64,000 nucleotides of DNA, taken from positions 1,700,501-1,764,500 of the forward strand of contig NZ_CP102288.1 of the NCBI RefSeq assembly GCF_025151535.1. Reading direction: 5' to 3'. Positions 1 through 64,000 of this stretch are shown here, piece after piece. This stretch comes from Segatella copri DSM 18205 (lineage in GTDB: Bacteria > Bacteroidota > Bacteroidia > Bacteroidales > Bacteroidaceae). Position numbers and translations under genes: made by a program. The first letter of the stretch is position 1. The number at the start of each line of letters is the position of its first letter. The notes beneath the pieces were generated by a model, which saw nothing but the letters and a program-made list of their open reading frames with translations, was not told the origin of the DNA and searched no databases.

Positions 1-74
1 TGTCTTTAACAAAGCTGTCAACCAGTCGGATGGAAGCCCAGTCATCTATATATCTAAATATACGATTTGCCATA

Positions 75-1373
75 TCAGACGCCGTATTGCGTAATATCCA
101 TCTGTTTCAACAAAGCTATAAGTACATCTACAACAATGCTATTACCTGCTTGCTGATATGCAGAAGTATCACATACTACAATTTTATAAGAATCTTTAAA
201 TCCCATCAATCTATGACATTCACGAGGGGTTAATTTTCGGATTCTTCCCTTGAAAGTCACATAGTTATCAACTCCGGCTCTATGCATTTTATGCATTGAC
301 TGTAAAAGAGGTCTCGCTATATCCAAATCTGTCTTTGTTGAAGTTTTGAAGTTTTTGGTTCCTCCTGCCAATACATATTTTGCCACCTTATCAGAAAGAT
401 AATATTTTTCTTCCACATCACGAACGTCAAATATAAACTCATCAAAAGCTTCATTCGTTGGAGTTAACTCAGAATCAGGATGATACACGAAATCTCCATG
501 CCAATTAAACTCCTGATTTCTCTTTTGGCACAGCGCAACTTCTCCATTTATCTGAGTATAACTCTTCTCTCTGTTCTTATGACTGGTAACAAACTTAATA
601 CCTTTTTCCTTTAAGAAATACTTCGTGTCAATGTAATCTTCCAAGAAATCATACATTTTATATTCCAGTTTAATAGGAGCAGGATACTTAAAGTCTGTTG
701 GCTTCTTAAAGCCTAAGCAGAACACTCTTTCCCGATGCTGAGGAATACCATAATCACAACTATTCAGAACCCTAAACTTTACATCATAGCCTAATTCTTC
801 AAAAATATCATGAATTACATGCCAAGTTCTTCCCTTGTCATGACTCAATAATCCACGGACATTCTCAAAGAGGAACACTTTTGGTTCTGTCTCTTTTACA
901 ACACGAGCAAATTCATAGAATAAAGTACCTCTTGCGTCTTCGAAGCCTAATCTGTGACCAACCATAGAAAAAGCCTGACAAGGAGCTCCACCAACTATAA
1001 AATCTACTTTTCCTTTATATTTAGTTGCATCAAACTCACGAATATCAGTAAACCAATCTTCCTCATTGATTTTATAGTTCGCAAAATAACTAATTTTACA
1101 TTTTGGCTCTATGTCTCCAGCAAAAACTATTTTATGGTTCAAACCAAGACGTTGAAAAGCATGTTCTATGGCACCAATGCCACTAAAGAGTGTACCAATC
1201 CTGACACAACGTTCAGGATGGGAGAATACTAAATCCTTCCAGTTTGGTCCATCGGAAATAGGTGTTGGCAATATTTCCTTATCATCCAAATTATCAGCAC
1301 GTTTCCGGACGATACGCCTTACAGCTTTTATCTTAGCACTTTCTTCCTTTATATCTTTTTCTACAGTTGCCAT
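75..1373 (-). CDS. DNA (cytosine-5) methyltransferase
   Basis: This protein transfers a methyl group from S-adenosylmethionine to C5 of cytosine in a specific DNA site. The 432 residues carry the C5 motifs in order: FSGIG (residues 63-67, cofactor binding), APCQAFS with the catalytic Cys near 132, FENV (about 169-172), QHRERV (about 212) and a C-terminal QAGNSIVV block (motif X). The stretch between QHRERV and the C-terminal block is the usual position of the target-recognition domain. It is the last gene of a four-gene minus-strand operon, 3 bases after the helicase, so it most likely marks self DNA for the AIPR/helicase pair. The target sequence cannot be read from the protein. Nothing recognisable remains in bases 1-74, and further operon genes could lie beyond the window edge. 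Confidence 0.95.
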   Translation of the reverse strand: MATVEKDIKEESAKIKAVRRIVRKRADNLDDKEILPTPISDGPNWKDLVFSHPERCVRIGTLFSGIGAIEHAFQRLGLNHKIVFAGDIEPKCKISYFANYKINEEDWFTDIREFDATKYKGKVDFIVGGAPCQAFSMVGHRLGFEDARGTLFYEFARVVKETEPKVFLFENVRGLLSHDKGRTWHVIHDIFEELGYDVKFRVLNSCDYGIPQHRERVFCLGFKKPTDFKYPAPIKLEYKMYDFLEDYIDTKYFLKEKGIKFVTSHKNREKSYTQINGEVALCQKRNQEFNWHGDFVYHPDSELTPTNEAFDEFIFDVRDVEEKYYLSDKVAKYVLAGGTKNFKTSTKTDLDIARPLLQSMHKMHRAGVDNYVTFKGRIRKLTPRECHRLMGFKDSYKIVVCDTSAYQQAGNSIVVDVLIALLKQMDITQYGV

Positions 1374-1376
1374 TAT

Positions 1377-3038
1377 TTATTTAATCCTTTCTAAATTTCC
1401 ATTAATATAATATTCCTCGCTGTCTGCTGTATTCTGCACCACAGCTCGGTCGTTGATGAACGGTCCGATGTTATAGTACTTCGGCTTAACCTTAACCGTT
1501 CCATTTGCCAATAAGATACCCCACTTACCGTTTTGCTTAAACGGGATATACCCTTTATAGCAAGGGCGCATCTCTTCATAAATGGGTGGAACTATCACCC
1601 TATTATTGTGGTTGCAGACACCGTACAAGCCATTCTTTCTAAATACATTGTACTCAGAAAGACTTGCTGCCTGATTAGCTGCATCAGGCCTTACCTGAGC
1701 ATTGCCCTCTGCATGTTCTACGACCATCATTTCTTCGTCGTCCTCTGTGTAATCAGGCTCATATTCCGAATCAGAATCAAGAATCAAGTCTCGCTTGATA
1801 CCAGAGCCATCATTATAGCCCTCATTCCCGTCTGTTCCGAGAAAATGATACCGCCAATGCCGGTTTGCCATTGGAGTTCCGAAACGGTTGTAAAGTCCTA
1901 CATTATCCAATATAATCGTGGTCTCTTTCCCTTTCGATATGCGAAGACCTCTTCCCACTTGCTGAAGATAAAGCGAGAGTGACTTGGTTGGTCGTGCCAA
2001 CTGAATAAACTCAATATCAGGACAATCAAATCCTTCGGAGAATATATTGACATTCACGATAACCTCTATGCTGCCATTGGCGAAATCTGCAATCTTCTGC
2101 TCACGCTCTGCTGTAGGAGTTGTACCATCTATCATACAGACACTTACACCCTTCGTTGCATATAAGTCGCAGATATTACTGGCATGTTTGCGGTCGATAG
2201 CATAGATAATGCCTTTCTTACCCTTTGCATATTTCTCGTAGCTTTTATATAAGCCAGCACGTATCTTGGCTTTATCTATTACCGCACTCAATTCAGAATC
2301 TAGATAATCTCCATCTGCTCCCATCCGATCTATTCCGTTAATGGCATGCTGAACCTCTGAGGTTGGCTTGATACTGATATAATCATAATTGGCCAAATAG
2401 CCCTGATTAACAAACCACTCTATGCTCTTTGCCAAAACAATATCGCCAAACAAAGACGTAAAACCGCAATGACTCATACGCCAAGGAGTGGCTGTTACAC
2501 CCAGTTTCTTGCTATTAGGGAACATCTCCCAAAGCTTCTGGTATCCAGGTGCCATACAGTGGTGCGCCTCGTCAATGATGATAAAGTCGAACTGTACCCG
2601 ACGCATTATCTCATAATGCCGACGGCTCATGAAAGTCTGAATAGAAGCTACCTGTATAGACTTGTCTAAATCCAGTTTTTCGCCGCTAACAATCACTCCA
2701 TGAGGAATATTTCCCAGTTTTCTGCTAGCCTGTCTGATCAGTTCCCTACGATGAGCAACAATCAAAATCTTAGATTCACGACTATGAAGGTTGCACCATC
2801 GCAAAATATCCTTGACAACCGAAGTAAAGACAATAGTCTTGCCCGTACCAGTTGGCATCTGAAGCATAACATTGTCTATTCTGTCCCAAAGACCATAGAC
2901 ATTATGTTTCATTTCTGCCTGATAAGGACGCAACCCGGTATCATCCGACTCTATATGCGAGAATCGGATGGCAGGGCGTTCGAAGGGTTCTACCTTCTCT
3001 ACTTCCTCGTCAAGATATATGTCTTTATCTGTTATCAT
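1377..3038 (-). CDS. Superfamily II DEAD/DEAH helicase with C-terminal WG repeats
   Basis: This is a 553-residue ATP-dependent nucleic-acid helicase or translocase. It has a Q-like region (LRPYQ, about 36), Walker A PTGTGKT (62-68), Walker B DEAH (about 156-159), motif III TATPW (about 182) and motif VI QQVGRGLR (about 360). After an acidic linker, roughly residues 470-545 carry repeats of the WG/KWG type (GLYGVCN, GKWGILL, each followed by V-P-P/V-K-P and YYNI-like segments), which are usually protein-binding. The layout resembles the restriction helicase ResIII but no nuclease motif is visible. It lies between the AIPR gene (2-base gap) and the methyltransferase (3-base gap), which points to a restriction or anti-phage role as the motor subunit. 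That role is inferred. Confidence 0.9.
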   Translation of the reverse strand: MITDKDIYLDEEVEKVEPFERPAIRFSHIESDDTGLRPYQAEMKHNVYGLWDRIDNVMLQMPTGTGKTIVFTSVVKDILRWCNLHSRESKILIVAHRRELIRQASRKLGNIPHGVIVSGEKLDLDKSIQVASIQTFMSRRHYEIMRRVQFDFIIIDEAHHCMAPGYQKLWEMFPNSKKLGVTATPWRMSHCGFTSLFGDIVLAKSIEWFVNQGYLANYDYISIKPTSEVQHAINGIDRMGADGDYLDSELSAVIDKAKIRAGLYKSYEKYAKGKKGIIYAIDRKHASNICDLYATKGVSVCMIDGTTPTAEREQKIADFANGSIEVIVNVNIFSEGFDCPDIEFIQLARPTKSLSLYLQQVGRGLRISKGKETTIILDNVGLYNRFGTPMANRHWRYHFLGTDGNEGYNDGSGIKRDLILDSDSEYEPDYTEDDEEMMVVEHAEGNAQVRPDAANQAASLSEYNVFRKNGLYGVCNHNNRVIVPPIYEEMRPCYKGYIPFKQNGKWGILLANGTVKVKPKYYNIGPFINDRAVVQNTADSEEYYINGNLERIK

Positions 3039-3040
3039 TA

Positions 3041-5410
3041 TCAGTTTTCATTCCAGCCAGCATCTACGGCTTTCTCGTATAAATCGAGTGCCCATTTTGC
3101 TTGCTTGTATGTTAAAGTACGTCCACGCTTTGAAGAGAAAGCCACCTGTCCGATGAACGCCTGTTCCTTTGGAGTTAATTCTCCAGGGTTTTCTTTCGAC
3201 CATCTAGACAAGGCAAACCATTTTTCAGGATCAACCTCCTTTGCTTCATCCATTTTCTTCTTCTGGCCTTCTGTTATTTCTTCATCAACATCGCCAACGC
3301 TACCCAAGAGTTCTGCTGGAATATTATACTTATCACCTTCCTGTGAAAGCTTGGTTTTGAGAGCATCCCAGCAGAGAGTAGCCTTTGTCCATTCATTGAT
3401 ATTCTTACCCTCGTCTACATCTATCAAATGCTTATATACAAATGGTTCTATATTCCTTACATAAAGCAGCACCTTATAGAGCTTTGTTGCTTTCAGACGG
3501 TCAATATCCTCTTGTGGAATCTCCTTTGGCACATAATGATTTTTACGTCTGCCGTTCGCATCTGTACGAGTTTCCTTTACCTTGTATGTAATGTGCTCAG
3601 CACCACAGATTAGTTTGGCATAAACATTATAAATATCCAGTGTCAACTCATTGTTTACCGTTGGGCTGATTACACACTGTTCATCCCATATAGCATCAAG
3701 ATTTAATGCCCTTCCGGAATTAAGTGAGAGCAGAGACATTGTATAAGCCACCATATTCGACTTATATCCAGGTAAAGCCAATCCATCCTTACCATACAAT
3801 GCATCAATCGCCTTGAAAAGAATCGCCTTAGCTATAGTACGCTGGTAACGAGTCTTGTCAAAATGAGCGCCATTGCGCTTCATCTTATCAAAGAACTTGG
3901 TATAATTGTTCTCGCCACCCCTACATACACTAGATGGATCCTGCTCCCAGCTCATGATAAACTTAGAGAGCGTTGTCTTATCAAACATCTGATTCTTAGG
4001 ATATTCGGCATAGAATTCTTTTTCAGCCTTGCTGGAGTTCTGACGTTTTGCCTTATCCAAGTACTGACCACGTGTTCTTTCAAAGAACCACTTGCTCACT
4101 GGTTTACCGCTTGCATTCAGAACCCATGTTTCACGAGACTGCTGCTCCAATTCTACCAGGAAGCCTTCATTGATGTTGAAATCAGACTTCTTGACAGCAG
4201 ATTGTGTATTGGCAAATCTCGAAATCTTTGGCACGATCTCGGACAGATTATCCTTATCCTTGACCACTGAGATTTTCATTGCTACATAAACGGAAGCCAA
4301 TTGGGAGAAATCTACGTCTTTCATACCCATAACAGCGCTAATCGCAGCTGTAGTCTGGCCACCATTCACTATTTGCCAAGACTTAATCTTGGTTATCGCA
4401 GTACCTTCTTCATTCAGTTTTACGTCTGATGCCGTAGCAGATATACCATTGTTATAAGCAAAGAACATATCAGGTTCCGGTAAGGTATCTTCCACACCCT
4501 TTCTGCGTTCAACAGCTGTTGCCGTATGACCTATCAGCGTATTACGGATCCCCTTGTTTGAAGCACCTTTAAACTGAAGGAATGTACGGACATTCATCTC
4601 CAGTATCTGCTGATGATATTTATGATATACCTGCGAGAGAACCATACCAGGAATAATACAGAGATAACACTTAACGTTATCCGAAACGTCTGGCATCTGG
4701 ATACATGGCAAAGTACAATTGTAATCGCCCTCAAAATCTACAACAATAGGCTTTCTACCAGAAATAATATTATCCTGTTGCATGATTCGCTTTGCATCCC
4801 AAACATAAAATTCACAAGAGGTACCATCAGCTATTTCGATATTATCTTTTTCATAATTTACTGGTGCAATAGCATTTGTGAGAAGAAACAATCTGATACG
4901 GTCTATCTTGCTGGTACTATGAATTAAATCTGCTACCTGATAAAGGTCGCTCTTAGTATCGTCCATAAACTTACCAAGCATGGCACCGCTGACAGACTGG
5001 TCATAGAAACGCTGGAGCCAATTGAACTGGCGATCCAAATCATTTGCAGAAATCTTAGAACCATTATTTGGGTCTTCATAAATGGTCAAAAAGAGATCTA
5101 TGGTAGTGAGATCCTCATCACCATTAAAGCCCCAACCATCAAGTGCGACACCATTTTTTGATTTGTAAGAGCAGATGTTTACCTGGTTTACATCACCACA
5201 CCCCTGAATATATCCTACGATAATTTGCGTCAAATCATCTTTCGGATTATCTGCCATCAAGAGCTGGTCATCAAAATCTTCCTTGAATTGCTCAACCTCA
5301 GTTAACTCTTTTTCTATCACACTTCCGATAGTTTCATTGACAAAAGCACCTTGCTCTTCGGCAGGCTTAAAGTCATCAAAGACTTCGCTATTACTATCAA
5401 ACTGTTCCAT
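3041..5410 (-). CDS. AIPR family (abortive infection phage resistance) protein
   Basis: This 789-residue protein carries the AIPR core at about residues 285-490. Signature segments are AYNNGISATAS, IVNGGQTTAAIS, and a stretch on persistence of RFANTQSAVKKSDF. AIPR proteins are named after a lactococcal abortive-infection locus and recur next to C5 methyltransferases in restriction-like islands. Their biochemical activity is not settled, and no clear nuclease triad is visible here. The N-terminal 200 residues and the C-terminal 250 are unrecognised; the C-terminus is rich in Lys, Glu and Trp. The gene begins 1 base after the XRE gene and ends 2 bases before the helicase, so all four genes are almost certainly co-transcribed. 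It is the best candidate for the effector of the system, by elimination. Confidence 0.88.
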   Translation of the reverse strand: MEQFDSNSEVFDDFKPAEEQGAFVNETIGSVIEKELTEVEQFKEDFDDQLLMADNPKDDLTQIIVGYIQGCGDVNQVNICSYKSKNGVALDGWGFNGDEDLTTIDLFLTIYEDPNNGSKISANDLDRQFNWLQRFYDQSVSGAMLGKFMDDTKSDLYQVADLIHSTSKIDRIRLFLLTNAIAPVNYEKDNIEIADGTSCEFYVWDAKRIMQQDNIISGRKPIVVDFEGDYNCTLPCIQMPDVSDNVKCYLCIIPGMVLSQVYHKYHQQILEMNVRTFLQFKGASNKGIRNTLIGHTATAVERRKGVEDTLPEPDMFFAYNNGISATASDVKLNEEGTAITKIKSWQIVNGGQTTAAISAVMGMKDVDFSQLASVYVAMKISVVKDKDNLSEIVPKISRFANTQSAVKKSDFNINEGFLVELEQQSRETWVLNASGKPVSKWFFERTRGQYLDKAKRQNSSKAEKEFYAEYPKNQMFDKTTLSKFIMSWEQDPSSVCRGGENNYTKFFDKMKRNGAHFDKTRYQRTIAKAILFKAIDALYGKDGLALPGYKSNMVAYTMSLLSLNSGRALNLDAIWDEQCVISPTVNNELTLDIYNVYAKLICGAEHITYKVKETRTDANGRRKNHYVPKEIPQEDIDRLKATKLYKVLLYVRNIEPFVYKHLIDVDEGKNINEWTKATLCWDALKTKLSQEGDKYNIPAELLGSVGDVDEEITEGQKKKMDEAKEVDPEKWFALSRWSKENPGELTPKEQAFIGQVAFSSKRGRTLTYKQAKWALDLYEKAVDAGWNEN

Positions 5411-5411
5411 A

Positions 5412-5726
5412 TTATTCAGCTATATTGTCGGTATTCTTATCATGTTCTATTTTCCTAGACTCTATCTTCTCAACAAGAGGTATAATCTCTGTTTCGACCT
5501 CCTGCATGAAATCAACAACAGAAATTCCCATCAGGTTACAAATGCTACGTAACTCTATAAAGTCCATTCTACGCTCACAAGTTTCGATTTTGCTCACATA
5601 AGATTGCGGAAGGCCGAGCATCCCAGCCAACTGCTTTTGGGTAAGGCCTCGCTCTTCTCGCTTAGTTCGCAATCGAGCTATCACTTTTTGATAAAGTATT
5701 GTATGTACGCTTTTATCTATTGCCAT
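5412..5726 (-). CDS. XRE-family transcriptional regulator, controller-like
   Basis: This is a 104-residue DNA-binding protein with one Cro/C1-type helix-turn-helix at about residues 14-70 (KREERGLTQKQLAGMLGLPQSYVSKIE). An acidic, charged C-terminal tail follows. It is the first gene of the defence operon and starts about 29 bases from the -7 element. Size and position resemble the controller (C) proteins of restriction-modification systems, which repress or time their own operon. A perfect inverted repeat over the -33 element of this promoter is the likely binding site. The family assignment is firm from the HTH. The controller role is inferred from synteny. Confidence 0.9.
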   Translation of the reverse strand: MAIDKSVHTILYQKVIARLRTKREERGLTQKQLAGMLGLPQSYVSKIETCERRMDFIELRSICNLMGISVVDFMQEVETEIIPLVEKIESRKIEHDKNTDNIAE

Positions 5727-5754
5727 TTTCTTAAGTCGTTTTATATTTTAAAAG

Positions 5755-5786
5755 CAAAATTACCTTTTTTCTAAAGAAAACCCAAA
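5755..5786 (-). promoter_or_regulatory. Bacteroidota-type promoter of the defence operon
   Basis: On the minus strand this reads TTTG (5786-5783), a 20-base spacer, then TAATTTTG (5762-5755). That matches the TTTG/TAnnTTTG consensus of Bacteroidota primary-sigma promoters. The XRE ATG is 29 bases downstream. Confidence 0.75.
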
Positions 5787-5796
5787 CAGGGTTTTC
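5776..5796. promoter_or_regulatory. Perfect inverted repeat, likely operator
   Basis: GAAAACCC (5776-5783) and GGGTTTTC (5789-5796) are exact reverse complements separated by AAACA. The -33 TTTG of the operon promoter lies across the junction of the left arm and spacer. A dimeric HTH protein bound here would block RNA polymerase, so autorepression by the XRE protein is the simplest reading. Confidence 0.6.
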
Positions 5797-5830
5797 CCCC
5801 TTTTATCCGTTTTTAGGGCACTTTAGGCAG

Positions 5831-6056
5831 GTTTTTTATTCCAAAATAGAATATTTAACCCGAATTAACGATAGAATATTACGAAATCAATGCCAAGAAG
5901 CATTATTTCTTATCGTTGCGGCAGAATAAGAAACGATGATTATGAGGTCAAAAGAATACTATAAATCGCTGATTTTATCTCATGCCGAGGAGATAAAAGA
6001 ATCCATTTACATCATCTTTTCTCCTATTTTTTTTCGGCTTATTTATCATATTCGGG
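5831..6056. other. Intergenic stretch, no gene supported
   Basis: This AT-rich spacer lies between the defence operon promoter and the first palindromic-repeat fragment. A 41-codon plus-strand ORF from 5942 has no promoter or recognisable product and runs into the repeat. No tRNA-like or riboswitch-like fold was seen. Confidence 0.4.
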
Positions 6057-6065
6057 GCGCCATAT

Positions 6066-6159
6066 AAAGCTTTTGCCCTTTCAGGGCGCCAGGCGTGGGG
6101 ACATGAATACCCAGGGCGAATGCCCTGGGCTAGGAGCTTCTGCCCCTTCAGGGCGTGAG
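6066..6159. repeat. Partial copy of the CCCAGGG palindromic element (family A)
   Basis: This fragment matches the right half of the full copies at 11307-11554 and 15405-15653. It has AAAGCTTTTGCCCT, then CCCAGGG...CCCTGGG (6110-6129), then GCTAGGAGCTTCTGCCC and CAGGGCGTG. The left half and terminal repeats are missing, so it is probably a decayed copy. Confidence 0.7.
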
Positions 6160-6391
6160 GGGAATGGCAGGGATGCGGGAGGGGTATTGCTGTGAGGTCT
6201 ACGAGGAGGCTTGCAGGCGGCATTCAAGCCAAAGAAGAAGTTCGTTACGATTCGCCTAGGCGTGGATTTCAATGAGGACATTTTTGCTTATTTTCCCTTC
6301 TTTTTAGTTGCATTCAAACAAAAACCACCATTAAATCACTAAAATTCCATAAAATCAATGTATGATATTCCACGCTATCATACATTCACAT

Positions 6392-6422
6392 TTTGCCGTT
6401 TAATACATAAATTGTACTTTTG
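6392..6422 (+). promoter_or_regulatory. Bacteroidota-type promoter of the HTH gene
   Basis: TTTG (6392-6395), 19-base spacer, TACTTTTG (6415-6422). It lies between an upstream in-frame ATG at 6358 and the ATG at 6442. Transcripts from it would exclude the upstream start. Confidence 0.7.
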
Positions 6423-6441
6423 CAGAACTTTGAAAAATAAA

Positions 6442-6909
6442 ATGGCAACAATAAATGACTTAAAAGCAAAGTTAATCCAAGAAGATAAGCTGATGTCTAT
6501 CGAAAGGATTAATGAAATACGAGAGAAAAACATCCTCTCGTATATTAAGTCCTTTATTGGTCAACAAGGAGATTTTATAAGACCCAAAACTTTCTCCGAT
6601 ATTACAGGAATCTCAGAACATTCTATTTCCAGAATTCTAAATGCATCCCACTTACGACCAGAGCAGCAGTTGAGATGGTGCCTCTGCATTTGGAATAACT
6701 GGGATAAGATAGTAGAAGAATTGGATAAAAAACACAGGGCTATCCACCTGAAGTTTGATAAGAAACAATTCCTAGAGGATTTCAATCAAGCCTTTCATCA
6801 TTTTTCGGATATTGTTTATCTGATGAAGGATTTCAATACTCTTGAAGAAAACATCAATATTTATCAACAGAAATATTGTAGAAAGAGTTACAGAAATAGA
6901 AACTCTTAG
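6442..6909 (+). CDS. Small HTH-like protein of unknown role
   Basis: This is a 155-residue protein. An in-frame ATG lies 84 bases upstream at 6358, but the promoter falls between the two, so the ATG at 6442 is preferred. Residues about 40-80 (PKTFSDITGISEHSISRILNAS) have the length and residue pattern of a helix-turn-helix. The rest is charged and helical, with aromatic residues (FHHFSDIVYLMKDF) near the end. It resembles the small regulators that open Bacteroidota accessory modules, but I do not recognise a named family. It is monocistronic, 248 bases ahead of the next small ORF. A DNA-binding role is inferred only from the HTH-like segment. Confidence 0.65.
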   Translation: MATINDLKAKLIQEDKLMSIERINEIREKNILSYIKSFIGQQGDFIRPKTFSDITGISEHSISRILNASHLRPEQQLRWCLCIWNNWDKIVEELDKKHRAIHLKFDKKQFLEDFNQAFHHFSDIVYLMKDFNTLEENINIYQQKYCRKSYRNRNS

Positions 6910-7157
6910 AGTAGTATGAATTTTAATCATCAGATTAAAATAAGAGTTAACCGGCCAAGATGCTAACATCTGAAGCCAAATATTAATATTAATCATATCA
7001 ACAAAAGTATGCAAACATAACCTTACCCGCCCCCACACCTTACGGATAGTAGGCGCTCGGCAGCCTCCAGCGGCTTACGCTAAAAACGTTAGCGCAAACA
7101 CACGCCCTCTGCTAAAATGAGGAGGAAACAATTAACAACAAACTAAAACTATAAAAG

Positions 7158-7313
7158 ATGAAAATATTTTTCTATAGAAAATTTATTCGCTTTGTAATAA
7201 AGCACTTTACCATCGTTATCAACAATACCATCCAGATGAATGGTGGACAATATATCGAGCACATGAACAACTATCAGGGAAAGGAGGATGAGAAATGTCT
7301 GGACAAAGAATGA
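7158..7313 (+). CDS. Small hypothetical ORF (51 aa)
   Basis: The frame starts at an ATG 18 bases after an AT-rich leader and ends overlapping the next gene by 19 bases. The product begins MKIFFYRKFIRFVIKHF, a basic amphipathic or membrane-associating helix, and ends in a charged tail. The overlap suggests translational coupling with the 131-residue protein. No family is recognised. It may instead be chance coding in a leader. Confidence 0.4.
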   Translation: MKIFFYRKFIRFVIKHFTIVINNTIQMNGGQYIEHMNNYQGKEDEKCLDKE

Positions 7314-7690
7314 TCATCATGAACGCTGGTAGCTCGTACTTCGAGCATGTGGAAAACTATTATGGCAGCAATGCCTGTGAGCAAAACTCATGCAGAAATG
7401 CTGAGATGCCGGCTGAGCTGAAAACGGAAAAGGCTCAGAGGATAAAGAACAACCTGATAGAGATTGGCGTGGTAACCGAAAATTTCATGCCAGCAGGACT
7501 GTCATCATCCGAAGCTGCCATCCTTGCCAACCAGATAGGTACAGAGTTGAAAATCGATAATATATGGAGCGTATTCGGCAATTATTGGGGTCCTAATCCG
7601 AACTCGATGAGAGCCGCCTACAACCGAGGAATGGAACAGAAGAAAACGATTCCCTTCCTCGAAAAAGTGATGCCTGCTATCAGAGGATAA
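7295..7690 (+). CDS. Hypothetical accessory-module protein (131 aa)
   Basis: This is a 131-residue soluble protein with no signal peptide or transmembrane segment. It has a central charged region (ELKTEKAQRIKNNLIEIG) and a C-terminal part with WSVFGNYWGPNPNSMRAAYNRGMEQ. Short proteins of this kind, with a conserved aromatic C-terminus, commonly precede BT4734/VirE-like genes in Bacteroidota. That placement is the only functional clue. It begins at an ATG inside the 3' end of the upstream small ORF. A long palindrome (7715-7848) follows the stop and could end transcription. I do not recognise a defined domain. Confidence 0.65.
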   Translation: MSGQRMIIMNAGSSYFEHVENYYGSNACEQNSCRNAEMPAELKTEKAQRIKNNLIEIGVVTENFMPAGLSSSEAAILANQIGTELKIDNIWSVFGNYWGPNPNSMRAAYNRGMEQKKTIPFLEKVMPAIRG

Positions 7691-7714
7691 ACTTATTCAA
7701 GTTTCACAAGTTCA

Positions 7715-7848
7715 GAAGTTAAAGGAGTTAAAGAAGTTATCGCTCCCTACGGTCGCTGAGGAGTTAAGACAATAGTCTTTTTGGCGTAGTTTTTTAAGCA
7801 GCAAGACATACGTCTTAACTCCTTAACTTCCTTAACTCCTTTAACTTC
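7715..7848. repeat. Long imperfect palindrome (family C) with conserved loop
   Basis: The left arm has GAAGTTAAAGGAGTTAA and GGAGTTAAGAC; the right arm has GTCTTAACTCC and TTAACTCCTTTAACTTC. The loop side contains CTCCCTACGGTCGCT, shared with 27748-27876. In RNA it would form a long stem-loop after the 7690 stop. Confidence 0.75.
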
Positions 7849-7867
7849 CTGATATGCGAAAGTTCAG

Positions 7868-7903
7868 GTAGTACTAGTACGCGTACATAGTACGTACTAG
7901 GTA
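7868..7903. promoter_or_regulatory. Nested TAGTAC/GTACTA palindromic site, possible operator
   Basis: The stretch is built from CTAGTAC, GCGTAC and GTACGTACTAG, giving overlapping short palindromes just upstream of a TACCTTTG element. Several symmetric half-sites close to a promoter suggest a regulator-binding site. The binding protein is unknown. Confidence 0.4.
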
Positions 7904-7921
7904 GAAGTGAGAAATTTGCCT

Positions 7922-7975
7922 TACCTTTGCCCCCGGAATTCAGAACCAATGCGGTCTGAGTTTCGGGGGCTTTTG
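7922..7975 (+). promoter_or_regulatory. TACCTTTG element followed by a strong GC-rich hairpin
   Basis: TACCTTTG (7922-7929) is a good -7 element, though no -33 TTTG is correctly placed. It is followed immediately by GCCCCCGGAATTCAGA pairing with TCTGAGTTTCGGGGGC, then CTTTTGTG. This could be the structured leader or an early terminator of the downstream two-gene transcript. Confidence 0.45.
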
Positions 7976-8028
7976 TGTATCTGCACATCAACCATGGTGG
8001 GAGCCCCCAATCTTCTAAATTATTTAAA

Positions 8029-8139
8029 ATGATGGAAGTGAAAGCGTATGTGTTCAGTCCTCCTCCTTACAGACGGCTGAGAGTAGTGAAAACGGAAGAG
8101 GGGATTACCCCACAAACCAATCTTTTATTAACGAAATAA
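8029..8139 (+). CDS. Small leader ORF (36 aa) coupled to the primase-like gene
   Basis: The frame begins with tandem ATG codons at 8029 and 8032 and stops 1 base before the ATG of the 858-residue protein. The product is a short basic peptide with a Pro run (FSPPPYRRLRVVK). Such tight spacing suggests translational coupling. No family is recognised. Confidence 0.45.
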   Translation: MMEVKAYVFSPPPYRRLRVVKTEEGITPQTNLLLTK

Positions 8140-8140
8140 C

Positions 8141-10717
8141 ATGACAGAAACACAACATGTAATTGCACTGAACCCTTATCGCAAGGGCAATAAGGGGAAG
8201 GTGTTTTCAAACAGTATGGCGGTGTATGACAAGGTAATTGCATCGCCGGAAATCAGGAAGATGATTCAGCAGATTAGGGGCGAACTGCCTATCCCGAAGG
8301 TGAATGCCAACGATGCAGAGGCGGTGAAGAAGGCGCAGGACAGGCTGAAGAGCGAACTGCCTTTCTTCTGTCCCCACTACGGCATCTTCAAGAACAATGT
8401 GCGCAGACAGGAGAATGCCCAGCCCGAGAGCTTCATGTTCCAGACTATCATCGACGTGGATGACAGGGAGTATGTAGACAAGGCTATCGAGAAGGCAAGG
8501 GAGCTGAACTGCTCTGACAGCATCTGGAACGGCTCGCTGCTGCACCTCTGCTACAGTGCCCGGAAGAAGCTGCACATCGGTATCAGACTGCCGGTGGGAA
8601 TGACCATCGAGGAGACGCAGAAGGCGTATTGCGAGGCGCTGGGGGTGCCTTATGACGAGAGCTGCATCACACCCGAGAGAATGATTTATCTTACGGATAA
8701 GGACTCGGAAATCTACAGGTCGAAGATGTGGTGCGCCGTGCTGAGCGAGAAGGAGATTCTGATGCGAAGGCAGGCGTATCTGGACCGCGGACTGACCGTG
8801 GACGGAAGAGGGAAAGTTAATAGTTTACAGTTAAAAGTTAATAGCAATGGTAAGAATAATGAAAATAATAGACTATCGGGCCACGACGGCAATACTGCTG
8901 TTTCTGCTGGCTCTGCTGTTCAGCCTGCCCAACCTGGTGATAGCCATGGTGCTGATGCTCCTCATATCGGGGATTCTGGAGGCAATCAGAATGCTGGCGG
9001 ACTGGAAGCCAGAGAGAAGAATCTGATTGCGTTTGACCTCTTTACGCAGGCTGCCGGACTCGGGGGTATGGAGATTGATACCGTGGGGTCGAGACACTCT
9101 TCGCTGCTGGCTATCATGAGCGCCGGTGCTTCGAGGGTGATGGAGGAAGAGGAACTGATGAAGGTGGTGAGGGTGAAAATGCCGAGCTACTATCAGGAGA
9201 ACGACTGCCATCAGCTGATTCACGACTTCTATGCGAAATATGCTGACAATACGAAGCCGATGTCGAGGGAAGTGATGAGGGTGAATGCGTTGGCGGAGCA
9301 GAAGGCCAGCCAGCAAGTTAATAGTTTACAGTTAACAGGTAATAGGGCTAAGCAACAAGTTAATAGTTTACAGTTAACAGGTAATAGGGCTGATGAGGAT
9401 TATCCTGACCCACCGGAGATGCCGAAGAAACTGCCGAAGCTGGTGGAGCTGCTGATATCGAGGACGCCGGAAATTTATAAGCCGGCTGTGGCGCACGCTA
9501 TCTTCCCGCCACTGGCTACGCATCTCTGGAAGACGAGGTTCAGGTATATTGACAACGTGGAGCACGAGGCGAGACTGATGACGCTGCTGCTTGCGGGTAC
9601 CGGAGCGGGTAAGAGTAGCGTGAACAGGCCCATCGATTTCATTATGGAGGATATCAGGCTGAGGGATGCTGAAAACCTGAAGCGCGAAAAGGCGTGGAAG
9701 GATGAGATGCTGCGCAAGGGTGCCAACAAGGATAAGCGCAAGAGACCTGAAAACCTGATTATACAGGAGATTGATGCGGATATGACAAACCCGGCTTTCG
9801 TGATGAGAACGGCTGAAGCACAGGAACATTTCCTCTATACTTCGCTCAATGAGCTCGACCAGTTTGATGCGCTCAAGGGCAGCGGAAACCAGCAGTTCCG
9901 TATCATGTGTCTTGCAGCAGACCCGGGTAACAAATACGGACAAACTCGCGTGGGAACGATGAGTATTACGGAGCGTGTTACCATCCGGTTCAACTGGAAT
10001 GCATCTACCACCATCCAGAAGGGTCAGCGTTACTTCTCTAAGGTTCTTACCGATGGTCCTATCAGCCGTATCAACTTCTGTACCATCCCCGAAAGGGAAA
10101 TCGGCGAAGATATGCCTGTTTACGGAACTTATGATGAATCGTACCGTGAGGCGCTACGGCCTTACATCGAAAATCTGAACAAAGTAACGGGTCTGATTGA
10201 GTGTAAGGAGGCGTTTCAGCTTGCCCTCAAACTGAAGGATGAGAATGCTGAGTTTGCCCGGCTGTCGCAGGACAGGACGTTTGAGAATCTCTCGTTCCGT
10301 GCCAATGTCATCGCTTACCTGAAGGCGTGCGTGCTGTATGTAGCCAATGGTTGCAAGTGGGAGCCGGAGATTGACGAGTTTATCCGCTGGAGCGAGCAGT
10401 ATGACCTGTACTGCAAGATGCGGTTCTTCGGCGACATGATTGCGAAGGAGAACTTTATGGCGGAGAAGAGTTCGAAGCGTGGACCTCAGAATCTTTTACA
10501 GATATTGCCCGATAACTTTACGGCTGCGCAGTTGCTTGCCATCCGGCTGGAGCATGGACTGGATGCGAAGGGTACCGATATGATGATCAGACAGTGGCTG
10601 CACCGGAAGTACATCAGGCGGGCGTATCAGTATACGGGCAAGCGTGACAGTTGTGACAGTTGTGACAGTTTTGAGAAGCTGAAGTATCGCCACGACGGTA
10701 TGGTTATTGAATCTTAA
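8141..10717 (+). CDS. BT4734/VirE-like N-terminal and DUF3987-type P-loop protein
   Basis: This 858-residue protein resembles the primase/helicase-type replication proteins of Bacteroidota mobile elements. Residues 1-225 look like the BT4734-like (VirE N-terminal) domain, with FQTIIDVDD and a conserved [11 protein letters not shown] segment. A linker of about 200 residues contains a low-complexity Asn/Gly/Ala tract and two copies of a 14-residue repeat ([14 protein letters not shown]). From about 430 onward is a P-loop ATPase-like domain with [13 protein letters not shown] (Walker A) and later a [12 protein letters not shown] segment. The linker is coded by intergenic-type repeats and overlaps a second ORF. 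It starts 1 base after a 36-codon ORF and is followed by the DUF5675 gene. A replication or primase role is inferred. Confidence 0.75.
8815..8844. repeat. In-gene copy of the GTTAATAGTTTACAG repeat (family D)
   Basis: AGTTAATAGTTTACAGTTAA (8815-8834) is followed by AAGTTAATAG. The same motif forms the arms of the intergenic palindrome at 38183-38291. Here it is read in frame as [10 protein letters not shown]. Confidence 0.75.
8847..9026 (+). CDS. Nested out-of-frame small membrane protein ORF (59 aa)
   Basis: This ORF runs in the +1 frame entirely inside the primase-like gene. It starts [17 protein letters not shown], continues with a strongly hydrophobic [12 protein letters not shown] and [16 protein letters not shown] (two likely membrane helices with a short NLV turn), and ends with a charged WKPERRI tail. 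The overlapping main-frame peptide is an Asn/Gly/Ala-rich low-complexity linker, which suggests the membrane frame is the constrained one. A neighbouring DUF5675 gene fits a lysis-type or small accessory membrane protein, but that is speculation. No Shine-Dalgarno is visible. Confidence 0.4.
   Translation: MVRIMKIIDYRATTAILLFLLALLFSLPNLVIAMVLMLLISGILEAIRMLADWKPERRI
9314..9397. repeat. 42-bp in-frame direct repeat, two copies (family D)
   Basis: The unit starts CAAGTTAATAGTTTACAG at 9314 and again at 9356. Both copies are read in frame as [11 protein letters not shown]. This is the same sequence family as the intergenic palindrome at 38183-38291. Confidence 0.8.
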
Positions 10718-10731
10718 ATTTATTTTTACTT

Positions 10732-11292
10732 ATGCAGATAGTTTTGAAACGTATAGTGAAGAAGAAGACCTACACGATAGGTCGCCTTTACATCCTGAAG
10801 GATGAGGATGTGAAGAAGCGCACGATTGAGAGTGTGAACAAGTGCAGGGGGCTGAAGACGGTGTGCGAGGTGCCCCAGGAGAAGCTGAATGCGGACTCGT
10901 ATTTCTGTGATACACTGGAGCCGTGCTGGCGCAACCTTCTGGGTGTGGAGCTAAGTCCTGCCGAGGAGAATGTGCGGTTGGGGCGTGTATCGGGCAAGAA
11001 GGCGCAGAAGATGAAGGGCAAGACGGCGATACCTGAGGGCACTTATCCGGTGGTGATCAGCAAGTCGCCGAGGTTTCAGATGTGGTTGCCGCTGCTGTTG
11101 GGTGTCCCCAATTTTGAGGGCATCCGCATCCATGCCGGCAATTATCCCGATGATACGCAGGGCTGCATCCTGGTGGGTGAGAACCGTGTAAAAGGCATGG
11201 TTGTGAACTCCCGCATCTGGCTCCACCGCCTCATCAATGCCATTACCGCTGCGAGAGACAGGGATGAGAGCATTTGGGGAACGATTTTGTAA
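10732..11292 (+). CDS. DUF5675 family protein
   Basis: This 186-residue protein carries a DUF5675-type core at about 85-180: [18 protein letters not shown], then [20 protein letters not shown]. The ordered His and Cys in the latter recall the active-site layout of L,D-transpeptidase-like folds, though the relation is an inference. DUF5675 genes are frequent in phage and in Bacteroidota accessory modules, often where an amidase or lysozyme would sit. There is no signal peptide. An N-terminal basic segment ([16 protein letters not shown]) precedes the domain. The gene starts 14 bases after the P-loop protein and probably shares its transcript. A cell-wall or lysis role is likely from context but not shown. 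Confidence 0.75.
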
Positions 11293-11306
11293 TGATTAGT
11301 GATTAA

Positions 11307-11554
11307 CTGAACTTTCGCATGTGGTTCAAGTACGGGCTGAAGGCCCAAAAGCTCCTAGCCCAGGGCATCGCCCTGGGTATAATGGCAATCAGTAAGGCGC
11401 CCTGTAAGGGCAAAAGCTTTATGTTTTGCCTGGAGTTTTAAAGCTTTTGCCCTTACAGGGCGACAGGTTTGCGTCCGTAATTACCCAGGGCGATGCCCTG
11501 GGCTAGGAGCTTCTGCCCTTTCAGGGCGTGTGGAGCTTACATGCGAAACTTCAG
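11307..11554. repeat. About 250-bp nested palindromic element (family A, copy 1)
   Basis: Terminal inverted repeats are CTGAACTTTCGCATG and CATGCGAAACTTCAG. Inside are CCCAGGGCATCGCCCTGGG (11359-11377) matched by its exact reverse complement at 11484-11502, and an inner pair GCCCTGTAAGGGCAAAAGC / GCTTTTGCCCTTACAGGGC. AGTGATTAA occurs on both flanks (11298-11306, 11553-11561), a possible 9-bp target duplication. The element has no ORF and resembles a MITE or a transcribed palindrome. Confidence 0.8.
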
Positions 11555-11582
11555 TGATTAATTTTTAATACATTTTTATATC

Positions 11583-12566
11583 ATGGAAAAAAATTATAAA
11601 ACAAAAAAGGAAGAAATGAAGAATGAAAAGACAGCGGGTAATGCTGTCGTGTTTGAAAACCCTGAATTCGGTAAGATTCGCACCTTGACCGATGAAAACG
11701 GGGAGCCCTTGTTCTGCGCAAAGGATGTCTGTGATACGCTGGGATATAAAAGAGCAAGATGCGCTGTGTATCAGCTAGTTAACCCACATGATGCTGTAAA
11801 ACACAGCATAAGGGTAACGACTGGTATCAAGAAGGATGGAAGTGAGGCAAAGCGCTGGTGCCAGCTTCTTTTCGTCAACGAGAGCGGATTCTATGCTTTG
11901 GTGCTCGGGTCCAAGCTTCCTACGGCGGTGAAGTTCAAAAACTGGGTTACTTCCGAGGTGCTGCCGCAGATTCGCAAGACGGGCGGTTATATTCCGGTAA
12001 AGCAGGGCGAGAGTGATGAGGAGACGATTCGGCATGCTGAAGAGATTCTCAGGGCTACACTCAAGGAGAAGGAGAATCTGCTGAAAAACCAGCAGGTGCA
12101 GATTGATCAGCAGAAGAAACTCATCGGAGAACAGGATACGGAGATTCGTCGGCTGAACGGTGTGGTAGACGAACAGGTGGTTTGCATCGCCAAGAACGGT
12201 GAGAACATCATCCAGTTGGAGAATCAGGTGGATCATCTTCTGCCGAAGGCGCTCTACACCGACAATGTGCTCAACTCAGTTTCCTGCTATACCACCACGC
12301 AGATTGCGAAGGAGCTGGGTATCACGGCACAGGAGTTGAACCGCCAGCTCTGTGCCCTTCATATCCAGTACTACCAGAGCGGCCAGTATCTGCTCTATGC
12401 TGATTATGCCCACATGGGCCTGGCGAAGAGCCGCACCCGCTACTCTACCCACCCCGACCCTCACTGCGATGGGGCACAGGAGAAGCTGGGCACCGCCTAC
12501 ACCCACACCTACCTCGTATGGACAGAAAGAGGAAGGAAGTTCATACATTTAAAGGTAAAAGGGTAA
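11583..12566 (+). CDS. Bro-N / KilA-C phage antirepressor-like protein
   Basis: This 327-residue DNA-binding protein has a Bro-N domain at about residues 20-130: FENPEFGKIRTL, FCAKDVCDTLGY, FVNESGFYALVLGSKLP, then VTSEVLPQIRKTGGY. A coiled-coil region follows at about 150-215. The C-terminus, about 230-320, resembles an antirepressor KilA-C domain (TTTQIAKELGITAQELNRQL, LVWTERGRKFI). Such proteins counteract phage or element repressors. It follows the family A palindrome and closes the accessory module; a perfect stem-loop terminator starts just past its stop. No integrase or repressor partner was found nearby. Confidence 0.9.
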   Translation: MEKNYKTKKEEMKNEKTAGNAVVFENPEFGKIRTLTDENGEPLFCAKDVCDTLGYKRARCAVYQLVNPHDAVKHSIRVTTGIKKDGSEAKRWCQLLFVNESGFYALVLGSKLPTAVKFKNWVTSEVLPQIRKTGGYIPVKQGESDEETIRHAEEILRATLKEKENLLKNQQVQIDQQKKLIGEQDTEIRRLNGVVDEQVVCIAKNGENIIQLENQVDHLLPKALYTDNVLNSVSCYTTTQIAKELGITAQELNRQLCALHIQYYQSGQYLLYADYAHMGLAKSRTRYSTHPDPHCDGAQEKLGTAYTHTYLVWTERGRKFIHLKVKG

Positions 12567-12577
12567 AAAAGTAAAAA

Positions 12578-12620
12578 GGTAAAAAGAGCCTAGCTTACCC
12601 CCCGCTAGGCTCTTTTTACC
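12578..12620 (+). terminator. Intrinsic terminator after the antirepressor
   Basis: GGTAAAAAGAGCCTAGC (12578-12594) and GCTAGGCTCTTTTTACC (12604-12620) are exact complements with a 9-base loop. The pairing is followed by TTTTT. Confidence 0.85.
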
Positions 12621-12625
12621 GTTTT

Positions 12626-12759
12626 TAGGGGACCAGCGATGGAATCGCTGGGGACGGGGACAGGAAGGGGGAAAGCCTCTTTCTGCCTCTTCCTGCCTCT
12701 TCCTGCCTCTTCCTGCCCCGTTGCGCCCCGTTCCCAGCGATTCCATCGCTGGTCCCCTA
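12626..12759. repeat. CCAGCGATGGAATCGCTGG palindrome (family B, copy 1)
   Basis: A 27-base arm starting TAGGGGACCAGCGATGG (12626-12652) is exactly complementary to 12733-12759. Each arm itself folds as CCAGCGAT-GGA-ATCGCTGG. The intervening stretch repeats CTGCCTCTTC. The second copy is at 45014-45105. Confidence 0.85.
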
Positions 12760-12775
12760 AAAAAAAGGAGAAAAA

Positions 12776-12807
12776 TTTGGTAATTAGTGAATAAAGCCGT
12801 AACTTTG
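12776..12807 (+). promoter_or_regulatory. Bacteroidota-type promoter of the MATE gene
   Basis: TTTG (12776-12779), 20-base spacer, TAACTTTG (12800-12807). The MATE ATG is 50 bases downstream. Confidence 0.75.
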
Positions 12808-12856
12808 CATGCTCTTAAGCAGAATAAAGGAAACAGATTAGTAATTAAAAGCAAAT

Positions 12857-14215
12857 ATGAATTATCATACGACATCAATAACGACAAACAGGAAACATCA
12901 CTACCGGGAACTGCTGGCTATCGGCATTCCTATCATCATAGGACAGCTGGGTACCATCATCCTGGGATTTGCTGATACGCTGATGATTGGCCATCACAGT
13001 ACACCCGAACTGGCGGCTGCCGGACTGGTGAACAATATCTTCGGTCTCGTTTTCGTATCCTATATGGGATTCACCTACGGACTCACTCCTATCATCGGAC
13101 GGCTCTACGGCGAGGAACGGACCGACTGCATCGGACAGAAAGTGCGCAATGCCTTCTGTGCCAACATGCTGACAGGCTTCATCTTCACCCTCGCCCTCGT
13201 TGTGCTCTACCTGAATCTGGGGCGCATCGGACAGCCTGAAGAGCTGCTCTCGCTCATCCGCCCTTACTTTCTGGTAAACCTTGCCTCGGTGCTCTTCATG
13301 GGCATCTTCTTCACGATGAAGCAATTTCTTGACGGACTCGGACAGACCAAGGTGGCAATGTGGGCAATGATTGGCGGCAACGTAATCAATATTCTGGGCA
13401 ACTGGGTACTGATTTATGGTGTGGCAGGCTTCCCGGAACTGGGTTTGCTGGGAGCCGGTATTTCGACGCTGGTGAGCCGCATTCTGATGGCGATGGCGAT
13501 GGTGGGCATGCTGATGACGGGCAAGAATTTCGGGGAATACAGACGCGATATTCTGCACAGTTCTCTGACCAAGGCTGACTTCAGGGAGATGAACCGGTTG
13601 GGCTGGCCTGTGGCACTGCAGCTGGGCATGGAGTCGGCTGCCTTCACGCTGAGTTGTGTGATGGTGGGCTGGCTGGGAACCATTCCGCTGGCGGCTCATC
13701 AGGTGATGATTACCCTCTCGCAGCTCTTCTATCTCGTGCTTTCGGGCATGGCGGCTGCGCTGGCTATCCGCGTGAGCCATTTTATGGGTCAGAAGGACTA
13801 CGGAGCTGTTCGCCGCAATGCCTACGACGGGTTCCGGCTGAACCTGCTGTTCTCGCTGTGCATGGGTTTGCCGGTGTTCCTGCTTCGCCATCAGATAGGT
13901 GGCTGGTTTAATGATAATGTGGAGGTGCAGGCGTATGTGGCTACGCTGATTATCCTGATGATGGTATATCAGTTTGGCGACGGACTGCAGTATACCTTTG
14001 CCAATGCGCTGCGTGGCATCGCCTGTGTGAAGCCGATGGTGCTCTATGCCTTCATCGCCTATTTCGTCATCTCCTTGCCGCTGGGCTACACCCTAGGTTT
14101 CCCTTGCGGCTTGGGCATTCTGGGCATCTGGTTAGCCTTCCCGTTCGGTCTGACCATAGCGGGAGAAATGTATCGAAGAAGATTTGAGAAGGAATTGAAA
14201 AAGATTGAGGAATAA
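12857..14215 (+). CDS. MATE family multidrug efflux transporter
   Basis: This 452-residue inner-membrane protein has twelve predicted helices and the two-fold MATE layout. It begins with a short basic N-terminus, then ELLAIGIPIIIGQLGTIILGFADTLMIG (helix 1, the usual conserved opening) and GFTYGLTPIIGRLYGEE. The second half repeats the pattern at RLGWPVALQLGMESAAFTLS. Members export cationic drugs or metabolites using Na+ or H+ gradients; the substrate here is unknown. It has its own promoter and ends convergently with the DUF5606 gene across a long stem-loop. A fourth residue Tyr-His start variation is not informative. No truncation is apparent. Confidence 0.93.
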   Translation: MNYHTTSITTNRKHHYRELLAIGIPIIIGQLGTIILGFADTLMIGHHSTPELAAAGLVNNIFGLVFVSYMGFTYGLTPIIGRLYGEERTDCIGQKVRNAFCANMLTGFIFTLALVVLYLNLGRIGQPEELLSLIRPYFLVNLASVLFMGIFFTMKQFLDGLGQTKVAMWAMIGGNVINILGNWVLIYGVAGFPELGLLGAGISTLVSRILMAMAMVGMLMTGKNFGEYRRDILHSSLTKADFREMNRLGWPVALQLGMESAAFTLSCVMVGWLGTIPLAAHQVMITLSQLFYLVLSGMAAALAIRVSHFMGQKDYGAVRRNAYDGFRLNLLFSLCMGLPVFLLRHQIGGWFNDNVEVQAYVATLIILMMVYQFGDGLQYTFANALRGIACVKPMVLYAFIAYFVISLPLGYTLGFPCGLGILGIWLAFPFGLTIAGEMYRRRFEKELKKIEE

Positions 14216-14220
14216 GAATT

Positions 14221-14319
14221 AGGCACGGATTACATGGATTACACGGATTTATAGAGACATGCTCAAAACGAGTTATTATCTCGAAAAAAAAATCCGTGTA
14301 ATCCGTGTAATCCGTGCCT
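14221..14319. terminator. 30-bp stem bidirectional terminator (GGATTACA repeats)
   Basis: The arm starting AGGCACGGATTACATGG (14221-14250) pairs with 14290-14319 with a single C/T difference. A-runs and T-runs flank it. The arms are made of tandem CGGATTACA units. It separates the convergent MATE and DUF5606 genes. Confidence 0.75.
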
Positions 14320-14337
14320 AAAAAAAACTGACGGGAT

Positions 14338-14787
14338 TTACTCAGCAACCTGCTCAGCACGATCATCTACGTTCTCACCCTCTGTAGGAGCGAGAGTAGC
14401 CTTGAAATCGGTGATGCCGTACTTAGCAAGAATGTTGTACCACTGGAGGAGCTTCTTGATATCGCTGTCGTGAACACGGTCGCGATCGTAGTTAGGAAGA
14501 ACCTCAGCAAAATAAGCGTGGAGCTCAGCAACAGGCGCCTTCTTGTAGTTGAAAGTGCTAGGCTTGCCCTCTTCCTTCTTGCTTACGCTGTCGAGCACTT
14601 GCCAGAGTGGCACCTCATCATCGTCTGTATACATAGCGATGTCACCAAGGCTTGTTACGCGGTCGGTAGCGAAAGCTGGGATACGCTTGTGAGTCTCATC
14701 GAGTGTTTCTACGATGAGGTTTCTGTTACCTCTTGATACCAATTTATAAAGGCCTGGTTTGCCTGCAATTGAAAGGATTGTTTCCAT
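14338..14787 (-). CDS. DUF5606 domain protein
   Basis: This is a 149-residue cytoplasmic protein of a Bacteroidota-specific family. The N-terminus METILSIAGKPGLYKLVSRGNRNLIVETLD and the segment IPAFATDRVTSLGDIAMYT are typical of DUF5606. The middle carries LHAYFAEVLPNYDRDRVHDSDIKKLLQWYNIL, a conserved helical end. The last residues are acidic. Function is unknown. It lies 11 bases downstream of coaE at the end of the nusB-yajC-ybbR-coaE row, so it is probably co-transcribed with coaE. Confidence 0.85.
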   Translation of the reverse strand: METILSIAGKPGLYKLVSRGNRNLIVETLDETHKRIPAFATDRVTSLGDIAMYTDDDEVPLWQVLDSVSKKEEGKPSTFNYKKAPVAELHAYFAEVLPNYDRDRVHDSDIKKLLQWYNILAKYGITDFKATLAPTEGENVDDRAEQVAE

Positions 14788-14798
14788 TGTCTTTTCTG

Positions 14799-15374
14799 TT
14801 ATTCTTTATTATTAATGATATCCAATAATTTCCTTACCTGTGCATCGATATCCTGCTCGCCATCGTTCACGATTTCGAAATCGGAGCGGGCTGCAAGTTC
14901 TTCCTGCGGCATGACGGCATCTATCCACTGCTGCGCCTTCTCTGCCGGGATATGATCGCGCAGCATGATGCGCTGGATGCGGACCGGTATGGGAGCCGTT
15001 ACGCAGACCACGAAATCGAGGTGGATACGGCGGTAGAAACCGCTATCGAAGAGGATGGCACTCTCCATCCACTCATAGCTGCTCTGCTCGAAATCGCGCG
15101 CCACAGCCGGATGAACCACATCGTTGACAGCCTGCTTGTTAGCCTCGCCAGCCAGCAGAAACTGAGCCAGCACGGGCTTCTGCAAAACGCCCTCTGCACT
15201 GTAAACCTGCTCGCCCACCAGCTTCTTCAAACCAGCCTGCAAGCGGGCATCGGTGCGCATGAGCCGCTTAGCCTCAGCATCGCAGTCGTAAACCCGGATG
15301 CCCTGTTTCTCCAATATCCGGCACACATAGCTCTTTCCGCTACCTATACCGCCCGTTATCGCTATCTTCATCAC
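14799..15374 (-). CDS. coaE: Dephospho-CoA kinase
   Basis: CoaE phosphorylates the 3'-hydroxyl of dephospho-CoA, the last step of coenzyme A synthesis. The 191-residue protein has Walker A GGIGSGKSYV (about residues 8-17), the DCDAEAKRLM segment that positions dephospho-CoA, and DSGFYRRIHLDFVVCVTAP followed by R-containing lid residues (RIQRIMLRD). Length is typical. Start could be either of the two adjacent Met codons. The gene follows ybbR across a 287-base family A palindrome, so it may need a separate promoter or be read through the repeat. Confidence 0.95.
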   Translation of the reverse strand: MMKIAITGGIGSGKSYVCRILEKQGIRVYDCDAEAKRLMRTDARLQAGLKKLVGEQVYSAEGVLQKPVLAQFLLAGEANKQAVNDVVHPAVARDFEQSSYEWMESAILFDSGFYRRIHLDFVVCVTAPIPVRIQRIMLRDHIPAEKAQQWIDAVMPQEELAARSDFEIVNDGEQDIDAQVRKLLDIINNKE

Positions 15375-15404
15375 GATGAATTATAAATTGTAAATTATAA
15401 ATAA

Positions 15405-15653
15405 CAGAACTTTCGCAAGTTTTACCCCACACGCCCTGAAAGGGCAGAAGCTCCTAGCCCAGGGTAACACCCTGGGTAATTACGGACGCAAACCTGTCGC
15501 CCTGTAAGGGCAAAAGCTTTAAAACTCCAGGCAATACATAAAGCTTTTGCCCTTACAGGGCGCCTTGTTGACTGCCATTATACCCAGGGTGTTACCCTGG
15601 GCTAGGAGCTTTTGGGCTTTCAGCCCGTACTTGAACCACATGCGAAAGTTCAG
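15405..15653. repeat. About 250-bp nested palindromic element (family A, copy 2)
   Basis: This is the reverse complement of copy 1 with about ten differences. Its hairpin reads CCCAGGGTAACACCCTGGG (15458-15476) and its distal partner CCCAGGGTGTTACCCTGGG (15583-15601). Both arms differ from copy 1 in a way that keeps pairing. Ends are GAACTTTCGCAAG and CATGCGAAAGTTC. No flanking target duplication is obvious. Confidence 0.8.
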
Positions 15654-15660
15654 TTAATCA

Positions 15661-16641
15661 TCATTGCTGTTCCAGCAGATAATCTACCGTTTCCAGTTCG
15701 AGATGCGCCTTGCTCACCGAGCGCGGCACGCTGCGCAACTGGAGTCTGCACTTGTCAGAAGGGTTGTTAGCCAGATCGTTATAATCTACTACCACCTTAA
15801 ACTGGCTCGGCTTGATGGTTCTGAAGAGGCTGGCTCCGATGGTGAATCTTACCGCCACTTTAGATGGGAAGGTACGGAGCACCATGTTATCAGGCATGTT
15901 GATGGCCGTAACAGGCACCTCGACCGACTCTTCGGTAAGCACATCAGGATATACCGCCAGACGCACCATCTGAGGCACAATCTTCATGCCACGTATCTTC
16001 TTGATAGGTACGCTGCGATGAATGGTATCCTGCAGGTTGCGCATGTTGAACGGCTCGATTTCTACCGATTCCAACTGGTCGAGCTGCTTCTTGTTGGCAT
16101 AAACCGTAACCGTAGACGGCAGGAATTCGGTATGTGCCAGATAATAGCTCTTGCTGGTTGTAATCTTACCTCTGAACACCACAGGCACTCGCTTGGAAGA
16201 GCCGTAGGTGAAGAAGAAATCGTATTTTGCCGGCTTGATGGAGATCAGTTTGGTAGAGCCATAGAGCTGGGATGCCACCTGTTTCTGCACATCAGCCATC
16301 GGAATCTGTCCCGTTCCCGTTTCCTCGTCGGCATAATTGGCAAACCGGAATGTGAGCGGAAGAATCTTGCCTCCGTAAGCATAGGTAACGAGTGTGAATC
16401 CCTTATCGCGCACCGTAATATGCACGGTATCAGGGAGTTCGCCGGTTATCACCGCATTGCGGGGCACGCCCGTTAGCTGCACAGGAATATTGAATTCTCT
16501 CTCGGTAGTCTCATTGAGCGTCATCATCAGCCAGAAGATGCCGCTGAGAGCGAGAAAGAACAAAAAAATCAGAAACTCCTTATTCAGACCACTGAACAGG
16601 AAGTTTCTGACAGCTTTTAATATGCTCTTGATACTATGCAT
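15661..16641 (-). CDS. YbbR-like domain protein
   Basis: This is a 326-residue membrane-anchored protein. The start is taken at ATG 16641 (MHSIKSILKAV), which overlaps the yajC stop by 8 bases; a longer start at 16668 would overlap yajC by 35. A signal anchor lies at about residues 23-43 (FLIFLFFLALSGIFWLMM). YbbR-type repeats follow (FNIPVQLTGVP, VRDKGFTLV, VPVVFRGKI). In Firmicutes YbbR (CdaR) modulates a diadenylate cyclase. In Bacteroidota it lies with yajC, nusB and coaE, as here, and its role is unproven. The protein ends at the family A element. Confidence 0.85.
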   Translation of the reverse strand: MHSIKSILKAVRNFLFSGLNKEFLIFLFFLALSGIFWLMMTLNETTEREFNIPVQLTGVPRNAVITGELPDTVHITVRDKGFTLVTYAYGGKILPLTFRFANYADEETGTGQIPMADVQKQVASQLYGSTKLISIKPAKYDFFFTYGSSKRVPVVFRGKITTSKSYYLAHTEFLPSTVTVYANKKQLDQLESVEIEPFNMRNLQDTIHRSVPIKKIRGMKIVPQMVRLAVYPDVLTEESVEVPVTAINMPDNMVLRTFPSKVAVRFTIGASLFRTIKPSQFKVVVDYNDLANNPSDKCRLQLRSVPRSVSKAHLELETVDYLLEQQ

Positions 16642-16948
16642 TAGGTGTCTGACTAGCTGCATCAGCAAACACGTAGCCCTTAGCTACAGTGATTACCACG
16701 CCACGAGCTATCTCAACATCAACGGTATTAGCCTCGAGGTCAACACGCTTAACAGTGCCATAAACACCGCCGCCTGTAACCACCTTTGTACCCTCTGCCA
16801 AAGCATTCTGGAATTTGCGGATTTCCTTCTGCTTCTTCTGCTGAGGACGGATCATAAAGAACCACATGATAGCGAAGATAGCTACCATCATGATGAGAAA
16901 ACTCATGCTGCTACCACCGGCAGCTGCTTGCAATACTAAATTTGTCAT
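16634..16948 (-). CDS. yajC: Preprotein translocase subunit YajC
   Basis: YajC is a small accessory subunit of the SecDF-YajC complex that assists protein export. The 104-residue product has one membrane segment (about residues 14-36, SMSFLIMMVAIFAIMWFFMI), followed by RPQQKKQKEIRKF and a conserved VTGGGVYGTVKRVD, the YajC hallmark. The C-terminus is longer than in enterobacteria. It is 78 bases after nusB and overlaps ybbR. Confidence 0.95.
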   Translation of the reverse strand: MTNLVLQAAAGGSSMSFLIMMVAIFAIMWFFMIRPQQKKQKEIRKFQNALAEGTKVVTGGGVYGTVKRVDLEANTVDVEIARGVVITVAKGYVFADAASQTPNA

Positions 16949-17026
16949 GTCGTTAAAGTATTATCTATTATTATTTTATGTTCTATATATAAATAAGGTG
17001 TGGCCAGCAAGAAAGGCCCCCGTTAT

Positions 17027-18094
17027 TTACTCACCCTCGCCCGGAGCGCGGTGAATGCGCGGACGACGGCCGGCTGGGTGCTGGTTGTCTGGGCGCTGTT
17101 TGCCGGCATGTTCGCCGTGCTGTGCATGCTGATGCTGCTTGCGCTCAGGCATCTCCTTCTGGATGAGGTTGCGGCTGATGAGCTCGCGGCAGATGCTGTC
17201 GAGCATACCGTTAACATAACCGCCGCTGCGAGGAGTGCTGTATGCCTTGGCAAGTTCTACATACTCGTTGATAGTGACGGTAGCCGGGATGCCAGGGAAG
17301 TTCATCACCTCGGCGATGGCAATCTGCATGATAATCACATCCATATAGGCAAGACGTGAGAAATCCCAGTTGCGCAAAGCCTCGCTCATATAGCGCTGGT
17401 AGGTATCGCAGTTGAGGATGGTAGCACGGAAGAGCTTGCGTGCAAACTCTCTGTCTTCAGCATCCTTATATTCCGGCAGCAATTCCTGCTTGGCCTTAGC
17501 TTCCGGGTCGAAACGCTTGATAGTCTTCAATACGAAAGTATCTATGATATCCTTGTCATCGTTCCAGTAGAGGCTCTTCTCCTCGAGGAATGCATCAAGA
17601 TCTTCATTATTCTGAATAAACTGCTTGTAGATGCGGCGCCATACCTCACGGTCGCGGCTATACTCGTCGAGATCGGCGAGTTCCTCATCAATAGCACCGC
17701 TTACATAATCAGCATAGAAATCACTAGACGTAATAGCTGTATACACTTTGCGTACCATTTCAATATCCTCATCCCAGTTGGAATGCTTAACATCTATCCA
17801 TTCGAGCAGCATCTTGTTCTCTTCGAGCTGCAGAGCGAACTTATTGAATGCGAAACGTGGTGAAGGTTCCTGCTCACCCTCTCTCTTGGCACGAGCCACA
17901 TCTACATCGTAGCGCTTGCGTGCCTCCTGAGTGATGGCAACGATGAGCTGCAACATGTAGTTGTACAAATCGTATGACTTGGAGAGACTAAACATCAGCT
18001 CCTTCTCAGCGTTATCCATGTTATGATCGCTGTTTTGATAGTATGCGTAGGTTAACTGCACAATCTTACGTCTTATCAAATCCCTATTAATCAT
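17027..18094 (-). CDS. nusB: Transcription antitermination factor NusB
   Basis: NusB binds boxA RNA with S10 (NusE) in antitermination complexes and supports rRNA transcription. At 355 residues it is far longer than the enterobacterial 139, as is usual in Bacteroidota. The recognisable NusB core is near the C-terminus: LFRATILNCDTYQRYM, SRLAYMDVIIMQIAIAEVMNFPGIPATVTINEYVELAKAYS, and GYVNGMLDSICREL. The N-terminal 200 residues are a charged helical extension. The last 45 residues are a His, Gln, Arg and Pro-rich tail (QHQHAQHGEHAGKQ). Its promoter faces that of rplY. Confidence 0.9.
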   Translation of the reverse strand: MINRDLIRRKIVQLTYAYYQNSDHNMDNAEKELMFSLSKSYDLYNYMLQLIVAITQEARKRYDVDVARAKREGEQEPSPRFAFNKFALQLEENKMLLEWIDVKHSNWDEDIEMVRKVYTAITSSDFYADYVSGAIDEELADLDEYSRDREVWRRIYKQFIQNNEDLDAFLEEKSLYWNDDKDIIDTFVLKTIKRFDPEAKAKQELLPEYKDAEDREFARKLFRATILNCDTYQRYMSEALRNWDFSRLAYMDVIIMQIAIAEVMNFPGIPATVTINEYVELAKAYSTPRSGGYVNGMLDSICRELISRNLIQKEMPERKQHQHAQHGEHAGKQRPDNQHPAGRRPRIHRAPGEGE

Positions 18095-18143
18095 TCTCTA
18101 ATGTTTTTAAAAGATTCATTTATTAAATTACTTAATACGCTTG

Positions 18144-18151
18144 CAAAAATA
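18144..18151 (-). promoter_or_regulatory. -7 element of the nusB promoter
   Basis: The minus strand reads TATTTTTG, a TAnnTTTG match. The -33 element is weak (CAAG on the plus strand at 18172). The nusB ATG is 50 bases downstream. Confidence 0.5.
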
Positions 18152-18263
18152 CACATTAAATAGGTAATAGACAAGAAAACGGGCAAAAATTTCAGTTTAT
18201 TTAAGCAAAAAATTGTATTTTCAATATTTTTTCTGCATATAAAACCTGTTTTTCGGCAAAAAG

Positions 18264-18295
18264 TTTGCTCATTCCAAATAATTTTAGTAATTTTG
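18264..18295 (+). promoter_or_regulatory. Promoter of rplY
   Basis: TTTG (18264-18267), 20-base spacer, TAATTTTG (18288-18295). The leader to the rplY ATG is about 80 bases. Confidence 0.75.
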
Positions 18296-18378
18296 CACCC
18301 GCTTTAAGCAAAGCTAATCCGTGTGATGGCGAGTTAAGGCACATTTTTTATTAATAACTTAATTTAGAGTAACACAAA

Positions 18379-18984
18379 ATGAAAGAGATTAATGTAACAG
18401 GTCAGAAGCGTACAGACCTTGGCAAGAAAGCTTCTAAGACATTGCGTAAGGAAGGTTTGATTCCATGTAACCTTTATGGTGAGAAGAAGGGCGAGAACGG
18501 TGCTCCTGAGGCTTTGTCATTCGCAGTTCCATTCGCTGAGTTGCGTAAAATCATCTACACTCCTCATGTATACGTTATCAACCTCATCATCGACGGTGAG
18601 AGCCACACAGCTATCATGAAGGAGATCCAGTTCCACCCAACAACAGACGCTCCTCTGCACGTTGACTTCTACGAGGTTAACGACCAGAAGCCTATCACTA
18701 TCGGTATTCCAGTTAAGTTGACAGGTCTTGCACAGGGTGTACGTGATGGTGGTCGTATGAACCTCTCTATCCGTAAGATCAACGTTACAGCTCCTTACCA
18801 GGTTATTCCTGAGCACCTCGATATCGACGTTACTGAGTTGAAGATCGGTAAGAGCATCAAGGTAGGTGACCTCTCATTCGAGGGTCTCGAGTTGGCTACA
18901 AGCAAGGCTGTTGTAGTTTGCTCTATCAAGATGACACGTAACGCTCAGCTCGCAGCTCAGGCTGCTGATGATGCAGAGGCTTAA
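18379..18984 (+). CDS. rplY: 50S ribosomal protein L25 / general stress protein Ctc
   Basis: L25 binds 5S rRNA in the large ribosomal subunit. The 201-residue protein is the long Ctc form with an N-terminal L25 domain (about 1-90: KRTDLGKKASKTLRKEGLIPCNLYG, HTAIMKEIQFHPTTDAPLHVDFYEV) and a C-terminal TL5 domain (about 95-185). It ends in an Ala-rich tail. Codon use is highly biased (many preferred codons), as expected for a ribosomal gene. It is followed 51 bases on by pth, the usual neighbour. Confidence 0.97.
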   Translation: MKEINVTGQKRTDLGKKASKTLRKEGLIPCNLYGEKKGENGAPEALSFAVPFAELRKIIYTPHVYVINLIIDGESHTAIMKEIQFHPTTDAPLHVDFYEVNDQKPITIGIPVKLTGLAQGVRDGGRMNLSIRKINVTAPYQVIPEHLDIDVTELKIGKSIKVGDLSFEGLELATSKAVVVCSIKMTRNAQLAAQAADDAEA

Positions 18985-19035
18985 TCACTGAGTCATCTAG
19001 AGATTTTACGAACCTGAGTAAAGCATTATCAAACA

Positions 19036-19608
19036 TTGGATAAATATTTGATTTGTGGGCTTGGTAACCCTGGCGATGAATATGCCGGCACCAGGCACAA
19101 CACAGGATTTATGGTATTGGACGCTTTTGCTAAAGCGTCCAATATTCATTTTGAGGATAAGCGATATGGCTTCGTAGCCGAGACTACGCTCAAGGGAAGA
19201 AAGATTTTCCTGCTCAAACCTACCACATTCATGAACCTCAGCGGTAATGCGGTAAGATATTGGCTGAATCAGGAAAAGATTGACCAGAGCCGACTGCTCG
19301 TTATCAGCGATGAGCTAGCCCTGCCTCTGGGTGCTTTCCGACTGAAGGCGAACGGCAGCAACGGCGGCCATAACGGATTGGGACATATCCAGCAGCTTAT
19401 CGGTCAGAACTATGCCCGCCTGCGCATGGGCATCGGCAACGATTATCCACGTGGCGGCCAGATAGACTGGGTGCTGGGCAAATATACTGAGGAAGACATG
19501 AAGCAGCTGCAGCCGGCCATCGACCTGGGTGTAGAGATTATCAAGAGCTTCGTCCTTGCCGGTATCGACATCACCATGAACCAATACAATAAGCTAGGAA
19601 AGAAATAA
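19036..19608 (+). CDS. pth: Peptidyl-tRNA hydrolase, TTG start
   Basis: Pth releases peptides from peptidyl-tRNAs that drop off ribosomes. The 190-residue protein has [21 protein letters not shown] with the catalytic His near residue 20, [12 protein letters not shown], and [12 protein letters not shown], all standard. The only in-frame initiator that keeps the conserved N-terminus ([12 protein letters not shown]) is TTG at 19036; an in-frame stop lies at 19015-19017 and there is no ATG between. It lies between rplY and an S4-domain gene (2-base gap), probably in one transcript from the rplY promoter. Confidence 0.95.
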
Positions 19609-19610
19609 TC

Positions 19611-20033
19611 ATGAAGGAATCAGCAAGAATAGACAAGTGGCTCTGGGCTGCCCGCATTTACAAGACCCGCAGCATTGCTGCCGATGCCTGTAAGAATGGC
19701 CGCGTCATGGTAGGAGGCGTAACGAGAAAGCCTTCCTTCATCATCAAGCGTGGCGATGTGGTGAGCGTAAAGAAAGCCCCTATCACCTACTCTTTCGAGG
19801 TTCTCGACTGCATAGAGCAGCGCGTAGGTGCCAAGATGCTGTATGGTGTCTATAAGAACGTAACCGACCCTAAGCAATACGAGCTCCTGGAGATGAGCCG
19901 CATCAGCGGATTCGTAGATAGAGCCCGAGGCACTGGTCGCCCTACAAAGAAAGAACGCCGTGCCCTGGACGCCTTCGTAGCTCCAGCCATGTTTGGATTT
20001 GACGAAGAAGACTGGGACGAAGATGAAGAATAA
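19611..20033 (+). CDS. S4-domain RNA-binding protein (Hsp15-like)
   Basis: This 140-residue protein has an S4 RNA-binding domain at about residues 1-75 (RIDKWLWAARIYKTRSIAADACKNGRVMVGG, then IKRGDVVSV). Hsp15 (HslR) recycles free 50S subunits carrying nascent chains. The C-terminal part includes RGTGRPTKKERRALDAF, typical of this group, and an acidic end. It is 2 bases after pth and ends in an intrinsic terminator. Confidence 0.88.
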   Translation: MKESARIDKWLWAARIYKTRSIAADACKNGRVMVGGVTRKPSFIIKRGDVVSVKKAPITYSFEVLDCIEQRVGAKMLYGVYKNVTDPKQYELLEMSRISGFVDRARGTGRPTKKERRALDAFVAPAMFGFDEEDWDEDEE

Positions 20034-20036
20034 AAG

Positions 20037-20077
20037 AATCCCCTATACATCTTTTACACTGTATAGGGGATTTTTTT
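20037..20077 (+). terminator. Intrinsic terminator of the rplY-pth-S4 transcript
   Basis: AATCCCCTATAC (20037-20048) and GTATAGGGGATT (20061-20072) pair exactly. A T-run ends at 20077. Confidence 0.85.
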
Positions 20078-20198
20078 ATTCCCATTGAGCATTCTTCTTT
20101 TGCTGGCTCTTTTCATGAATAATCAACCCGACAGCAAAAAGACAAATCAGGATGAGTGCTCCACAAATCATTGCGAAATTAATTTCTTGTGTAGTCAT
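20076..20198 (-). CDS. Small membrane protein (40 aa)
   Basis: This is a short ORF that begins MTTQEINFAMICGALILIC and continues LFAVGLIIHEKSQQKK, giving one clear membrane helix with a basic cytoplasmic tail. It starts 2 bases after the DUF6722 gene stop. The spacing and profile suggest a paired small membrane protein. No named family recognised. Confidence 0.55.
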   Translation of the reverse strand: MTTQEINFAMICGALILICLFAVGLIIHEKSQQKKNAQWE

Positions 20199-20200
20199 AA

Positions 20201-20416
20201 TTATTTTCCTTTCTTTCTTTTATTATTTTTATCGTCAGGACTATTAAGGTGCACAAACCAAAGCCCCAAGCCTAATATTACCATCATTATTAAAATTGCT
20301 ATAGCAACCATTCCTGGGGTATTCATGTCTCCAAAAAAACTTGCTAGCAAGAGCGCCGTCAACATATACTTGGCAACGTCCATTAACCATTTTCCAAATT
20401 CCAGTCCCATAAGCAT
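20201..20416 (-). CDS. DUF6722 family small membrane protein
   Basis: This is a 71-residue protein with two membrane helices (FGKWLMDVAKYMLTALLLASF and MVAIAILIMMVILGLGLWF) and a basic tail (KNNKRKKGK). The pattern EFGKWLxDxAKY near the start is typical of the DUF6722 group in Bacteroidota. Function is unknown. Its -7 element lies just upstream (CAAATATA, 20432-20439, plus strand). It is followed 2 bases later by a 40-residue membrane ORF. Confidence 0.65.
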   Translation of the reverse strand: MLMGLEFGKWLMDVAKYMLTALLLASFFGDMNTPGMVAIAILIMMVILGLGLWFVHLNSPDDKNNKRKKGK

Positions 20417-20551
20417 TTCTATTTAGCTCTGCAAATATACAACATTTTAAGATACGATGCAAGAAAATTGGGATAATTATTGCTAAAAATATACGAAATG
20501 GAAACTTATATGTGATATTTGGCTGCTTATTTTAAAATAATGCTTAAAATA

Positions 20552-20583
20552 TTTGGAGCGAATAGAGAAAAAACATACCTTTG
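20552..20583 (+). promoter_or_regulatory. Promoter of the outer-membrane barrel gene
   Basis: TTTG (20552-20555), 20-base spacer, TACCTTTG (20576-20583). The leader to the ATG at 20678 is about 90 bases. Confidence 0.75.
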
Positions 20584-20677
20584 CATCTAGCAAAAATGAT
20601 GGAATCAGCATACACACTGATAACTAATCATACTCTATATGAGCATTATATACTATCAATTTAAAATATTAGAGATC

Positions 20678-21208
20678 ATGAAAAAATTATTCGTTATGGC
20701 AGCTATGGTACTGTCTTCAGTAGGTGCTTTCGCACAGCAGGCTGCAGGTACAACAACTATTCAGCCTAAGGTAGGTTTGAACGTTTCTACTATCGCTGAC
20801 GGCGATTGGAAGGCAGGTTTCGCAGCCGGTGCTGAATTGCAGTATCAGGCTACAGACAAGTTAGGTCTTGCTGTTGGCGCTCTCTACTCTGCTCAGGGAA
20901 CAAAGTCTGATCACGTAACTTGGACTCCAGGATATATCAACGTACCTGTAACATTGAACTACTATGTAGCTCAGGGTCTCGCTCTCAAGGCTGGTATTCA
21001 GCCAGGTTTCATGGTAGGTAAGGATGATATGCCTGACGAGCTTGTTAAGACATTCGACCTTTCTGTACCAGTAGGTCTCTCTTATGAGTATTCTAACCTT
21101 GTATTCGATGCTCGCTACAACATCGGCTGCACAAAGGTATTCAAGCACTCAGACGAAGGTTACAACAACGTAATCCAGATTACTGTAGGTTACAAGTTCG
21201 CTCTCTAA
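20678..21208 (+). CDS. PorT-family outer-membrane beta-barrel protein
   Basis: This is a 176-residue secreted protein. The signal peptide MKKLFVMAAMVLSSVGAFAQ is followed by short alternating strands with aromatic ends (GLNVSTIADGDWKAGFAAGAELQY, LGLAVGALYSAQG, FALs ending in YKFAL). This is the OMP_b-brl_2/PorT pattern. The start at 20678 is chosen for the signal peptide; an upstream in-frame ATG at 20639 adds a non-signal extension. Function is unknown. Codon use is strongly biased, suggesting high expression. A terminator follows. Confidence 0.85.
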   Translation: MKKLFVMAAMVLSSVGAFAQQAAGTTTIQPKVGLNVSTIADGDWKAGFAAGAELQYQATDKLGLAVGALYSAQGTKSDHVTWTPGYINVPVTLNYYVAQGLALKAGIQPGFMVGKDDMPDELVKTFDLSVPVGLSYEYSNLVFDARYNIGCTKVFKHSDEGYNNVIQITVGYKFAL

Positions 21209-21236
21209 TCGAGAACTCTTGACAAGACAAAATAAC

Positions 21237-21279
21237 AATCCCCGCTCCTCATTACGAAGAGCGGGGATTTCTTTTTTTC
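21237..21279 (+). terminator. Intrinsic terminator after the barrel gene
   Basis: AATCCCCGCTC (21237-21247) pairs with GAGCGGGGATT (21259-21269), followed by a T-run. Confidence 0.85.
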
Positions 21280-21363
21280 TCGTCATATCTGTCTGAATAA
21301 GCCTCACGTAAACATGGAGTGAGGCTTACTATCGTTTTAAATGAAGCTTACTTCATTTTCTTT

Positions 21364-24309
21364 CTAGAACATTCTGCCGCCTGGACGACCACCGCCAAAA
21401 CCGCCATTGAATGGACGGCCACTGAAGTTTGGACGACCACCAGGACCACTAGGACCTTCAGGTCCACCCCTATGGGCATCCTTGCCTCCGAAGAGATTCA
21501 GGCGGTAAATCACATGCAGCATCGCATAGCTGTTGATGGCATTATACTCCGTATCCGTACGGGATGTAGCAGAAATGGCACGAGAGAAGGTGCTCTGCTG
21601 GCGGAGAATATCGTAGAACTGCAGCATGATGGTAAGAGGCTTGCCCTTCAGGAAACCCTGAGAGAGCTGCGCATTCCATACAAACTCATCCGTATTCATG
21701 CTGCTGTCGCTATAACCGCGGCGGCTGCTGATAGAGAGGCTTGAGTTCAGACTGGTGCCCCAAGGCGCTGTAAGCGTCATGCTAGGACCATAAGAGAACT
21801 GCCAGGTATTGAGGTTGCTGTTAGGCTGCAACTTGTTTGTAGCATGGTTATAATTCAATGTTCCATCGAGCGAAAGCTCCAGCCAGTTGTTACGATAGCT
21901 GAAAGAGAGGCGCTCTCTCCAAGTAGTACTGCGGGTGGTATTCTTCTGTGAATCAGACTGCTTGTCGAGACTCAGATAACTCACATAGTTGTTGTAACCC
22001 AAGTAGGTGTCGGTATTCAAGTTCCATACACCAGCACTATCGATAGAGCAGTTGAACATAAAGGCTCCCATCACATTCCAGTTGCCATTGATATTCTCAG
22101 GTCGGGTGATTCTACCACCAGTCTTCTCATCGTAGGTCACCTTATTGCTGATGCTATTGTTGGTGGTTGAGAAGTTGATGAAAGTCATGACACCCTTGTT
22201 GTGGTTCTGCACGAAATTGTTGTAGAACAATCGGAAGTTCTGGGTGAACGATGGCTTCAAGCCAGGGTTACCCTTCGAGATGTTCAGCGGGTCGCTGTTA
22301 TCCGTGATGTCAAGCAACTGAGAGATGCTTGGCTGCGCTGTGGTACCACGGTAGTTCACGCGCAGGTTGCTCATCTTGGAGAAGCGATAACGGAAATCGA
22401 GGGTTGGACTGAAATTGGTAACCGTGCGGACGGTATCCTTATGATTGCCCATATAATCGTAGATGAAGTTGGAGCGCTGTGGCTGAATCATTACACCGAA
22501 GTTGAGATTATATTTGCTTCGGATGAATCGCATCATTACCTGAATATCATGAGTATAGTTCTTATACTCAGAATACTTGCTCAAATCCTTATCCTTGTAA
22601 TTATCAAGCTGACCGGCAAACGGATTCAGGTAACTATCCCAACCACGATATTCGTGATCGCCATTCATGGCATACTTGCTGAAATCGTAGGTGCTGCGGT
22701 CGCTCTTGGAGTAGCTGTAAGTAAACTTATAGCTGAACTGCAGGAAGGTAGCCTTCCAGAGTGGCTCACTATAGGTCAACTGGCCCGCATAACTGTAATT
22801 CTTCGAAGGAGTCAGGTTATAGCGGTTGGTCTGATAAGTAGAATCCTTACCCTCCGCTGTCTGTACGAGATAGAGCTTGGCGTTGTTGAGCGAGATGCTC
22901 TTGCTGTCATTATCCGTATATTTGGCATCCACACGGAAGGTGATGTTACGTCCCTTGTTGCCCAACTTGCGGTTCACCTGCAGCATACCCCTGATATTGT
23001 TATTATCAGAATAGGTGATTCCGTTAGTCAACTGACTGTTCACCATAGCCTCAGCCTTGTCCAACTCCTCAATACCTTCCTCAGAAAGAGGGTCTTTGGA
23101 GGTAATGGTATAAGGATCCTTGTTGTAAGAAGCCGACTGGCTGCCACTCAATCCATCGCTGGTACTCCAGGAGATGGAAGGACGGAAGAGGATATTGGTC
23201 ATGGAATCAGGCATCCATTCCAAGCGGATGTTGCCATTCCAGCTGTTGCTGCGGGAGAAATTCTGAGTCAAGCTGTTGCTGAACGAAGAGCTGCTACCCA
23301 TGAAGTTCTCGCTGGAACGACGGCTCCAAATATCGCCATCGCTGTGATTCCAGCGAAGTGAAGTATTGAACTTGAATTTATCTTTCAGTTCATAATTATA
23401 GTTAGCACCTATCATCTTGCTGGCATTCAAACCGTTAGCACCTCCGAAACCTCTACCGGGGCCACCGCCTCCGAAACCACGGTCGCTGGTGTTATTGGCA
23501 TTGGCAAAGAGCATGAATCGGTTGTTATCATTGAAATAACCTCCCATGCCACGCATATTGTAGCGGCTCTTGTTGCCCACACCCAGGTCGATATTGGAAA
23601 TCAGACCCTTGTTCATACCCTTCTTGACACCGAAGTCGAGCACGGTCTGCTCCTCGCCATCATCAATACCGGTCACCTTAGAGAGATCACTCTTCTCATC
23701 GTATGCCTTGATTTTCTCGATGATGCTGGTAGGCAGGTTCTTCAGGGCAGTCTTGGTATCACCCGTCATAAACTCCTTACCGTCTACCAGAATCTTCTTT
23801 ACTTCCTTACCATTAATCTTGATGGTACCGTCATCGCTCACCTCTGCACCCGGCAGACGCTTTACGAGTTCCTCTACTACAGAGCCTTCCGGTGTGCGAT
23901 AGGCTGAAGAATTGTACACGAAAGTATCCTCCTTCAGGGTTACCTTCTGAGCCATGGCTGTTACCACTGCGCCTTTCAGCATGATAGCCTCAGCACCCAG
24001 CACAATCTTACCCATAGCCAGATCCTTGTTATCAGAAATTTGGATACGCTTCACAGTAGACTTGTATCCTACGCTCGAAATCTTGAGCAGATACTTGCCA
24101 TTAGCCGGAGCGGTGACATGAAAGAGTCCGTTCTCATTACTGATGGCACCAGCCACATACGTGCTGTCGCTCTTAAGCAATTGAATAGTTACCTGCTCAA
24201 TGGCCTCCTTGGTATCGCGGTCGGTAATCTGACCGGATATCAGTCGCTGTTGAGCAAAGGATGCTATTGCCATCAACAGCAGCAGCATCGTCAGAATCGA
24301 TTTTTTCAT
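21364..24309 (-). CDS. TonB-receptor-like outer-membrane barrel protein
   Basis: This 981-residue outer-membrane protein starts at 24309, where MKKSILTMLLLLMAIASFAQQ is a clear signal peptide; an upstream ATG (24354) adds a non-signal leader. After the signal comes a carboxypeptidase-regulatory-like domain (ISGQITDRDTKEAIEQVTIQLL), then a plug-like domain (GSVVEELVKRLPGAEVSDDGTIKINGKEVKKILVDGKEF) and a barrel of OMP_b-brl_3 type. The C-terminus is Gly, Pro and Arg-rich (GGPEGPSGPGG, GGFGGGRPGGRMF), unusual for a barrel end. There is no SusD partner next to it, so a glycan or metal substrate cannot be assigned. A -7 element (CAAATTTA, plus strand 24452-24459) lies upstream. Confidence 0.85.
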   Translation of the reverse strand: MKKSILTMLLLLMAIASFAQQRLISGQITDRDTKEAIEQVTIQLLKSDSTYVAGAISNENGLFHVTAPANGKYLLKISSVGYKSTVKRIQISDNKDLAMGKIVLGAEAIMLKGAVVTAMAQKVTLKEDTFVYNSSAYRTPEGSVVEELVKRLPGAEVSDDGTIKINGKEVKKILVDGKEFMTGDTKTALKNLPTSIIEKIKAYDEKSDLSKVTGIDDGEEQTVLDFGVKKGMNKGLISNIDLGVGNKSRYNMRGMGGYFNDNNRFMLFANANNTSDRGFGGGGPGRGFGGANGLNASKMIGANYNYELKDKFKFNTSLRWNHSDGDIWSRRSSENFMGSSSSFSNSLTQNFSRSNSWNGNIRLEWMPDSMTNILFRPSISWSTSDGLSGSQSASYNKDPYTITSKDPLSEEGIEELDKAEAMVNSQLTNGITYSDNNNIRGMLQVNRKLGNKGRNITFRVDAKYTDNDSKSISLNNAKLYLVQTAEGKDSTYQTNRYNLTPSKNYSYAGQLTYSEPLWKATFLQFSYKFTYSYSKSDRSTYDFSKYAMNGDHEYRGWDSYLNPFAGQLDNYKDKDLSKYSEYKNYTHDIQVMMRFIRSKYNLNFGVMIQPQRSNFIYDYMGNHKDTVRTVTNFSPTLDFRYRFSKMSNLRVNYRGTTAQPSISQLLDITDNSDPLNISKGNPGLKPSFTQNFRLFYNNFVQNHNKGVMTFINFSTTNNSISNKVTYDEKTGGRITRPENINGNWNVMGAFMFNCSIDSAGVWNLNTDTYLGYNNYVSYLSLDKQSDSQKNTTRSTTWRERLSFSYRNNWLELSLDGTLNYNHATNKLQPNSNLNTWQFSYGPSMTLTAPWGTSLNSSLSISSRRGYSDSSMNTDEFVWNAQLSQGFLKGKPLTIMLQFYDILRQQSTFSRAISATSRTDTEYNAINSYAMLHVIYRLNLFGGKDAHRGGPEGPSGPGGRPNFSGRPFNGGFGGGRPGGRMF

Positions 24310-24470
24310 TCTTATTTTTAATTTGTTATTATTTCCAACTATGAGTGTTTTCACACATAATCGCTATGATATTCTATTATCATTTTTTGTTACTCGATTG
24401 TTTTGACGCGTTAAATACCCCAAGGTTTAATTCATTATGAGATAAAAAACGCAAATTTAGCAACTTTTTT

Positions 24471-24501
24471 TTTGTATTGTCTCCATTTTAGTGTATCTTT
24501 G
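24471..24501 (+). promoter_or_regulatory. Promoter of aroB
   Basis: TTTG (24471-24474), 19-base spacer, TATCTTTG (24494-24501). The aroB ATG is 27 bases downstream. Confidence 0.8.
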
Positions 24502-24527
24502 CACAAAAATTAATACGTTAGAATGTT

Positions 24528-25574
24528 ATGGAACAAAGAGTAATCATATCAACCCAACTGGAAAGCGAACTGGTAAGTGCACTTTCTGAGTGTGAGCACG
24601 ACAAGCTTTTTGTGCTTACTGATACTACGACATTGGAACTATGCATGCCTGTATTGCAGAATTTTTACTGCATGAAGGAAGCCCATATCATCACTATACC
24701 GGCTACCGATAGCCATAAAGACATCGAAAGTCTGATGATGGTATGGAAAGGACTGCAGGAGGGAGGAGCTTCACGCCACTCCTGTATGATTAATCTGGGC
24801 GGCGGTATGGTAACCGACCTGGGTGGCTTTGCTGCCAGCACTTTTAAGAGAGGTATCAACTTTATCAATATCCCTACCACCCTGCTGGCTATGGTAGATG
24901 CATCGGTAGGTGGAAAGACAGGCATCAACTTCGGTGGACTGAAGAACGAAGTAGGTGTGTTCAACGATTCTAAGTTCGTTATTCTCGATACAGAATTCTT
25001 AAAGACGCTCGATGCAGAAAACATCTGTTCGGGCTATGCAGAGATGCTGAAACACGGTCTGATTTCTACAGAAGCCATGTGGGAAGAACTGGTCAGTTTC
25101 GACCTCGACAAGCCTGATTTGAAGCAGTTGCAGCGCATGGTAGGCGACAGCGTGAAGGTAAAGGAGCGCATTGTAGAGCAGGATCCTCACGAGCAGGGCA
25201 TCCGCAAGGCACTGAACCTGGGCCATACTTTCGGTCATGCATTCGAGAGTTGGGCATTGAAGCGCAAGCCTATCCTGCATGGTTACGCAGTGGCATTCGG
25301 TCTGATTCCAGAACTCTATCTGAGTGTTGCCAAAACCGGATTCCCTACTGAGAAGATGCGCCAGACCGTAAACTTCATCAAGGAATTCTATGGTACACTG
25401 GATATTACCTGCGATGACTATGATGAACTCATCGAGCTGATGCACCATGACAAGAAGAACCAGAATGGCATCATCAACTTCACGATGCTGGGCGGCATAG
25501 GCGATATCCGTATCAACCAGACAGCTACGACAGAAGAGATCAAGGAAGCACTTGACTTCTTCAGAGAAGGATAA
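24528..25574 (+). CDS. aroB: 3-dehydroquinate synthase
   Basis: AroB converts DAHP to 3-dehydroquinate in the shikimate pathway, using NAD+ and a divalent metal. The 348-residue protein has GGGMVTDLGGFAAS (about 91-104, NAD binding), IPTTLLAMVDASVGGKTGIN (about 115-134) and the metal-binding AEMLKHGL and LGHTFGHAFE segments. It is monocistronic with its own promoter, and faces menE, which ends 34 bases away. Confidence 0.97.
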   Translation: MEQRVIISTQLESELVSALSECEHDKLFVLTDTTTLELCMPVLQNFYCMKEAHIITIPATDSHKDIESLMMVWKGLQEGGASRHSCMINLGGGMVTDLGGFAASTFKRGINFINIPTTLLAMVDASVGGKTGINFGGLKNEVGVFNDSKFVILDTEFLKTLDAENICSGYAEMLKHGLISTEAMWEELVSFDLDKPDLKQLQRMVGDSVKVKERIVEQDPHEQGIRKALNLGHTFGHAFESWALKRKPILHGYAVAFGLIPELYLSVAKTGFPTEKMRQTVNFIKEFYGTLDITCDDYDELIELMHHDKKNQNGIINFTMLGGIGDIRINQTATTEEIKEALDFFREG

Positions 25575-25607
25575 TTCAGCTAAGGAATCTTTCTTCAGAG
25601 AATCCCT

Positions 25608-26591
25608 TTAAAGAAAGATAGAGCGCTTCGGCTTTCCGGTTTCGGTAAGCGGGAGATGCTCTACATGAAGGAATTCCCTTGGAATCCAATATTTATGATC
25701 AGATAAGAGGCGGCGAACAGTCGCCTCCACTTTTTCTATCTCCTCATCTTCCGTCAGGAGGACTGCAATCTCTCCAAACTTCCCGTCTTTCTTCTTGGCT
25801 ATCATGAAAGGTTTTTCAAGATAAGGCTTCAACAGAGCCTCAACCTCTTCTATCTGAATCTTGATGCCTCCGCTGCAAATCACATTGTCTTTTCTGCCTT
25901 TGATGCGAAAACGGAGTTTTTCCACCTTATTATATATATAGGATTCTATTTCCACAATATCGTTCGTTACCAGGGGCTCAGCACAGACCTGCGGAGCATC
26001 TATTACCAGACATCCTTCATCGGTCTGACTGATTCTGACACTATCGAAAGGCTGGTACCATTCGCTGGCCTCAGCACCGTTAATTCTTCTCAGGGCAATA
26101 TGCGAGAGCGTTTCGGTCATTCCGTAGGTACTCCAGATGGCAACATCGCCGGGAAGAGCCTTCAGTTTCTGTTCGAGAGCCTCATCTATGGCTCCGCCAC
26201 CGATAATAAGATGCCTGATGCAGCAGAGACGAGCCCGCTCTTCAGGAACCTGCAGGGTGTTATAAACCTGCATCGGGACCATCGCAGCGAAGGTAATCTC
26301 TTCATTTACATCTTTCAAAGGATGCCCACTTGGGCAAACAGAAATAAGATGGAGATGGCGCTCTATACTCCGCACCACCACCATCTTACCTGCAATATAA
26401 TCGAGCGACATGCAGAGCAGGGCGCTATCACCAGGTTTCAATCCCAGGAAATCACAAGTGATGCGGGCCGAGTTGAGCATTCGCTTCTTCTCTACCATCA
26501 TCGGCTTGGGCTTGCCTGTAGAACCACTTGTATGAACAAGCACCCGGTCGCTACCGTTATTCCATTCTGAAAGGAATTCTTCTAAAGTCAT
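25608..26591 (-). CDS. menE: o-Succinylbenzoate-CoA ligase (short form)
   Basis: MenE adenylates o-succinylbenzoate and transfers it to CoA in menaquinone synthesis. The 327-residue protein is shorter than typical (about 450) and lacks much of the N-terminal subdomain, as is usual in Bacteroidota. It has the phosphate-binding SGSTGKPK (about 22-29), WSTYGMTET (A5 motif), and GRKDNVICSGGIKI (A8 region) then ETGKPKR (A10, Lys). It overlaps menC by 4 bases (ATGA), which supports the pathway assignment. menB, menD and menF are not in the window. Confidence 0.93.
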   Translation of the reverse strand: MTLEEFLSEWNNGSDRVLVHTSGSTGKPKPMMVEKKRMLNSARITCDFLGLKPGDSALLCMSLDYIAGKMVVVRSIERHLHLISVCPSGHPLKDVNEEITFAAMVPMQVYNTLQVPEERARLCCIRHLIIGGGAIDEALEQKLKALPGDVAIWSTYGMTETLSHIALRRINGAEASEWYQPFDSVRISQTDEGCLVIDAPQVCAEPLVTNDIVEIESYIYNKVEKLRFRIKGRKDNVICSGGIKIQIEEVEALLKPYLEKPFMIAKKKDGKFGEIAVLLTEDEEIEKVEATVRRLLSDHKYWIPREFLHVEHLPLTETGKPKRSIFL

Positions 26592-27712
26592 TTTACTACA
26601 AACAATTTGTCACCACGAATCTCCAAAGGCATCGGTATATTATCAGTAAAGAGCTGTCCGGTGCCCAAGCCTTGCGGCATCTTGACATTAGGACCATATA
26701 CTTTAGCTGCATAATGAGCAATAGCATTCAGACCGATATTACTCTCAAGAGCAGAAGTAATCCAACTGCCGATACCACGCTGGTTAGCCAGTTCTATCCA
26801 CTCGTTGCATCCATAGATGCCACCATGAAGAGAAGGCTTCAAGATGATATATTGTGGACGAATGGTATCGAGCAAAGCCTCTTTCATGCTTCTCACATTC
26901 ACACCAATCAACTCCTCGTCCAGAGCGATAGGAAGCGGTGTTTCGCGACAGAGCTGAGCCATCTTAGGCCACTGATGCTGCTTGATAGGCTGCTCAATCG
27001 AATGAATGTCATATTTAGCCAAAGCCTCCAGCTGACTCATTGCATTCTCCGGCAAAAAGCCGCCATTGGCATCTACACGCAACTCAACCTGCTCCTTGTT
27101 ATACACATCACGGATGCGCTTGATGAGATCGAGTTCCTTGAAGAATTCGATGGCACCGATCTTCAGTTTCACGCAATGGAAACCCGCCTGGAGCTTCTCC
27201 TCCAACCGTGCCAGCATCTCCTCATAGGTTCCCATCCACACCAATCCGTTAATTGTAATACCTTCTTCACCTCTTCCGAAAGGAGAATTGAAGAGATCTG
27301 TCAGGTTCTCCATTCCGGCTGGAACAGAAACTCCTTTCTGCTTCAACATTTCAGAAGAAGATGCTCCTTCAGCAGGAACAATCTCCAAAAACTTCTTCGC
27401 TGCATCGAAGAACGAAGCGAAGGCTGTTTCGAGACCGAAAGTAATGCTTGGGTAAGCACGAATCATATCGTATGGAATGCGTCCCATTTGCTCCACCATC
27501 TGACAAACCTGTCGCAGGGTCATCTCATATTCCGGTTTGGCATCGCAACTGAGATCAGGGAGCGTAGCACACTCTCCCACTCCCTCTACTCCCGGCAATT
27601 CATCCGATGTGAGAGTGAGATAATAACTGTGTCTCGTGGTATATACGCCACGAGATGTGCCTGCCGGCTGCTTGAAGTGGAGCGTGCGCTCCGAGATTTC
27701 TATCTTATACAT
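26588..27712 (-). CDS. menC: o-Succinylbenzoate synthase
   Basis: MenC dehydrates SHCHC to o-succinylbenzoate in menaquinone synthesis. This 374-residue enolase-superfamily protein has the catalytic VKLKIGA (Lys pair), the metal ligands in VDANGG and SIEQP, then ALDEEL and the second Lys in ILKPSLHGG. Its stop overlaps the menE start by 4 bases, so the two are translated from one message. Upstream lies a family C palindrome rather than an obvious promoter. Confidence 0.95.
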   Translation of the reverse strand: MYKIEISERTLHFKQPAGTSRGVYTTRHSYYLTLTSDELPGVEGVGECATLPDLSCDAKPEYEMTLRQVCQMVEQMGRIPYDMIRAYPSITFGLETAFASFFDAAKKFLEIVPAEGASSSEMLKQKGVSVPAGMENLTDLFNSPFGRGEEGITINGLVWMGTYEEMLARLEEKLQAGFHCVKLKIGAIEFFKELDLIKRIRDVYNKEQVELRVDANGGFLPENAMSQLEALAKYDIHSIEQPIKQHQWPKMAQLCRETPLPIALDEELIGVNVRSMKEALLDTIRPQYIILKPSLHGGIYGCNEWIELANQRGIGSWITSALESNIGLNAIAHYAAKVYGPNVKMPQGLGTGQLFTDNIPMPLEIRGDKLFVVK

Positions 27713-27747
27713 GATTTCTTAAAATTCTGAATGTTGGGGAATTATCT

Positions 27748-27876
27748 GAAGTTAAAGAAGTTATCACTCCCTACGGTCGTTCGGGAAGTTAAGAGACAAT
27801 AGTTTTCAGGGGCAAGACGCAGGACATTTGTCCCTTAACTTCCCACTAACTTCCCTTAACTTCCCACAAACTTCCC
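27748..27876. repeat. Long imperfect palindrome (family C, copy 2)
   Basis: GAAGTTAAAGAAGTTATC then CTCCCTACGGTCGTT, GGGAAGTTAAGAG and CAATAGT match copy 1 at 7715-7848. The other side has tandem AACTTCCC units (CTTAACTTCCCACTAACTTC). It lies between two minus-strand genes. Confidence 0.75.
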
Positions 27877-27894
27877 ATCAGCGAAACTTCACTT

Positions 27895-29424
27895 CTACTT
27901 TTTCTGTTTCAATTCATACAGATCCTTGCGGCGGTCGCGAAGATTTCTTACAGCACCGTAGGTATGAAGCTCATTCAAGAGATTCAGGTCAACATCTGAT
28001 ACGAGAATCATCTCGGTATTAGGTGTTGCCTCTGAACGCTTGCCATCGTTAGGGAAAGCAAAGTCGCAAGGGGTGAACACGGCGCTCTGGGCATACTGGA
28101 TATCCATGTTGTGAACACGTGGCAGGTTGCCCACACTACCCGCAATGGCTACATAGCACTCGTTCTCGATAGCACGCGCCTGTGCACAGACTCTTACTCG
28201 GGAGTAAGCATTCTGGGTATCGGTCATGAATGGAACGAAGAGAATCTGCATGCCATCCTCAGCCATTAATCTTGACAACTCAGGGAACTCCACATCATAG
28301 CAGATTACGATACCAATCTTACCGCAATCGGTATCGAAGGTCTGGATATGGCTACCACCACTCAATCCCCAGCACTTCTGCTCATCTGGTGTAACATGAA
28401 TCTTCTCGTACATATCCACGCTACCATCTCTGCGGCAGAGGAAGCCCACATTATAGAGGGAATCGTCCTTGAGATAAGGCATACTACCCGTAATGATATT
28501 GATGTTGTAACTGATGGCCAACTCGCGGAAACGGTCACGGATTTCTTCGGTATACTGCGCCATCTTTCGGATGCTCTGCGCCTCACCCAAGTCGTTGAAA
28601 CGAGCCATCAAAGGCGCATTGAAATACTCAGGGAAGAGGATAAAATCGCTCTTGTAATCGCTCACAGAATCAACGAAGAACTCAACCTGTTCGAAGAGGT
28701 CATCCACCGAAGCGTATGGGCGCATCTGCCACTGTACCAATCCGATTCTTACGGTTGGCTTTCTATCTACATAAGAATCCGTAGGTGGCTGATAATAGAT
28801 GTTATCCCACTGCAAGAGGGTGGCGCAGTGTTCACTCTCCTCATCGCTAGGAAGATAGTTGCGGATTACGCGGCGCACGTGGAAATCATTGGAAAGCTGG
28901 AAGGTAAGAACCGGATCATAGATTTCACGGTTTCTTACATGCTCGATATACTCCTTAGGGCGCATCTTATCGGCATACTTGTGATAGTTTGGTATACGAC
29001 CGCCAAACATGATAGCCTTCAAGTTGAGCTTCTCGCAGAGTTCCTTGCGATACTCATACATACGGCGAGCCAGGCGCAAACCACGATAATCAGGGTGGAT
29101 AAATACCTCGATACCGTAAAGAATGTTTCCATTAGGATCGTGGGTATTGAAGGTTTCATTACCCGTAACCTGAGCATAGGTATGATCGCCCTTCACCATA
29201 TTATAGTTAACGATGATAGAGAGCGCACAGCCCACAATCTTATCATCAACGATAATAACCACCTGTCCCTCAGGGAAGATAGTAATGAGTTTCTTAATCT
29301 GTTCTTTTGTCCAGAATACATCTGAGTCTGCGTAAATACGCCTAAATGACTTGGCAAGCTGATCATAATCCTCCATACGGAGGTTGCGCATGCCTACCTT
29401 TTCGATTTTTCGAGTTGGTTCCAT
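27895..29424 (-). CDS. Fused GNAT acetyltransferase and carbon-nitrogen hydrolase
   Basis: This is a 509-residue two-domain protein. Residues about 10-190 are a GNAT domain (MRNLRMEDYDQLAKSF, GIEVFIHPDYRGLRLARRMYEYR, the acetyl-CoA loop). Residues about 215-500 are a nitrilase-type hydrolase with the Glu in FPEYFNAP, the Lys in YEKIHVTP, and the Cys in GIVICYDVEFPE. The start at 29424 is preferred, because the promoter -7 element (29461-29468) covers the longer ATG at 29463. Proteins of this pairing are common in Bacteroidota, and the substrate is unknown. It probably acts on a small amide or nitrile and an amine, but that is not shown. Confidence 0.9.
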   Translation of the reverse strand: MEPTRKIEKVGMRNLRMEDYDQLAKSFRRIYADSDVFWTKEQIKKLITIFPEGQVVIIVDDKIVGCALSIIVNYNMVKGDHTYAQVTGNETFNTHDPNGNILYGIEVFIHPDYRGLRLARRMYEYRKELCEKLNLKAIMFGGRIPNYHKYADKMRPKEYIEHVRNREIYDPVLTFQLSNDFHVRRVIRNYLPSDEESEHCATLLQWDNIYYQPPTDSYVDRKPTVRIGLVQWQMRPYASVDDLFEQVEFFVDSVSDYKSDFILFPEYFNAPLMARFNDLGEAQSIRKMAQYTEEIRDRFRELAISYNINIITGSMPYLKDDSLYNVGFLCRRDGSVDMYEKIHVTPDEQKCWGLSGGSHIQTFDTDCGKIGIVICYDVEFPELSRLMAEDGMQILFVPFMTDTQNAYSRVRVCAQARAIENECYVAIAGSVGNLPRVHNMDIQYAQSAVFTPCDFAFPNDGKRSEATPNTEMILVSDVDLNLLNELHTYGAVRNLRDRRKDLYELKQKK

Positions 29425-29460
29425 AACAACTGTATTTTTATTATTATCTAAATCCGGGTG

Positions 29461-29491
29461 CAAAGATACAGCAAATTATAGATACGACAAA
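29461..29491 (-). promoter_or_regulatory. Promoter of the GNAT/hydrolase gene
   Basis: On the minus strand: TTTG (29491-29488), 19-base spacer, TATCTTTG (29468-29461). It excludes the ATG at 29463 as a start. Confidence 0.75.
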
Positions 29492-29574
29492 GAGTTTTCG
29501 CAAATAATTGACATTTACGAAAACTCTTTTCATGTATTTCAAACAAAGAGCGCGTTTACGCTTAAAATCAGATG

Positions 29575-31305
29575 CTAATATTTGGCATTTTCCTGTGGAA
29601 TCGCTTTATCATGATCATCCAGATAAAACAACTTCACAGGATGATACTTCTCACTTGCCACAGAATATTCATCCTGGCGATAACGGGTCAGGATGCCTCC
29701 TATCCCCAACATCGTATGAAAAGCCGAAAGACTCGTCTGTACCTGTTGGGTACGATGACCAGACAAAGTTTTCAGTATTCCCGGATATTGTTTTCCATAA
29801 CCATCTGATGTCCAGATGATGAAAGGAACATGCAGCTCATAATCAGATGCCTTCGGGGCGGCGTGCAGAAAGAGGCGACGATCATCATCAAAGATATTCT
29901 CTCCATGGTCGCTGGTATAGAGCATCGCCGATGTAGGTTGGCTATATACCCCATCCGTCTTTGCCTGAGTCTTCTCCCATTTCTGCAGACGTTCTACGAT
30001 ACCATGCAGGATATAATCGGTATACCGGATGGTATTATCGTATGCATTCAGCAGGTCACGCCGGTTCTCCGGCTTCGCTTCGCTCTTACTGTCAGGTTTA
30101 AAGAAGGCGAAATTACGGGGATAGCGCTCCTGGTAATTAAAGTGAGAACCATAAGTATGAAGTACCACGAAGAGTTTCCGATAACGGTATTGCTTGGATG
30201 AAGAAGCATCTGCCGCAGGCAATATCCCATCCAACTTCTGCAACAAATCACTATCATAATGATTATCTTTTGCAGAAGCACCTTCCTTCAGGAAGTAATG
30301 TTCATCAGCCTGTTCGCCAAGGAAATCAATAAAAGAATGATTAGGCAACTGATTGCTGATAAATACGGTATGAAATCCCGCCTCCCTGAAAGCAGCCAGG
30401 ATACCTTTCTCATGAAAGAGACGTTCGAAATCCTCTGCTGATGCAGCCGACAGGAGCATAGGAACACTCTTATGCGTAGTATTACTCTGGGTTGTAGCAT
30501 CGGGAAAAGCTATGATTCCAGGAGTCTTGGAAAGCAAAGGATTGGTATCGCGCGGATAGCCATAGAGACTGAAATTGTGGGCTCTCGCCGTCTCTCCCAC
30601 CACCATCACATACACCTCGGGAGCCTCTGCATAGTGCTCGCTCCTGGCATCAAACCTGAAATTTCTGCTTGCCTCCCTGTAATTCTCTGAAGCCGCATAA
30701 CGCTCGAAAGCAAGATAGAGATTATAGCAAACGTTAACAGGATAAAGCTGGTTGCGCAAGCGATAATCATCTACAGCCACATAGCAAGCCAGCAGACAGA
30801 ATAAACCGACAGCAGCTATCTCCAAAGCCCAACAACGCACTCGATGCTGGAGTTGAACCACTATCATCCCTTTCTTGCTGATATTGACAATAGCCAGAAC
30901 CAGCAAAGGAAGATAAACCACAAAAACACCCACCACAGCAGGCAACAGATTACCAAGTAGTTCCTTCACCTCGCCAGGATTGGTAGTTACAAGATTCAGA
31001 AACATATCTACCGCTATCACTCCCGTCCCGAAGAGATAAAGCAATACCAGTTGGAAGGCAGCGAAAAAAACAAAAAGAAAAGCCCACCAGATCATCTTAC
31101 CCGGGCATCTGGTTAACGAAAAGAACCACATGTAGAGTGCCAAAGGCAGCAACACATTGGCACCACAAGCCCAAGGAGCCAGACATTCGGTATAGCACAG
31201 AGCTATATTAGGCAACAACAATGCTACCACAGCATACCCGTAAAGGAATGCGCCCGATGACACCTTATTATATATATCCTTATATATATCCGTAAAACTG
31301 TTCAT
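29575..31305 (-). CDS. Phosphoethanolamine transferase (EptA/sulfatase family)
   Basis: This 576-residue inner-membrane enzyme transfers phosphoethanolamine from phosphatidylethanolamine to lipid A or a core or surface glycan. Five membrane helices fill residues about 20-175. The periplasmic domain carries VVGETARAHNFSLYGYPRDTNP (metal-ligand Glu near 238), SNTTHKSVPML with the likely nucleophile Thr near 277, and TSDHGENIFDD (metal ligands). The target is unknown: lipid A modification would fit polymyxin resistance in Bacteroidota. It follows the Omp85-like gene by 58 bases, and the -PCMD-Omp85- row suggests a shared transcript. There is no adjacent regulator. Confidence 0.88.
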   Translation of the reverse strand: MNSFTDIYKDIYNKVSSGAFLYGYAVVALLLPNIALCYTECLAPWACGANVLLPLALYMWFFSLTRCPGKMIWWAFLFVFFAAFQLVLLYLFGTGVIAVDMFLNLVTTNPGEVKELLGNLLPAVVGVFVVYLPLLVLAIVNISKKGMIVVQLQHRVRCWALEIAAVGLFCLLACYVAVDDYRLRNQLYPVNVCYNLYLAFERYAASENYREASRNFRFDARSEHYAEAPEVYVMVVGETARAHNFSLYGYPRDTNPLLSKTPGIIAFPDATTQSNTTHKSVPMLLSAASAEDFERLFHEKGILAAFREAGFHTVFISNQLPNHSFIDFLGEQADEHYFLKEGASAKDNHYDSDLLQKLDGILPAADASSSKQYRYRKLFVVLHTYGSHFNYQERYPRNFAFFKPDSKSEAKPENRRDLLNAYDNTIRYTDYILHGIVERLQKWEKTQAKTDGVYSQPTSAMLYTSDHGENIFDDDRRLFLHAAPKASDYELHVPFIIWTSDGYGKQYPGILKTLSGHRTQQVQTSLSAFHTMLGIGGILTRYRQDEYSVASEKYHPVKLFYLDDHDKAIPQENAKY

Positions 31306-31363
31306 TCTACTTTTTCATTAACACTTTAAAGAGCATTATCAAACTCCATAAAGAGCATTATTA

Positions 31364-32539
31364 CTAAAACGCTTCATTGATATTGAAGAGAAAACCAGAC
31401 TGCCCCGACTTACCGAATCCATAATCCAGACGTACATTCACATTCTTCTTAAATTCCCAGCGATAACCTACACCGGCATTCGGCAAAATCTGTTTAGAGC
31501 GCAATGCCGAGAATTTCGGGAAGATGGTTCCTGCTCCAACCCACACTACGATGCCATTACGCTTCCATACATGTTGGCGCAACTCAACCGTAGCTTCCAG
31601 AGAATGTTTATCGCGATAACGGCCTTCATAATAGCCACGCATGGAATGAGTACCACCCAATTCAGCCATCATTCCCCACGAAGGATTACCAAAGTTGAGG
31701 TTAGCCCTAATGTCTTCGGCAAGAACCGTACCCTTACCCAGTCGCTGATAGGCATCAAAACGAAATGCCGTCGTACTGAAAGCATAATCATTTCCCATAA
31801 ATCCAGGTCTGAACATCTGATTGATATTCAGAAAGATACCACGATGTGGATTCGTAAGATTATCTCTGTTATCATATACCAGAGAAACGCCAGCTCCTAC
31901 ATTCCAAGTATGCTGATCCATGCCTTGCAGTAATTCCGGACGCTCAATATGTTTACCTATTACATAGTCATAACTCGCCATCGGCCCGATATAGAAATTA
32001 TCTGCTACACGAAACAGGAAGCTAACTTCAGCCTGAGCCTGCCAACGCTTCATGTCACTCTTATTGGCATCGTTATCGCCCATCTCATAGCCTATTCCCC
32101 AAAAATCAGAGGGAAAAGAATAGAAATAAAGGTGATAATCGATGCGATATCTTCCTTTAGGAGCAATATGGTTACCACGGACACCCAACATATAGAAACC
32201 TACAGAACTGACATCACCATAAAGCGAGACATTAGAAGGAGGAAGAATACTGTCATTCGGATCAGTACGGTATAGTCCTGCTGCCACCAATCCCAATCCA
32301 AACTTGGTATTAGAGGCATAATGAGGGCCACCTATCACACTAAAATCGAAACGCTTATGCTTCTTGTTTTTGTTGGAATCATTAAAGTAGTCAAGAATCC
32401 GGTTCACCCATGATTTCCCGGCATGTAAAGCCATCGTATCCACCTGCTCTGCAGATGAGATACTATCGGTTACAGAAGGCTCAGAGGCATAGCTGCCCAA
32501 TGCCAACATCATAATAAGTATTGTCAGAATATGCTTCAT
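31364..32539 (-). CDS. Omp85/BamA-type outer-membrane barrel without POTRA domains
   Basis: This is a 391-residue protein with signal peptide MKHILTILIMMLALGSYAS. A short linker precedes a 16-strand-type barrel with the Omp85 loop signature GGTHSMRGYYEGRYRDKHSLEATVELR (the R-G-Y/F of loop 6). POTRA domains are absent, so it is not BamA itself. Related short Omp85 proteins are common in Bacteroidota and have no known cargo. The C-terminal FLFNINEAF ends in the expected Phe. It lies 18 bases after the PCMD gene and 58 bases before the phosphoethanolamine transferase gene. Confidence 0.8.
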   Translation of the reverse strand: MKHILTILIMMLALGSYASEPSVTDSISSAEQVDTMALHAGKSWVNRILDYFNDSNKNKKHKRFDFSVIGGPHYASNTKFGLGLVAAGLYRTDPNDSILPPSNVSLYGDVSSVGFYMLGVRGNHIAPKGRYRIDYHLYFYSFPSDFWGIGYEMGDNDANKSDMKRWQAQAEVSFLFRVADNFYIGPMASYDYVIGKHIERPELLQGMDQHTWNVGAGVSLVYDNRDNLTNPHRGIFLNINQMFRPGFMGNDYAFSTTAFRFDAYQRLGKGTVLAEDIRANLNFGNPSWGMMAELGGTHSMRGYYEGRYRDKHSLEATVELRQHVWKRNGIVVWVGAGTIFPKFSALRSKQILPNAGVGYRWEFKKNVNVRLDYGFGKSGQSGFLFNINEAF

Positions 32540-32557
32540 TCTGTTGATTTTATTATT

Positions 32558-33520
32558 TTAATACACTAATGCTACATTATCAATCCACAAGGTATTGCCT
32601 GGAGTTCCGATATAGGCTCCACCATCGGATGAGGAGAACTGAAGAATCAGATGAGTAGGTGTTTCGTTAGCACTCGCCCATCCTACTTCTTTTACCGGCA
32701 CACTCTTACCCTTGCTGTTACGGGCATAGTCAGTGGATCGCAGTCCCATAGTAGCAGCCTGATAACCTGCCATGTGGCGGATATCGCCATAATGGATTGT
32801 ATAGGTAGCATCTTCCACCCATCTATCGGTACTCTTTCCGAATCTGACTACCATCGTACCCACACGTTTAGCTGTTATATTTCCCTTAGCATCTTCATGC
32901 CGTTTCTGCAGATAGAGCACAGCTATAGCATGATCTCGACCTGCAACCGTAGAGGCTCCGCTAAATCCATTCTGCTTGATACGATTGGCTGCATGAGGAA
33001 AAGAAGTCTTATAATCAAAGCGCAAAGCCTTAGGACGTGCGGTGAATGGTATACCCCAGTTGATGGCTTTAGGACCATCCTTGGTACTTGTTATCGGTTC
33101 ACGAACATTACCCAGAAAGAGAGAACCGGCAGCCAAGACCTTGATATTGATGAGTCCCAGCACTTTTACTTTCTCAATATGGGTTACCAGTTTGGCACAA
33201 TATCCACTACCATGTTTATCACGAAACACAGAGTTATTCGTCTTATAGATGCCCGATACATGTGCCAGGACATTAGAGGACCCCCAAGGCGAACCACCCT
33301 TATTGGTATAAGGAATATTACCATTGATAGTCATATTAGGTCCAACGGCATAAACTGTTTTCTGATTTCCTCCGATAATGCCTGATTCTTTGATATTCCT
33401 AATTACCCAGTGGTCCATATTACCATATTTAAAAGGAACCACCTTTTCCTGTCCCTTAACGGGAAGGCACGACAAGGTAGCAACCGCCATAACGATGCCT
33501 GATATTATTATTTTCTTCAT
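32558..33520 (-). CDS. PCMD-domain protein (putative carbohydrate metabolism)
   Basis: This is a 320-residue secreted protein of the PCMD family (putative carbohydrate metabolism domain). The signal peptide is MKKIIISGIVMAVATLSCLPVKG. Key parts are FKYGNMDHWVIRNIKESGIIGG, SLFLGNVREPITSTKDGPKAINWGIPFTARPKALRFDYK and the end SSDGGAYIGTPGNTLWIDNVALVY. The fold is jelly-roll-like and probably binds a glycan on the surface. The lipobox is not canonical (TLSC), so lipidation is unsure. It is first in a three-gene row with the Omp85-like and phosphoethanolamine transferase genes. Confidence 0.8.
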   Translation of the reverse strand: MKKIIISGIVMAVATLSCLPVKGQEKVVPFKYGNMDHWVIRNIKESGIIGGNQKTVYAVGPNMTINGNIPYTNKGGSPWGSSNVLAHVSGIYKTNNSVFRDKHGSGYCAKLVTHIEKVKVLGLINIKVLAAGSLFLGNVREPITSTKDGPKAINWGIPFTARPKALRFDYKTSFPHAANRIKQNGFSGASTVAGRDHAIAVLYLQKRHEDAKGNITAKRVGTMVVRFGKSTDRWVEDATYTIHYGDIRHMAGYQAATMGLRSTDYARNSKGKSVPVKEVGWASANETPTHLILQFSSSDGGAYIGTPGNTLWIDNVALVY

Positions 33521-33550
33521 ATCTGTTTCTTTTATATATCATTAAGGCTG

Positions 33551-33558
33551 CAAAGATA
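33551..33558 (-). promoter_or_regulatory. -7 element of the PCMD cluster promoter
   Basis: Minus strand TATCTTTG. No -33 TTTG is in the proper place. The ATG is 31 bases downstream. Confidence 0.45.
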
Positions 33559-33658
33559 GAAAAATATTTTCTAGTTTTCAGTTTTCTTCGACATAAAGCA
33601 TAAAAAATTAAGAAATAATAATATATTTACTGCATTTTAATTGCCATAAAACAAAAAA

Positions 33659-33692
33659 GTCCTGCATTTGCTGTTATAAACAAATACAGGAC
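33659..33692 (-). terminator. Terminator downstream of rfbB
   Basis: GTCCTGCATTTG (33659-33670) and CAAATACAGGAC (33681-33692) pair with one mismatch. On the minus strand the hairpin is followed by TTTTTTG. Confidence 0.7.
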
Positions 33693-33723
33693 TCCTGATT
33701 CAATATACAAAACAGAATCTCTT

Positions 33724-33767
33724 GCACCGATTACAATAGAGACATGCACCGGTTGCAATAGAAACAT
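33724..33767. repeat. 22-bp tandem duplication
   Basis: Two adjacent 22-base units of the form GCACCGATTACAATAGAGAC and GCACCGGTTGCAATAGAAAC, with a partial third starting GTTCCGATTAC. Short minisatellite between rfbB and its terminator. Confidence 0.6.
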
Positions 33768-33789
33768 GTTCCGATTACTCCAACAGCTA

Positions 33790-34923
33790 TTATCGGTTTG
33801 AATACATATTATCGTAATACTTCTGGTAATCACCCGATGTTACGTTATCCATCCATTCCTGGTTCTCGAGATACCATTTCACGGTTTCCTCGATACCCTC
33901 CTCAAACTGGAGAGATGGCTCCCAACCCAATTCCTTCTGCAACTTTCTAGAGTCGATGGCGTAACGCATATCGTGACCCTTTCTGTCGGTTACATAAGTG
34001 ATGAGATCCATATCCTCGCCTTCCTTTCTGCCGAGCAATCTATCAACAGTCTTGATTACCACCTTGATGATATCGATGTTCTTCCACTCGTTAAAACCAC
34101 CGATGTTGTAAGTCTCGGCAATCTTACCCTTGTGGAAAATCATATCAATGGCACGGGCATGGTCTACTACATACAACCAGTCGCGCACGTTCTCACCCTT
34201 ACCATATACTGGCAATGGCTTGCGATGACGGATATTGTTGATAAACAGCGGAATCAACTTCTCAGGGAACTGGTATGGACCGTAGTTGTTAGAGCAGTTG
34301 GTCACGATGGTAGGCATACCGTATGTATCGTGGAAAGCACGGACGAAGTGGTCTGAGCTTGCCTTGGATGCAGAATATGGAGAGTGAGGATTGTACTTGG
34401 TTGTCTCCAGGAAGAACTCCTCGCCGTAAGCCTCGTGGTTCTTATCGCTGGATGCCTTGGTAGTGAAAGGTGCAGGAATACCCTCAGGATGAGTCATCTG
34501 CAAGGCACCGTAAACCTCATCAGTAGAGATGTGGTAGAAGCGCTTACCCTCGTATCCTTCAGGAAGACTCTCCCAGTAAATCTTTGCCGCCTGGAGCAGA
34601 GACAGGGTACCCATCACGTTGGTCTGAGCGAAAGTGAATGGATCCTTGATACTTCTATCTACATGGCTCTCGGCAGCGAGATGGATGATGCCATCCACCT
34701 TATAGTCCTGCATCAGTTTCAACATCAAGTCGAAATCGCAGATATCACCCTTAACGAAAGTATAGTTTGGCTTGTCCTCGATGTCCTTGAGGTTAGCCAG
34801 GTTACCAGCGTAAGTCAACTTGTCGAGGTTGATGATGTGATACTCAGGATATTTGTTCACGAAAAGTCTTACTACGTGTGAGCCGATGAAACCAGCACCG
34901 CCCGTGATAATGATATTCTTCAT
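33790..34923 (-). CDS. rfbB: dTDP-glucose 4,6-dehydratase
   Basis: RfbB converts dTDP-glucose to dTDP-4-keto-6-deoxyglucose, on the way to dTDP-rhamnose for surface polysaccharides. The 377-residue protein is an extended SDR with GGAGFIGSHVVRLF (NAD binding, about 7-20), HLAAESHVDRS, the catalytic STDEVYG and YSASKASSDHFVRAF (Tyr and Lys). The internal insertion around NHEAYGEEFFLETT is a common variant. It is 33 bases after rfbD, and rfbA and rfbC are not in the window. Confidence 0.95.
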   Translation of the reverse strand: MKNIIITGGAGFIGSHVVRLFVNKYPEYHIINLDKLTYAGNLANLKDIEDKPNYTFVKGDICDFDLMLKLMQDYKVDGIIHLAAESHVDRSIKDPFTFAQTNVMGTLSLLQAAKIYWESLPEGYEGKRFYHISTDEVYGALQMTHPEGIPAPFTTKASSDKNHEAYGEEFFLETTKYNPHSPYSASKASSDHFVRAFHDTYGMPTIVTNCSNNYGPYQFPEKLIPLFINNIRHRKPLPVYGKGENVRDWLYVVDHARAIDMIFHKGKIAETYNIGGFNEWKNIDIIKVVIKTVDRLLGRKEGEDMDLITYVTDRKGHDMRYAIDSRKLQKELGWEPSLQFEEGIEETVKWYLENQEWMDNVTSGDYQKYYDNMYSNR

Positions 34924-34956
34924 TTCAATTAATAATTTATAATTTATAATTAATAA

Positions 34957-35829
34957 TTATTTTGCTGCCGCCAATTCAGCGATGCACTTCTTCAAACTGT
35001 CAGTCCAGTATGGCACCTTGAATCCGAAAGTCTGCTTCAGCTTACTCTTGTCAAGTACAGAGAAGTGAGGACGCTTCACTGGGCTTGGGAACTCCTCGCT
35101 GTAGCAAGGCTGTATATCGCAAGTATTTCCGCTCAGTTCGCAGATAATCTTAGCGAAATCAAACCAAGAGCAGATACCCTCATTAGAGAAGTGGTAGATG
35201 CCTGTCTTATCCAACTGGTCAGTTTCGATGATATGTGAGATGACAGCAGCCAGGTCGCCAGCGTAAGTTGGAGTACCCACCTGGTCGAAGACCACCTTTA
35301 GGGTGTCGTGGCTTGCCGTGAGACTCTGCATGGTCTTCACGAAGTTCTTACCCCACTGCGAGTAGAGCCATGCTGTACGGATGATGATATGCTTGCATCC
35401 AGTAGCTTCAATACTCTTTTCGCCTGCAAGTTTCGTTTTACCATATACCCCCAAAGGATTCGTTTCCCAATCTTCACGGCAAGGTATATTCTTATCGCCC
35501 TGAAAAACATAGTCGGTAGATACATGAATCAAAGTACCATCTACCTCCTTCATAGCCTGTGCCAAATTTCCCGCAGCAGTATTGTTGAGCAGATTAGCCA
35601 GATCGTAATCTGTTTCAGCCTTATCTACGTTGGTATAAGCAGCGCAGTTAACAATTACCTGAATATCATTCTCGCTCACCTTTTCTCGGATAGCGTCAAG
35701 ATTGGTGATATCCAGTTTTTCATAGCCTTCAGCCACATCGGTGAAGACAAACTTGTGATTGCTTTTTTGGGCACAGATTTGCATTTCATGTCCCAATTGA
35801 CCATTAGCGCCTGTTACTAATATATTCAT
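34957..35829 (-). CDS. rfbD: dTDP-4-dehydrorhamnose reductase
   Basis: RfbD reduces dTDP-4-dehydrorhamnose to dTDP-L-rhamnose, using NADPH. The 290-residue protein has TGANGQLGHEM (about 6-16), VNCAAYTNVDKAE (about 60-72), STDYVFQGD and YGKTKLAGE (catalytic Tyr and Lys). It starts after a long leader of about 130 bases. The rfbD-rfbB order with no intervening ORF suggests a transcription unit. Between the genes is only an AT-rich ATTAATAATTTATAATT stretch. Confidence 0.95.
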   Translation of the reverse strand: MNILVTGANGQLGHEMQICAQKSNHKFVFTDVAEGYEKLDITNLDAIREKVSENDIQVIVNCAAYTNVDKAETDYDLANLLNNTAAGNLAQAMKEVDGTLIHVSTDYVFQGDKNIPCREDWETNPLGVYGKTKLAGEKSIEATGCKHIIIRTAWLYSQWGKNFVKTMQSLTASHDTLKVVFDQVGTPTYAGDLAAVISHIIETDQLDKTGIYHFSNEGICSWFDFAKIICELSGNTCDIQPCYSEEFPSPVKRPHFSVLDKSKLKQTFGFKVPYWTDSLKKCIAELAAAK

Positions 35830-35969
35830 TGCTTTAATATTTTATTCAATATAATATTTTAAAGTCTACTTACCATTTCCCTCTACACATGAAGAAAACT
35901 GATGTTTTCTCTCGAAATCTATTTCCTACTATATATATAAATCCATTCATCTATATATAAAATATGTGG

Positions 35970-36001
35970 CAAAGGTAAAAAAATAATTTGAGTTGACCAA
36001 A
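35970..36001 (-). promoter_or_regulatory. Promoter of rfbD-rfbB
   Basis: Minus strand: TTTG (36001-35998), 20-base spacer, TACCTTTG (35977-35970). The leader to the rfbD ATG is about 135 bases. Confidence 0.75.
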
Positions 36002-38289
<2,288 letters not shown>

Positions 38290-38291
<2 letters not shown>

Positions 38292-39045
38292 AGCTTCTGT
38301 GTATCACGGTTCCGTTAGCCTGATGCGTAGCAAGAACCAGGACCTCAGCTATTTGCACGTGTTCTGGGGAACTTGCAGCATAGAAGGCTACATCAGCCAC
38401 GTCATCGCCGTTCAGAGGCTCTATGCCGCGGTAAACGTTGTCTGCGCGGTTCTGGTCACCATGGAAACGGATGTTAGAGAAGTTTGTTTCAACCAAACCC
38501 GGTTTCACATTAGTAACACGCACTTTCGTATGTGCCACATCAATGCGCAAGCCGTCTGTAATAGCCTTTACAGCCGCTTTGGTAGCACAATATACATTAC
38601 CTCCCGCATAAGCAGCGTCACCCGCCACACTACCTATATTGATTACATGACCATGATTACGCTCCACCATACCAGGTACAATCAGGCGAGTCATGGTTAA
38701 GAGGCCCTTAATATTAGTATCAATCATCTGGTCCCAATCCTCAAAATCACCCTCATATTCAGGTTCCAATCCACGTGCGAGTCCTGCATTATTGATAAGC
38801 ACATCCACATTGCGCCACTCCTCAGGGATGTAATCCACCGCTTTCTTGGCAGCTTCACGGTTACGCACATCGAAAGCCAAGGCAAGCACCTCAACGCCCT
38901 CAGCCTCGAGTTCTTTCTTCAGGATTTCCAACTTTCCCGTATTTCTACCTGTAAGAATCAGGTTATAGCCGCCACGGGCAAAACGACGTGCACAACCTTC
39001 GCCAATACCGCTTGTTGCGCCTGTAATAAGAGCAATTTTATTCAT
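38290..39045 (-). CDS. SDR family oxidoreductase (YdfG-like)
   Basis: This is a 251-residue classical short-chain dehydrogenase. It has TGATSGIGEGCARRF (about 8-22, NAD(P) binding), NNAGLARGLEP (about 86-96), the catalytic Ser in INIGSVAG, and YCATKAAVKAI (Tyr and Lys). The overall match is to YdfG-type 3-hydroxy acid or serine dehydrogenases, which use NADP+. The physiological substrate is unknown. It may be transcribed with the histidine phosphatase 79 bases downstream... the gene order is phosphatase then SDR on the minus strand, so co-transcription is possible but not evident. Confidence 0.9.
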
Positions 39046-39124
39046 ATTCTTTGATACTTTGAATTATACTTAGAACTTTTGATACTTTGAACTTTATGAC
39101 TAGCGAGGCAATTGAATTCTGCAC

Positions 39125-39631
39125 TTAAAGAATAAGGACTCTGACCTCAGCATTCGCCATTTTCTCTATCTGGTTCATCGGACGTTTATAATAAACACTC
39201 TGGATAGCCTTGTTGATGATGCCATGCCCCACAGCAAGAACGGTCTGGTCAGGATAAGTAACCTTGATCCAGGTAAGGAAATTCTGGGCTCTTGATTTCA
39301 TCTTTTCCAGCGTCTCTATGTTGTCCGGCCAATCCTTTGGGTCCTTCGGCAGGTCAGGGATGAATTTGCCCGTAAAATCGCCCCAATCGCGCTCTCTGAG
39401 CAAGGGAGTGGTGACAACGGGATGCGAGCCGGCGATAATTTCACAGGTCTGTATACTGCGATAGAGATCGCTCGATACGAAAACATCGATAGGTGTACCG
39501 GCCATTTTCCTGGCCACTTCCTCAGCTTGCTCAATACCTTTCATATTGAGTTTTCCCGGTGTTTGTCCCTGCATAATTTGCGCCTTGTTATCCACCGTTT
39601 CACCATGGCGCACCAAATATAATTTTGTCAT
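39125..39631 (-). CDS. Histidine phosphatase family protein
   Basis: This 168-residue protein is a short phosphoglycerate-mutase-like phosphatase. LYLVRHGETVDNKAQIMQG carries the RHG nucleophile His near residue 9. VSSDLYRSIQTCEII, RERDWGDFTG and VLAVGHGIINKAI (second catalytic His near 137) complete the active site. Related proteins act on alpha-ribazole phosphate, fructose 2,6-bisphosphate or other small phosphates; the substrate cannot be chosen here. It precedes the SDR gene on the same strand by 79 bases. Confidence 0.9.
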   Translation of the reverse strand: MTKLYLVRHGETVDNKAQIMQGQTPGKLNMKGIEQAEEVARKMAGTPIDVFVSSDLYRSIQTCEIIAGSHPVVTTPLLRERDWGDFTGKFIPDLPKDPKDWPDNIETLEKMKSRAQNFLTWIKVTYPDQTVLAVGHGIINKAIQSVYYKRPMNQIEKMANAEVRVLIL

Positions 39632-39878
39632 TGTCTTTACTTTTTCCGTCTATATCAAAAATGAGTTTTTACTTTTCCTAAGTCTATACTCCAGACATAG
39701 TTTTTACTTTCACTAAGCCTCTTTCCAAGACATTATGATTCTGATTTTGCTTACAAAATTACGGCTTTCTATCGAGACCAACAAATAATTTGCGTTAAAT
39801 ATAGCAATAATTAGCGTTAAATATAGCAATAATTTAAGTTTATATAAAAAACTTCTTGCTAGTTTCGGATTTCTTTCG

Positions 39879-39886
39879 TAACTTTG
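39879..39886 (+). promoter_or_regulatory. -7 element of the DUF308-PBP1A unit
   Basis: TAACTTTG. An in-frame TTG inside it cannot be the start, so the ATG at 39914 (27 bases downstream) is chosen. Confidence 0.55.
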
Positions 39887-39913
39887 CCCCGAAATAACAA
39901 AATCAGTTTTAGT

Positions 39914-40564
39914 ATGAAGGTAATACACAGTTCAATATTCCGCGCAGTATGCGCCATCATCGTAGGAGTCCTGCTCATCCAATATCGTGAGCAGACCGTC
40001 ACCTGGATAACCATCGCCATCGGTGTTTTGTTTTTCCTTTCAGGTGTCATCTCCCTTGCCAGTTATTGGGCAGCCAAGCGCAATGCAGAGAAGATGCAGG
40101 GCCAGCTTCTGTCTGATTCCAATGGTAAGCCTATCATGGGTATGATACCTAAATTCCCGCTTGTGAGCGTAGGCAGTCTTATCCTGGGATTGCTGCTTGC
40201 CCTGATGCCTCAGGTGTTTATCGCCTGGCTGATGTTCATCCTGGCGTTCATCCTGATTTTGGGCGCTCTGACCCAGTTTGCCAACCTGGCTTCTGCAGCT
40301 AAGATGGGACGCGTAGGCATCCTCTTCTGGCTCTTCCCTTCAGCCCTTCTTCTACTGGGTCTGCTCGCCATCATCAAGCCTTCAGCCATCGCCTCTGCTC
40401 CTCTTTTCATCATCGGTTGGGGTATGCTCATCTATGGAGTAGTAGAGCTTCTCAACGCCTTTAAAGTCTCCAACAACAAGAGAATCTGGCTGAAGAACCA
40501 ACAGCAGAAACAGGATTCAAAGGAGATTTATGTGGATGTAGAGGAAGTGAAGAACGAAGAGTAA
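39914..40564 (+). CDS. DUF308 (HdeD-like) membrane protein
   Basis: This is a 216-residue inner-membrane protein with six likely helices. It begins MKVIHSSIFRAVCAIIVGVLLI and repeats Gly-rich helices (ITIAIGVLFFLSGVISLASYW, SLILGLLLALMPQVF, LFPSALLLLGLLAII). The pattern is that of the DUF308/HdeD family, an acid-stress protein in E. coli with unclear function elsewhere. The C-terminal tail is charged (KQDSKEIYVDVEEVKNEE). It precedes the PBP1A gene by 27 bases and probably shares a promoter with it. Confidence 0.8.
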   Translation: MKVIHSSIFRAVCAIIVGVLLIQYREQTVTWITIAIGVLFFLSGVISLASYWAAKRNAEKMQGQLLSDSNGKPIMGMIPKFPLVSVGSLILGLLLALMPQVFIAWLMFILAFILILGALTQFANLASAAKMGRVGILFWLFPSALLLLGLLAIIKPSAIASAPLFIIGWGMLIYGVVELLNAFKVSNNKRIWLKNQQQKQDSKEIYVDVEEVKNEE

Positions 40565-40591
40565 AACAACGAAATCATTATATCATCATAT

Positions 40592-43141
40592 ATGAATAAA
40601 ATTAAGTCTCTCTTTGCCTGGTTATGGCAAAAGTTTCGCGCATTCTGTACCTGGTACAAAGGATTGTATCAGGGCAGAGCGTGGTATACCAAGACCCTCG
40701 TTGCCTTGGCAAGTTGTATAGTCGCCTTCATCTTGTATCTGGGCGCAGTAGATATCAACTTCTTATGGCTCTTCGGCAAGTCACCTGGCTATTTCTCAGG
40801 CATTCTGGACCCACAGACCTCAGAGGCCTCTGAAATCTATTCGGCTGACGGAAAGCTCATCGGCAAGTATTTCAACGAAAACCGTACTCCGGTAGAATAT
40901 GATGAGGTAACACCTGATTTCTTCAAGGCACTGGTAGATACCGAGGATGAACGATTCTACAAGCATATCGGTATCGACCCTATCGGTGTGTTTGCTGCTG
41001 CCAAGGATGCACTCCTCCATCATAACGGGCGCGGTGCTTCTACTATCACACAGCAGCTGGCGAAGAACATGTTCCGTGTACGTTCGCAATATTCTACCGG
41101 TTTGCTGGGTAAGATTCCTGTACTCCGCCTGCTCATCATCAAGAGCAAGGAGTGGATCATCGCGGTAAAACTAGAAACGGTGTTCAGCAAGAAGGAAATC
41201 ATCACCATGTATGCCAATACGGTAGATTTCGGTAGCAATTCGTATGGTATCAAAACCGCTGCGAAGACCTACTTCAACACCACCCCTAAGGAGTTGACCA
41301 CCGGTCAGGCTGCCGTGCTCGTGGGCATGCTCAAAGCTACCACCTACTACAACCCACGCACCAACCCGGAGAACAGTCTTGCACGCCGCAACACCGTATT
41401 ATATAATATGGTGACACATGGCGATCTCTCAAAAGACAGATACAATGAACTGAAAGATGAGCCTATCAAGCTCGATTTCAAGGTAGAAGAAAACTACGAC
41501 GGACAGGCTAAATACTTCCGTGAGGCAGTAGCCAACTACCTGAAAGACTGGTGTAAAAACGAAGGTTACGACCTCTATACCAGCGGTTTGAAGATTTATA
41601 CCACCATCGATACCCGCATGCAGAAGTATGCAGAAGATGCAGCCCGCAAGCAGATGAAACAGGTACAGCAAAACTTCAACAACCACTGGAGCATCCGCCG
41701 TACCCAGGCAGGCAAAGGCAACTGGATGGGTCAGGATCCTTGGCAGGATGAGAACCACAACGTGATACCAAACTTCATCCAGGGCATCGCCGAGCGCCAG
41801 CCATTCTACAAGGCATTGGTAGCCCGCTTCCCTGATAATCCCGACTCAGTAAACTATTACTATAAGGAGTGGGTTCACCCGGTTAAGGTGTTCGATTATG
41901 ACAAGGGCAGCATCACGATGAACATGACATCAGAAGACTCCATCAAGTATATGACCACCTTCATGCACTGCGCCTTTGTAGCCATGGAGCCACAGACCGG
42001 AGCAGTAAAGGCATGGGTGGGCGATATCGACTTCGACCACTGGAAGTATGACAAGGTAACAGCCGAGCGCCAGCCTGGTTCTACCTTCAAGCTCTTTGTT
42101 TATACCGAGGCGATGAATCAGGGTTTAACCCCTTGTGACAAGCGTCGCGACGAATATATCTCTATGGAGGTATACGATAAGAAGAAGCACGAAATGACCA
42201 TCTGGCGTCCATCCAATGCCAACGGTTCGTTCTCGGGCGACAGCATCCCATTGAAGAGTGCCTTTGCCAAGAGTATCAACTCTGTGGCTGTAAGATTAGG
42301 ACAGGAGATGGGCATCAAGCGCATCATCGAGACAGCCAAGAAGATGGGTATCAACAGTCCGCTGGATGACACCCCTTCTCTCGCCCTCGGTTCCAGCGAT
42401 GTCAACCTCCTGGAGATGGCATGCGCCTACAGCACCATTGCCAACAATGGCAAGCACCACGACCCGGTATTGGTTACCAAGATTGTAGACCACGACGGTA
42501 AGGTGGTTTACGAGGGCCCTACCGATTCCGAGCAGGTAATACCTTACAAGAGTGCCTTCCTCATGCAGCAGCTTTTACAGGGCGGTATGAAGGAGCCGGG
42601 AGGTACATCCCAGAGTCTCTGGGGTTATGTAGGCAACTACCGTGATACCGAGTTCGGTGGCAAGACAGGTACCACCAACAACCACTCCGATGCCTGGTTC
42701 ATGTGTGTGAGCCCTAAGCTCGTAGTTGGTGCCTGGGTAGGAGGCGAATACCGCTGTCTCCACTTCCGCACCGGAGCCTTGGGTCAGGGTTCGAGAACCG
42801 CTCTTCCTGTGTGCGGTTACTTCCTCCAGAGTGTCTTTGGCGACCCAGCCTTCCAGCAGTATCACGGCAAGTTTGACAAGCCACAGGACAGCGATATCAC
42901 CCGCGATATGTACATCTGTGCAAGCTATGCACCAAAGCCAAAGGTAGATACCACCAAGGTAGACAGTACCGCCTTCCAGGAAGAGATCGTTCTCGATGAC
43001 GAAGGCAACCCTATCATCCGCGAGGTTCCTGCCAAGAAGGCTGAAAGCGAATCTGCCAACGGTACAGCCACCACAGAAGAAAAGAAAGAGAAGAAGAAGG
43101 CTAAGCCAACGGAGCAGCCTGTCAACTTCGATGACCTTTAG
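40592..43141 (+). CDS. Penicillin-binding protein 1A (bifunctional)
   Basis: This is an 849-residue class A PBP that polymerises and crosslinks peptidoglycan. A signal anchor lies at about 30-52. The glycosyltransferase domain (about 85-260) has TEDERFYKHIGID and ASTITQQLAKNMF. The transpeptidase domain has SxxK (STFK, Ser near 497), SIN, and KTGT (near 691). The C-terminal tail is Lys, Glu and Ala-rich. There is no regulator or lipoprotein partner beside it. It is followed by a palindrome that separates it from the helicase gene. Confidence 0.95.
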   Translation: MNKIKSLFAWLWQKFRAFCTWYKGLYQGRAWYTKTLVALASCIVAFILYLGAVDINFLWLFGKSPGYFSGILDPQTSEASEIYSADGKLIGKYFNENRTPVEYDEVTPDFFKALVDTEDERFYKHIGIDPIGVFAAAKDALLHHNGRGASTITQQLAKNMFRVRSQYSTGLLGKIPVLRLLIIKSKEWIIAVKLETVFSKKEIITMYANTVDFGSNSYGIKTAAKTYFNTTPKELTTGQAAVLVGMLKATTYYNPRTNPENSLARRNTVLYNMVTHGDLSKDRYNELKDEPIKLDFKVEENYDGQAKYFREAVANYLKDWCKNEGYDLYTSGLKIYTTIDTRMQKYAEDAARKQMKQVQQNFNNHWSIRRTQAGKGNWMGQDPWQDENHNVIPNFIQGIAERQPFYKALVARFPDNPDSVNYYYKEWVHPVKVFDYDKGSITMNMTSEDSIKYMTTFMHCAFVAMEPQTGAVKAWVGDIDFDHWKYDKVTAERQPGSTFKLFVYTEAMNQGLTPCDKRRDEYISMEVYDKKKHEMTIWRPSNANGSFSGDSIPLKSAFAKSINSVAVRLGQEMGIKRIIETAKKMGINSPLDDTPSLALGSSDVNLLEMACAYSTIANNGKHHDPVLVTKIVDHDGKVVYEGPTDSEQVIPYKSAFLMQQLLQGGMKEPGGTSQSLWGYVGNYRDTEFGGKTGTTNNHSDAWFMCVSPKLVVGAWVGGEYRCLHFRTGALGQGSRTALPVCGYFLQSVFGDPAFQQYHGKFDKPQDSDITRDMYICASYAPKPKVDTTKVDSTAFQEEIVLDDEGNPIIREVPAKKAESESANGTATTEEKKEKKKAKPTEQPVNFDDL

Positions 43142-43147
43142 AATTAT

Positions 43148-43249
43148 AATGTTAAGTGTTGAATGTTAAGTGTTAAGTTTTCATTCTTGCTTACTCGTAG
43201 CGCAAGGACGCAAGCCTAATTTAACATTTAACACTTAACACTTAACATT
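43148..43249. repeat. TTAAGTGTTAA long palindrome (family E)
   Basis: A 29-base arm of AATGTTAAGTGTTGAATG (43148-43176) pairs with 43221-43249, with three mismatches. The loop contains CTTGCTTACTCGTAGCGCAAGG. It lies between PBP1A and the helicase gene. Confidence 0.75.
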
Positions 43250-43256
43250 ACTCAAT

Positions 43257-44996
43257 ATGAACATAGATTTAGACAACCCGGAGTTGCAGAATGCACTCCA
43301 AATCATACAGTTTACCCGTCGTTCGCTTTTCCTTACCGGAAAGGCGGGGACGGGTAAATCTACTTTCTTACGTTATATAGCCGCCAATACCAAGAAGAAA
43401 CATATCATTCTTGCCCCAACAGGCATTGCGGCCATCAACGCCGGAGGAAGCACGCTCCACAGCTTTTTCAAGCTTCCTTTCCACCCGCTGCTACCCAACG
43501 ACAGCATGTATTCCGTCCGCAACATCCGCAATACCCTGAAGTATAATTCAGAGAAGATAAAGATTATCCGCGAGGTAGAGCTCATCATCATCGATGAGAT
43601 CAGTATGGTTCGTGCCGATATCATCGATTTCCTGGACAAGATATTGCGGGTATATTGCCGCAACATGCGAGAGCCTTTCGGGGGCAAGCAGCTGCTTCTG
43701 GTGGGCGATATCTTCCAGCTGGAGCCTGTGGTGAGGGAAGACGACCGTCGTCTGCTCAGTCCCTTCTACCGCAGCAGTTTCTTCTTCGATGCCAAGGTGT
43801 TCGAATACTTCAAGCTCGTGAGCATCGAACTCAAGAAGGTATACCGTCAGAGCGATCCCGTTTTCATCAGCATCCTCGACCATATCCGCACGTCTCAGGT
43901 ATCTATGCAGGATCTCCAGCGCCTCAACCAGCGCGTGGGAGCCCAGCTCGATGAGAGCGATTCCAAACTTGCCATCACCCTCTCTACACGCCGCGATACG
44001 GTAGATTACATCAACGACAGCCAGCTTCAGTGTCTTCCGGGAGAGCCTTGCCTCTTCCGTGGCCACATACAGGGCGAGTTTCCGGAGAGTAGTCTCCCTA
44101 CCCCTATCGAGCTTTACCTCAAGACGGGGGCTCAGGTTATCTTCATCAAGAATGATATCGAGCATCAGTGGGTGAATGGCACGCTGGGCACCATCATCGG
44201 TTTTGATGAGGATGAGGATGCCAAGATTTATGTGCGCACCGAGGAAGGCAAGGATGTGATGGTGGAGCCTGCGGCATGGAGCAACATGAGATACCATTTC
44301 AATGAGGTTGAGAAAAAGATTGAGGAGGAAGAGATTGGCAGATACGAGCAGTACCCCATCCGTCTGGCTTGGGCGATAACGGTTCATAAGAGCCAGGGCC
44401 TCACCTTCAACCAGGTGAAGATTGATTTCACGGGTGGTGTCTTTGCGGGCGGACAGACGTATGTTGCCTTGTCCCGCTGCACCAGTCTCGAGGGCATCAG
44501 TCTTCAGGAGCCGTTGCGTCAGAGTGATGTTTTCGTGCGCAATGATGTCAAGCAGTTTGCCCGTCATTACAACGACCAGAGCACCATCAACACAGCGCTT
44601 ACTCAGAGTAAGGCCGACAAGCAGTATCATGATGCCGTCAAGGCCTTTGACAGGGGCGATATGCAGTCGGCTCTCGATAACTTCTTCCTTGCCATCCACA
44701 GTCGTTATGACATCGAGCAGCCGCTTGCCAAGCGTTTCATCCGCAAAAAGCTGAACAGGGTGAACGAGCTTCAGGCAGAGAACGAGCGGTTGCGTGAAGA
44801 AATAAGAAAGAAGGATGAAGAGAAGGAGAAGCAGCAGAAGTTCCTCAAGCGCCTTGCCACGGAGTATGTGATTATGGGGAAGGAGTGCGAAAAAGAGGGC
44901 ATGAAAGAGGCTGCTATCATGAATTACCGCAAGGCCCTCACCCTTTATCCTGAGCACCCGGAGGCAAAAAAAAGGCTTTTAAAAGTAAAAAGGTAA
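43257..44996 (+). CDS. Pif1/RecD-like helicase with C-terminal TPRs
   Basis: This is a 579-residue superfamily I helicase. The ATPase begins near residue 24 with LFLTGKAGTGKSTFL (Walker A). Then come LAPTGIAAINAGGSTLHSFF (motif Ia), IIIDEISMVRADIIDFL (II), and GDIFQLEPV (III). The second core contains RLAWAITVHKSQGLTFNQV (V) and VALSRCTSLEG (VI). Residues about 460-579 hold a coiled coil and TPR repeats (YHDAVKAFDRGDMQSALDNFFLAI, YRKALTLYPEHPEAKKRLL). The TPRs suggest a protein-protein role in the replication or repair apparatus. It ends at a family B palindrome and a bidirectional terminator. Confidence 0.88.
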   Translation: MNIDLDNPELQNALQIIQFTRRSLFLTGKAGTGKSTFLRYIAANTKKKHIILAPTGIAAINAGGSTLHSFFKLPFHPLLPNDSMYSVRNIRNTLKYNSEKIKIIREVELIIIDEISMVRADIIDFLDKILRVYCRNMREPFGGKQLLLVGDIFQLEPVVREDDRRLLSPFYRSSFFFDAKVFEYFKLVSIELKKVYRQSDPVFISILDHIRTSQVSMQDLQRLNQRVGAQLDESDSKLAITLSTRRDTVDYINDSQLQCLPGEPCLFRGHIQGEFPESSLPTPIELYLKTGAQVIFIKNDIEHQWVNGTLGTIIGFDEDEDAKIYVRTEEGKDVMVEPAAWSNMRYHFNEVEKKIEEEEIGRYEQYPIRLAWAITVHKSQGLTFNQVKIDFTGGVFAGGQTYVALSRCTSLEGISLQEPLRQSDVFVRNDVKQFARHYNDQSTINTALTQSKADKQYHDAVKAFDRGDMQSALDNFFLAIHSRYDIEQPLAKRFIRKKLNRVNELQAENERLREEIRKKDEEKEKQQKFLKRLATEYVIMGKECEKEGMKEAAIMNYRKALTLYPEHPEAKKRLLKVKR

Positions 44997-45013
44997 AAAG
45001 AGGCTTTTAAATA

Positions 45014-45105
45014 GGGGACCAGCGATGGAATCGCTGGGAACGGGGGGTGCAAAGAGGCTTTTCTCCTTCCTGTCCCCGTTCCCAGCGATTCCATCGCTGG
45101 TCCCC
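45014..45105. repeat. CCAGCGATGGAATCGCTGG palindrome (family B, copy 2)
   Basis: A perfect 32-base arm starting GGGGACCAGCGATGG (45014-45045) pairs with 45074-45105. The loop holds GCAAAGAGGCTTTTCTCC. The same arm sequence is at 12626-12759. Confidence 0.85.
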
Positions 45106-45142
45106 CGAGCCTTTTTTAAAGGTAAAAAGCAATATAGATAAT

Positions 45143-45177
45143 AAAAAAACAGGCAAAATGATTTTGCCTGTTTTTTT
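45143..45177. terminator. Bidirectional terminator
   Basis: AAAAAAACAGGCAAAAT (45143-45159) pairs with ATTTTGCCTGTTTTTTT (45161-45177), a 17-bp stem with A and T runs on either side. It separates the convergent helicase and LptD genes. Confidence 0.9.
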
Positions 45178-45236
45178 GTTTTATCTATAAGCTGAAAAGC
45201 TCTATTAACTATAAACTTTCAACTATAAACTATCAC

Positions 45237-48101
45237 CTAGTACCATTGTACAGCGTTCGAATAACCGCTGCGCTTGTCGTATTTCAGCGCATCTGTCAGG
45301 GTGGCTGCGTTACAACGGAAGGTGAAGTTGTAGCTCGTATATGGAGCGAGAACCACAGAACAGCTCATGTTAAAACAGTGAAGATCACGAGCCAGACTGG
45401 CGGTGGTCATACTGATCTTGTGGTTGTCAAAATCATAACCGGATGAGAAACTGATGTTCCAGCCATCACTGATTCTTACGTTACCACTCATGTTCAGAGT
45501 CTGGGTAAACTTGTATGCATAGCGCATCGTCTTCTCATTGAACTTCTCTCTTCGCGTATCCTCGCGCATCGTTACACCATAACCGAAGGTCAGCGACCAT
45601 GGCATCTTAAACGCCATATAACCATCTGAATCCGTTTCAGCCTTACCGCCCTTCTTGGCTGCCGTCTTACCCTTCTCCATGCTGTCGTCTACGTTGCTTT
45701 CGATGTCGGTATCCAGACCTTCATCGTCATCATCATTGCGCTGGCTGTCCTTCTTGTCGTCCTCATCATCGCCCCCGCCAAAGAGTTTCTTCAACTTCTC
45801 CGGGTTCAGTGTGAACGAGAAGTTCTGCGACATACCCTGGAATCGTCCGAACCTGCCCTTGCCCCACTCCGTATGGGTACCGACATAAACATTGTTCTGG
45901 TCGTCCAGCTCGTAGGCATAGGTGGCAAACACAGCGTTCATGTTGAAGGTATAGTTCTTCCACCACTTCAGTCTGAGGTTGATGTTCATATCGCTCCAAG
46001 GGCGAACCTTGGCTGCGGTATTGTAACTCATGTTGATGTCGAACGCATCGATGATACTGAGTTTCTTGTATCCGGTAGAATCCTTATCGCTCTTCACCTT
46101 CATCTCGATGTTGTTGCCCAGGGTAAACGAGATATTACCGCTCTTACCCTTGCCCGGCGCACCGTAGAGGGCATTGGCATACTTCGAGTAGCTCACCAGC
46201 GATACGTTTCCGTCGGCATCGGTCTTCTGGTAGGTGTCCCAGTAGCCGTAGCGTGAAGCTCCGAAGTCTGGGGCATAACTGAAGCTCACCGTAGGCGTAA
46301 ACACGTGGCGCACAGCCTGTATCTTATCTCCGAAGAGCTTGCGGCTTGGTATGTAGAAACCATAGAGTTTGGTAGAGAGACCTACGCTCATGTTCCAGTT
46401 ATACACGTTGTTGAAACCGTAGATAGTATCACATTTCTCCGTTTGGCTGGCTTCATCCCATGATCTCTCCACCTTGTTGGTATACATACGGTCGGTGAAA
46501 TTGAACGATGGGTTCACGTTGAGATATTTGAAGAGCGTGAATGTAGCGCTCACCGGTATCTGATGCTGCCATCCGTTGCGCCAGTCCTTGATGAGTGAAC
46601 TGTGCATCAGCTTATCCTCTTTGGTATTGATGCTGTTAGAGATGTGTCCCGTATAGCTCATGGCTATCTTCTCGTACCATTTCTCATCGCCCACCATCTT
46701 CTTTCTTCTGAACGGATAGAAGCGGGAGATGCTGATGTTGAGGTCGGGCAGCGTCATGGCGATGGATGAATCGCGCATGTTCTGCGAGAGGTTGGCGGTG
46801 GAACTGAGCGTCATACCGATGCTTGAGAACGAGGTGCTCCAGTTAACAGATGAGGTTCGCGTACTCTGCGTCATCGTCTGCGGATTGTAGAGCGAATTGA
46901 GGTTGTTGCGTTCGTAGCTCGATGTGGCGAAGTTCACACTTGCCGAAAGCGAACTGTATGGGTTTGCCTTGCTGTCCTGGCGGTGGCTCCATTGCAGTTT
47001 GAAGCTCTCCTGCTCGGTAAAGTCTGGCATTCCCTTGTCGCCGTTCTTCGTATCCTGGTAACTGAAGAAGAAGGAACCCGAGTATTTGTATCTCTTTCGG
47101 TAGTTGCTGGCTGCCGAGAGTCCCCACGATCCCTTGGTATAAATCTCGCCCAGCAGCTTCAGGTCCCATTTATCATTCATGGCGAAATAATATCCGCCAT
47201 CTCTTAGATAGAATCCTCGTGCCGTTTCATCGCCGTAGGTTGGCATGATGAAACCGCTGCTGTAGCTCTTGGTAAACGGGAAGAAGCCGTAAGGGATGGC
47301 AAGCGGCATAGGCACATCGCACACCACGAGATAGGCTGGTCCGAATACCACATCCTTGCCCGGCCTTACCTTGGCTCGGGAGAGCGAGATGTAGAAGTCG
47401 GGATGCGGATCATCGCAGGTGGTATACCTTCCGTGCTGCAGATAGATGACTCCCGATGAGTCGCGTTTCGACTTCATACCGGTCAGGAATCCGTCTTGCT
47501 GTTCTGTATATACATTATTAATAAGGGCCTTCTTGCTCTTGAAGTTGAATTTGATGGTGTCGGTATCATAGGTATCGCTACCCATCTTGAAGACAGGTTT
47601 GCCCTTGATGCCTCCCTCCGCCGTACTGTCGGGTGTACCCATCGCCTTCACGTTGCTCTTGTCCATATCCATGGAGATGCGGTCGGAACTGAGGTCCATG
47701 TTGGTATACTTCACGTTGGAGTTTCCGTAGAGATATGCCACCTTGTTCTTGGCATCGTATACGAGAGAGTCGTCCGCCTGATAGTTAACCGGTGCATCTA
47801 CTCCACCCTGTTTCTTTCTGGCGATACTATCGAGGCGGATACTGTCATCCACCACTTTATTATGTTTCCATATAGCTTTCTGCAGCGAGTCCATCTGCGT
47901 GGTGTCGTCAGCCTGTTTCAGCTTGGGCTTTATTTCGTTGCCCAACGAGTCTACGAACACACTGTCACCCACGCTGTCCACGGTTTCCGTCTTCTCCGTT
48001 TTCTTCTTTTTCTTTTTCGAATCGGGCGTACCTGGGTTAGCCACCATCATACACGAGATGGCAGCGAGCAGCAGCATAGCTATCGTCGATTGTTTTCTCA
48101 T
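45237..48101 (-). CDS. lptD: LPS-assembly protein LptD (Bacteroidota type)
   Basis: LptD with LptE forms the outer-membrane gate that inserts LPS. The 954-residue protein starts with signal peptide MRKQSTIAMLLLAAISCMMVA, then a Lys-rich linker. A periplasmic beta-jellyroll (LptA-like, about 100-215: DSLVYDAKNKVAYLYGNSNVKYTNMD) precedes the barrel (LptD-C). Recognisable segments are HGRYTTCDDPHPDFYISLSRAKVRPG, and FFPFTKSYSSGFIMPTYGDETARGFYLRDGGYYFA. An acidic tract (DDEDDKKDSQRNDDDDEG) interrupts the barrel. It lies 16 bases after an HD gene. Confidence 0.9.
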   Translation of the reverse strand: MRKQSTIAMLLLAAISCMMVANPGTPDSKKKKKKTEKTETVDSVGDSVFVDSLGNEIKPKLKQADDTTQMDSLQKAIWKHNKVVDDSIRLDSIARKKQGGVDAPVNYQADDSLVYDAKNKVAYLYGNSNVKYTNMDLSSDRISMDMDKSNVKAMGTPDSTAEGGIKGKPVFKMGSDTYDTDTIKFNFKSKKALINNVYTEQQDGFLTGMKSKRDSSGVIYLQHGRYTTCDDPHPDFYISLSRAKVRPGKDVVFGPAYLVVCDVPMPLAIPYGFFPFTKSYSSGFIMPTYGDETARGFYLRDGGYYFAMNDKWDLKLLGEIYTKGSWGLSAASNYRKRYKYSGSFFFSYQDTKNGDKGMPDFTEQESFKLQWSHRQDSKANPYSSLSASVNFATSSYERNNLNSLYNPQTMTQSTRTSSVNWSTSFSSIGMTLSSTANLSQNMRDSSIAMTLPDLNISISRFYPFRRKKMVGDEKWYEKIAMSYTGHISNSINTKEDKLMHSSLIKDWRNGWQHQIPVSATFTLFKYLNVNPSFNFTDRMYTNKVERSWDEASQTEKCDTIYGFNNVYNWNMSVGLSTKLYGFYIPSRKLFGDKIQAVRHVFTPTVSFSYAPDFGASRYGYWDTYQKTDADGNVSLVSYSKYANALYGAPGKGKSGNISFTLGNNIEMKVKSDKDSTGYKKLSIIDAFDINMSYNTAAKVRPWSDMNINLRLKWWKNYTFNMNAVFATYAYELDDQNNVYVGTHTEWGKGRFGRFQGMSQNFSFTLNPEKLKKLFGGGDDEDDKKDSQRNDDDDEGLDTDIESNVDDSMEKGKTAAKKGGKAETDSDGYMAFKMPWSLTFGYGVTMREDTRREKFNEKTMRYAYKFTQTLNMSGNVRISDGWNISFSSGYDFDNHKISMTTASLARDLHCFNMSCSVVLAPYTSYNFTFRCNAATLTDALKYDKRSGYSNAVQWY

Positions 48102-48117
48102 TCAATAAATTAGAATT

Positions 48118-48654
48118 CTATTCAAACATGCGTTCCCATTGCTGGAAGCGTTTTACTCCTTCCTCTCCGAACTTCATGAGACTTTTTTCTGCTTTCTCAA
48201 TTGTTTTTTCCCGGTCGAGGTGAGTTTTGCTGAAGAATTTATCAGCGTAGCAAATCACCTTCTCCTCCATGGTTTCCGGCAGGAAATCCTGATGTGGCAG
48301 GGGGAGGTTCTGTGCTATGATCTGTGCCTCTGTGATGCCTGCACCGGTATGGCGCTCACATACGCGGGCATGTCGCTCATATCCTTCCTTGCGCAGGATT
48401 TCTGCTCCCAGTCGTCCATGGCAGATGTAGGGCTGCGAGCCGAAACACTGTATGCCTGGGGCATCGGTCATGAAGATGCCGAGGTCATGGAGCATAGCTG
48501 CTTCTTCGATAAACTGGGCATCGAGTTGCAATTCGGGATGATACGAAACAATCTGTAGCGCTTTTCGCGCTACAGATTGGCTATGTGTGATGAGGATATG
48601 CCGAAGCTCATTATCCTCAGGATAATACTTATCAATAATAGCTTGATAATTCAT
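48118..48654 (-). CDS. HD-domain phosphohydrolase
   Basis: This 178-residue protein is a small HD hydrolase. HILITHSQSVARKALQI supplies the first His, AAMLHDLGIF the HD pair, then ICHGRLGAEILRKEG and RHARVCERHTGAG further metal ligands. HD proteins of this size act on nucleotides or related phosphates; the substrate is unknown. It lies between the carboxyltransferase gene (11-base gap) and lptD (16-base gap), so the three genes are probably co-transcribed. Confidence 0.85.
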   Translation of the reverse strand: MNYQAIIDKYYPEDNELRHILITHSQSVARKALQIVSYHPELQLDAQFIEEAAMLHDLGIFMTDAPGIQCFGSQPYICHGRLGAEILRKEGYERHARVCERHTGAGITEAQIIAQNLPLPHQDFLPETMEEKVICYADKFFSKTHLDREKTIEKAEKSLMKFGEEGVKRFQQWERMFE

Positions 48655-48665
48655 TTCTATTATAT

Positions 48666-50441
48666 TTACTCAGCGTTGCGCTCGATGTAAGCGATAACAT
48701 CGCCCTTGCGCACCTTGCTGCCCTGCTTGGCATTGATTTCTACGAGTTTGCCGCCCAATGCAGCTGGGATGGTTTCAAACTCGCCCCAAGGAGCCTGGAT
48801 ATAGCAGAAGGCATCACCTTCTTTATATTCCTTGCCGATGTATGGCTCTACAGCTGGCTGGCACTCGCCCTCGCCCTGGAATTCCCAGAAGAGCTGGCCG
48901 GCTACTGGTGCCACGATGGCATCTGCCTTGGCATGCTTGAACTCTGCAAGCTGTGCAGGAGTAAGGGTTGTACCGAGCTTGGCATCCTTTGCCTTCTGAA
49001 GGTCGGCCAGGAAGTTCTTCTTTGCCTGTCCGCTCTTGTAGTTGCGATACTGCTCTGGGTGCATAGCGAGCTCGAAGAGTTCCTCGTCGTCCTGACCGTA
49101 ATCCCAACCGTTCTCGTCCATCTCCTTCTTGAAGTCGTCGAGGGCGTTGGTGAGCAATGTGTGTGCATCAACATCTGTAAACTCGCGGCCCTGCTTCTTG
49201 GCGAGCTCTACGAGTTCTGGGTCGATAGTTCCAGGAATCTTACCGCTCTTACCGAGAATCATACCCCACATAGAGTCGTCCATCATTACGAAGCGACCCT
49301 TGCCCTGCTCCATGGTGAGGAGGTTCATCAGTGAGATGTTCTTTACATACTGGCTGAATGGGGTTACCAATGGAGGATAACCTACGCGTGGCCATACATA
49401 CTCTACCTCGTCGAAGAGCTTGATGAGCAGGTCGTCCATAGATAACTCTTCCTCACCCTTCTTCTTGCGGATGTTGTTGATGGTCTGACGCATACCGCCG
49501 AGGTCTGCCATCATAGAACCCATCATACCGCCAGGGAGACCGCAACCGAGCAACAATGAAGACATGATCTTGTTACCTGGGTTGATGAAGTAGCCGAGCC
49601 ACTCGTCGATGAACTCCTGAGTCATAGCACGAGCCTTCATATAAGCGCTCATGTTGATTTCAGGCACCTCGAAGCCCTCGTTCTTCAGCATGCTGATAAC
49701 TGAGATTACGTCTGGGTGAACCTTACCCCATGACAATGGCTCGATGGCTGTATCGATGATGTCGGCACCATTGTTGCAGACTTCGAGGATAGAAGCCATA
49801 GAGAGACCAGGACCTGAGTGACCGTGATACTGGATGATGATCTGTGGATACTTGTCCTTGATCATCTTGGTGAGCTTGCCGAGGAATGCTGGCTGGCCGA
49901 TACCTGCCATATCCTTCAAACAGATTTCCTCTGCACCGGCAGCGATGAGCTGGTCGGCGATGTTCATGTAATATTCCAGGGTATGAACAGGAGAGTTGGT
50001 GATACAGAGTGCACACTGTGGAGTCATGCCACCCTCCTTTGCCCACTTGATAGAAGGAATGATGTTGCGCACATCGTTCAGTCCGTCGAAGATACGTGTG
50101 ATGTTGGTACCCTGCTTAGCCTTTACCTTATACATAAGGGCGCGCACGTCGTCAGGCACAGGATACATACGAAGAGCGTTCAATCCGCGGTCGAGCATGT
50201 GAGTCTTGATGCCCACCTCGTTGAAAGGTTTGCAGAATGCGCGTACGGCATCGTTAGGGTTTTCACCTGCCAGGAGGTTAACCTGTTCGAAGGCACCGCC
50301 GTTAGTCTCTACACGGCTAAAGCATCCCATTTCGATGATAACTGGGGCAATTTTAGCCAACTGATCCTTGCGTGGCTGGAACTTACCAGAGCTCTGCCAC
50401 ATGTCTCGATAAACGAGACTGAACTGAATTTTCTTCTTCAT
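48666..50441 (-). CDS. Carboxyltransferase (OadA/PycB type) with degenerate biotinyl domain
   Basis: This is a 591-residue protein of the oxaloacetate decarboxylase alpha / pyruvate carboxylase B family, which moves CO2 between a keto acid and biotin. The TIM barrel (about 1-300) has FSLVYRDMWQSS, the Lys in EEICLKDMAGIGQP and the metal-binding QYHGHSGPGLSMA. A conserved carboxylase domain follows. The C-terminal hammerhead-like domain (about 510-590) aligns with biotinyl domains, but the AMKM lysine motif reads APWG (in CYIQAPWGEFETIPA). A separate biotin carrier must therefore be used, if the enzyme is active. It is followed by HD and lptD. Confidence 0.88.
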   Translation of the reverse strand: MKKKIQFSLVYRDMWQSSGKFQPRKDQLAKIAPVIIEMGCFSRVETNGGAFEQVNLLAGENPNDAVRAFCKPFNEVGIKTHMLDRGLNALRMYPVPDDVRALMYKVKAKQGTNITRIFDGLNDVRNIIPSIKWAKEGGMTPQCALCITNSPVHTLEYYMNIADQLIAAGAEEICLKDMAGIGQPAFLGKLTKMIKDKYPQIIIQYHGHSGPGLSMASILEVCNNGADIIDTAIEPLSWGKVHPDVISVISMLKNEGFEVPEINMSAYMKARAMTQEFIDEWLGYFINPGNKIMSSLLLGCGLPGGMMGSMMADLGGMRQTINNIRKKKGEEELSMDDLLIKLFDEVEYVWPRVGYPPLVTPFSQYVKNISLMNLLTMEQGKGRFVMMDDSMWGMILGKSGKIPGTIDPELVELAKKQGREFTDVDAHTLLTNALDDFKKEMDENGWDYGQDDEELFELAMHPEQYRNYKSGQAKKNFLADLQKAKDAKLGTTLTPAQLAEFKHAKADAIVAPVAGQLFWEFQGEGECQPAVEPYIGKEYKEGDAFCYIQAPWGEFETIPAALGGKLVEINAKQGSKVRKGDVIAYIERNAE

Positions 50442-50492
50442 TATTCTTGTTCTTTTTCTTTATGTTCGATGTATGAATTAAATTCCAAGGTG

Positions 50493-50500
50493 CAAAATTA
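50493..50500 (-). promoter_or_regulatory. -7 element of the carboxyltransferase-HD-lptD operon
   Basis: Minus strand TAATTTTG. No proper -33 TTTG. The ATG is about 52 bases downstream. Confidence 0.5.
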
Positions 50501-50557
50501 GACAAAAAAATTGAGAAATCGTCCTATTCGCCTCTTTTTTTATATTTATTATGTAAT

Positions 50558-51406
50558 TTACTTCAATATTTCCTTCTTCATCTTGCTGTTCAGCTTCTCG
50601 GCTGCAGCATGGGCCTTGGCGTTGGCCTTCATCGCATTGAGCGAGCGGTGGAAACCCTGGATGCGACCCTCACGATCAGAGAGGGCCAGACTGTCGCCCT
50701 TCATATATACAAAGGTGAAGGTATCGCGCTTCGTCTTTCCGTTGATCACCACGCCCTCCAACTCGCGGCGGCCCTGCACAAGAATCAGTTTGCCGTTATA
50801 GGCATGCCATTCCGTATACTGAGGCACATCAGGATATTCTACCGGGCTGTCGTCGTCCACATCTTTGTTTATCATCACCCTGCCCACGGCCATCGCCTCG
50901 CTCATGCGCTTCAGGGTGAAGCCATACTGGCGCGGCACCATATAGGTTTCTACGATGCTGTCGGGCATATTGGCAAGGATTCTCGCCTGCTGGCGCTTGC
51001 TCAGATGCGATACATCGCGCAGCTTCGGCATCACCGGATAGGTCCAGGTGGCCTTCAGCTGGTCCAGGTCTATCACCATGTCGGCACGGTTCTTCTCATC
51101 CTTCTCCTCGCATGGAATCACGCAAACCCAGTCGCCCACCTCTATATCTCCAAACACCTGATGGTTGCGAGTGGCATCCAGAATGTTGTATCTTACGGGG
51201 TCGCCGCCTCCGTTGGGCAGCAGTACCAGCGCGGTATCCGAGCAGCCCAGGCAGGCAAGTCCGTAGATAGCCCTGTCGCCCTTAGCCGGTTTCGAAAGGC
51301 TGATGGCGAGTTTCGAATTGTCCATACGTGGTGGTTTCTTTCCCCTATGACATGCTGCGAGGGTTGTGGCGGCTAGCGCCAGTGTGAGTATTGTCTTGAC
51401 TTTCAT
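50558..51406 (-). CDS. Lipoprotein of unknown function
   Basis: This is a 282-residue lipoprotein. The start at 51406 gives MKVKTILTLALAATTLAACHRG with lipobox TLAAC; another ATG at 51418 adds MNRK, and an ORF extended to 51523 passes through the promoter and is rejected. The mature part has YGLACLGCSDTALVLLPNGGGDPVRYNILDATRNHQVFGDIEVGDWVCVIPCEEK, then a segment with a Trp and Pro-rich strand. No domain is recognised with confidence. It may bind or sense a cell-envelope component. A -7 element, TAGTTTTG on the minus strand (51437-51430), lies just upstream. Confidence 0.7.
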   Translation of the reverse strand: MKVKTILTLALAATTLAACHRGKKPPRMDNSKLAISLSKPAKGDRAIYGLACLGCSDTALVLLPNGGGDPVRYNILDATRNHQVFGDIEVGDWVCVIPCEEKDEKNRADMVIDLDQLKATWTYPVMPKLRDVSHLSKRQQARILANMPDSIVETYMVPRQYGFTLKRMSEAMAVGRVMINKDVDDDSPVEYPDVPQYTEWHAYNGKLILVQGRRELEGVVINGKTKRDTFTFVYMKGDSLALSDREGRIQGFHRSLNAMKANAKAHAAAEKLNSKMKKEILK

Positions 51407-51500
51407 CTTTCTATTCATTATTTCAGATGCAAAACTACAACTATTTTTTGGAAGCACCAAATATTGAATCGTAAAATAATTAAAAAAATAGGTGATATAT

Positions 51501-51531
51501 TTTGTAGTGTCTCGATTTTGCATTACCTTTG
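51501..51531 (+). promoter_or_regulatory. Promoter of the 429-residue protein
   Basis: TTTG (51501-51504), 19-base spacer, TACCTTTG (51524-51531). The ATG is 84 bases downstream. Confidence 0.75.
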
Positions 51532-51615
51532 CAACCGTTTTTTGGGATCAACATCCCCCTCGTCCTGCCACACACGCCGGATGATGAAAAGAAATAGGAC
51601 CAACTCAAGAATTAT

Positions 51616-52905
51616 ATGCAACAAGAGAATATGACAGACAAGACAAATACACACGCTCTCCCGGCATGGACCGAGGTAGAGTATACCGCATTATGCAAAA
51701 ACCCGTACCTGTTAACCCCATTCTTCATCCCTAAGGAGGCGAAGTGCTTCACGTGCCGCGAAGATGGCACGAGGGAAGAAGAAAGAATGGTTTTCCTCGT
51801 TTTCAAATCTACTGCAGCCCCTGCTGATGCCGAATGGGAAGATGATCCTGTTCCGGGCGAGATGTGGGTGCGAGCGCTGGGCGATGACGATGAGGAGATT
51901 GAGCCTGCCAAGGTGATTTACCTGGGTCAGGACATCGAGGATTTCATCCGTGTAGCCGCTGAGGACGACCAGACCATCACCTTCGATTTCTGGTGGCGCC
52001 ACGGCGAGGTGAAGGTGGAGAAGGCTGAGAAGACGGATGACGGATTCGTATGCCGCAAGGATGATTTCGGCGATGACGGACTGGCTGTTACCCTGATTCC
52101 TGAGGACGGCGGCAATCCGGTTGTCCTCCGCCTTCAGATTCCTTACATCGGTTTCTCGCTCTACGATGCCGAGGGCAACAAGGTGCATGGCGAGCTGAGC
52201 ATTCCGCAGGATAAGGTGGATGACTACACCTACGAATTTGTGGGCGATGACAACAACGACCGTTTCACCCTTCAGCTCGACAGCAATAGGCTGGTTTACA
52301 TGTGTGTTTTGCGCCATGAGGACCATCAGCTGGTGGTTCGCAACCAGCGCGACCGTCTTTCGGTAGTAGATCAGATTCCTACCGAGGGCAAACTTTCTGA
52401 GTTGCTGATGAACACGAATTCTGCGCTCATCAAGAACAGGAATCACCGTTGGCGCATTCAGGTTGAGGGCACCACGCTGTCTCACGAGGTTGAGTTGAAT
52501 GTAGATGCGGCATCTCTGGTAGCTTTTGCTGAGGAGCAGATGCAGAAGGGCATGGAGATTGACGAGCTGGGGCAGCATCTGATGGCACTGGAGCAGAAGT
52601 ATCATTTCCAGTGGTTCTGGCTGAGTGAGGACGACTGGAGTCATGACAATCCGGTGTTCGACATGTTCATGAAGCAGCTTTGTGCCTTTTCATATGTCAG
52701 TCAGAATCCTGTTCAGGCAGATGCGTTGATGGCAAGGAACTACAAGCGTAAGATTCGCCGTTACAGCAGTATGCTGAAGGCTCACAAGCGTGGCGAGTTG
52801 AATCTTTTTGAGGAGAGTGATGAGGTGCGAGCCGAGTATCTCCGCATCTTCCAGAGTTTCCACCAGCCTTTCGTAGAGGCTTTTGAGAAGGAGGAAGAGG
52901 AATAA
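51616..52905 (+). CDS. Acidic cytoplasmic protein of unknown function
   Basis: This is a 429-residue protein with no signal peptide or membrane segment. It is acidic throughout (DDDEEIEPAKV, EDDQTITFDFWW, FEKEEEE). The first half has several beta-type stretches (VVLRLQIPYIGFSLYDAEGN), the second half is helical (AEEQMQKGMEIDELGQHLMALEQKYHFQWFW). I do not recognise a family. Its own promoter and no close partner suggest a monocistronic gene. Start could also be the ATG at 51631. Confidence 0.75.
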   Translation: MQQENMTDKTNTHALPAWTEVEYTALCKNPYLLTPFFIPKEAKCFTCREDGTREEERMVFLVFKSTAAPADAEWEDDPVPGEMWVRALGDDDEEIEPAKVIYLGQDIEDFIRVAAEDDQTITFDFWWRHGEVKVEKAEKTDDGFVCRKDDFGDDGLAVTLIPEDGGNPVVLRLQIPYIGFSLYDAEGNKVHGELSIPQDKVDDYTYEFVGDDNNDRFTLQLDSNRLVYMCVLRHEDHQLVVRNQRDRLSVVDQIPTEGKLSELLMNTNSALIKNRNHRWRIQVEGTTLSHEVELNVDAASLVAFAEEQMQKGMEIDELGQHLMALEQKYHFQWFWLSEDDWSHDNPVFDMFMKQLCAFSYVSQNPVQADALMARNYKRKIRRYSSMLKAHKRGELNLFEESDEVRAEYLRIFQSFHQPFVEAFEKEEEE

Positions 52906-52994
52906 TCTTTTCAGTTTTATCCCTCACATCCCTCACTTTTTCTCTTTTCAAAATGTTAATCACCTGATAATAAGAGAATTATCTATTTAGAAAA

Positions 52995-53034
52995 GCGTGA
53001 TGGATGGACAAAATATTTACAATATCCATCACGC
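52995..53034. repeat. GCGTGATGGAT hairpin
   Basis: GCGTGATGGAT (52995-53005) pairs exactly with ATCCATCACGC (53024-53034). Further TATCCATCAC and CTATCACG fragments follow. Confidence 0.7.
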
Positions 53035-53066
53035 TATCCATCACTAATAGCCTTCATCTATCACGT

Positions 53067-53111
53067 TTTTCAGCTTATCTTCTTGCAAAATGCAAGAAGA
53101 TAAGCTGAAAA
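53067..53111. repeat. Perfect 21-bp hairpin
   Basis: TTTTCAGCTTATCTTCTTGC (53067-53086, then A) pairs exactly with 53091-53111 through an AAA loop. The end of the stem is a T-run or A-run on each strand. It could terminate the 51616 gene. Confidence 0.8.
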
Positions 53112-53164
53112 TGGTTATGGGACCTGGCGAAAACGGACCACACGTTGTGCTGCGCTGGCTCACG

Positions 53165-53336
53165 GATATTACTGCATCGGGATACAGATATTACTGCGTC
53201 GGGATACAGATATTACTGCGTCGGGATACAGATATTACTGCGTCGGGATACAGATATTACTGCGTCGGGTTACAGATATTACTGCGTCGGGGTACAGATA
53301 TTACTGCGTCGGGGTACGGATATTACTGCGTCGGCT
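53165..53336. repeat. 22-bp minisatellite, about eight copies
   Basis: The unit GATATTACTGCGTCGGGATA plus CA repeats at 53165, 53187, 53209, 53231, 53253, 53275, 53297 and 53319. Later units vary at GGGAT/GGGTT/GGGGT. Because 22 is not a multiple of three, all three frames stay open across it (ASGYRYYCVG-type peptides), so the two predicted ORFs here are not genes. Confidence 0.85.
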
Positions 53337-53466
53337 AGCGCAGACGTATCCGTAGGCTTATTGAGACGGCTGAATCAGCTAACTGAGACGGCTGAATTCG
53401 CTGACAGAACTACTTGAGTTAGCAAACTGAACTACTTGAATAGCCCGACCGGGATAAAAACAAAGC

Positions 53467-53498
53467 GGGCGGACCTCTTTTCACGAAGAAGGCCGCCC
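53467..53498 (-). terminator. Terminator of the udk operon
   Basis: GGGCGG (53467-53472) pairs with CCGCCC (53493-53498) with further weak pairs. The minus strand then reads GCTTTGTTTTTA. Confidence 0.5.
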
Positions 53499-53558
53499 TG
53501 TTTCCTAATTAAACTTTGTTTTGCATTAAAGAAATGCAATGCTTGAGCAAAAATATTT

Positions 53559-54182
53559 TTATTTCTCTATCAGTCCCTCTACATACTTGCAGAGGATACC
53601 GATGCCCTTGAGGTTTTCGCCACCCTGTGGAATGATGATGTCAGCATAGCGCTTGGTGGGTTCGATAAACTGCTCGTGCATCGGCTTCAGGACCTTGAGG
53701 TATCGGTCTACCACCATCGATACGGTGCGACCCCTGTCGATGGTATCACGCTGAATGTTGCGTATCAGGCGCTCATCAGCATCGGTATCCACGAACACCT
53801 TCAGGTCCATCAGGTCTCTCAACTTCTTGTCCACCAGCGTCATGATGCCTTCGATGATCACAACCGGCTTGGGGGCAACGTGAATCGTTTCCGGTTCACG
53901 GTTGCATTTGATATAACTATAGGTAGGTTGCTCTATCGCCTTGCCAGCACGCAGATCAGCGAGCTGCTGGTGCAAAAGCTTCCAATCGAATGCCGACGGG
54001 TGGTCGAAGTTGATCTGATGACGTTCTTCCTCGGTCATCTGCGAGGTATCGTTATAATATGAATCGAGGGGCACCACAGCCACATAATGAGGCGGCAGCA
54101 CTTCTACGAGTTTCTTCACCACAGTGGTCTTGCCGGAGCCTGTGCCTCCCGCAATGCCAATAACGGTCACTTTATCTTTCAT
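53559..54182 (-). CDS. udk: Uridine kinase
   Basis: Udk phosphorylates uridine and cytidine in pyrimidine salvage. The 207-residue protein has GIAGGTGSGKTTVVKKL (Walker A, about 9-25), VPLDSYYND, FDHPSAFDW, and YSYIKCNREPE, all standard. RDTIDRGRTVSMVVDRYLKVLKPMHEQFIEPTKRYADIIIP is the conserved C-terminal part. It is last of three minus-strand genes with gaps of 3 and 14 bases. Confidence 0.97.
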   Translation of the reverse strand: MKDKVTVIGIAGGTGSGKTTVVKKLVEVLPPHYVAVVPLDSYYNDTSQMTEEERHQINFDHPSAFDWKLLHQQLADLRAGKAIEQPTYSYIKCNREPETIHVAPKPVVIIEGIMTLVDKKLRDLMDLKVFVDTDADERLIRNIQRDTIDRGRTVSMVVDRYLKVLKPMHEQFIEPTKRYADIIIPQGGENLKGIGILCKYVEGLIEK

Positions 54183-54196
54183 ATTCTATTATTCTT

Positions 54197-54766
54197 CTAT
54201 AAGATTTCATCAAACATCTTGCGGTAGAATTCAGCCTTCTTCTCCACTGCCATGGGATAGGCACGGGAACTGGAGGGCATGCGGTACAGACGGAGACTGC
54301 GTCCCTCGAACTGGAATTCTGCATAACCTCCCATTTCAGGCTTTTCCTTGATGCCGAAGTGTTCTGAAAATACCTTCGTGGCAAGCTGGCCGGCTGTGAG
54401 CACCGCCCTGCAATGGGGCAGCTGGCGGAGCATGCCGTCAAGATCGGCGGGCTGCACGATCTGCAGGTCCTTGTCGGATGCCGTATTCTTGGTGCGTATC
54501 ACCTGCTGTGCGGTATCATAGATGGCGACGCCCTTCTCCCTGAGAAATTCCTTAATAGCATCGAGGCGGTAGGTCTTCTTCTCTACATCCACGAAATGGA
54601 ACTTATCCTGGAAGTAGATAATCCCGAATATCCTCCACATATCATTCTGGAAGTTGGGATAATACCAGGGCATGCACCACCGCTTCTCTGCAGGCGGAAA
54701 CGTGCCGAGCATCAGCAGCCGCGCATTATCGGGCAGCCACGGCTCAAAAGGATGATTCTCTACCAT
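54197..54766 (-). CDS. Uracil-DNA glycosylase family protein
   Basis: This is a 189-residue protein with the UDG fold (mug/SMUG-like). LLMLGTFPPAEKRWCMPWYYPNF supplies the GxxP-type active-site loop, and VAIYDTAQQVIRTKNTASD and LRLYRMPSSSRAYPMAVEKK the C-terminal loop. Members remove mismatched uracil or related bases, though some are inactive. It lies between the EEP gene (3-base gap) and udk (14-base gap), so the three are co-transcribed. Confidence 0.85.
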   Translation of the reverse strand: MVENHPFEPWLPDNARLLMLGTFPPAEKRWCMPWYYPNFQNDMWRIFGIIYFQDKFHFVDVEKKTYRLDAIKEFLREKGVAIYDTAQQVIRTKNTASDKDLQIVQPADLDGMLRQLPHCRAVLTAGQLATKVFSEHFGIKEKPEMGGYAEFQFEGRSLRLYRMPSSSRAYPMAVEKKAEFYRKMFDEIL

Positions 54767-54769
54767 TTT

Positions 54770-55840
54770 CTACTTCTTTTCCTTCACCAGGTACATTACT
54801 ACCGGCAGGTGATCGCTGTAGCCGTTGAGCCATCTGCCGCCTGCCTTGGTACGCAAAGGAGCACCCTTGTACTGACCTTCCTGCTGGATGAGGTAATCGC
54901 GGCGGAAGATGTGGTTCTTCCAGAACTTCAGAGAACTGTAGTCCTTGTTCTTACTATCCCTGTTCAGGAGATTAGGCGTGATGACAATCTGGTCGAAGAG
55001 ATTCCATGAACCGCTGTAGAACAGGGTTCCCTTGCCCTCCTTAGCCAGGATGTTATACCATGGGTTATACATATCATCGGCACCTACCTCGCTGATTTCA
55101 GCCTTCGCCTTCAGCACCTTGTGCATGCTGGCGTCGGTAGGATCATCGTTCATATCACCCATCACGAACACTTTCATCGCCGGGTTCAGACGGAGCAGAC
55201 TGTCTTTTACCACCTTAGTCTGGCGCGCTCCGCTCTCGCGATAGAACGGACCGGAGAAACGGCTTGGCCAGTGGCATACGATTACCGCCACATCCTCGCC
55301 CGCCAGCTCACCACGTACGGTGAAGAAACCACGGGTCTTGTAGGCAGAATCCTTGGCAAGTTCCTGTACGTAAGGCACCAATCGGGTGTTCTTCACCGTG
55401 AAGAGTGCCGGATTATAGAGCAGCGCACAATCGATGCCTCGCTTATCGGGACCCTCGATATGGCAGAACTGCATATTTCTTGCCTTGAGAGGCGGCTGCG
55501 CGGTGAGATCTTTCAGCACGTTGGCATTCTCAACCTCAGACAGACCGATGAAGGCACAGCCCACGTTAGGCAGCACATCGGTACCCATGTCGGCAAGTGC
55601 ACGCGACATATTCTTGAGTTTATTGGTATATTTCATACCATTCCATCCCTTAGCAGGGAGATACTCGTAATCATTCTTACCGGCATCATGGCAGGTATCG
55701 AAGAGGTTCTCCTGGTTATAGAAACCCACAGCATACACCTGATACTGCTTGTTACCGGAAGTCTGCGACTTCTTTTTCTGTGCTGTAGCGCCCAGCCCTA
55801 TCATGAGGAGGGCAGCCAGCAAGAGCAATTGTTTTCTCAT
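54770..55840 (-). CDS. Secreted endonuclease/exonuclease/phosphatase family protein
   Basis: This is a 356-residue protein with signal peptide MRKQLLLLAALLMIGLGATAQ. The EEP fold is marked by FYNQENLFDTCHD (Asn and Glu metal ligands), FIGLSEVENANVL, RGIDCALLYNP, VIVCHWPSR, VFVMGDMNDDP and the C-terminal GYSDHLPVVMYL (catalytic His). It could be a periplasmic nuclease or phosphodiesterase. It precedes the UDG-like gene by 3 bases. Confidence 0.9.
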   Translation of the reverse strand: MRKQLLLLAALLMIGLGATAQKKKSQTSGNKQYQVYAVGFYNQENLFDTCHDAGKNDYEYLPAKGWNGMKYTNKLKNMSRALADMGTDVLPNVGCAFIGLSEVENANVLKDLTAQPPLKARNMQFCHIEGPDKRGIDCALLYNPALFTVKNTRLVPYVQELAKDSAYKTRGFFTVRGELAGEDVAVIVCHWPSRFSGPFYRESGARQTKVVKDSLLRLNPAMKVFVMGDMNDDPTDASMHKVLKAKAEISEVGADDMYNPWYNILAKEGKGTLFYSGSWNLFDQIVITPNLLNRDSKNKDYSSLKFWKNHIFRRDYLIQQEGQYKGAPLRTKAGGRWLNGYSDHLPVVMYLVKEKK

Positions 55841-55907
55841 ACAATATTAATTATTAATGTATACCTTATTATATATGTATTTCTAAACTTCATAAGGAAA
55901 TACGCAG

Positions 55908-55915
55908 CAAAGATA
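55908..55915 (-). promoter_or_regulatory. -7 element of the EEP-UDG-udk operon
   Basis: Minus strand TATCTTTG, 67 bases upstream of the EEP ATG. No convincing -33 element. Confidence 0.5.
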
Positions 55916-56182
55916 CCTAAAAAACCGGAAATATCTCCATAAAAACGAATATTTTTTCAGATTTCATGCATTTTTAACATAAATAACTTCTCTTTTAAAA
56001 AAAATTTTTGTTACTTTGCAGCACTTATAATTATTTTTGATCGAGACAGAAGACACAAGACCAGAAAGCATGATAAGTCCCCCTTACAGTTTACCTAAAC
56101 ATAATCCAACGGGACTATAAATATATCATCACTGCGAAAGAAGACTGCTGTCACCGACAGTTAAACTTAATACATATAAACT
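55916..56182. other. Intergenic leader, no gene supported
   Basis: TTACTTTG (56011-56018) is a one-mismatch -7 element on the plus strand, which would give a leader of about 160 bases before the 56183 ATG. No conserved riboswitch pattern was recognised. Confidence 0.35.
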
Positions 56183-56494
56183 ATGCAGAAGAAAGTAAAC
56201 TTAGCAATGTTAGCGCTCTTCTCGTGTTCATTGGCTATGGCTCAGAACGAAAAGACTGACCAGAACATAGCCCAGGGACTCGACGAAAATGCTTTTACCT
56301 TCTCCGAGGCACAGTTGGGCGAGGACGATGACATGTCATCCAATGTCACCATCTACACCACAGAGACAGGCAGCACCCTCAATTCGTTCACTTTTACCTA
56401 CGACTTCAGCAGCGTAAACAGCAAGTACTTTACCATTTGGAACAATACTGTTGGTGCTCTCTACATCGAGAAGATCATCATCACATTGAAGTAA
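56183..56494 (+). CDS. Small secreted protein resembling the N-terminus of a barrel protein
   Basis: This is a 103-residue protein. The signal peptide MQKKVNLAMLALFSCSLAMAQ is followed by NIAQGLDENAFTFSEAQLGEDDDMSSNVTIYTT, a stretch like those that open large Prevotella outer-membrane receptors. The last 45 residues (NSFTFTYDFSSVNSKYFTIWNNTVGALYIEKIIITLK) look like a beta-rich domain end. It may be a stand-alone secreted protein or the remnant of a deletion within a larger gene. It is followed by a hairpin. Confidence 0.6.
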   Translation: MQKKVNLAMLALFSCSLAMAQNEKTDQNIAQGLDENAFTFSEAQLGEDDDMSSNVTIYTTETGSTLNSFTFTYDFSSVNSKYFTIWNNTVGALYIEKIIITLK

Positions 56495-56537
56495 TTCCCC
56501 TAGTAGATATTATGTATTAGAAAAAATACTGTTCCCC

Positions 56538-56570
56538 ATCGTCCTCTACACAAACAGAGACGATGAGGAT
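56538..56570 (+). terminator. Hairpin after the small secreted protein
   Basis: CATCGTCCTCT pairs with AGAGACGATG with one bulge, followed by TTTCTTTT after an AGGA. A plausible weak terminator. Confidence 0.5.
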
Positions 56571-56666
56571 TTCTTTTCATCCATTAAAAACATAGGTGTC
56601 AGGAGGGAACACGAACCTACGTATTATGCTCATTTCTAAAATATTTCTTAAAAAGAAGAAGAAATA

Positions 56667-56698
56667 TTTGGTGGTTTCAGGAAAAAAGCGTAACTTTG
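56667..56698 (+). promoter_or_regulatory. Promoter of rpmE2
   Basis: TTTG (56667-56670), 20-base spacer, TAACTTTG (56691-56698). Confidence 0.8.
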
Positions 56699-56704
56699 CA
56701 GCCT

Positions 56705-56815
56705 GAAATTGATAACAGGCTATAATGGGCATGCCCCGATAAGGGACACGAAATGATGCAACGAGCATCCCCATGACGTCTAATTTTAATAACCCAATAA
56801 AAATAAAAAAGAAAA
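56705..56815 (+). promoter_or_regulatory. Structured leader of rpmE2, possible autoregulatory element
   Basis: The 110-base leader contains several short complementary stretches, such as CCTG/CAGG, GGGCATGCCCC and GATGC/GCATC, followed by an A-rich ribosome-docking region. Ribosomal-protein leaders in other phyla bind their own product. That this one does is speculation. Confidence 0.3.
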
Positions 56816-57067
56816 ATGAAAAAAGGTATTCATCCAGAGAATTATCGTCCTGTAGTATTCAAGGATATGTCTAACGGCGATATGTTCCTCTCTCAGTCTA
56901 CATGCAAGACTAACGACACTGTTGAGTTCGAAGGCGAGACTTATCCAGTTGTTAAGATTGAAATCTCTAGCACATCTCACCCATTCTACACAGGTAAGAG
57001 CAAGCTCGTTGATACAGCGGGTCGCGTAGACCGCTTTATGAACCGTTACGGCAAATTGAAGAAGTAA
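56816..57067 (+). CDS. rpmE2: 50S ribosomal protein L31 type B
   Basis: This is an 83-residue type B L31 protein with the signature [32 protein letters not shown] and [30 protein letters not shown]. The zinc-binding CxxC of type A is missing, as expected for the zinc-independent form; one Cys remains. It has its own promoter and leader and a strong terminator. Confidence 0.97.
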
Positions 57068-57114
57068 TAATATACCTTTTTTATAAGGATATATTTATTA
57101 TCGCAAAGATACTG

Positions 57115-57160
57115 AGTGCATTCCAGCGTAGTTGCATATACGTAGGAATGCACTTTTTTT
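57115..57160 (+). terminator. Intrinsic terminator of rpmE2
   Basis: AGTGCATTCC (57115-57124) pairs with GGAATGCACT (57145-57154), followed by TTTTTT. Confidence 0.85.
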
Positions 57161-57255
57161 CTCTCACTACTATTCTTCATACAATCGATTTTCTACATAT
57201 CTCTCTATATATAGAAAGCACTAAACCTTTAACTTAATAAACATTATCGAGAATT

Positions 57256-58290
57256 ATGAAGCATACTAAGTTTTTTATCTTAGCACTCGTAGCTGCGATG
57301 ACGTTCTCTGCCTGCGGTACTGATGATTCGCTGCAGTTCTATTTTCCTGATAAAGATGGTAATACCGGAGGTAGCACAGGAGGTGATAATACTCCTGGAA
57401 TATCTACCAACAAGGCTAACCAAAATATGAACATGCCTACAGCCATTATGCCTGAAGTTGTAAAGAATGCTATCAATGGCCTGGAATTCCCTAAGATTAA
57501 AGGCGGTTCAAGCTATGTGGTTACTCACATGGCAGATAATGCTGTTAACTTCAGTTCTGAATGGGATGACAATATCCAATCACAGCGCTGGACTTGCTAC
57601 TTCTATTGTGAAAGCAACATTAAGAATAACAACATAGGTCGTACTGACAATTTTATCAACGACCCAGACATGGCTAAGTATTACCCTGGTATTACAGAGT
57701 TTGCATCAACTCCATACCAAAATTCTGGTTATGACTGTGGACACCTGATAGCATCTAACGAGCGCCAAGTTTCTGTTGCATCAAACAAACAGACTTTCTA
57801 TTTCACCAATATGCAGCCACAATATTCTACCTTTAATCAGAACAAAGGTATCTGGTATGCTATGGAACAGCAGAACTTAAAGAAAAATATCTCAGGAAGA
57901 GATACTCTTTTCGTAGTGAAGGGTGGCACTATCGAAAACGGAAACGTAATAGAATATGTTAAAAACAGAAGCCATATTAAACCATCGGAGTACGTAAAGC
58001 AACCTCATGATGGATATATCCCTGTGCCAAAGTATTTCTTTGTAGCATTCCTTGAAAAGAAATATAATAAAGAAACTGACAGCTTTAAATACAGCGCTTT
58101 CGGCTATTGGTTCCCTCACGAGAACAAGGCATTTGAAAATGGCGATAAGCTCGGCAACTATGTCGTAAACATCAAGACGCTGGAAGACAAAACCGGCATC
58201 TACTTCTTCTGTAATCTCCCTGATGAAATAGAGAAGAATGTTGAAAACCAAGATGCAGAAGTTCTCAAGAAACTTTGGGGCTTTAAATAA
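57256..58290 (+). CDS. Secreted DNA/RNA non-specific endonuclease (NUC1 family)
   Basis: This 344-residue lipoprotein starts MKHTKFFILALVAAMTFSACG (lipobox FSAC) with a Gly/Thr linker, then a NUC1-type domain from about 80 to 330. GYDCGHLIASNERQ is the active-site motif; the usual DRGH Arg is Cys here, while the catalytic His stays. FTNMQPQYSTFNQNKGIWYAMEQQ contains the metal-binding Asn. Such nucleases degrade extracellular DNA and RNA. Anchoring is in the outer membrane, facing either side. It is monocistronic. Confidence 0.88.
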   Translation: MKHTKFFILALVAAMTFSACGTDDSLQFYFPDKDGNTGGSTGGDNTPGISTNKANQNMNMPTAIMPEVVKNAINGLEFPKIKGGSSYVVTHMADNAVNFSSEWDDNIQSQRWTCYFYCESNIKNNNIGRTDNFINDPDMAKYYPGITEFASTPYQNSGYDCGHLIASNERQVSVASNKQTFYFTNMQPQYSTFNQNKGIWYAMEQQNLKKNISGRDTLFVVKGGTIENGNVIEYVKNRSHIKPSEYVKQPHDGYIPVPKYFFVAFLEKKYNKETDSFKYSAFGYWFPHENKAFENGDKLGNYVVNIKTLEDKTGIYFFCNLPDEIEKNVENQDAEVLKKLWGFK

Positions 58291-58312
58291 ATCAGGCTAT
58301 ATACAAACAAAG

Positions 58313-58346
58313 AATCCGCTCTCTCAAATCAATGAGTGAGCGGATT
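58313..58346. terminator. Bidirectional terminator hairpin
   Basis: AATCCGCTC (58313-58321) pairs with GAGCGGATT (58338-58346), followed by TTTCTTTTG. It separates the nuclease gene from the convergent lipoprotein gene. Confidence 0.75.
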
Positions 58347-58362
58347 TCTTTTGTTTATATCA

Positions 58363-59079
58363 TCATCTTCCCGGCAACTTCTTGATTGCATGTGGCATGA
58401 ATGCCCTGCCGGTAGCCTTACCGAAGCTAGGAGCTACGGAATCGGTTGCAGCAGAACGGGTCTTCTTACGGGCTCCACTCGGATCGTAGCGCACTAAATC
58501 GATTTGCATCACATCACCCTTAGCCTTACCTGTTCCTATCATATAACCATAGAACACATCACGGCCCTTTTCATCACCCAGATAGAAACCATACTGCTTA
58601 GCACCTGCATCCATCACATAGGTAGCACCCGTTTCATTATAACGGATATAAATATCACCATTCTTATCGATGTACCAGGTAAACTTCAGGGTCTGGGATT
58701 CATTGCTTCCATCATCGGCATAATCCACTTCTACACCATTACCACTGAGCGAATTAACCTTATCACCCGCCTGATAGAACGTCATCTCGGCATGGAAACT
58801 GTAGTTATTGCGAGACTGGCCGTCCTCAGCAAGTTCAGAGAGCATCACAGAGCCTCTCCAGTCGCCTGTAAGAGTCTGAGCCTCCGACAGCAGGTAATCA
58901 TTCTGAGAGCCGTTAGAACCATTGTTCCAGTCGCCCTGGTTCCATCCCCAGCCACCATGATTATAGTCATCATACCAGTAATAATCATCATGCCAATAAT
59001 AATCATCATCACATGAGGTAAATGAGAAAGATGCTGCAGCTATCGCCATCCACATCCATATCCGATTAAACTTTTTCAT
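58363..59079 (-). CDS. Asp/Tyr/Trp-rich lipoprotein 1
   Basis: This is a 238-residue lipoprotein. The signal MKKFNRIWMWMAIAAASFSFTSC has lipobox FTSC, followed by a Asp, Tyr and Trp-rich repeat (DDYYWHDDYYWYDDYNHGGWGW). A domain with LTGDWRGSVML, then FTWYIDKNGDIYIRYNETG and YGFYLGDEKGRDVFYGYM has the same layout as the next lipoprotein. The C-terminus is basic (KKTRSAATDSV). Both are probably surface proteins of unknown ligand. It lies 38 bases after lipoprotein 2. Confidence 0.7.
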   Translation of the reverse strand: MKKFNRIWMWMAIAAASFSFTSCDDDYYWHDDYYWYDDYNHGGWGWNQGDWNNGSNGSQNDYLLSEAQTLTGDWRGSVMLSELAEDGQSRNNYSFHAEMTFYQAGDKVNSLSGNGVEVDYADDGSNESQTLKFTWYIDKNGDIYIRYNETGATYVMDAGAKQYGFYLGDEKGRDVFYGYMIGTGKAKGDVMQIDLVRYDPSGARKKTRSAATDSVAPSFGKATGRAFMPHAIKKLPGR

Positions 59080-59117
59080 ATCTTGTTTCCTTTCTTCAAA
59101 CTAAATTCCTTATTGCC

Positions 59118-59714
59118 TTACTTCACTACAAAACGGCGAACAGGCTTCTGATTATCATCTGCTACCTTAACATACTCTACAGAATCCTTAGCTCCGCGAG
59201 AAACAATTTGGGTGTTCTCCAAGCCCGAATGCTGCTTGCTGTAGCCCCAACCGTCATCGTAACCCCAGTCATAATCATCGCGCCAGTTGTAAGAATCGCG
59301 ATACAGCTCGAAATAAGCACGGTTGCCGTTATCAGCCTCTACATATCCAGAGAACTTGCGGTCGCCCAGAGCATAGTCGTAAATCACAACATCACTATTC
59401 TCATCAAGAAGAGTGATATAGATGTTTCTGTTGCGTACTGTCCAGGTAATACGGTTTGCTATATAATTGTTGCCATGCCAGTAATTTCTATCAAAGTAAT
59501 CGATCCAATAGCCTGTACCGGAATAGATGCCATCATTCTGGTCGAATCGGATTACCGAATAGGTAGCATCGACATTGCCATATTGTACATACATATTACC
59601 CCTCCATGTACCATCAAGGGTGTATGCGATATCAGAATCCTCATCACATGAGGTGAGAGAAATACTCATCAAAGCTATGAAAGCCATTGTGAGAAGAGTA
59701 GTAAACTTTTTCAT
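59118..59714 (-). CDS. Asp/Tyr/Trp-rich lipoprotein 2
   Basis: This is a 198-residue lipoprotein starting MKKFTTLLTMAFIALMSISLTSC (lipobox LTSC). The domain begins TLDGTWRGNMYVQYG, has ITWTVRNRNIYITLLDENSDVVIYDYALGDRKFSGYV, the counterpart of the same region in lipoprotein 1, and ends with the aromatic-acidic RDDYDWGYDDGWGY. The low-complexity tract is at the N-terminus in one paralogue and at the C-terminus in the other. Function is unknown. It is the first gene of the pair, with promoter at 59801-59831. Confidence 0.7.
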   Translation of the reverse strand: MKKFTTLLTMAFIALMSISLTSCDEDSDIAYTLDGTWRGNMYVQYGNVDATYSVIRFDQNDGIYSGTGYWIDYFDRNYWHGNNYIANRITWTVRNRNIYITLLDENSDVVIYDYALGDRKFSGYVEADNGNRAYFELYRDSYNWRDDYDWGYDDGWGYSKQHSGLENTQIVSRGAKDSVEYVKVADDNQKPVRRFVVK

Positions 59715-59800
59715 ATCAATTTATCAGTTAAGTTATTTATATTCTTATATCTTCTAATTATTGAGCTCTCGAAGAACAGCATTCTTTCTTGAACTCGATG

Positions 59801-59831
59801 CAAAGGTAGTGGATTTTTCGTCTGCATCAAA
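59801..59831 (-). promoter_or_regulatory. Promoter of the lipoprotein pair
   Basis: Minus strand: TTTG (59831-59828), 19-base spacer, TACCTTTG (59808-59801). The lipoprotein 2 ATG is about 87 bases downstream. Confidence 0.75.
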
Positions 59832-60082
59832 GGGGAAAAGGATACAAACTGAGGGGGAAATCCCTATTCTTTCAAAAACATGAAGAAAATTCAGAAATAA
59901 CCAGTAGCGAAACAACAAACGCTAAACAAAAGAAAAACAGGGAGATAACAACCAAATATTACCCCTATAACATGAAAAGTGGAATAATTTAATGCAATAA
60001 CATAAAAAAATACACCTAAAACTACGATATCTCATTTATTTTCACTACCTTTGTTGCGATTAATAAACGTATACGAATAAAA
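59832..60082. other. Spacer with the -7 element of the hybrid regulator
   Basis: TACCTTTG (60046-60053, plus strand) is 29 bases upstream of the ATG at 60083. A -33 TTTG is not in place. Otherwise A-rich, no gene. Confidence 0.5.
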
Positions 60083-63000
60083 ATGATGAAAAGAAAATTA
60101 TATATCACCCTATTAGGACTGCTCTCTACCATTATGACAGCAGCTGTACCCTACTGCGATGTGAGAAAATTCTCTATCACAGACGGACTCGCTGCCAATA
60201 CCATCTCAGACCTCAAACAAGGTAAAGACAACCTCATGTGGTTCAGTACATGGAACGGACTGTCGTTCTATGACGGCTACAAGTTTCATACTTTCAGAGA
60301 CAACCCCGATGATATTGACGTCCTGTCAACCAACCGTATACTGAAAATAGAACCATCCTATAACAACAACGTGTGGTGTATCACATACGACCACCAGCTC
60401 TACGTATACGATACCCACTTCTGCCAGTTCTTTGCTGTTGGACAGAAATTCAACGAACTGTTCAACATCGACCTGCGCGTAAGCCAGGTATACTCTATGA
60501 AAAACGGAGCTACATGGTTTACTTCAGAAGATGGAAAATACATCATCCGATCAACAGGAAAAACCTTTGATGAGCGGAACATAGAACTCATCAAAGTAGG
60601 AGAAAAGGGACTCAGAAGCGGAAATGTATGGTACATCCATCAAGATATACACGGAAGAGAATGGGTGCTTACCGACAAAGGCGCATACATATATCATTCG
60701 AAAATTCCAAGCAAACTGCCTTTCAAATGGCTCAGAGGGGTGGGAGAAGATGAGTTCCTGGCAACTGAAGACGGTAAACTGGCAAAATATGACCTGCAGA
60801 ACCGACTCACCATGATACCAATGCCAGAAGGCGTAACCCGTATCAACCAACTGAAAAATACAGGTTACCAACTCCTGCTGGCAACCAACCTGGGTGTGGT
60901 CATCTACAACCCGCGCACCTTCAAGTTTGATATCATCAACGTACAGAGCCCGAGTCAGCCTTTGGCAGAGGTAAAGAAGATTTATACCGATGATTTCGGT
61001 ATGGTATGGGCATTCACTGACGGCATGGGAGTAACCCTCGTCAATCCGAAGACCGGAGAGAAACAGTGGCTCTTTGCCGACCAGGACGACCCGATGGACC
61101 GTACAACCTGCGAAAGCAATTTCATCACACAAGATGAACACAAGACCCTCTGGGTTGTGCCTAGAGGAGGAACCTTCAGTTATTTTGACCGCAAGGCAGG
61201 CAAACTGGTGCCTTATCTGCTGAGAAGCAATTCATCGGGCAACTACCGCATACAGAAGATTACGAAATATGTACTCTCAGACCAGGGAATCCTCTGGCTG
61301 ACAGGCTCTCACGACCTGACACAGGTAGTCTTCAAATATCACCCTTATATTATCAACAAGCTGGATGTGGGCGAAGACGAAGTGTTCTCGGTGAATGCAT
61401 CGCCAGACGGACATATCTGGGCTGGTTATTACAATGGTATAATCCAGGTGCTCAACGCATCCTACCAAAGCATCGGATACCTGTCGCCAAGCGGACAGAT
61501 TGTGCCACAGCAAGTAAACTTCGACGAGAAGGGCATCATGTCTATCCACTTCGATATCAAGGGAAGAGCATGGATAGGAACCAACGGAAATGGTGTCTAT
61601 CTGATAGATAAAATGCAGGTAAGACACTTTGTTTATGATGCCAACAACCCGTCATCGCTGCCGTTCGACAAGATACAAGACATTGTAGCCGACCGCACCG
61701 GACGCATCTGGATAGGTACCTACGGAGGTGGGCTGGCACTTGTTAACGAGGCGGCAGACGGCAGTATCAGCTTCATCAGTAAACGAAACGGACTGCCTTG
61801 GGAGAAACAGCACTACGACCGCATACGCCGCATCTGCTGCACCACTACGGGAACCATTCTTGTAGGAACTACAGATGGTCTCATCACCTTCAGTGATGCC
61901 TTTACAAACGCAAGAAAGATCAATTACCACAAGACCTACTACATACCGAACGATACAACTAGTCTGGCTGCAAACGATATGAACAATATCATGGAGCACA
62001 CCAGCGGCAAGATGTATATCTCGCAACAGGGCGGTGTGATGGAAGAGATTGTGAGCAAATCGCTCCTGCAAGACAACCTGAAGATGAAATACTTCCATGC
62101 CATCGATGTTAACGAAGGCATCGTACAGGGCATGGTAGAAGACAACCAGGGAAGAATCTGGGTAATCAGAGAATCGAGTATCGACTGCGTAAACCCGAAA
62201 ACGGGCCAGTGCAACGTGTTCGGACCTAACGATTTCGACTTCAACATGTCGTTCTCGCAAAGCCGTCCTTACTACGATCCGGCAAGCAACAACATCTCGG
62301 TAGGTACCCCGATGGGACTGATTACCTTCAATCCGGCTACGCTGAAGAAGAGCAACTACCAGCCTAAAGTCATCTTCTGTTCCCTCCACTATAGCGGAGA
62401 GAAGGAGTCGGAACCTATCCTGCACAAGGAAAAAGTGGTGATTCCTGCCAACAAGCGAAATCTGACCATCACCTTCGCATCACTCGACTATCAGCGCAAG
62501 TATCAGACCAAATACCTCTATCGCATAGATGGTTATACAGCTCCAGGCGAGTGGATATCGAACGGAAGCAGCAATGTCATCGGCTTCAACCGTATCAGTC
62601 ATGGCGATTACGTACTCAAGGTGAGAGCCACCAACTCTCAAGGTGTATGGAGCAAGTATGTGGCAGAACTGCCTATCGAAGTGCGCCCTACCTTCTGGGA
62701 AAGCATCTGGTGCAAATTTCTGATGCTGCTTCTGCTCTTCGGTATCGTAGGCGCAATCTTCTATACCTACAACCAGCGCCAGCGCGAGAACGTAACCCAC
62801 GAGATGAGCGTGATGAAGAACGAGTTCTACAACGATGCAGCCAACCGTCTGAGAACCCCTCTAACGCTCATCGGAGCTCCGGTAAAAACCGTTTTGGATA
62901 CCGAACCGGGTATCACCCGAAAGGGCAAGGAACTGCTGAGAATGGTAGTAGACAATGCCAACGAAATGCTGGTAATGCTGGACAAGGTTCAGAGATACGG

Positions 63001-64000
63001 CAACACGGCAGGCTTCCATACGAACAGTGGTCTGACCGAGGAAGATTACGACCTGGCAGAAAGAGAAAAAGCGAATGGCCAGATTGACGACCGCAATGCA
63101 TCTGACTATCTGGAAGAAGTAAATAAACAGAAAGAAGAAAAGGATGCAGAGGCTGAACGCCTGGAAGAAATGGGCAAGGAACAGGAAACTGCACAGGAAG
63201 AAGCGGAACAAAAAGACCAGACGGTACTGGTAGTAGAAGACAATGCCGACCTGCGCAAGTTCCTCTACAGCATCCTCTCGCCTACCTACAACGTGCTGCT
63301 TGCAGAAAACGGAAAGACTGGCTTGGTGATGGCGCGCAAGGAAACGCCCGACTTTATCCTTACAGACGTTACCATGCCTGTGATGGATGGTTTGTCGATG
63401 ATTCACGAGATTAAGCAGGATACCACCCTCAACAACATCCCAGTGATGATTCTCTCGGCCAAGGCAAGCGTAGAAGACCAGCAGCGAGGCTTTGATGAAG
63501 GTGTTGATGCCTATATCACCAAGCCATTCTCTACCCCTTATCTGCTCGGCCGAATAGAGGCTATCCTCACCCAGCGCCGCAACATTCAGATGGATGTCAT
63601 CAGAAAGCTGAAGGAAACTGGCGATAAAGATGCCATAGCAGCCCTGCGAATACTGCCTGCAGCAGCTCCTCAGCCTGCTCTTAACCAGGCTGAAACTAGT
63701 GCCGAGAATGAAGCGGTTGACCCAAACAGCGAGTTGGCATTTATGGCGGCACAGATTCAAGACAGAACCATGTTGCGTGTCTTCAGGTTTGTTGTTGAAA
63801 ATGCAGGCAACCCGGAGCTCAAGATTGATGACATCTCGAACGAAATCGGTATGAGCCGAAGCGTACTATATAATAAGGTGAAAGCAACGACCGGAATGAC
63901 ACCGGTAGACTTCGTTCGCCATATACGTATCAAGAAGGCATGCGAGATATTGCGCAATACAGACGATACACTGACCAGTATCGCCTTCGCAGTAGGTTTT
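60083..64000 (+). CDS. Hybrid two-component regulator lacking histidine kinase core (3' truncated by window)
   Basis: The frame is open from ATG 60083 (tandem ATG codons) to the window end, 1306 codons, with no stop. The signal is MKRKLYITLLGLLSTIMTAA. Periplasmic beta-propeller repeats follow (FSITDGLAANTISDLKQG, WIGTYGGGLALV), then a Y_Y_Y domain at about 780-870 and a membrane helix at about 876-896 (KFLMLLLLFGIVGAIFY). The dimerisation helix has FYNDAANRLRTPLTLI, where the usual H-E of HELRTPL is N-R (Asn921). No ATPase domain follows; a coiled, Glu-rich linker (about 985-1045) leads straight to a receiver domain (VLVVEDNADLRKFL, Asp1095 in ILTDVTMPVMDG, ITKPF). An AraC-type HTH starts near 1250 and is cut off. 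Bacteroidota relatives sense glycan pieces and activate polysaccharide-use genes. Here the kinase function must come from elsewhere or be lost. Confidence 0.9.
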   Translation, partial: MMKRKLYITLLGLLSTIMTAAVPYCDVRKFSITDGLAANTISDLKQGKDNLMWFSTWNGLSFYDGYKFHTFRDNPDDIDVLSTNRILKIEPSYNNNVWCITYDHQLYVYDTHFCQFFAVGQKFNELFNIDLRVSQVYSMKNGATWFTSEDGKYIIRSTGKTFDERNIELIKVGEKGLRSGNVWYIHQDIHGREWVLTDKGAYIYHSKIPSKLPFKWLRGVGEDEFLATEDGKLAKYDLQNRLTMIPMPEGVTRINQLKNTGYQLLLATNLGVVIYNPRTFKFDIINVQSPSQPLAEVKKIYTDDFGMVWAFTDGMGVTLVNPKTGEKQWLFADQDDPMDRTTCESNFITQDEHKTLWVVPRGGTFSYFDRKAGKLVPYLLRSNSSGNYRIQKITKYVLSDQGILWLTGSHDLTQVVFKYHPYIINKLDVGEDEVFSVNASPDGHIWAGYYNGIIQVLNASYQSIGYLSPSGQIVPQQVNFDEKGIMSIHFDIKGRAWIGTNGNGVYLIDKMQVRHFVYDANNPSSLPFDKIQDIVADRTGRIWIGTYGGGLALVNEAADGSISFISKRNGLPWEKQHYDRIRRICCTTTGTILVGTTDGLITFSDAFTNARKINYHKTYYIPNDTTSLAANDMNNIMEHTSGKMYISQQGGVMEEIVSKSLLQDNLKMKYFHAIDVNEGIVQGMVEDNQGRIWVIRESSIDCVNPKTGQCNVFGPNDFDFNMSFSQSRPYYDPASNNISVGTPMGLITFNPATLKKSNYQPKVIFCSLHYSGEKESEPILHKEKVVIPANKRNLTITFASLDYQRKYQTKYLYRIDGYTAPGEWISNGSSNVIGFNRISHGDYVLKVRATNSQGVWSKYVAELPIEVRPTFWESIWCKFLMLLLLFGIVGAIFYTYNQRQRENVTHEMSVMKNEFYNDAANRLRTPLTLIGAPVKTVLDTEPGITRKGKELLRMVVDNANEMLVMLDKVQRYGNTAGFHTNSGLTEEDYDLAEREKANGQIDDRNASDYLEEVNKQKEEKDAEAERLEEMGKEQETAQEEAEQKDQTVLVVEDNADLRKFLYSILSPTYNVLLAENGKTGLVMARKETPDFILTDVTMPVMDGLSMIHEIKQDTTLNNIPVMILSAKASVEDQQRGFDEGVDAYITKPFSTPYLLGRIEAILTQRRNIQMDVIRKLKETGDKDAIAALRILPAAAPQPALNQAETSAENEAVDPNSELAFMAAQIQDRTMLRVFRFVVENAGNPELKIDDISNEIGMSRSVLYNKVKATTGMTPVDFVRHIRIKKACEILRNTDDTLTSIAFAVGF

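Follow-up and report, generated by a model that had tools for sequence, protein, structure and literature searches.

Among the glycan sensors of gut Bacteroidota, hybrid two-component systems (HTCSs) form a major class; they are described as phosphorylating within one chain. A gene at the end of the window (the 64,000-nucleotide stretch of Segatella copri DSM 18205 analyzed here, NZ_CP102288.1, positions 1,700,501 to 1,764,500) raises the question of how such a protein could signal once its ATPase domain is gone. The gene (60083..64000, + strand) encodes residues 1-1306 of a 1,333-residue protein within the window; its reading frame is uninterrupted from 60083 to the stop codon at C1:1764584 (= L009:6085), 84 bases beyond the window end. 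A sequence-only reading had described a continuous frame with sensor, Y_Y_Y, membrane helix, dimerization (DHp) helices, receiver and AraC domain, all of which we recovered, by Pfam or, for the membrane helix, by eye.

A periplasmic propeller sensor (60149..62683, +) comes first, built of Reg_prop repeats and closed by Y_Y_Y (residues 803-867); a hydrophobic membrane helix follows (residues about 879-896; 62717..62770, +). In the HisKA-like DHp helices (residues 908-970; 62804..62992, +) the H-box reads ANRLRTPL, and alignment and codon place Asn921 (aac; 62843..62845, +) at the phospho-acceptor His position, as had been noted. Arg922 occupies the kinase-only acidic position, and Thr925 is retained. 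Pfam, run on the window part of the protein, matched Reg_prop, Y_Y_Y, Response_reg (1048-1158, E 7e-23) and HTH_18, and HisKA below its cut-off only (911-969, E 0.055). No HATPase_c match was found in the same part, in agreement with the claimed lack of an ATPase domain; this model was found in 16/16 full proteins. The domain is replaced, as the earlier reading held, by a charged linker (62993..63223, +), which spans about 73 residues from the end of the HisKA helix (about 975) to the receiver (1048) rather than the 85 first given.

The receiver (residues 1048-1158; 63224..63556, +) retains Asp1095, its phosphorylation site (63365..63367, +), again as claimed, and by alignment its active site is complete (E1052, D1053, D1095, S1125 and K1147), which places it outside the pseudo-receiver class, whose catalytic residues are missing. 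The S/CHIP-DK inhibitory interface locks receiver and DNA-binding domain together in most HTCSs, not all. Here NNIP (residues 1117-1120; 63431..63442, +) replaces S/CHIP; the partners D1227 and K1265 were seen by eye, and the Asp of the DK motif was given no score because its alignment column shifts. An AraC-type DNA-binding domain (63755..64000, +) runs past the window to residue 1333. Set against a standard HTCS, the protein has the propeller sensor with Y_Y_Y, the intact receiver and the C-terminal AraC-type HTH, and lacks HATPase_c, the phospho-acceptor His and the S/CHIP-DK interface. With a membrane segment (by eye), a DNA-binding domain and at least one core domain, it has the make-up of a hybrid transmembrane transcription regulator. 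AlphaFold modeled the receiver and the AraC domain each with confidence, and their arrangement without it, in both the window protein and an S. copri control (pTM 0.54 for each); Foldseek matches to both models were mostly to the receiver, and 12aw was absent among the 50 matches listed for either.

Loss of the ATPase domain could reflect decay of the gene or an assembly error. The altered His and lock of the window protein and its poorly conserved linker (42% identity to the relative L238) would fit decay. The frame is open, however, and the same architecture occurs across many independent assemblies: the domain is missing in 64/80 best-matching named loci, the remaining 16 being full, so that the missing domain is no artefact of the assembly or of a single strain, the outcome that the sequence-only reading had named as its refutation. 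The receiver, the best-kept domain in comparison with L238 (74% identity), also argues against decay, having a dN of 0.18 and a dS of 2.3 that is near saturation; dS was saturated in most comparisons (NG86 -1, YN00 nan), so dN/dS ratios come from few segments only. Decay or artefact is therefore scarcely credible, as the earlier reading had expected for simple decay. Many related bacteria carry kinase-less versions, so the form appears to be a genuine redesign of the switch that recurs, rather than a broken gene.

Pfam scans of 36 complete kinase-less proteins with propeller sensors, one of them the window's, found HATPase_c in 0/36 and HisKA in 35/36. A tree with 19 kinase-less rows groups propeller kinase-less and full BT4124-like proteins in a single clade (support 100/98), and the immediate sister of the kinase-less proteins is a full protein (99/93). 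By this topology the propeller kinase-less clade stems from full BT4124-like HTCSs. The branching further indicates that ATPase loss arose at least twice, in the propeller clade and, separately, in a group with periplasmic-binding-protein (PBP) sensors. Sensor kind in the residue-scoring alignment was first assigned by locus and later confirmed by Pfam, with Reg_prop in 36/36 scanned propeller proteins and Peripla_BP_4 in 29/29 scanned PBP rows (of 33). A single origin of all kinase-less proteins was rejected by an AU test of 69 rows against 22 (p 0.0015), a test picked after the tree was seen, with grouping by architecture, and weakened by long branches among full proteins. In addition, 14 propeller relatives of the same sensor group, selected for short frames, lack both HisKA and receiver by Pfam; in a quick tree this label requires 5 changes, and 3/14 fall beside, not within, the kinase-less rows.

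These samples have a defined reach. The search of other assemblies gave at least 150 matches, the window's own among them and not each read, and the 60 sensor matches were read in part (G251:C70 and G295:C103, for example, were left out); one sensor match, G152:C144 (920 aa), matched none of the domain models used. Homologue sets overlap, several named loci sharing contigs with other entries (e.g., L177 and G027:C46), and absence in a genome is weak because at most 7 candidates were scored per genome. A full-length protein scan of genome contigs returned 5 pattern matches with no relative among them. A literature search covering titles and the starts of abstracts, with subscription journals mostly outside its coverage, found no description of an ATPase-less HTCS.

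The residues that survive the loss follow a pattern. In unique propeller kinase-less DHps, the acidic residue beside the His (+1) is present in 0/62, vs 14/14 and 20/22 in full proteins, which are a convenience sample because homologues were collected for their similarity to kinase-less proteins. The His is retained in 61/62 and the phosphatase Thr(+4) in 62/62. Homologues with the same deletion, which the sequence-only reading had proposed searching for, thus make up a whole clade, and among the 62 the Asn at the H-box is unique to the window protein. PBP kinase-less members keep the His in 28/29 and the Thr in 29/29, and all distinct kinase-less rows (70/70) have an intact receiver active site.

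The acidic residue beside the His is needed for kinase and not for phosphatase activity (PMC3510030). In CrdS, E372A abolishes kinase and keeps phosphatase activity, N375A loses phosphatase and not kinase activity, and H371A leaves much phosphatase activity (PMC3510030). From this residue pattern a phosphatase-only DHp can be proposed, with some doubt: the receiver would gain its phosphate from outside, whether from acetyl phosphate or from other hybrid kinases, and a sensor-gated DHp would do no more than remove it, so that sensing would act on dephosphorylation rather than on phosphorylation. Such a brake is possible, if doubtful, for the window protein. It would best explain the class-wide loss of the ATPase domain and the kinase-only acid alongside a retained His, Thr and receiver; the genome has an acetate kinase, and the EnvZ DHp alone is reported, in the title of a paper, as a phosphatase. 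Conservation of the Thr is not specific, however, because it sits in an RTPL block that is nearly invariant in every group. The acid is still present in 10/29 PBP members, the available part of PMC7005713 has the ATP-binding domain stimulating phosphatase activity in EnvZ and HK853, and the window protein itself lacks the His and the lock.

Alternatively, the cell's own complete hybrid proteins might supply the phosphate, one of them dimerizing with the regulator or handing phosphate to its receiver. The intact receiver would allow this, six genome proteins match DHp, HATPase_c and receiver in one long frame, and HK-receiver specificity in such systems has been called promiscuous (PMC11253607). 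We consider it rather improbable: Asn921, unlike His, is unable to take up phosphate, 62/62 propeller DHps lack the acid on which kinase activity depends, and no neighboring gene encodes an ATPase domain. The genome has 19 HATPase_c matches, none of them in the regulator gene, and at the closest these are roughly 95 and 135 kb from it. The earlier reading had also offered a dominant-negative partner of a paralogue, consistent with the retained dimerization helices and DNA-binding domain. This found no support and is very improbable, as the regulator is the sole DHp-receiver protein without an ATPase domain in the genome search (E 1e-10) and has its own conserved locus, site and sensor group.

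In the reading we prefer, to which we give about an even chance, the protein is a functional transmembrane regulator of transcription that descends from a BT4124-like HTCS, lost its ATPase domain in an ancestor and signals through dimer rearrangement. A periplasmic ligand would rearrange the dimer via the membrane helix and DHp helices, and the two AraC domains would be freed or repositioned on a site upstream of divergent lipoprotein-like genes. The regulator presumably cannot phosphorylate itself; any phosphate on Asp1095 would come from outside the protein, and the signal may reach DNA either directly or through control of the dephosphorylation of a receiver charged from outside. With Asn in place of the His and NN in place of the S/CH of the lock, this protein can probably bind DNA without phosphate. 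BT4124 binds DNA unphosphorylated once the CH of its lock is changed to AG or AD (Gao et al. 2024, PMC11253607), although these substitutions are not the same as NN. Against a phosphate-free reading, the intact, best-kept receiver would be needless there. Retention of the His in nearly all other members also speaks against it. Nor can lock loss explain the class, because 34/37 propeller kinase-less rows keep S/CHIP; L238 has KN at this position.

The neighborhood offers a candidate site for such a regulator. A small lipoprotein-like gene (59118..59714, -; lipobox by eye) lies divergent from the regulator and is its likely target. A second such gene (58363..59079, -) is a conserved neighbor whose homologue adjoins the regulator in L238 and L239. 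Between the regulator and these genes sits a 16-bp candidate operator, AGGGGGAAATCCCTAT (59852..59867), conserved in four orthologous regions. Its consensus was derived from L239 (S. copri Indica) and the compared regions are homologous DNA, so only matches outside L239 are independent of it. The promoter-like TAnnTTTG of the divergent lipoprotein-like gene (TGCAAAGGTA on the + strand; 59799..59808, -), which we take to be a Bacteroidetes -7 motif, is 53 bp from the candidate operator, and this distance is 52-53 bp in four orthologues. A weak second copy (59831..59846; 21-bp period, 7/16 letters differing) falls on differing sides in different orthologues. The neighborhood is common to six orthologues, and the candidate operator was not found in L230. 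The glycan locus expected by the sequence-only reading was not found past 64000; a glutathione-peroxidase gene (Pfam) follows downstream, together with genes that are presumably tryptophan-synthase-beta-like and mfd-like.

More speculatively still, kinase-less hybrid regulators may be a class, widespread in Prevotella-like bacteria, in which a self-phosphorylating sensor became a sensor-gated phosphatase that reads metabolic phosphate (e.g., acetyl phosphate) together with an external ligand. If so, they would form a natural reduction series from full HTCS through ATPase-less protein to receiver-less one-component regulator, with the window protein, its His and receiver lock also gone, as a late step. 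The large class makes the role of receiver and His without a kinase testable, and with the kinase-only residue lost and the phosphatase residues retained, nature has in effect run an experiment on HisKA chemistry. Annotating every such protein as a kinase would be wrong in many genomes of this genus.

Among known systems, the regulator shares its propeller, Y_Y_Y, DHp, LSAKAS-type receiver and AraC domain with HTCSs of the BT4124 lineage, and differs in lacking the ATPase domain, the acidic +1 residue, the His and an adjoining glycan locus and in having NNIP for S/CHIP. Its receiver-AraC part is similar to PDB 12aw_A; from Cys1262 numbering and near-identity, we infer that L252 and 12aw are BT4124-type. 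The propeller-AraC regulators L137-L150 have the same sensor group and AraC domain, with HisKA and receiver also missing. Like the hybrid transmembrane transcription regulators (PMC10269533), it would bind DNA from the membrane and carries core domains of two-component systems; that survey counted any protein having at least one such domain, and its available part describes no ATPase-less class. BT4236 of B. thetaiotaomicron, compared on these features, resembles the regulator in both a changed His site (Gln848) and a deviating lock (CSIP-EK), and its authors suggest a phosphorylation-independent mechanism (PMC11253607).

The regulator's frame is open from 60083 to the end of the window (C1:1700501-1764500 of a 3.33 Mb, single-contig genome), and with adjoining DNA added its complete product is 1,333 aa. 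Pfam identified propeller repeats, Y_Y_Y, a receiver and an AraC domain, with HisKA below threshold only and no HATPase_c. All 19 HATPase_c matches in the genome lie elsewhere, none in or near the regulator gene, which bears out the sequence-only reading that the ATPase domain is missing. As that reading also held, the H-box (ANRLRTPL) carries an Asn in place of His (Asn921, codon aac) and the receiver is intact, with all five active-site residues present.

When 60 relatives were searched with the regulator's C-terminal part, homologues turned up that have this same gap, from the HisKA-like dimerisation helices (DHp) to the receiver; some carry propeller sensors and others periplasmic-binding-protein (PBP) sensors. 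Pfam scans of seven proteins identified six regulators, all of them having HisKA, receiver and HTH_18 but lacking HATPase_c, and one pectinesterase. In 398 genomes of the genus, a profile built from the DHp-linker-receiver stretch (A1) gave at least 150 matches down to E 7.7e-78, covering essentially the entire profile; the 150 matches listed were spread over 127 genomes, 41 in frames of more than 1,000 aa and 109 in shorter frames. Among 393 genomes of the order, four had a match with E no higher than 1e-62, including the window's own and one more of the genus. In the search of the 60 relatives, one receiver-like match (G024:C1:288998-289408) lay within an open frame given as 5,959 aa.

Among the best 80 loci of the named collection, 64 were kinase-less (without HATPase_c) versus 16 full (with it); by record titles, the former came from Segatella, Xylanibacter, Hallella, Marseilla, Muribaculaceae and others, and 15 of the latter from Bacteroides or Mediterranea. 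Pfam found HATPase_c in all 16 full proteins, in 0/36 complete propeller kinase-less proteins (35 of the 64 named plus the window's; HisKA in 35/36) and in 0/29 PBP kinase-less proteins, all 29 of which had HisKA and Peripla_BP_4. Homologues with the same deletion, the check proposed from the sequence, were found among propeller and PBP proteins alike; the deletion is shared, but the H-box Asn is not, the His being missing from the window's protein alone among 62 propeller DHp rows.

On a tree built from receiver plus HTH (91 rows), 37 propeller kinase-less proteins formed one clade (100/99), and 32 PBP kinase-less proteins lay apart, in a clade (97/97) joint with four full proteins that have PBP sensors and HATPase_c. 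A single clade of all kinase-less proteins was rejected (p-AU 0.0015). When the 16 full named proteins were added, these and 19 propeller kinase-less rows formed one clade (100/98), and the immediate sister of the propeller kinase-less rows was the full protein L249 (99/93). L252 (B. faecis) has CH at 1262-1263 counted from the first Met, as in BT4124 numbering, and differs little from PDB 12aw_A, which suggests that the full group is BT4124-like. Passages of PMC3878776 place BT4124 under rhamnogalacturonans and describe a histidine kinase domain throughout Bacteroides hybrid two-component system (HTCS) proteins. Three kinase-less propeller genes (L061, L154 and L162) adjoin GH3, GH28 and pectinesterase genes, consistent with descent from a pectin-related ancestor.

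Residues were counted over unique DHp rows. The 62 propeller kinase-less DHps had the phospho-acceptor His in 61, an acidic residue at +1 in none and Thr at +4 in 62; the corresponding counts were 28, 10 and 29 for 29 PBP kinase-less DHps, 14, 14 and 14 for 14 BT4124-like full DHps and 22, 20 and 22 for 22 other full DHps, although RTPL is nearly invariant as a block, full proteins included, which limits what the Thr conveys. Among PBP proteins the +1 state requires five changes on the tree, and the receiver site was kept in 70/70 distinct kinase-less rows. According to passages of Willett and Kirby (PMC3510030), the acidic +1 residue serves the kinase only and Thr/Asn the phosphatase only, and the His aids the phosphatase but is dispensable for it. 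Because the acid is gone and His and Thr are kept, the residues lost after ATPase loss are those that only the kinase needs. Clade-wide, the ATPase is missing, the kinase-only acid lost and the receiver kept. A phosphatase brake, in which a sensor-gated DHp removes phosphate from an externally charged receiver, accounts for more of the conserved residues across the class as a whole; for the window's protein it is a tentative explanation. A kinase-less fragment at a contig end (G014:C89, L033/L062), whose sensor lies outside the contig and which falls among PBP-type proteins in the tree, carries Gln in place of the His (SQELRTPL) and is a second His loss.

We infer that the window's protein does not phosphorylate itself. 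Acetate kinase is present in the genome, which makes acetyl phosphate a candidate donor. Trans-phosphorylation is rather improbable. The lock at the interface of receiver and DNA-binding domain reads NNIP in the window, KNIP in L238 (S. copri iA622) and SHIP in L239 (S. copri Indica), the latter two keeping the His. Identity between the window's protein and L238 is 74% for the receiver, 65% for the HTH, 63% for the sensor and 62% for the membrane helix together with the DHp, against 42% for the first linker and 50% for the second. In passages of Gao et al. (PMC11253607), S/CHIP-DK is highly conserved, CH to AG or AD changes give DNA binding without phosphate, and BT4236, with Gln at the His, is suggested to use a phosphorylation-independent mechanism. 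For the window's protein we favour, with roughly even confidence, direct sensor-to-DNA control in which phosphate would not be required.

Fourteen sensor relatives (L137-L150) of propeller-membrane-AraC type, with no HisKA, receiver or HATPase_c match, belong to this sensor group and are natural one-component versions. The receiver-less label needs five changes on a quick tree of the sensors (54 rows, SH-aLRT only), and one receiver-less group lies beside, not among, kinase-less rows. A 997-aa propeller frame in the window's genome (L017) likewise matches an HTH but no receiver.

Six orthologous stretches were compared (window, L238, L239, L226, L232 and L230). One or two small lipoprotein-like genes, divergent from the regulator, are present in all six, as are a peroxidase and an mfd-like gene; an endonuclease gene and a tryptophan-synthase-beta-like gene each occur in five. 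In the window, L226 and L232, and with a small frame intervening in L230, the regulator's neighbour is homologous to 59118-59714; in L238 and L239 it is homologous to 58363-59079. Between the window (57256-59714 and 60083-64000) and L238/L239, identity is 61-62% for the regulator and 52-64% for the neighbouring lipoprotein-like and endonuclease genes, versus 97-99% for the flanking peroxidase, 90-92% for the TrpB-like and 81-86% for the mfd-like gene, as if sensor and targets were changing together.

The stretch separating the regulator from the lipoprotein-like gene contains a 16-bp candidate site, AGGGGAAAATCCCTAT in L239, matched with one mismatch in the window and two each in L238 and L226 (equally good shuffles, 0/500 each). 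L232 has five mismatches (equalled by 38/500 shuffles) and L230 no worthwhile match (461/500). The site lies 52-53 bp from the lipoprotein promoter-like element in the window, L239, L238 and L226. A second, weaker copy differs in 4 to 7 of the 16 letters and is compatible with a 21-bp period, which was best or joint best among 17-26 in these four. In the window and L239 this copy is found towards the lipoprotein-like gene, in L238 and L226 towards the regulator. Other HTCSs have direct-repeat sites, one example being 16-bp sites set 5 bp apart (PMC3878776), which gives the same 21-bp period. The genome has just two exact copies of GGRAAATCCCTAT, the other of which, at G000:C1:1985331-1985343, is a possible second target.

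Titles and abstract openings of the literature searched described no ATPase-less HTCS, nor did the HTCS-mentioning passages of the Segatella copri transcriptome paper (PMC11784079). The window's protein departs from the HTCS in two defining features and falls among the hybrid transmembrane regulators, a broad set (PMC10269533).
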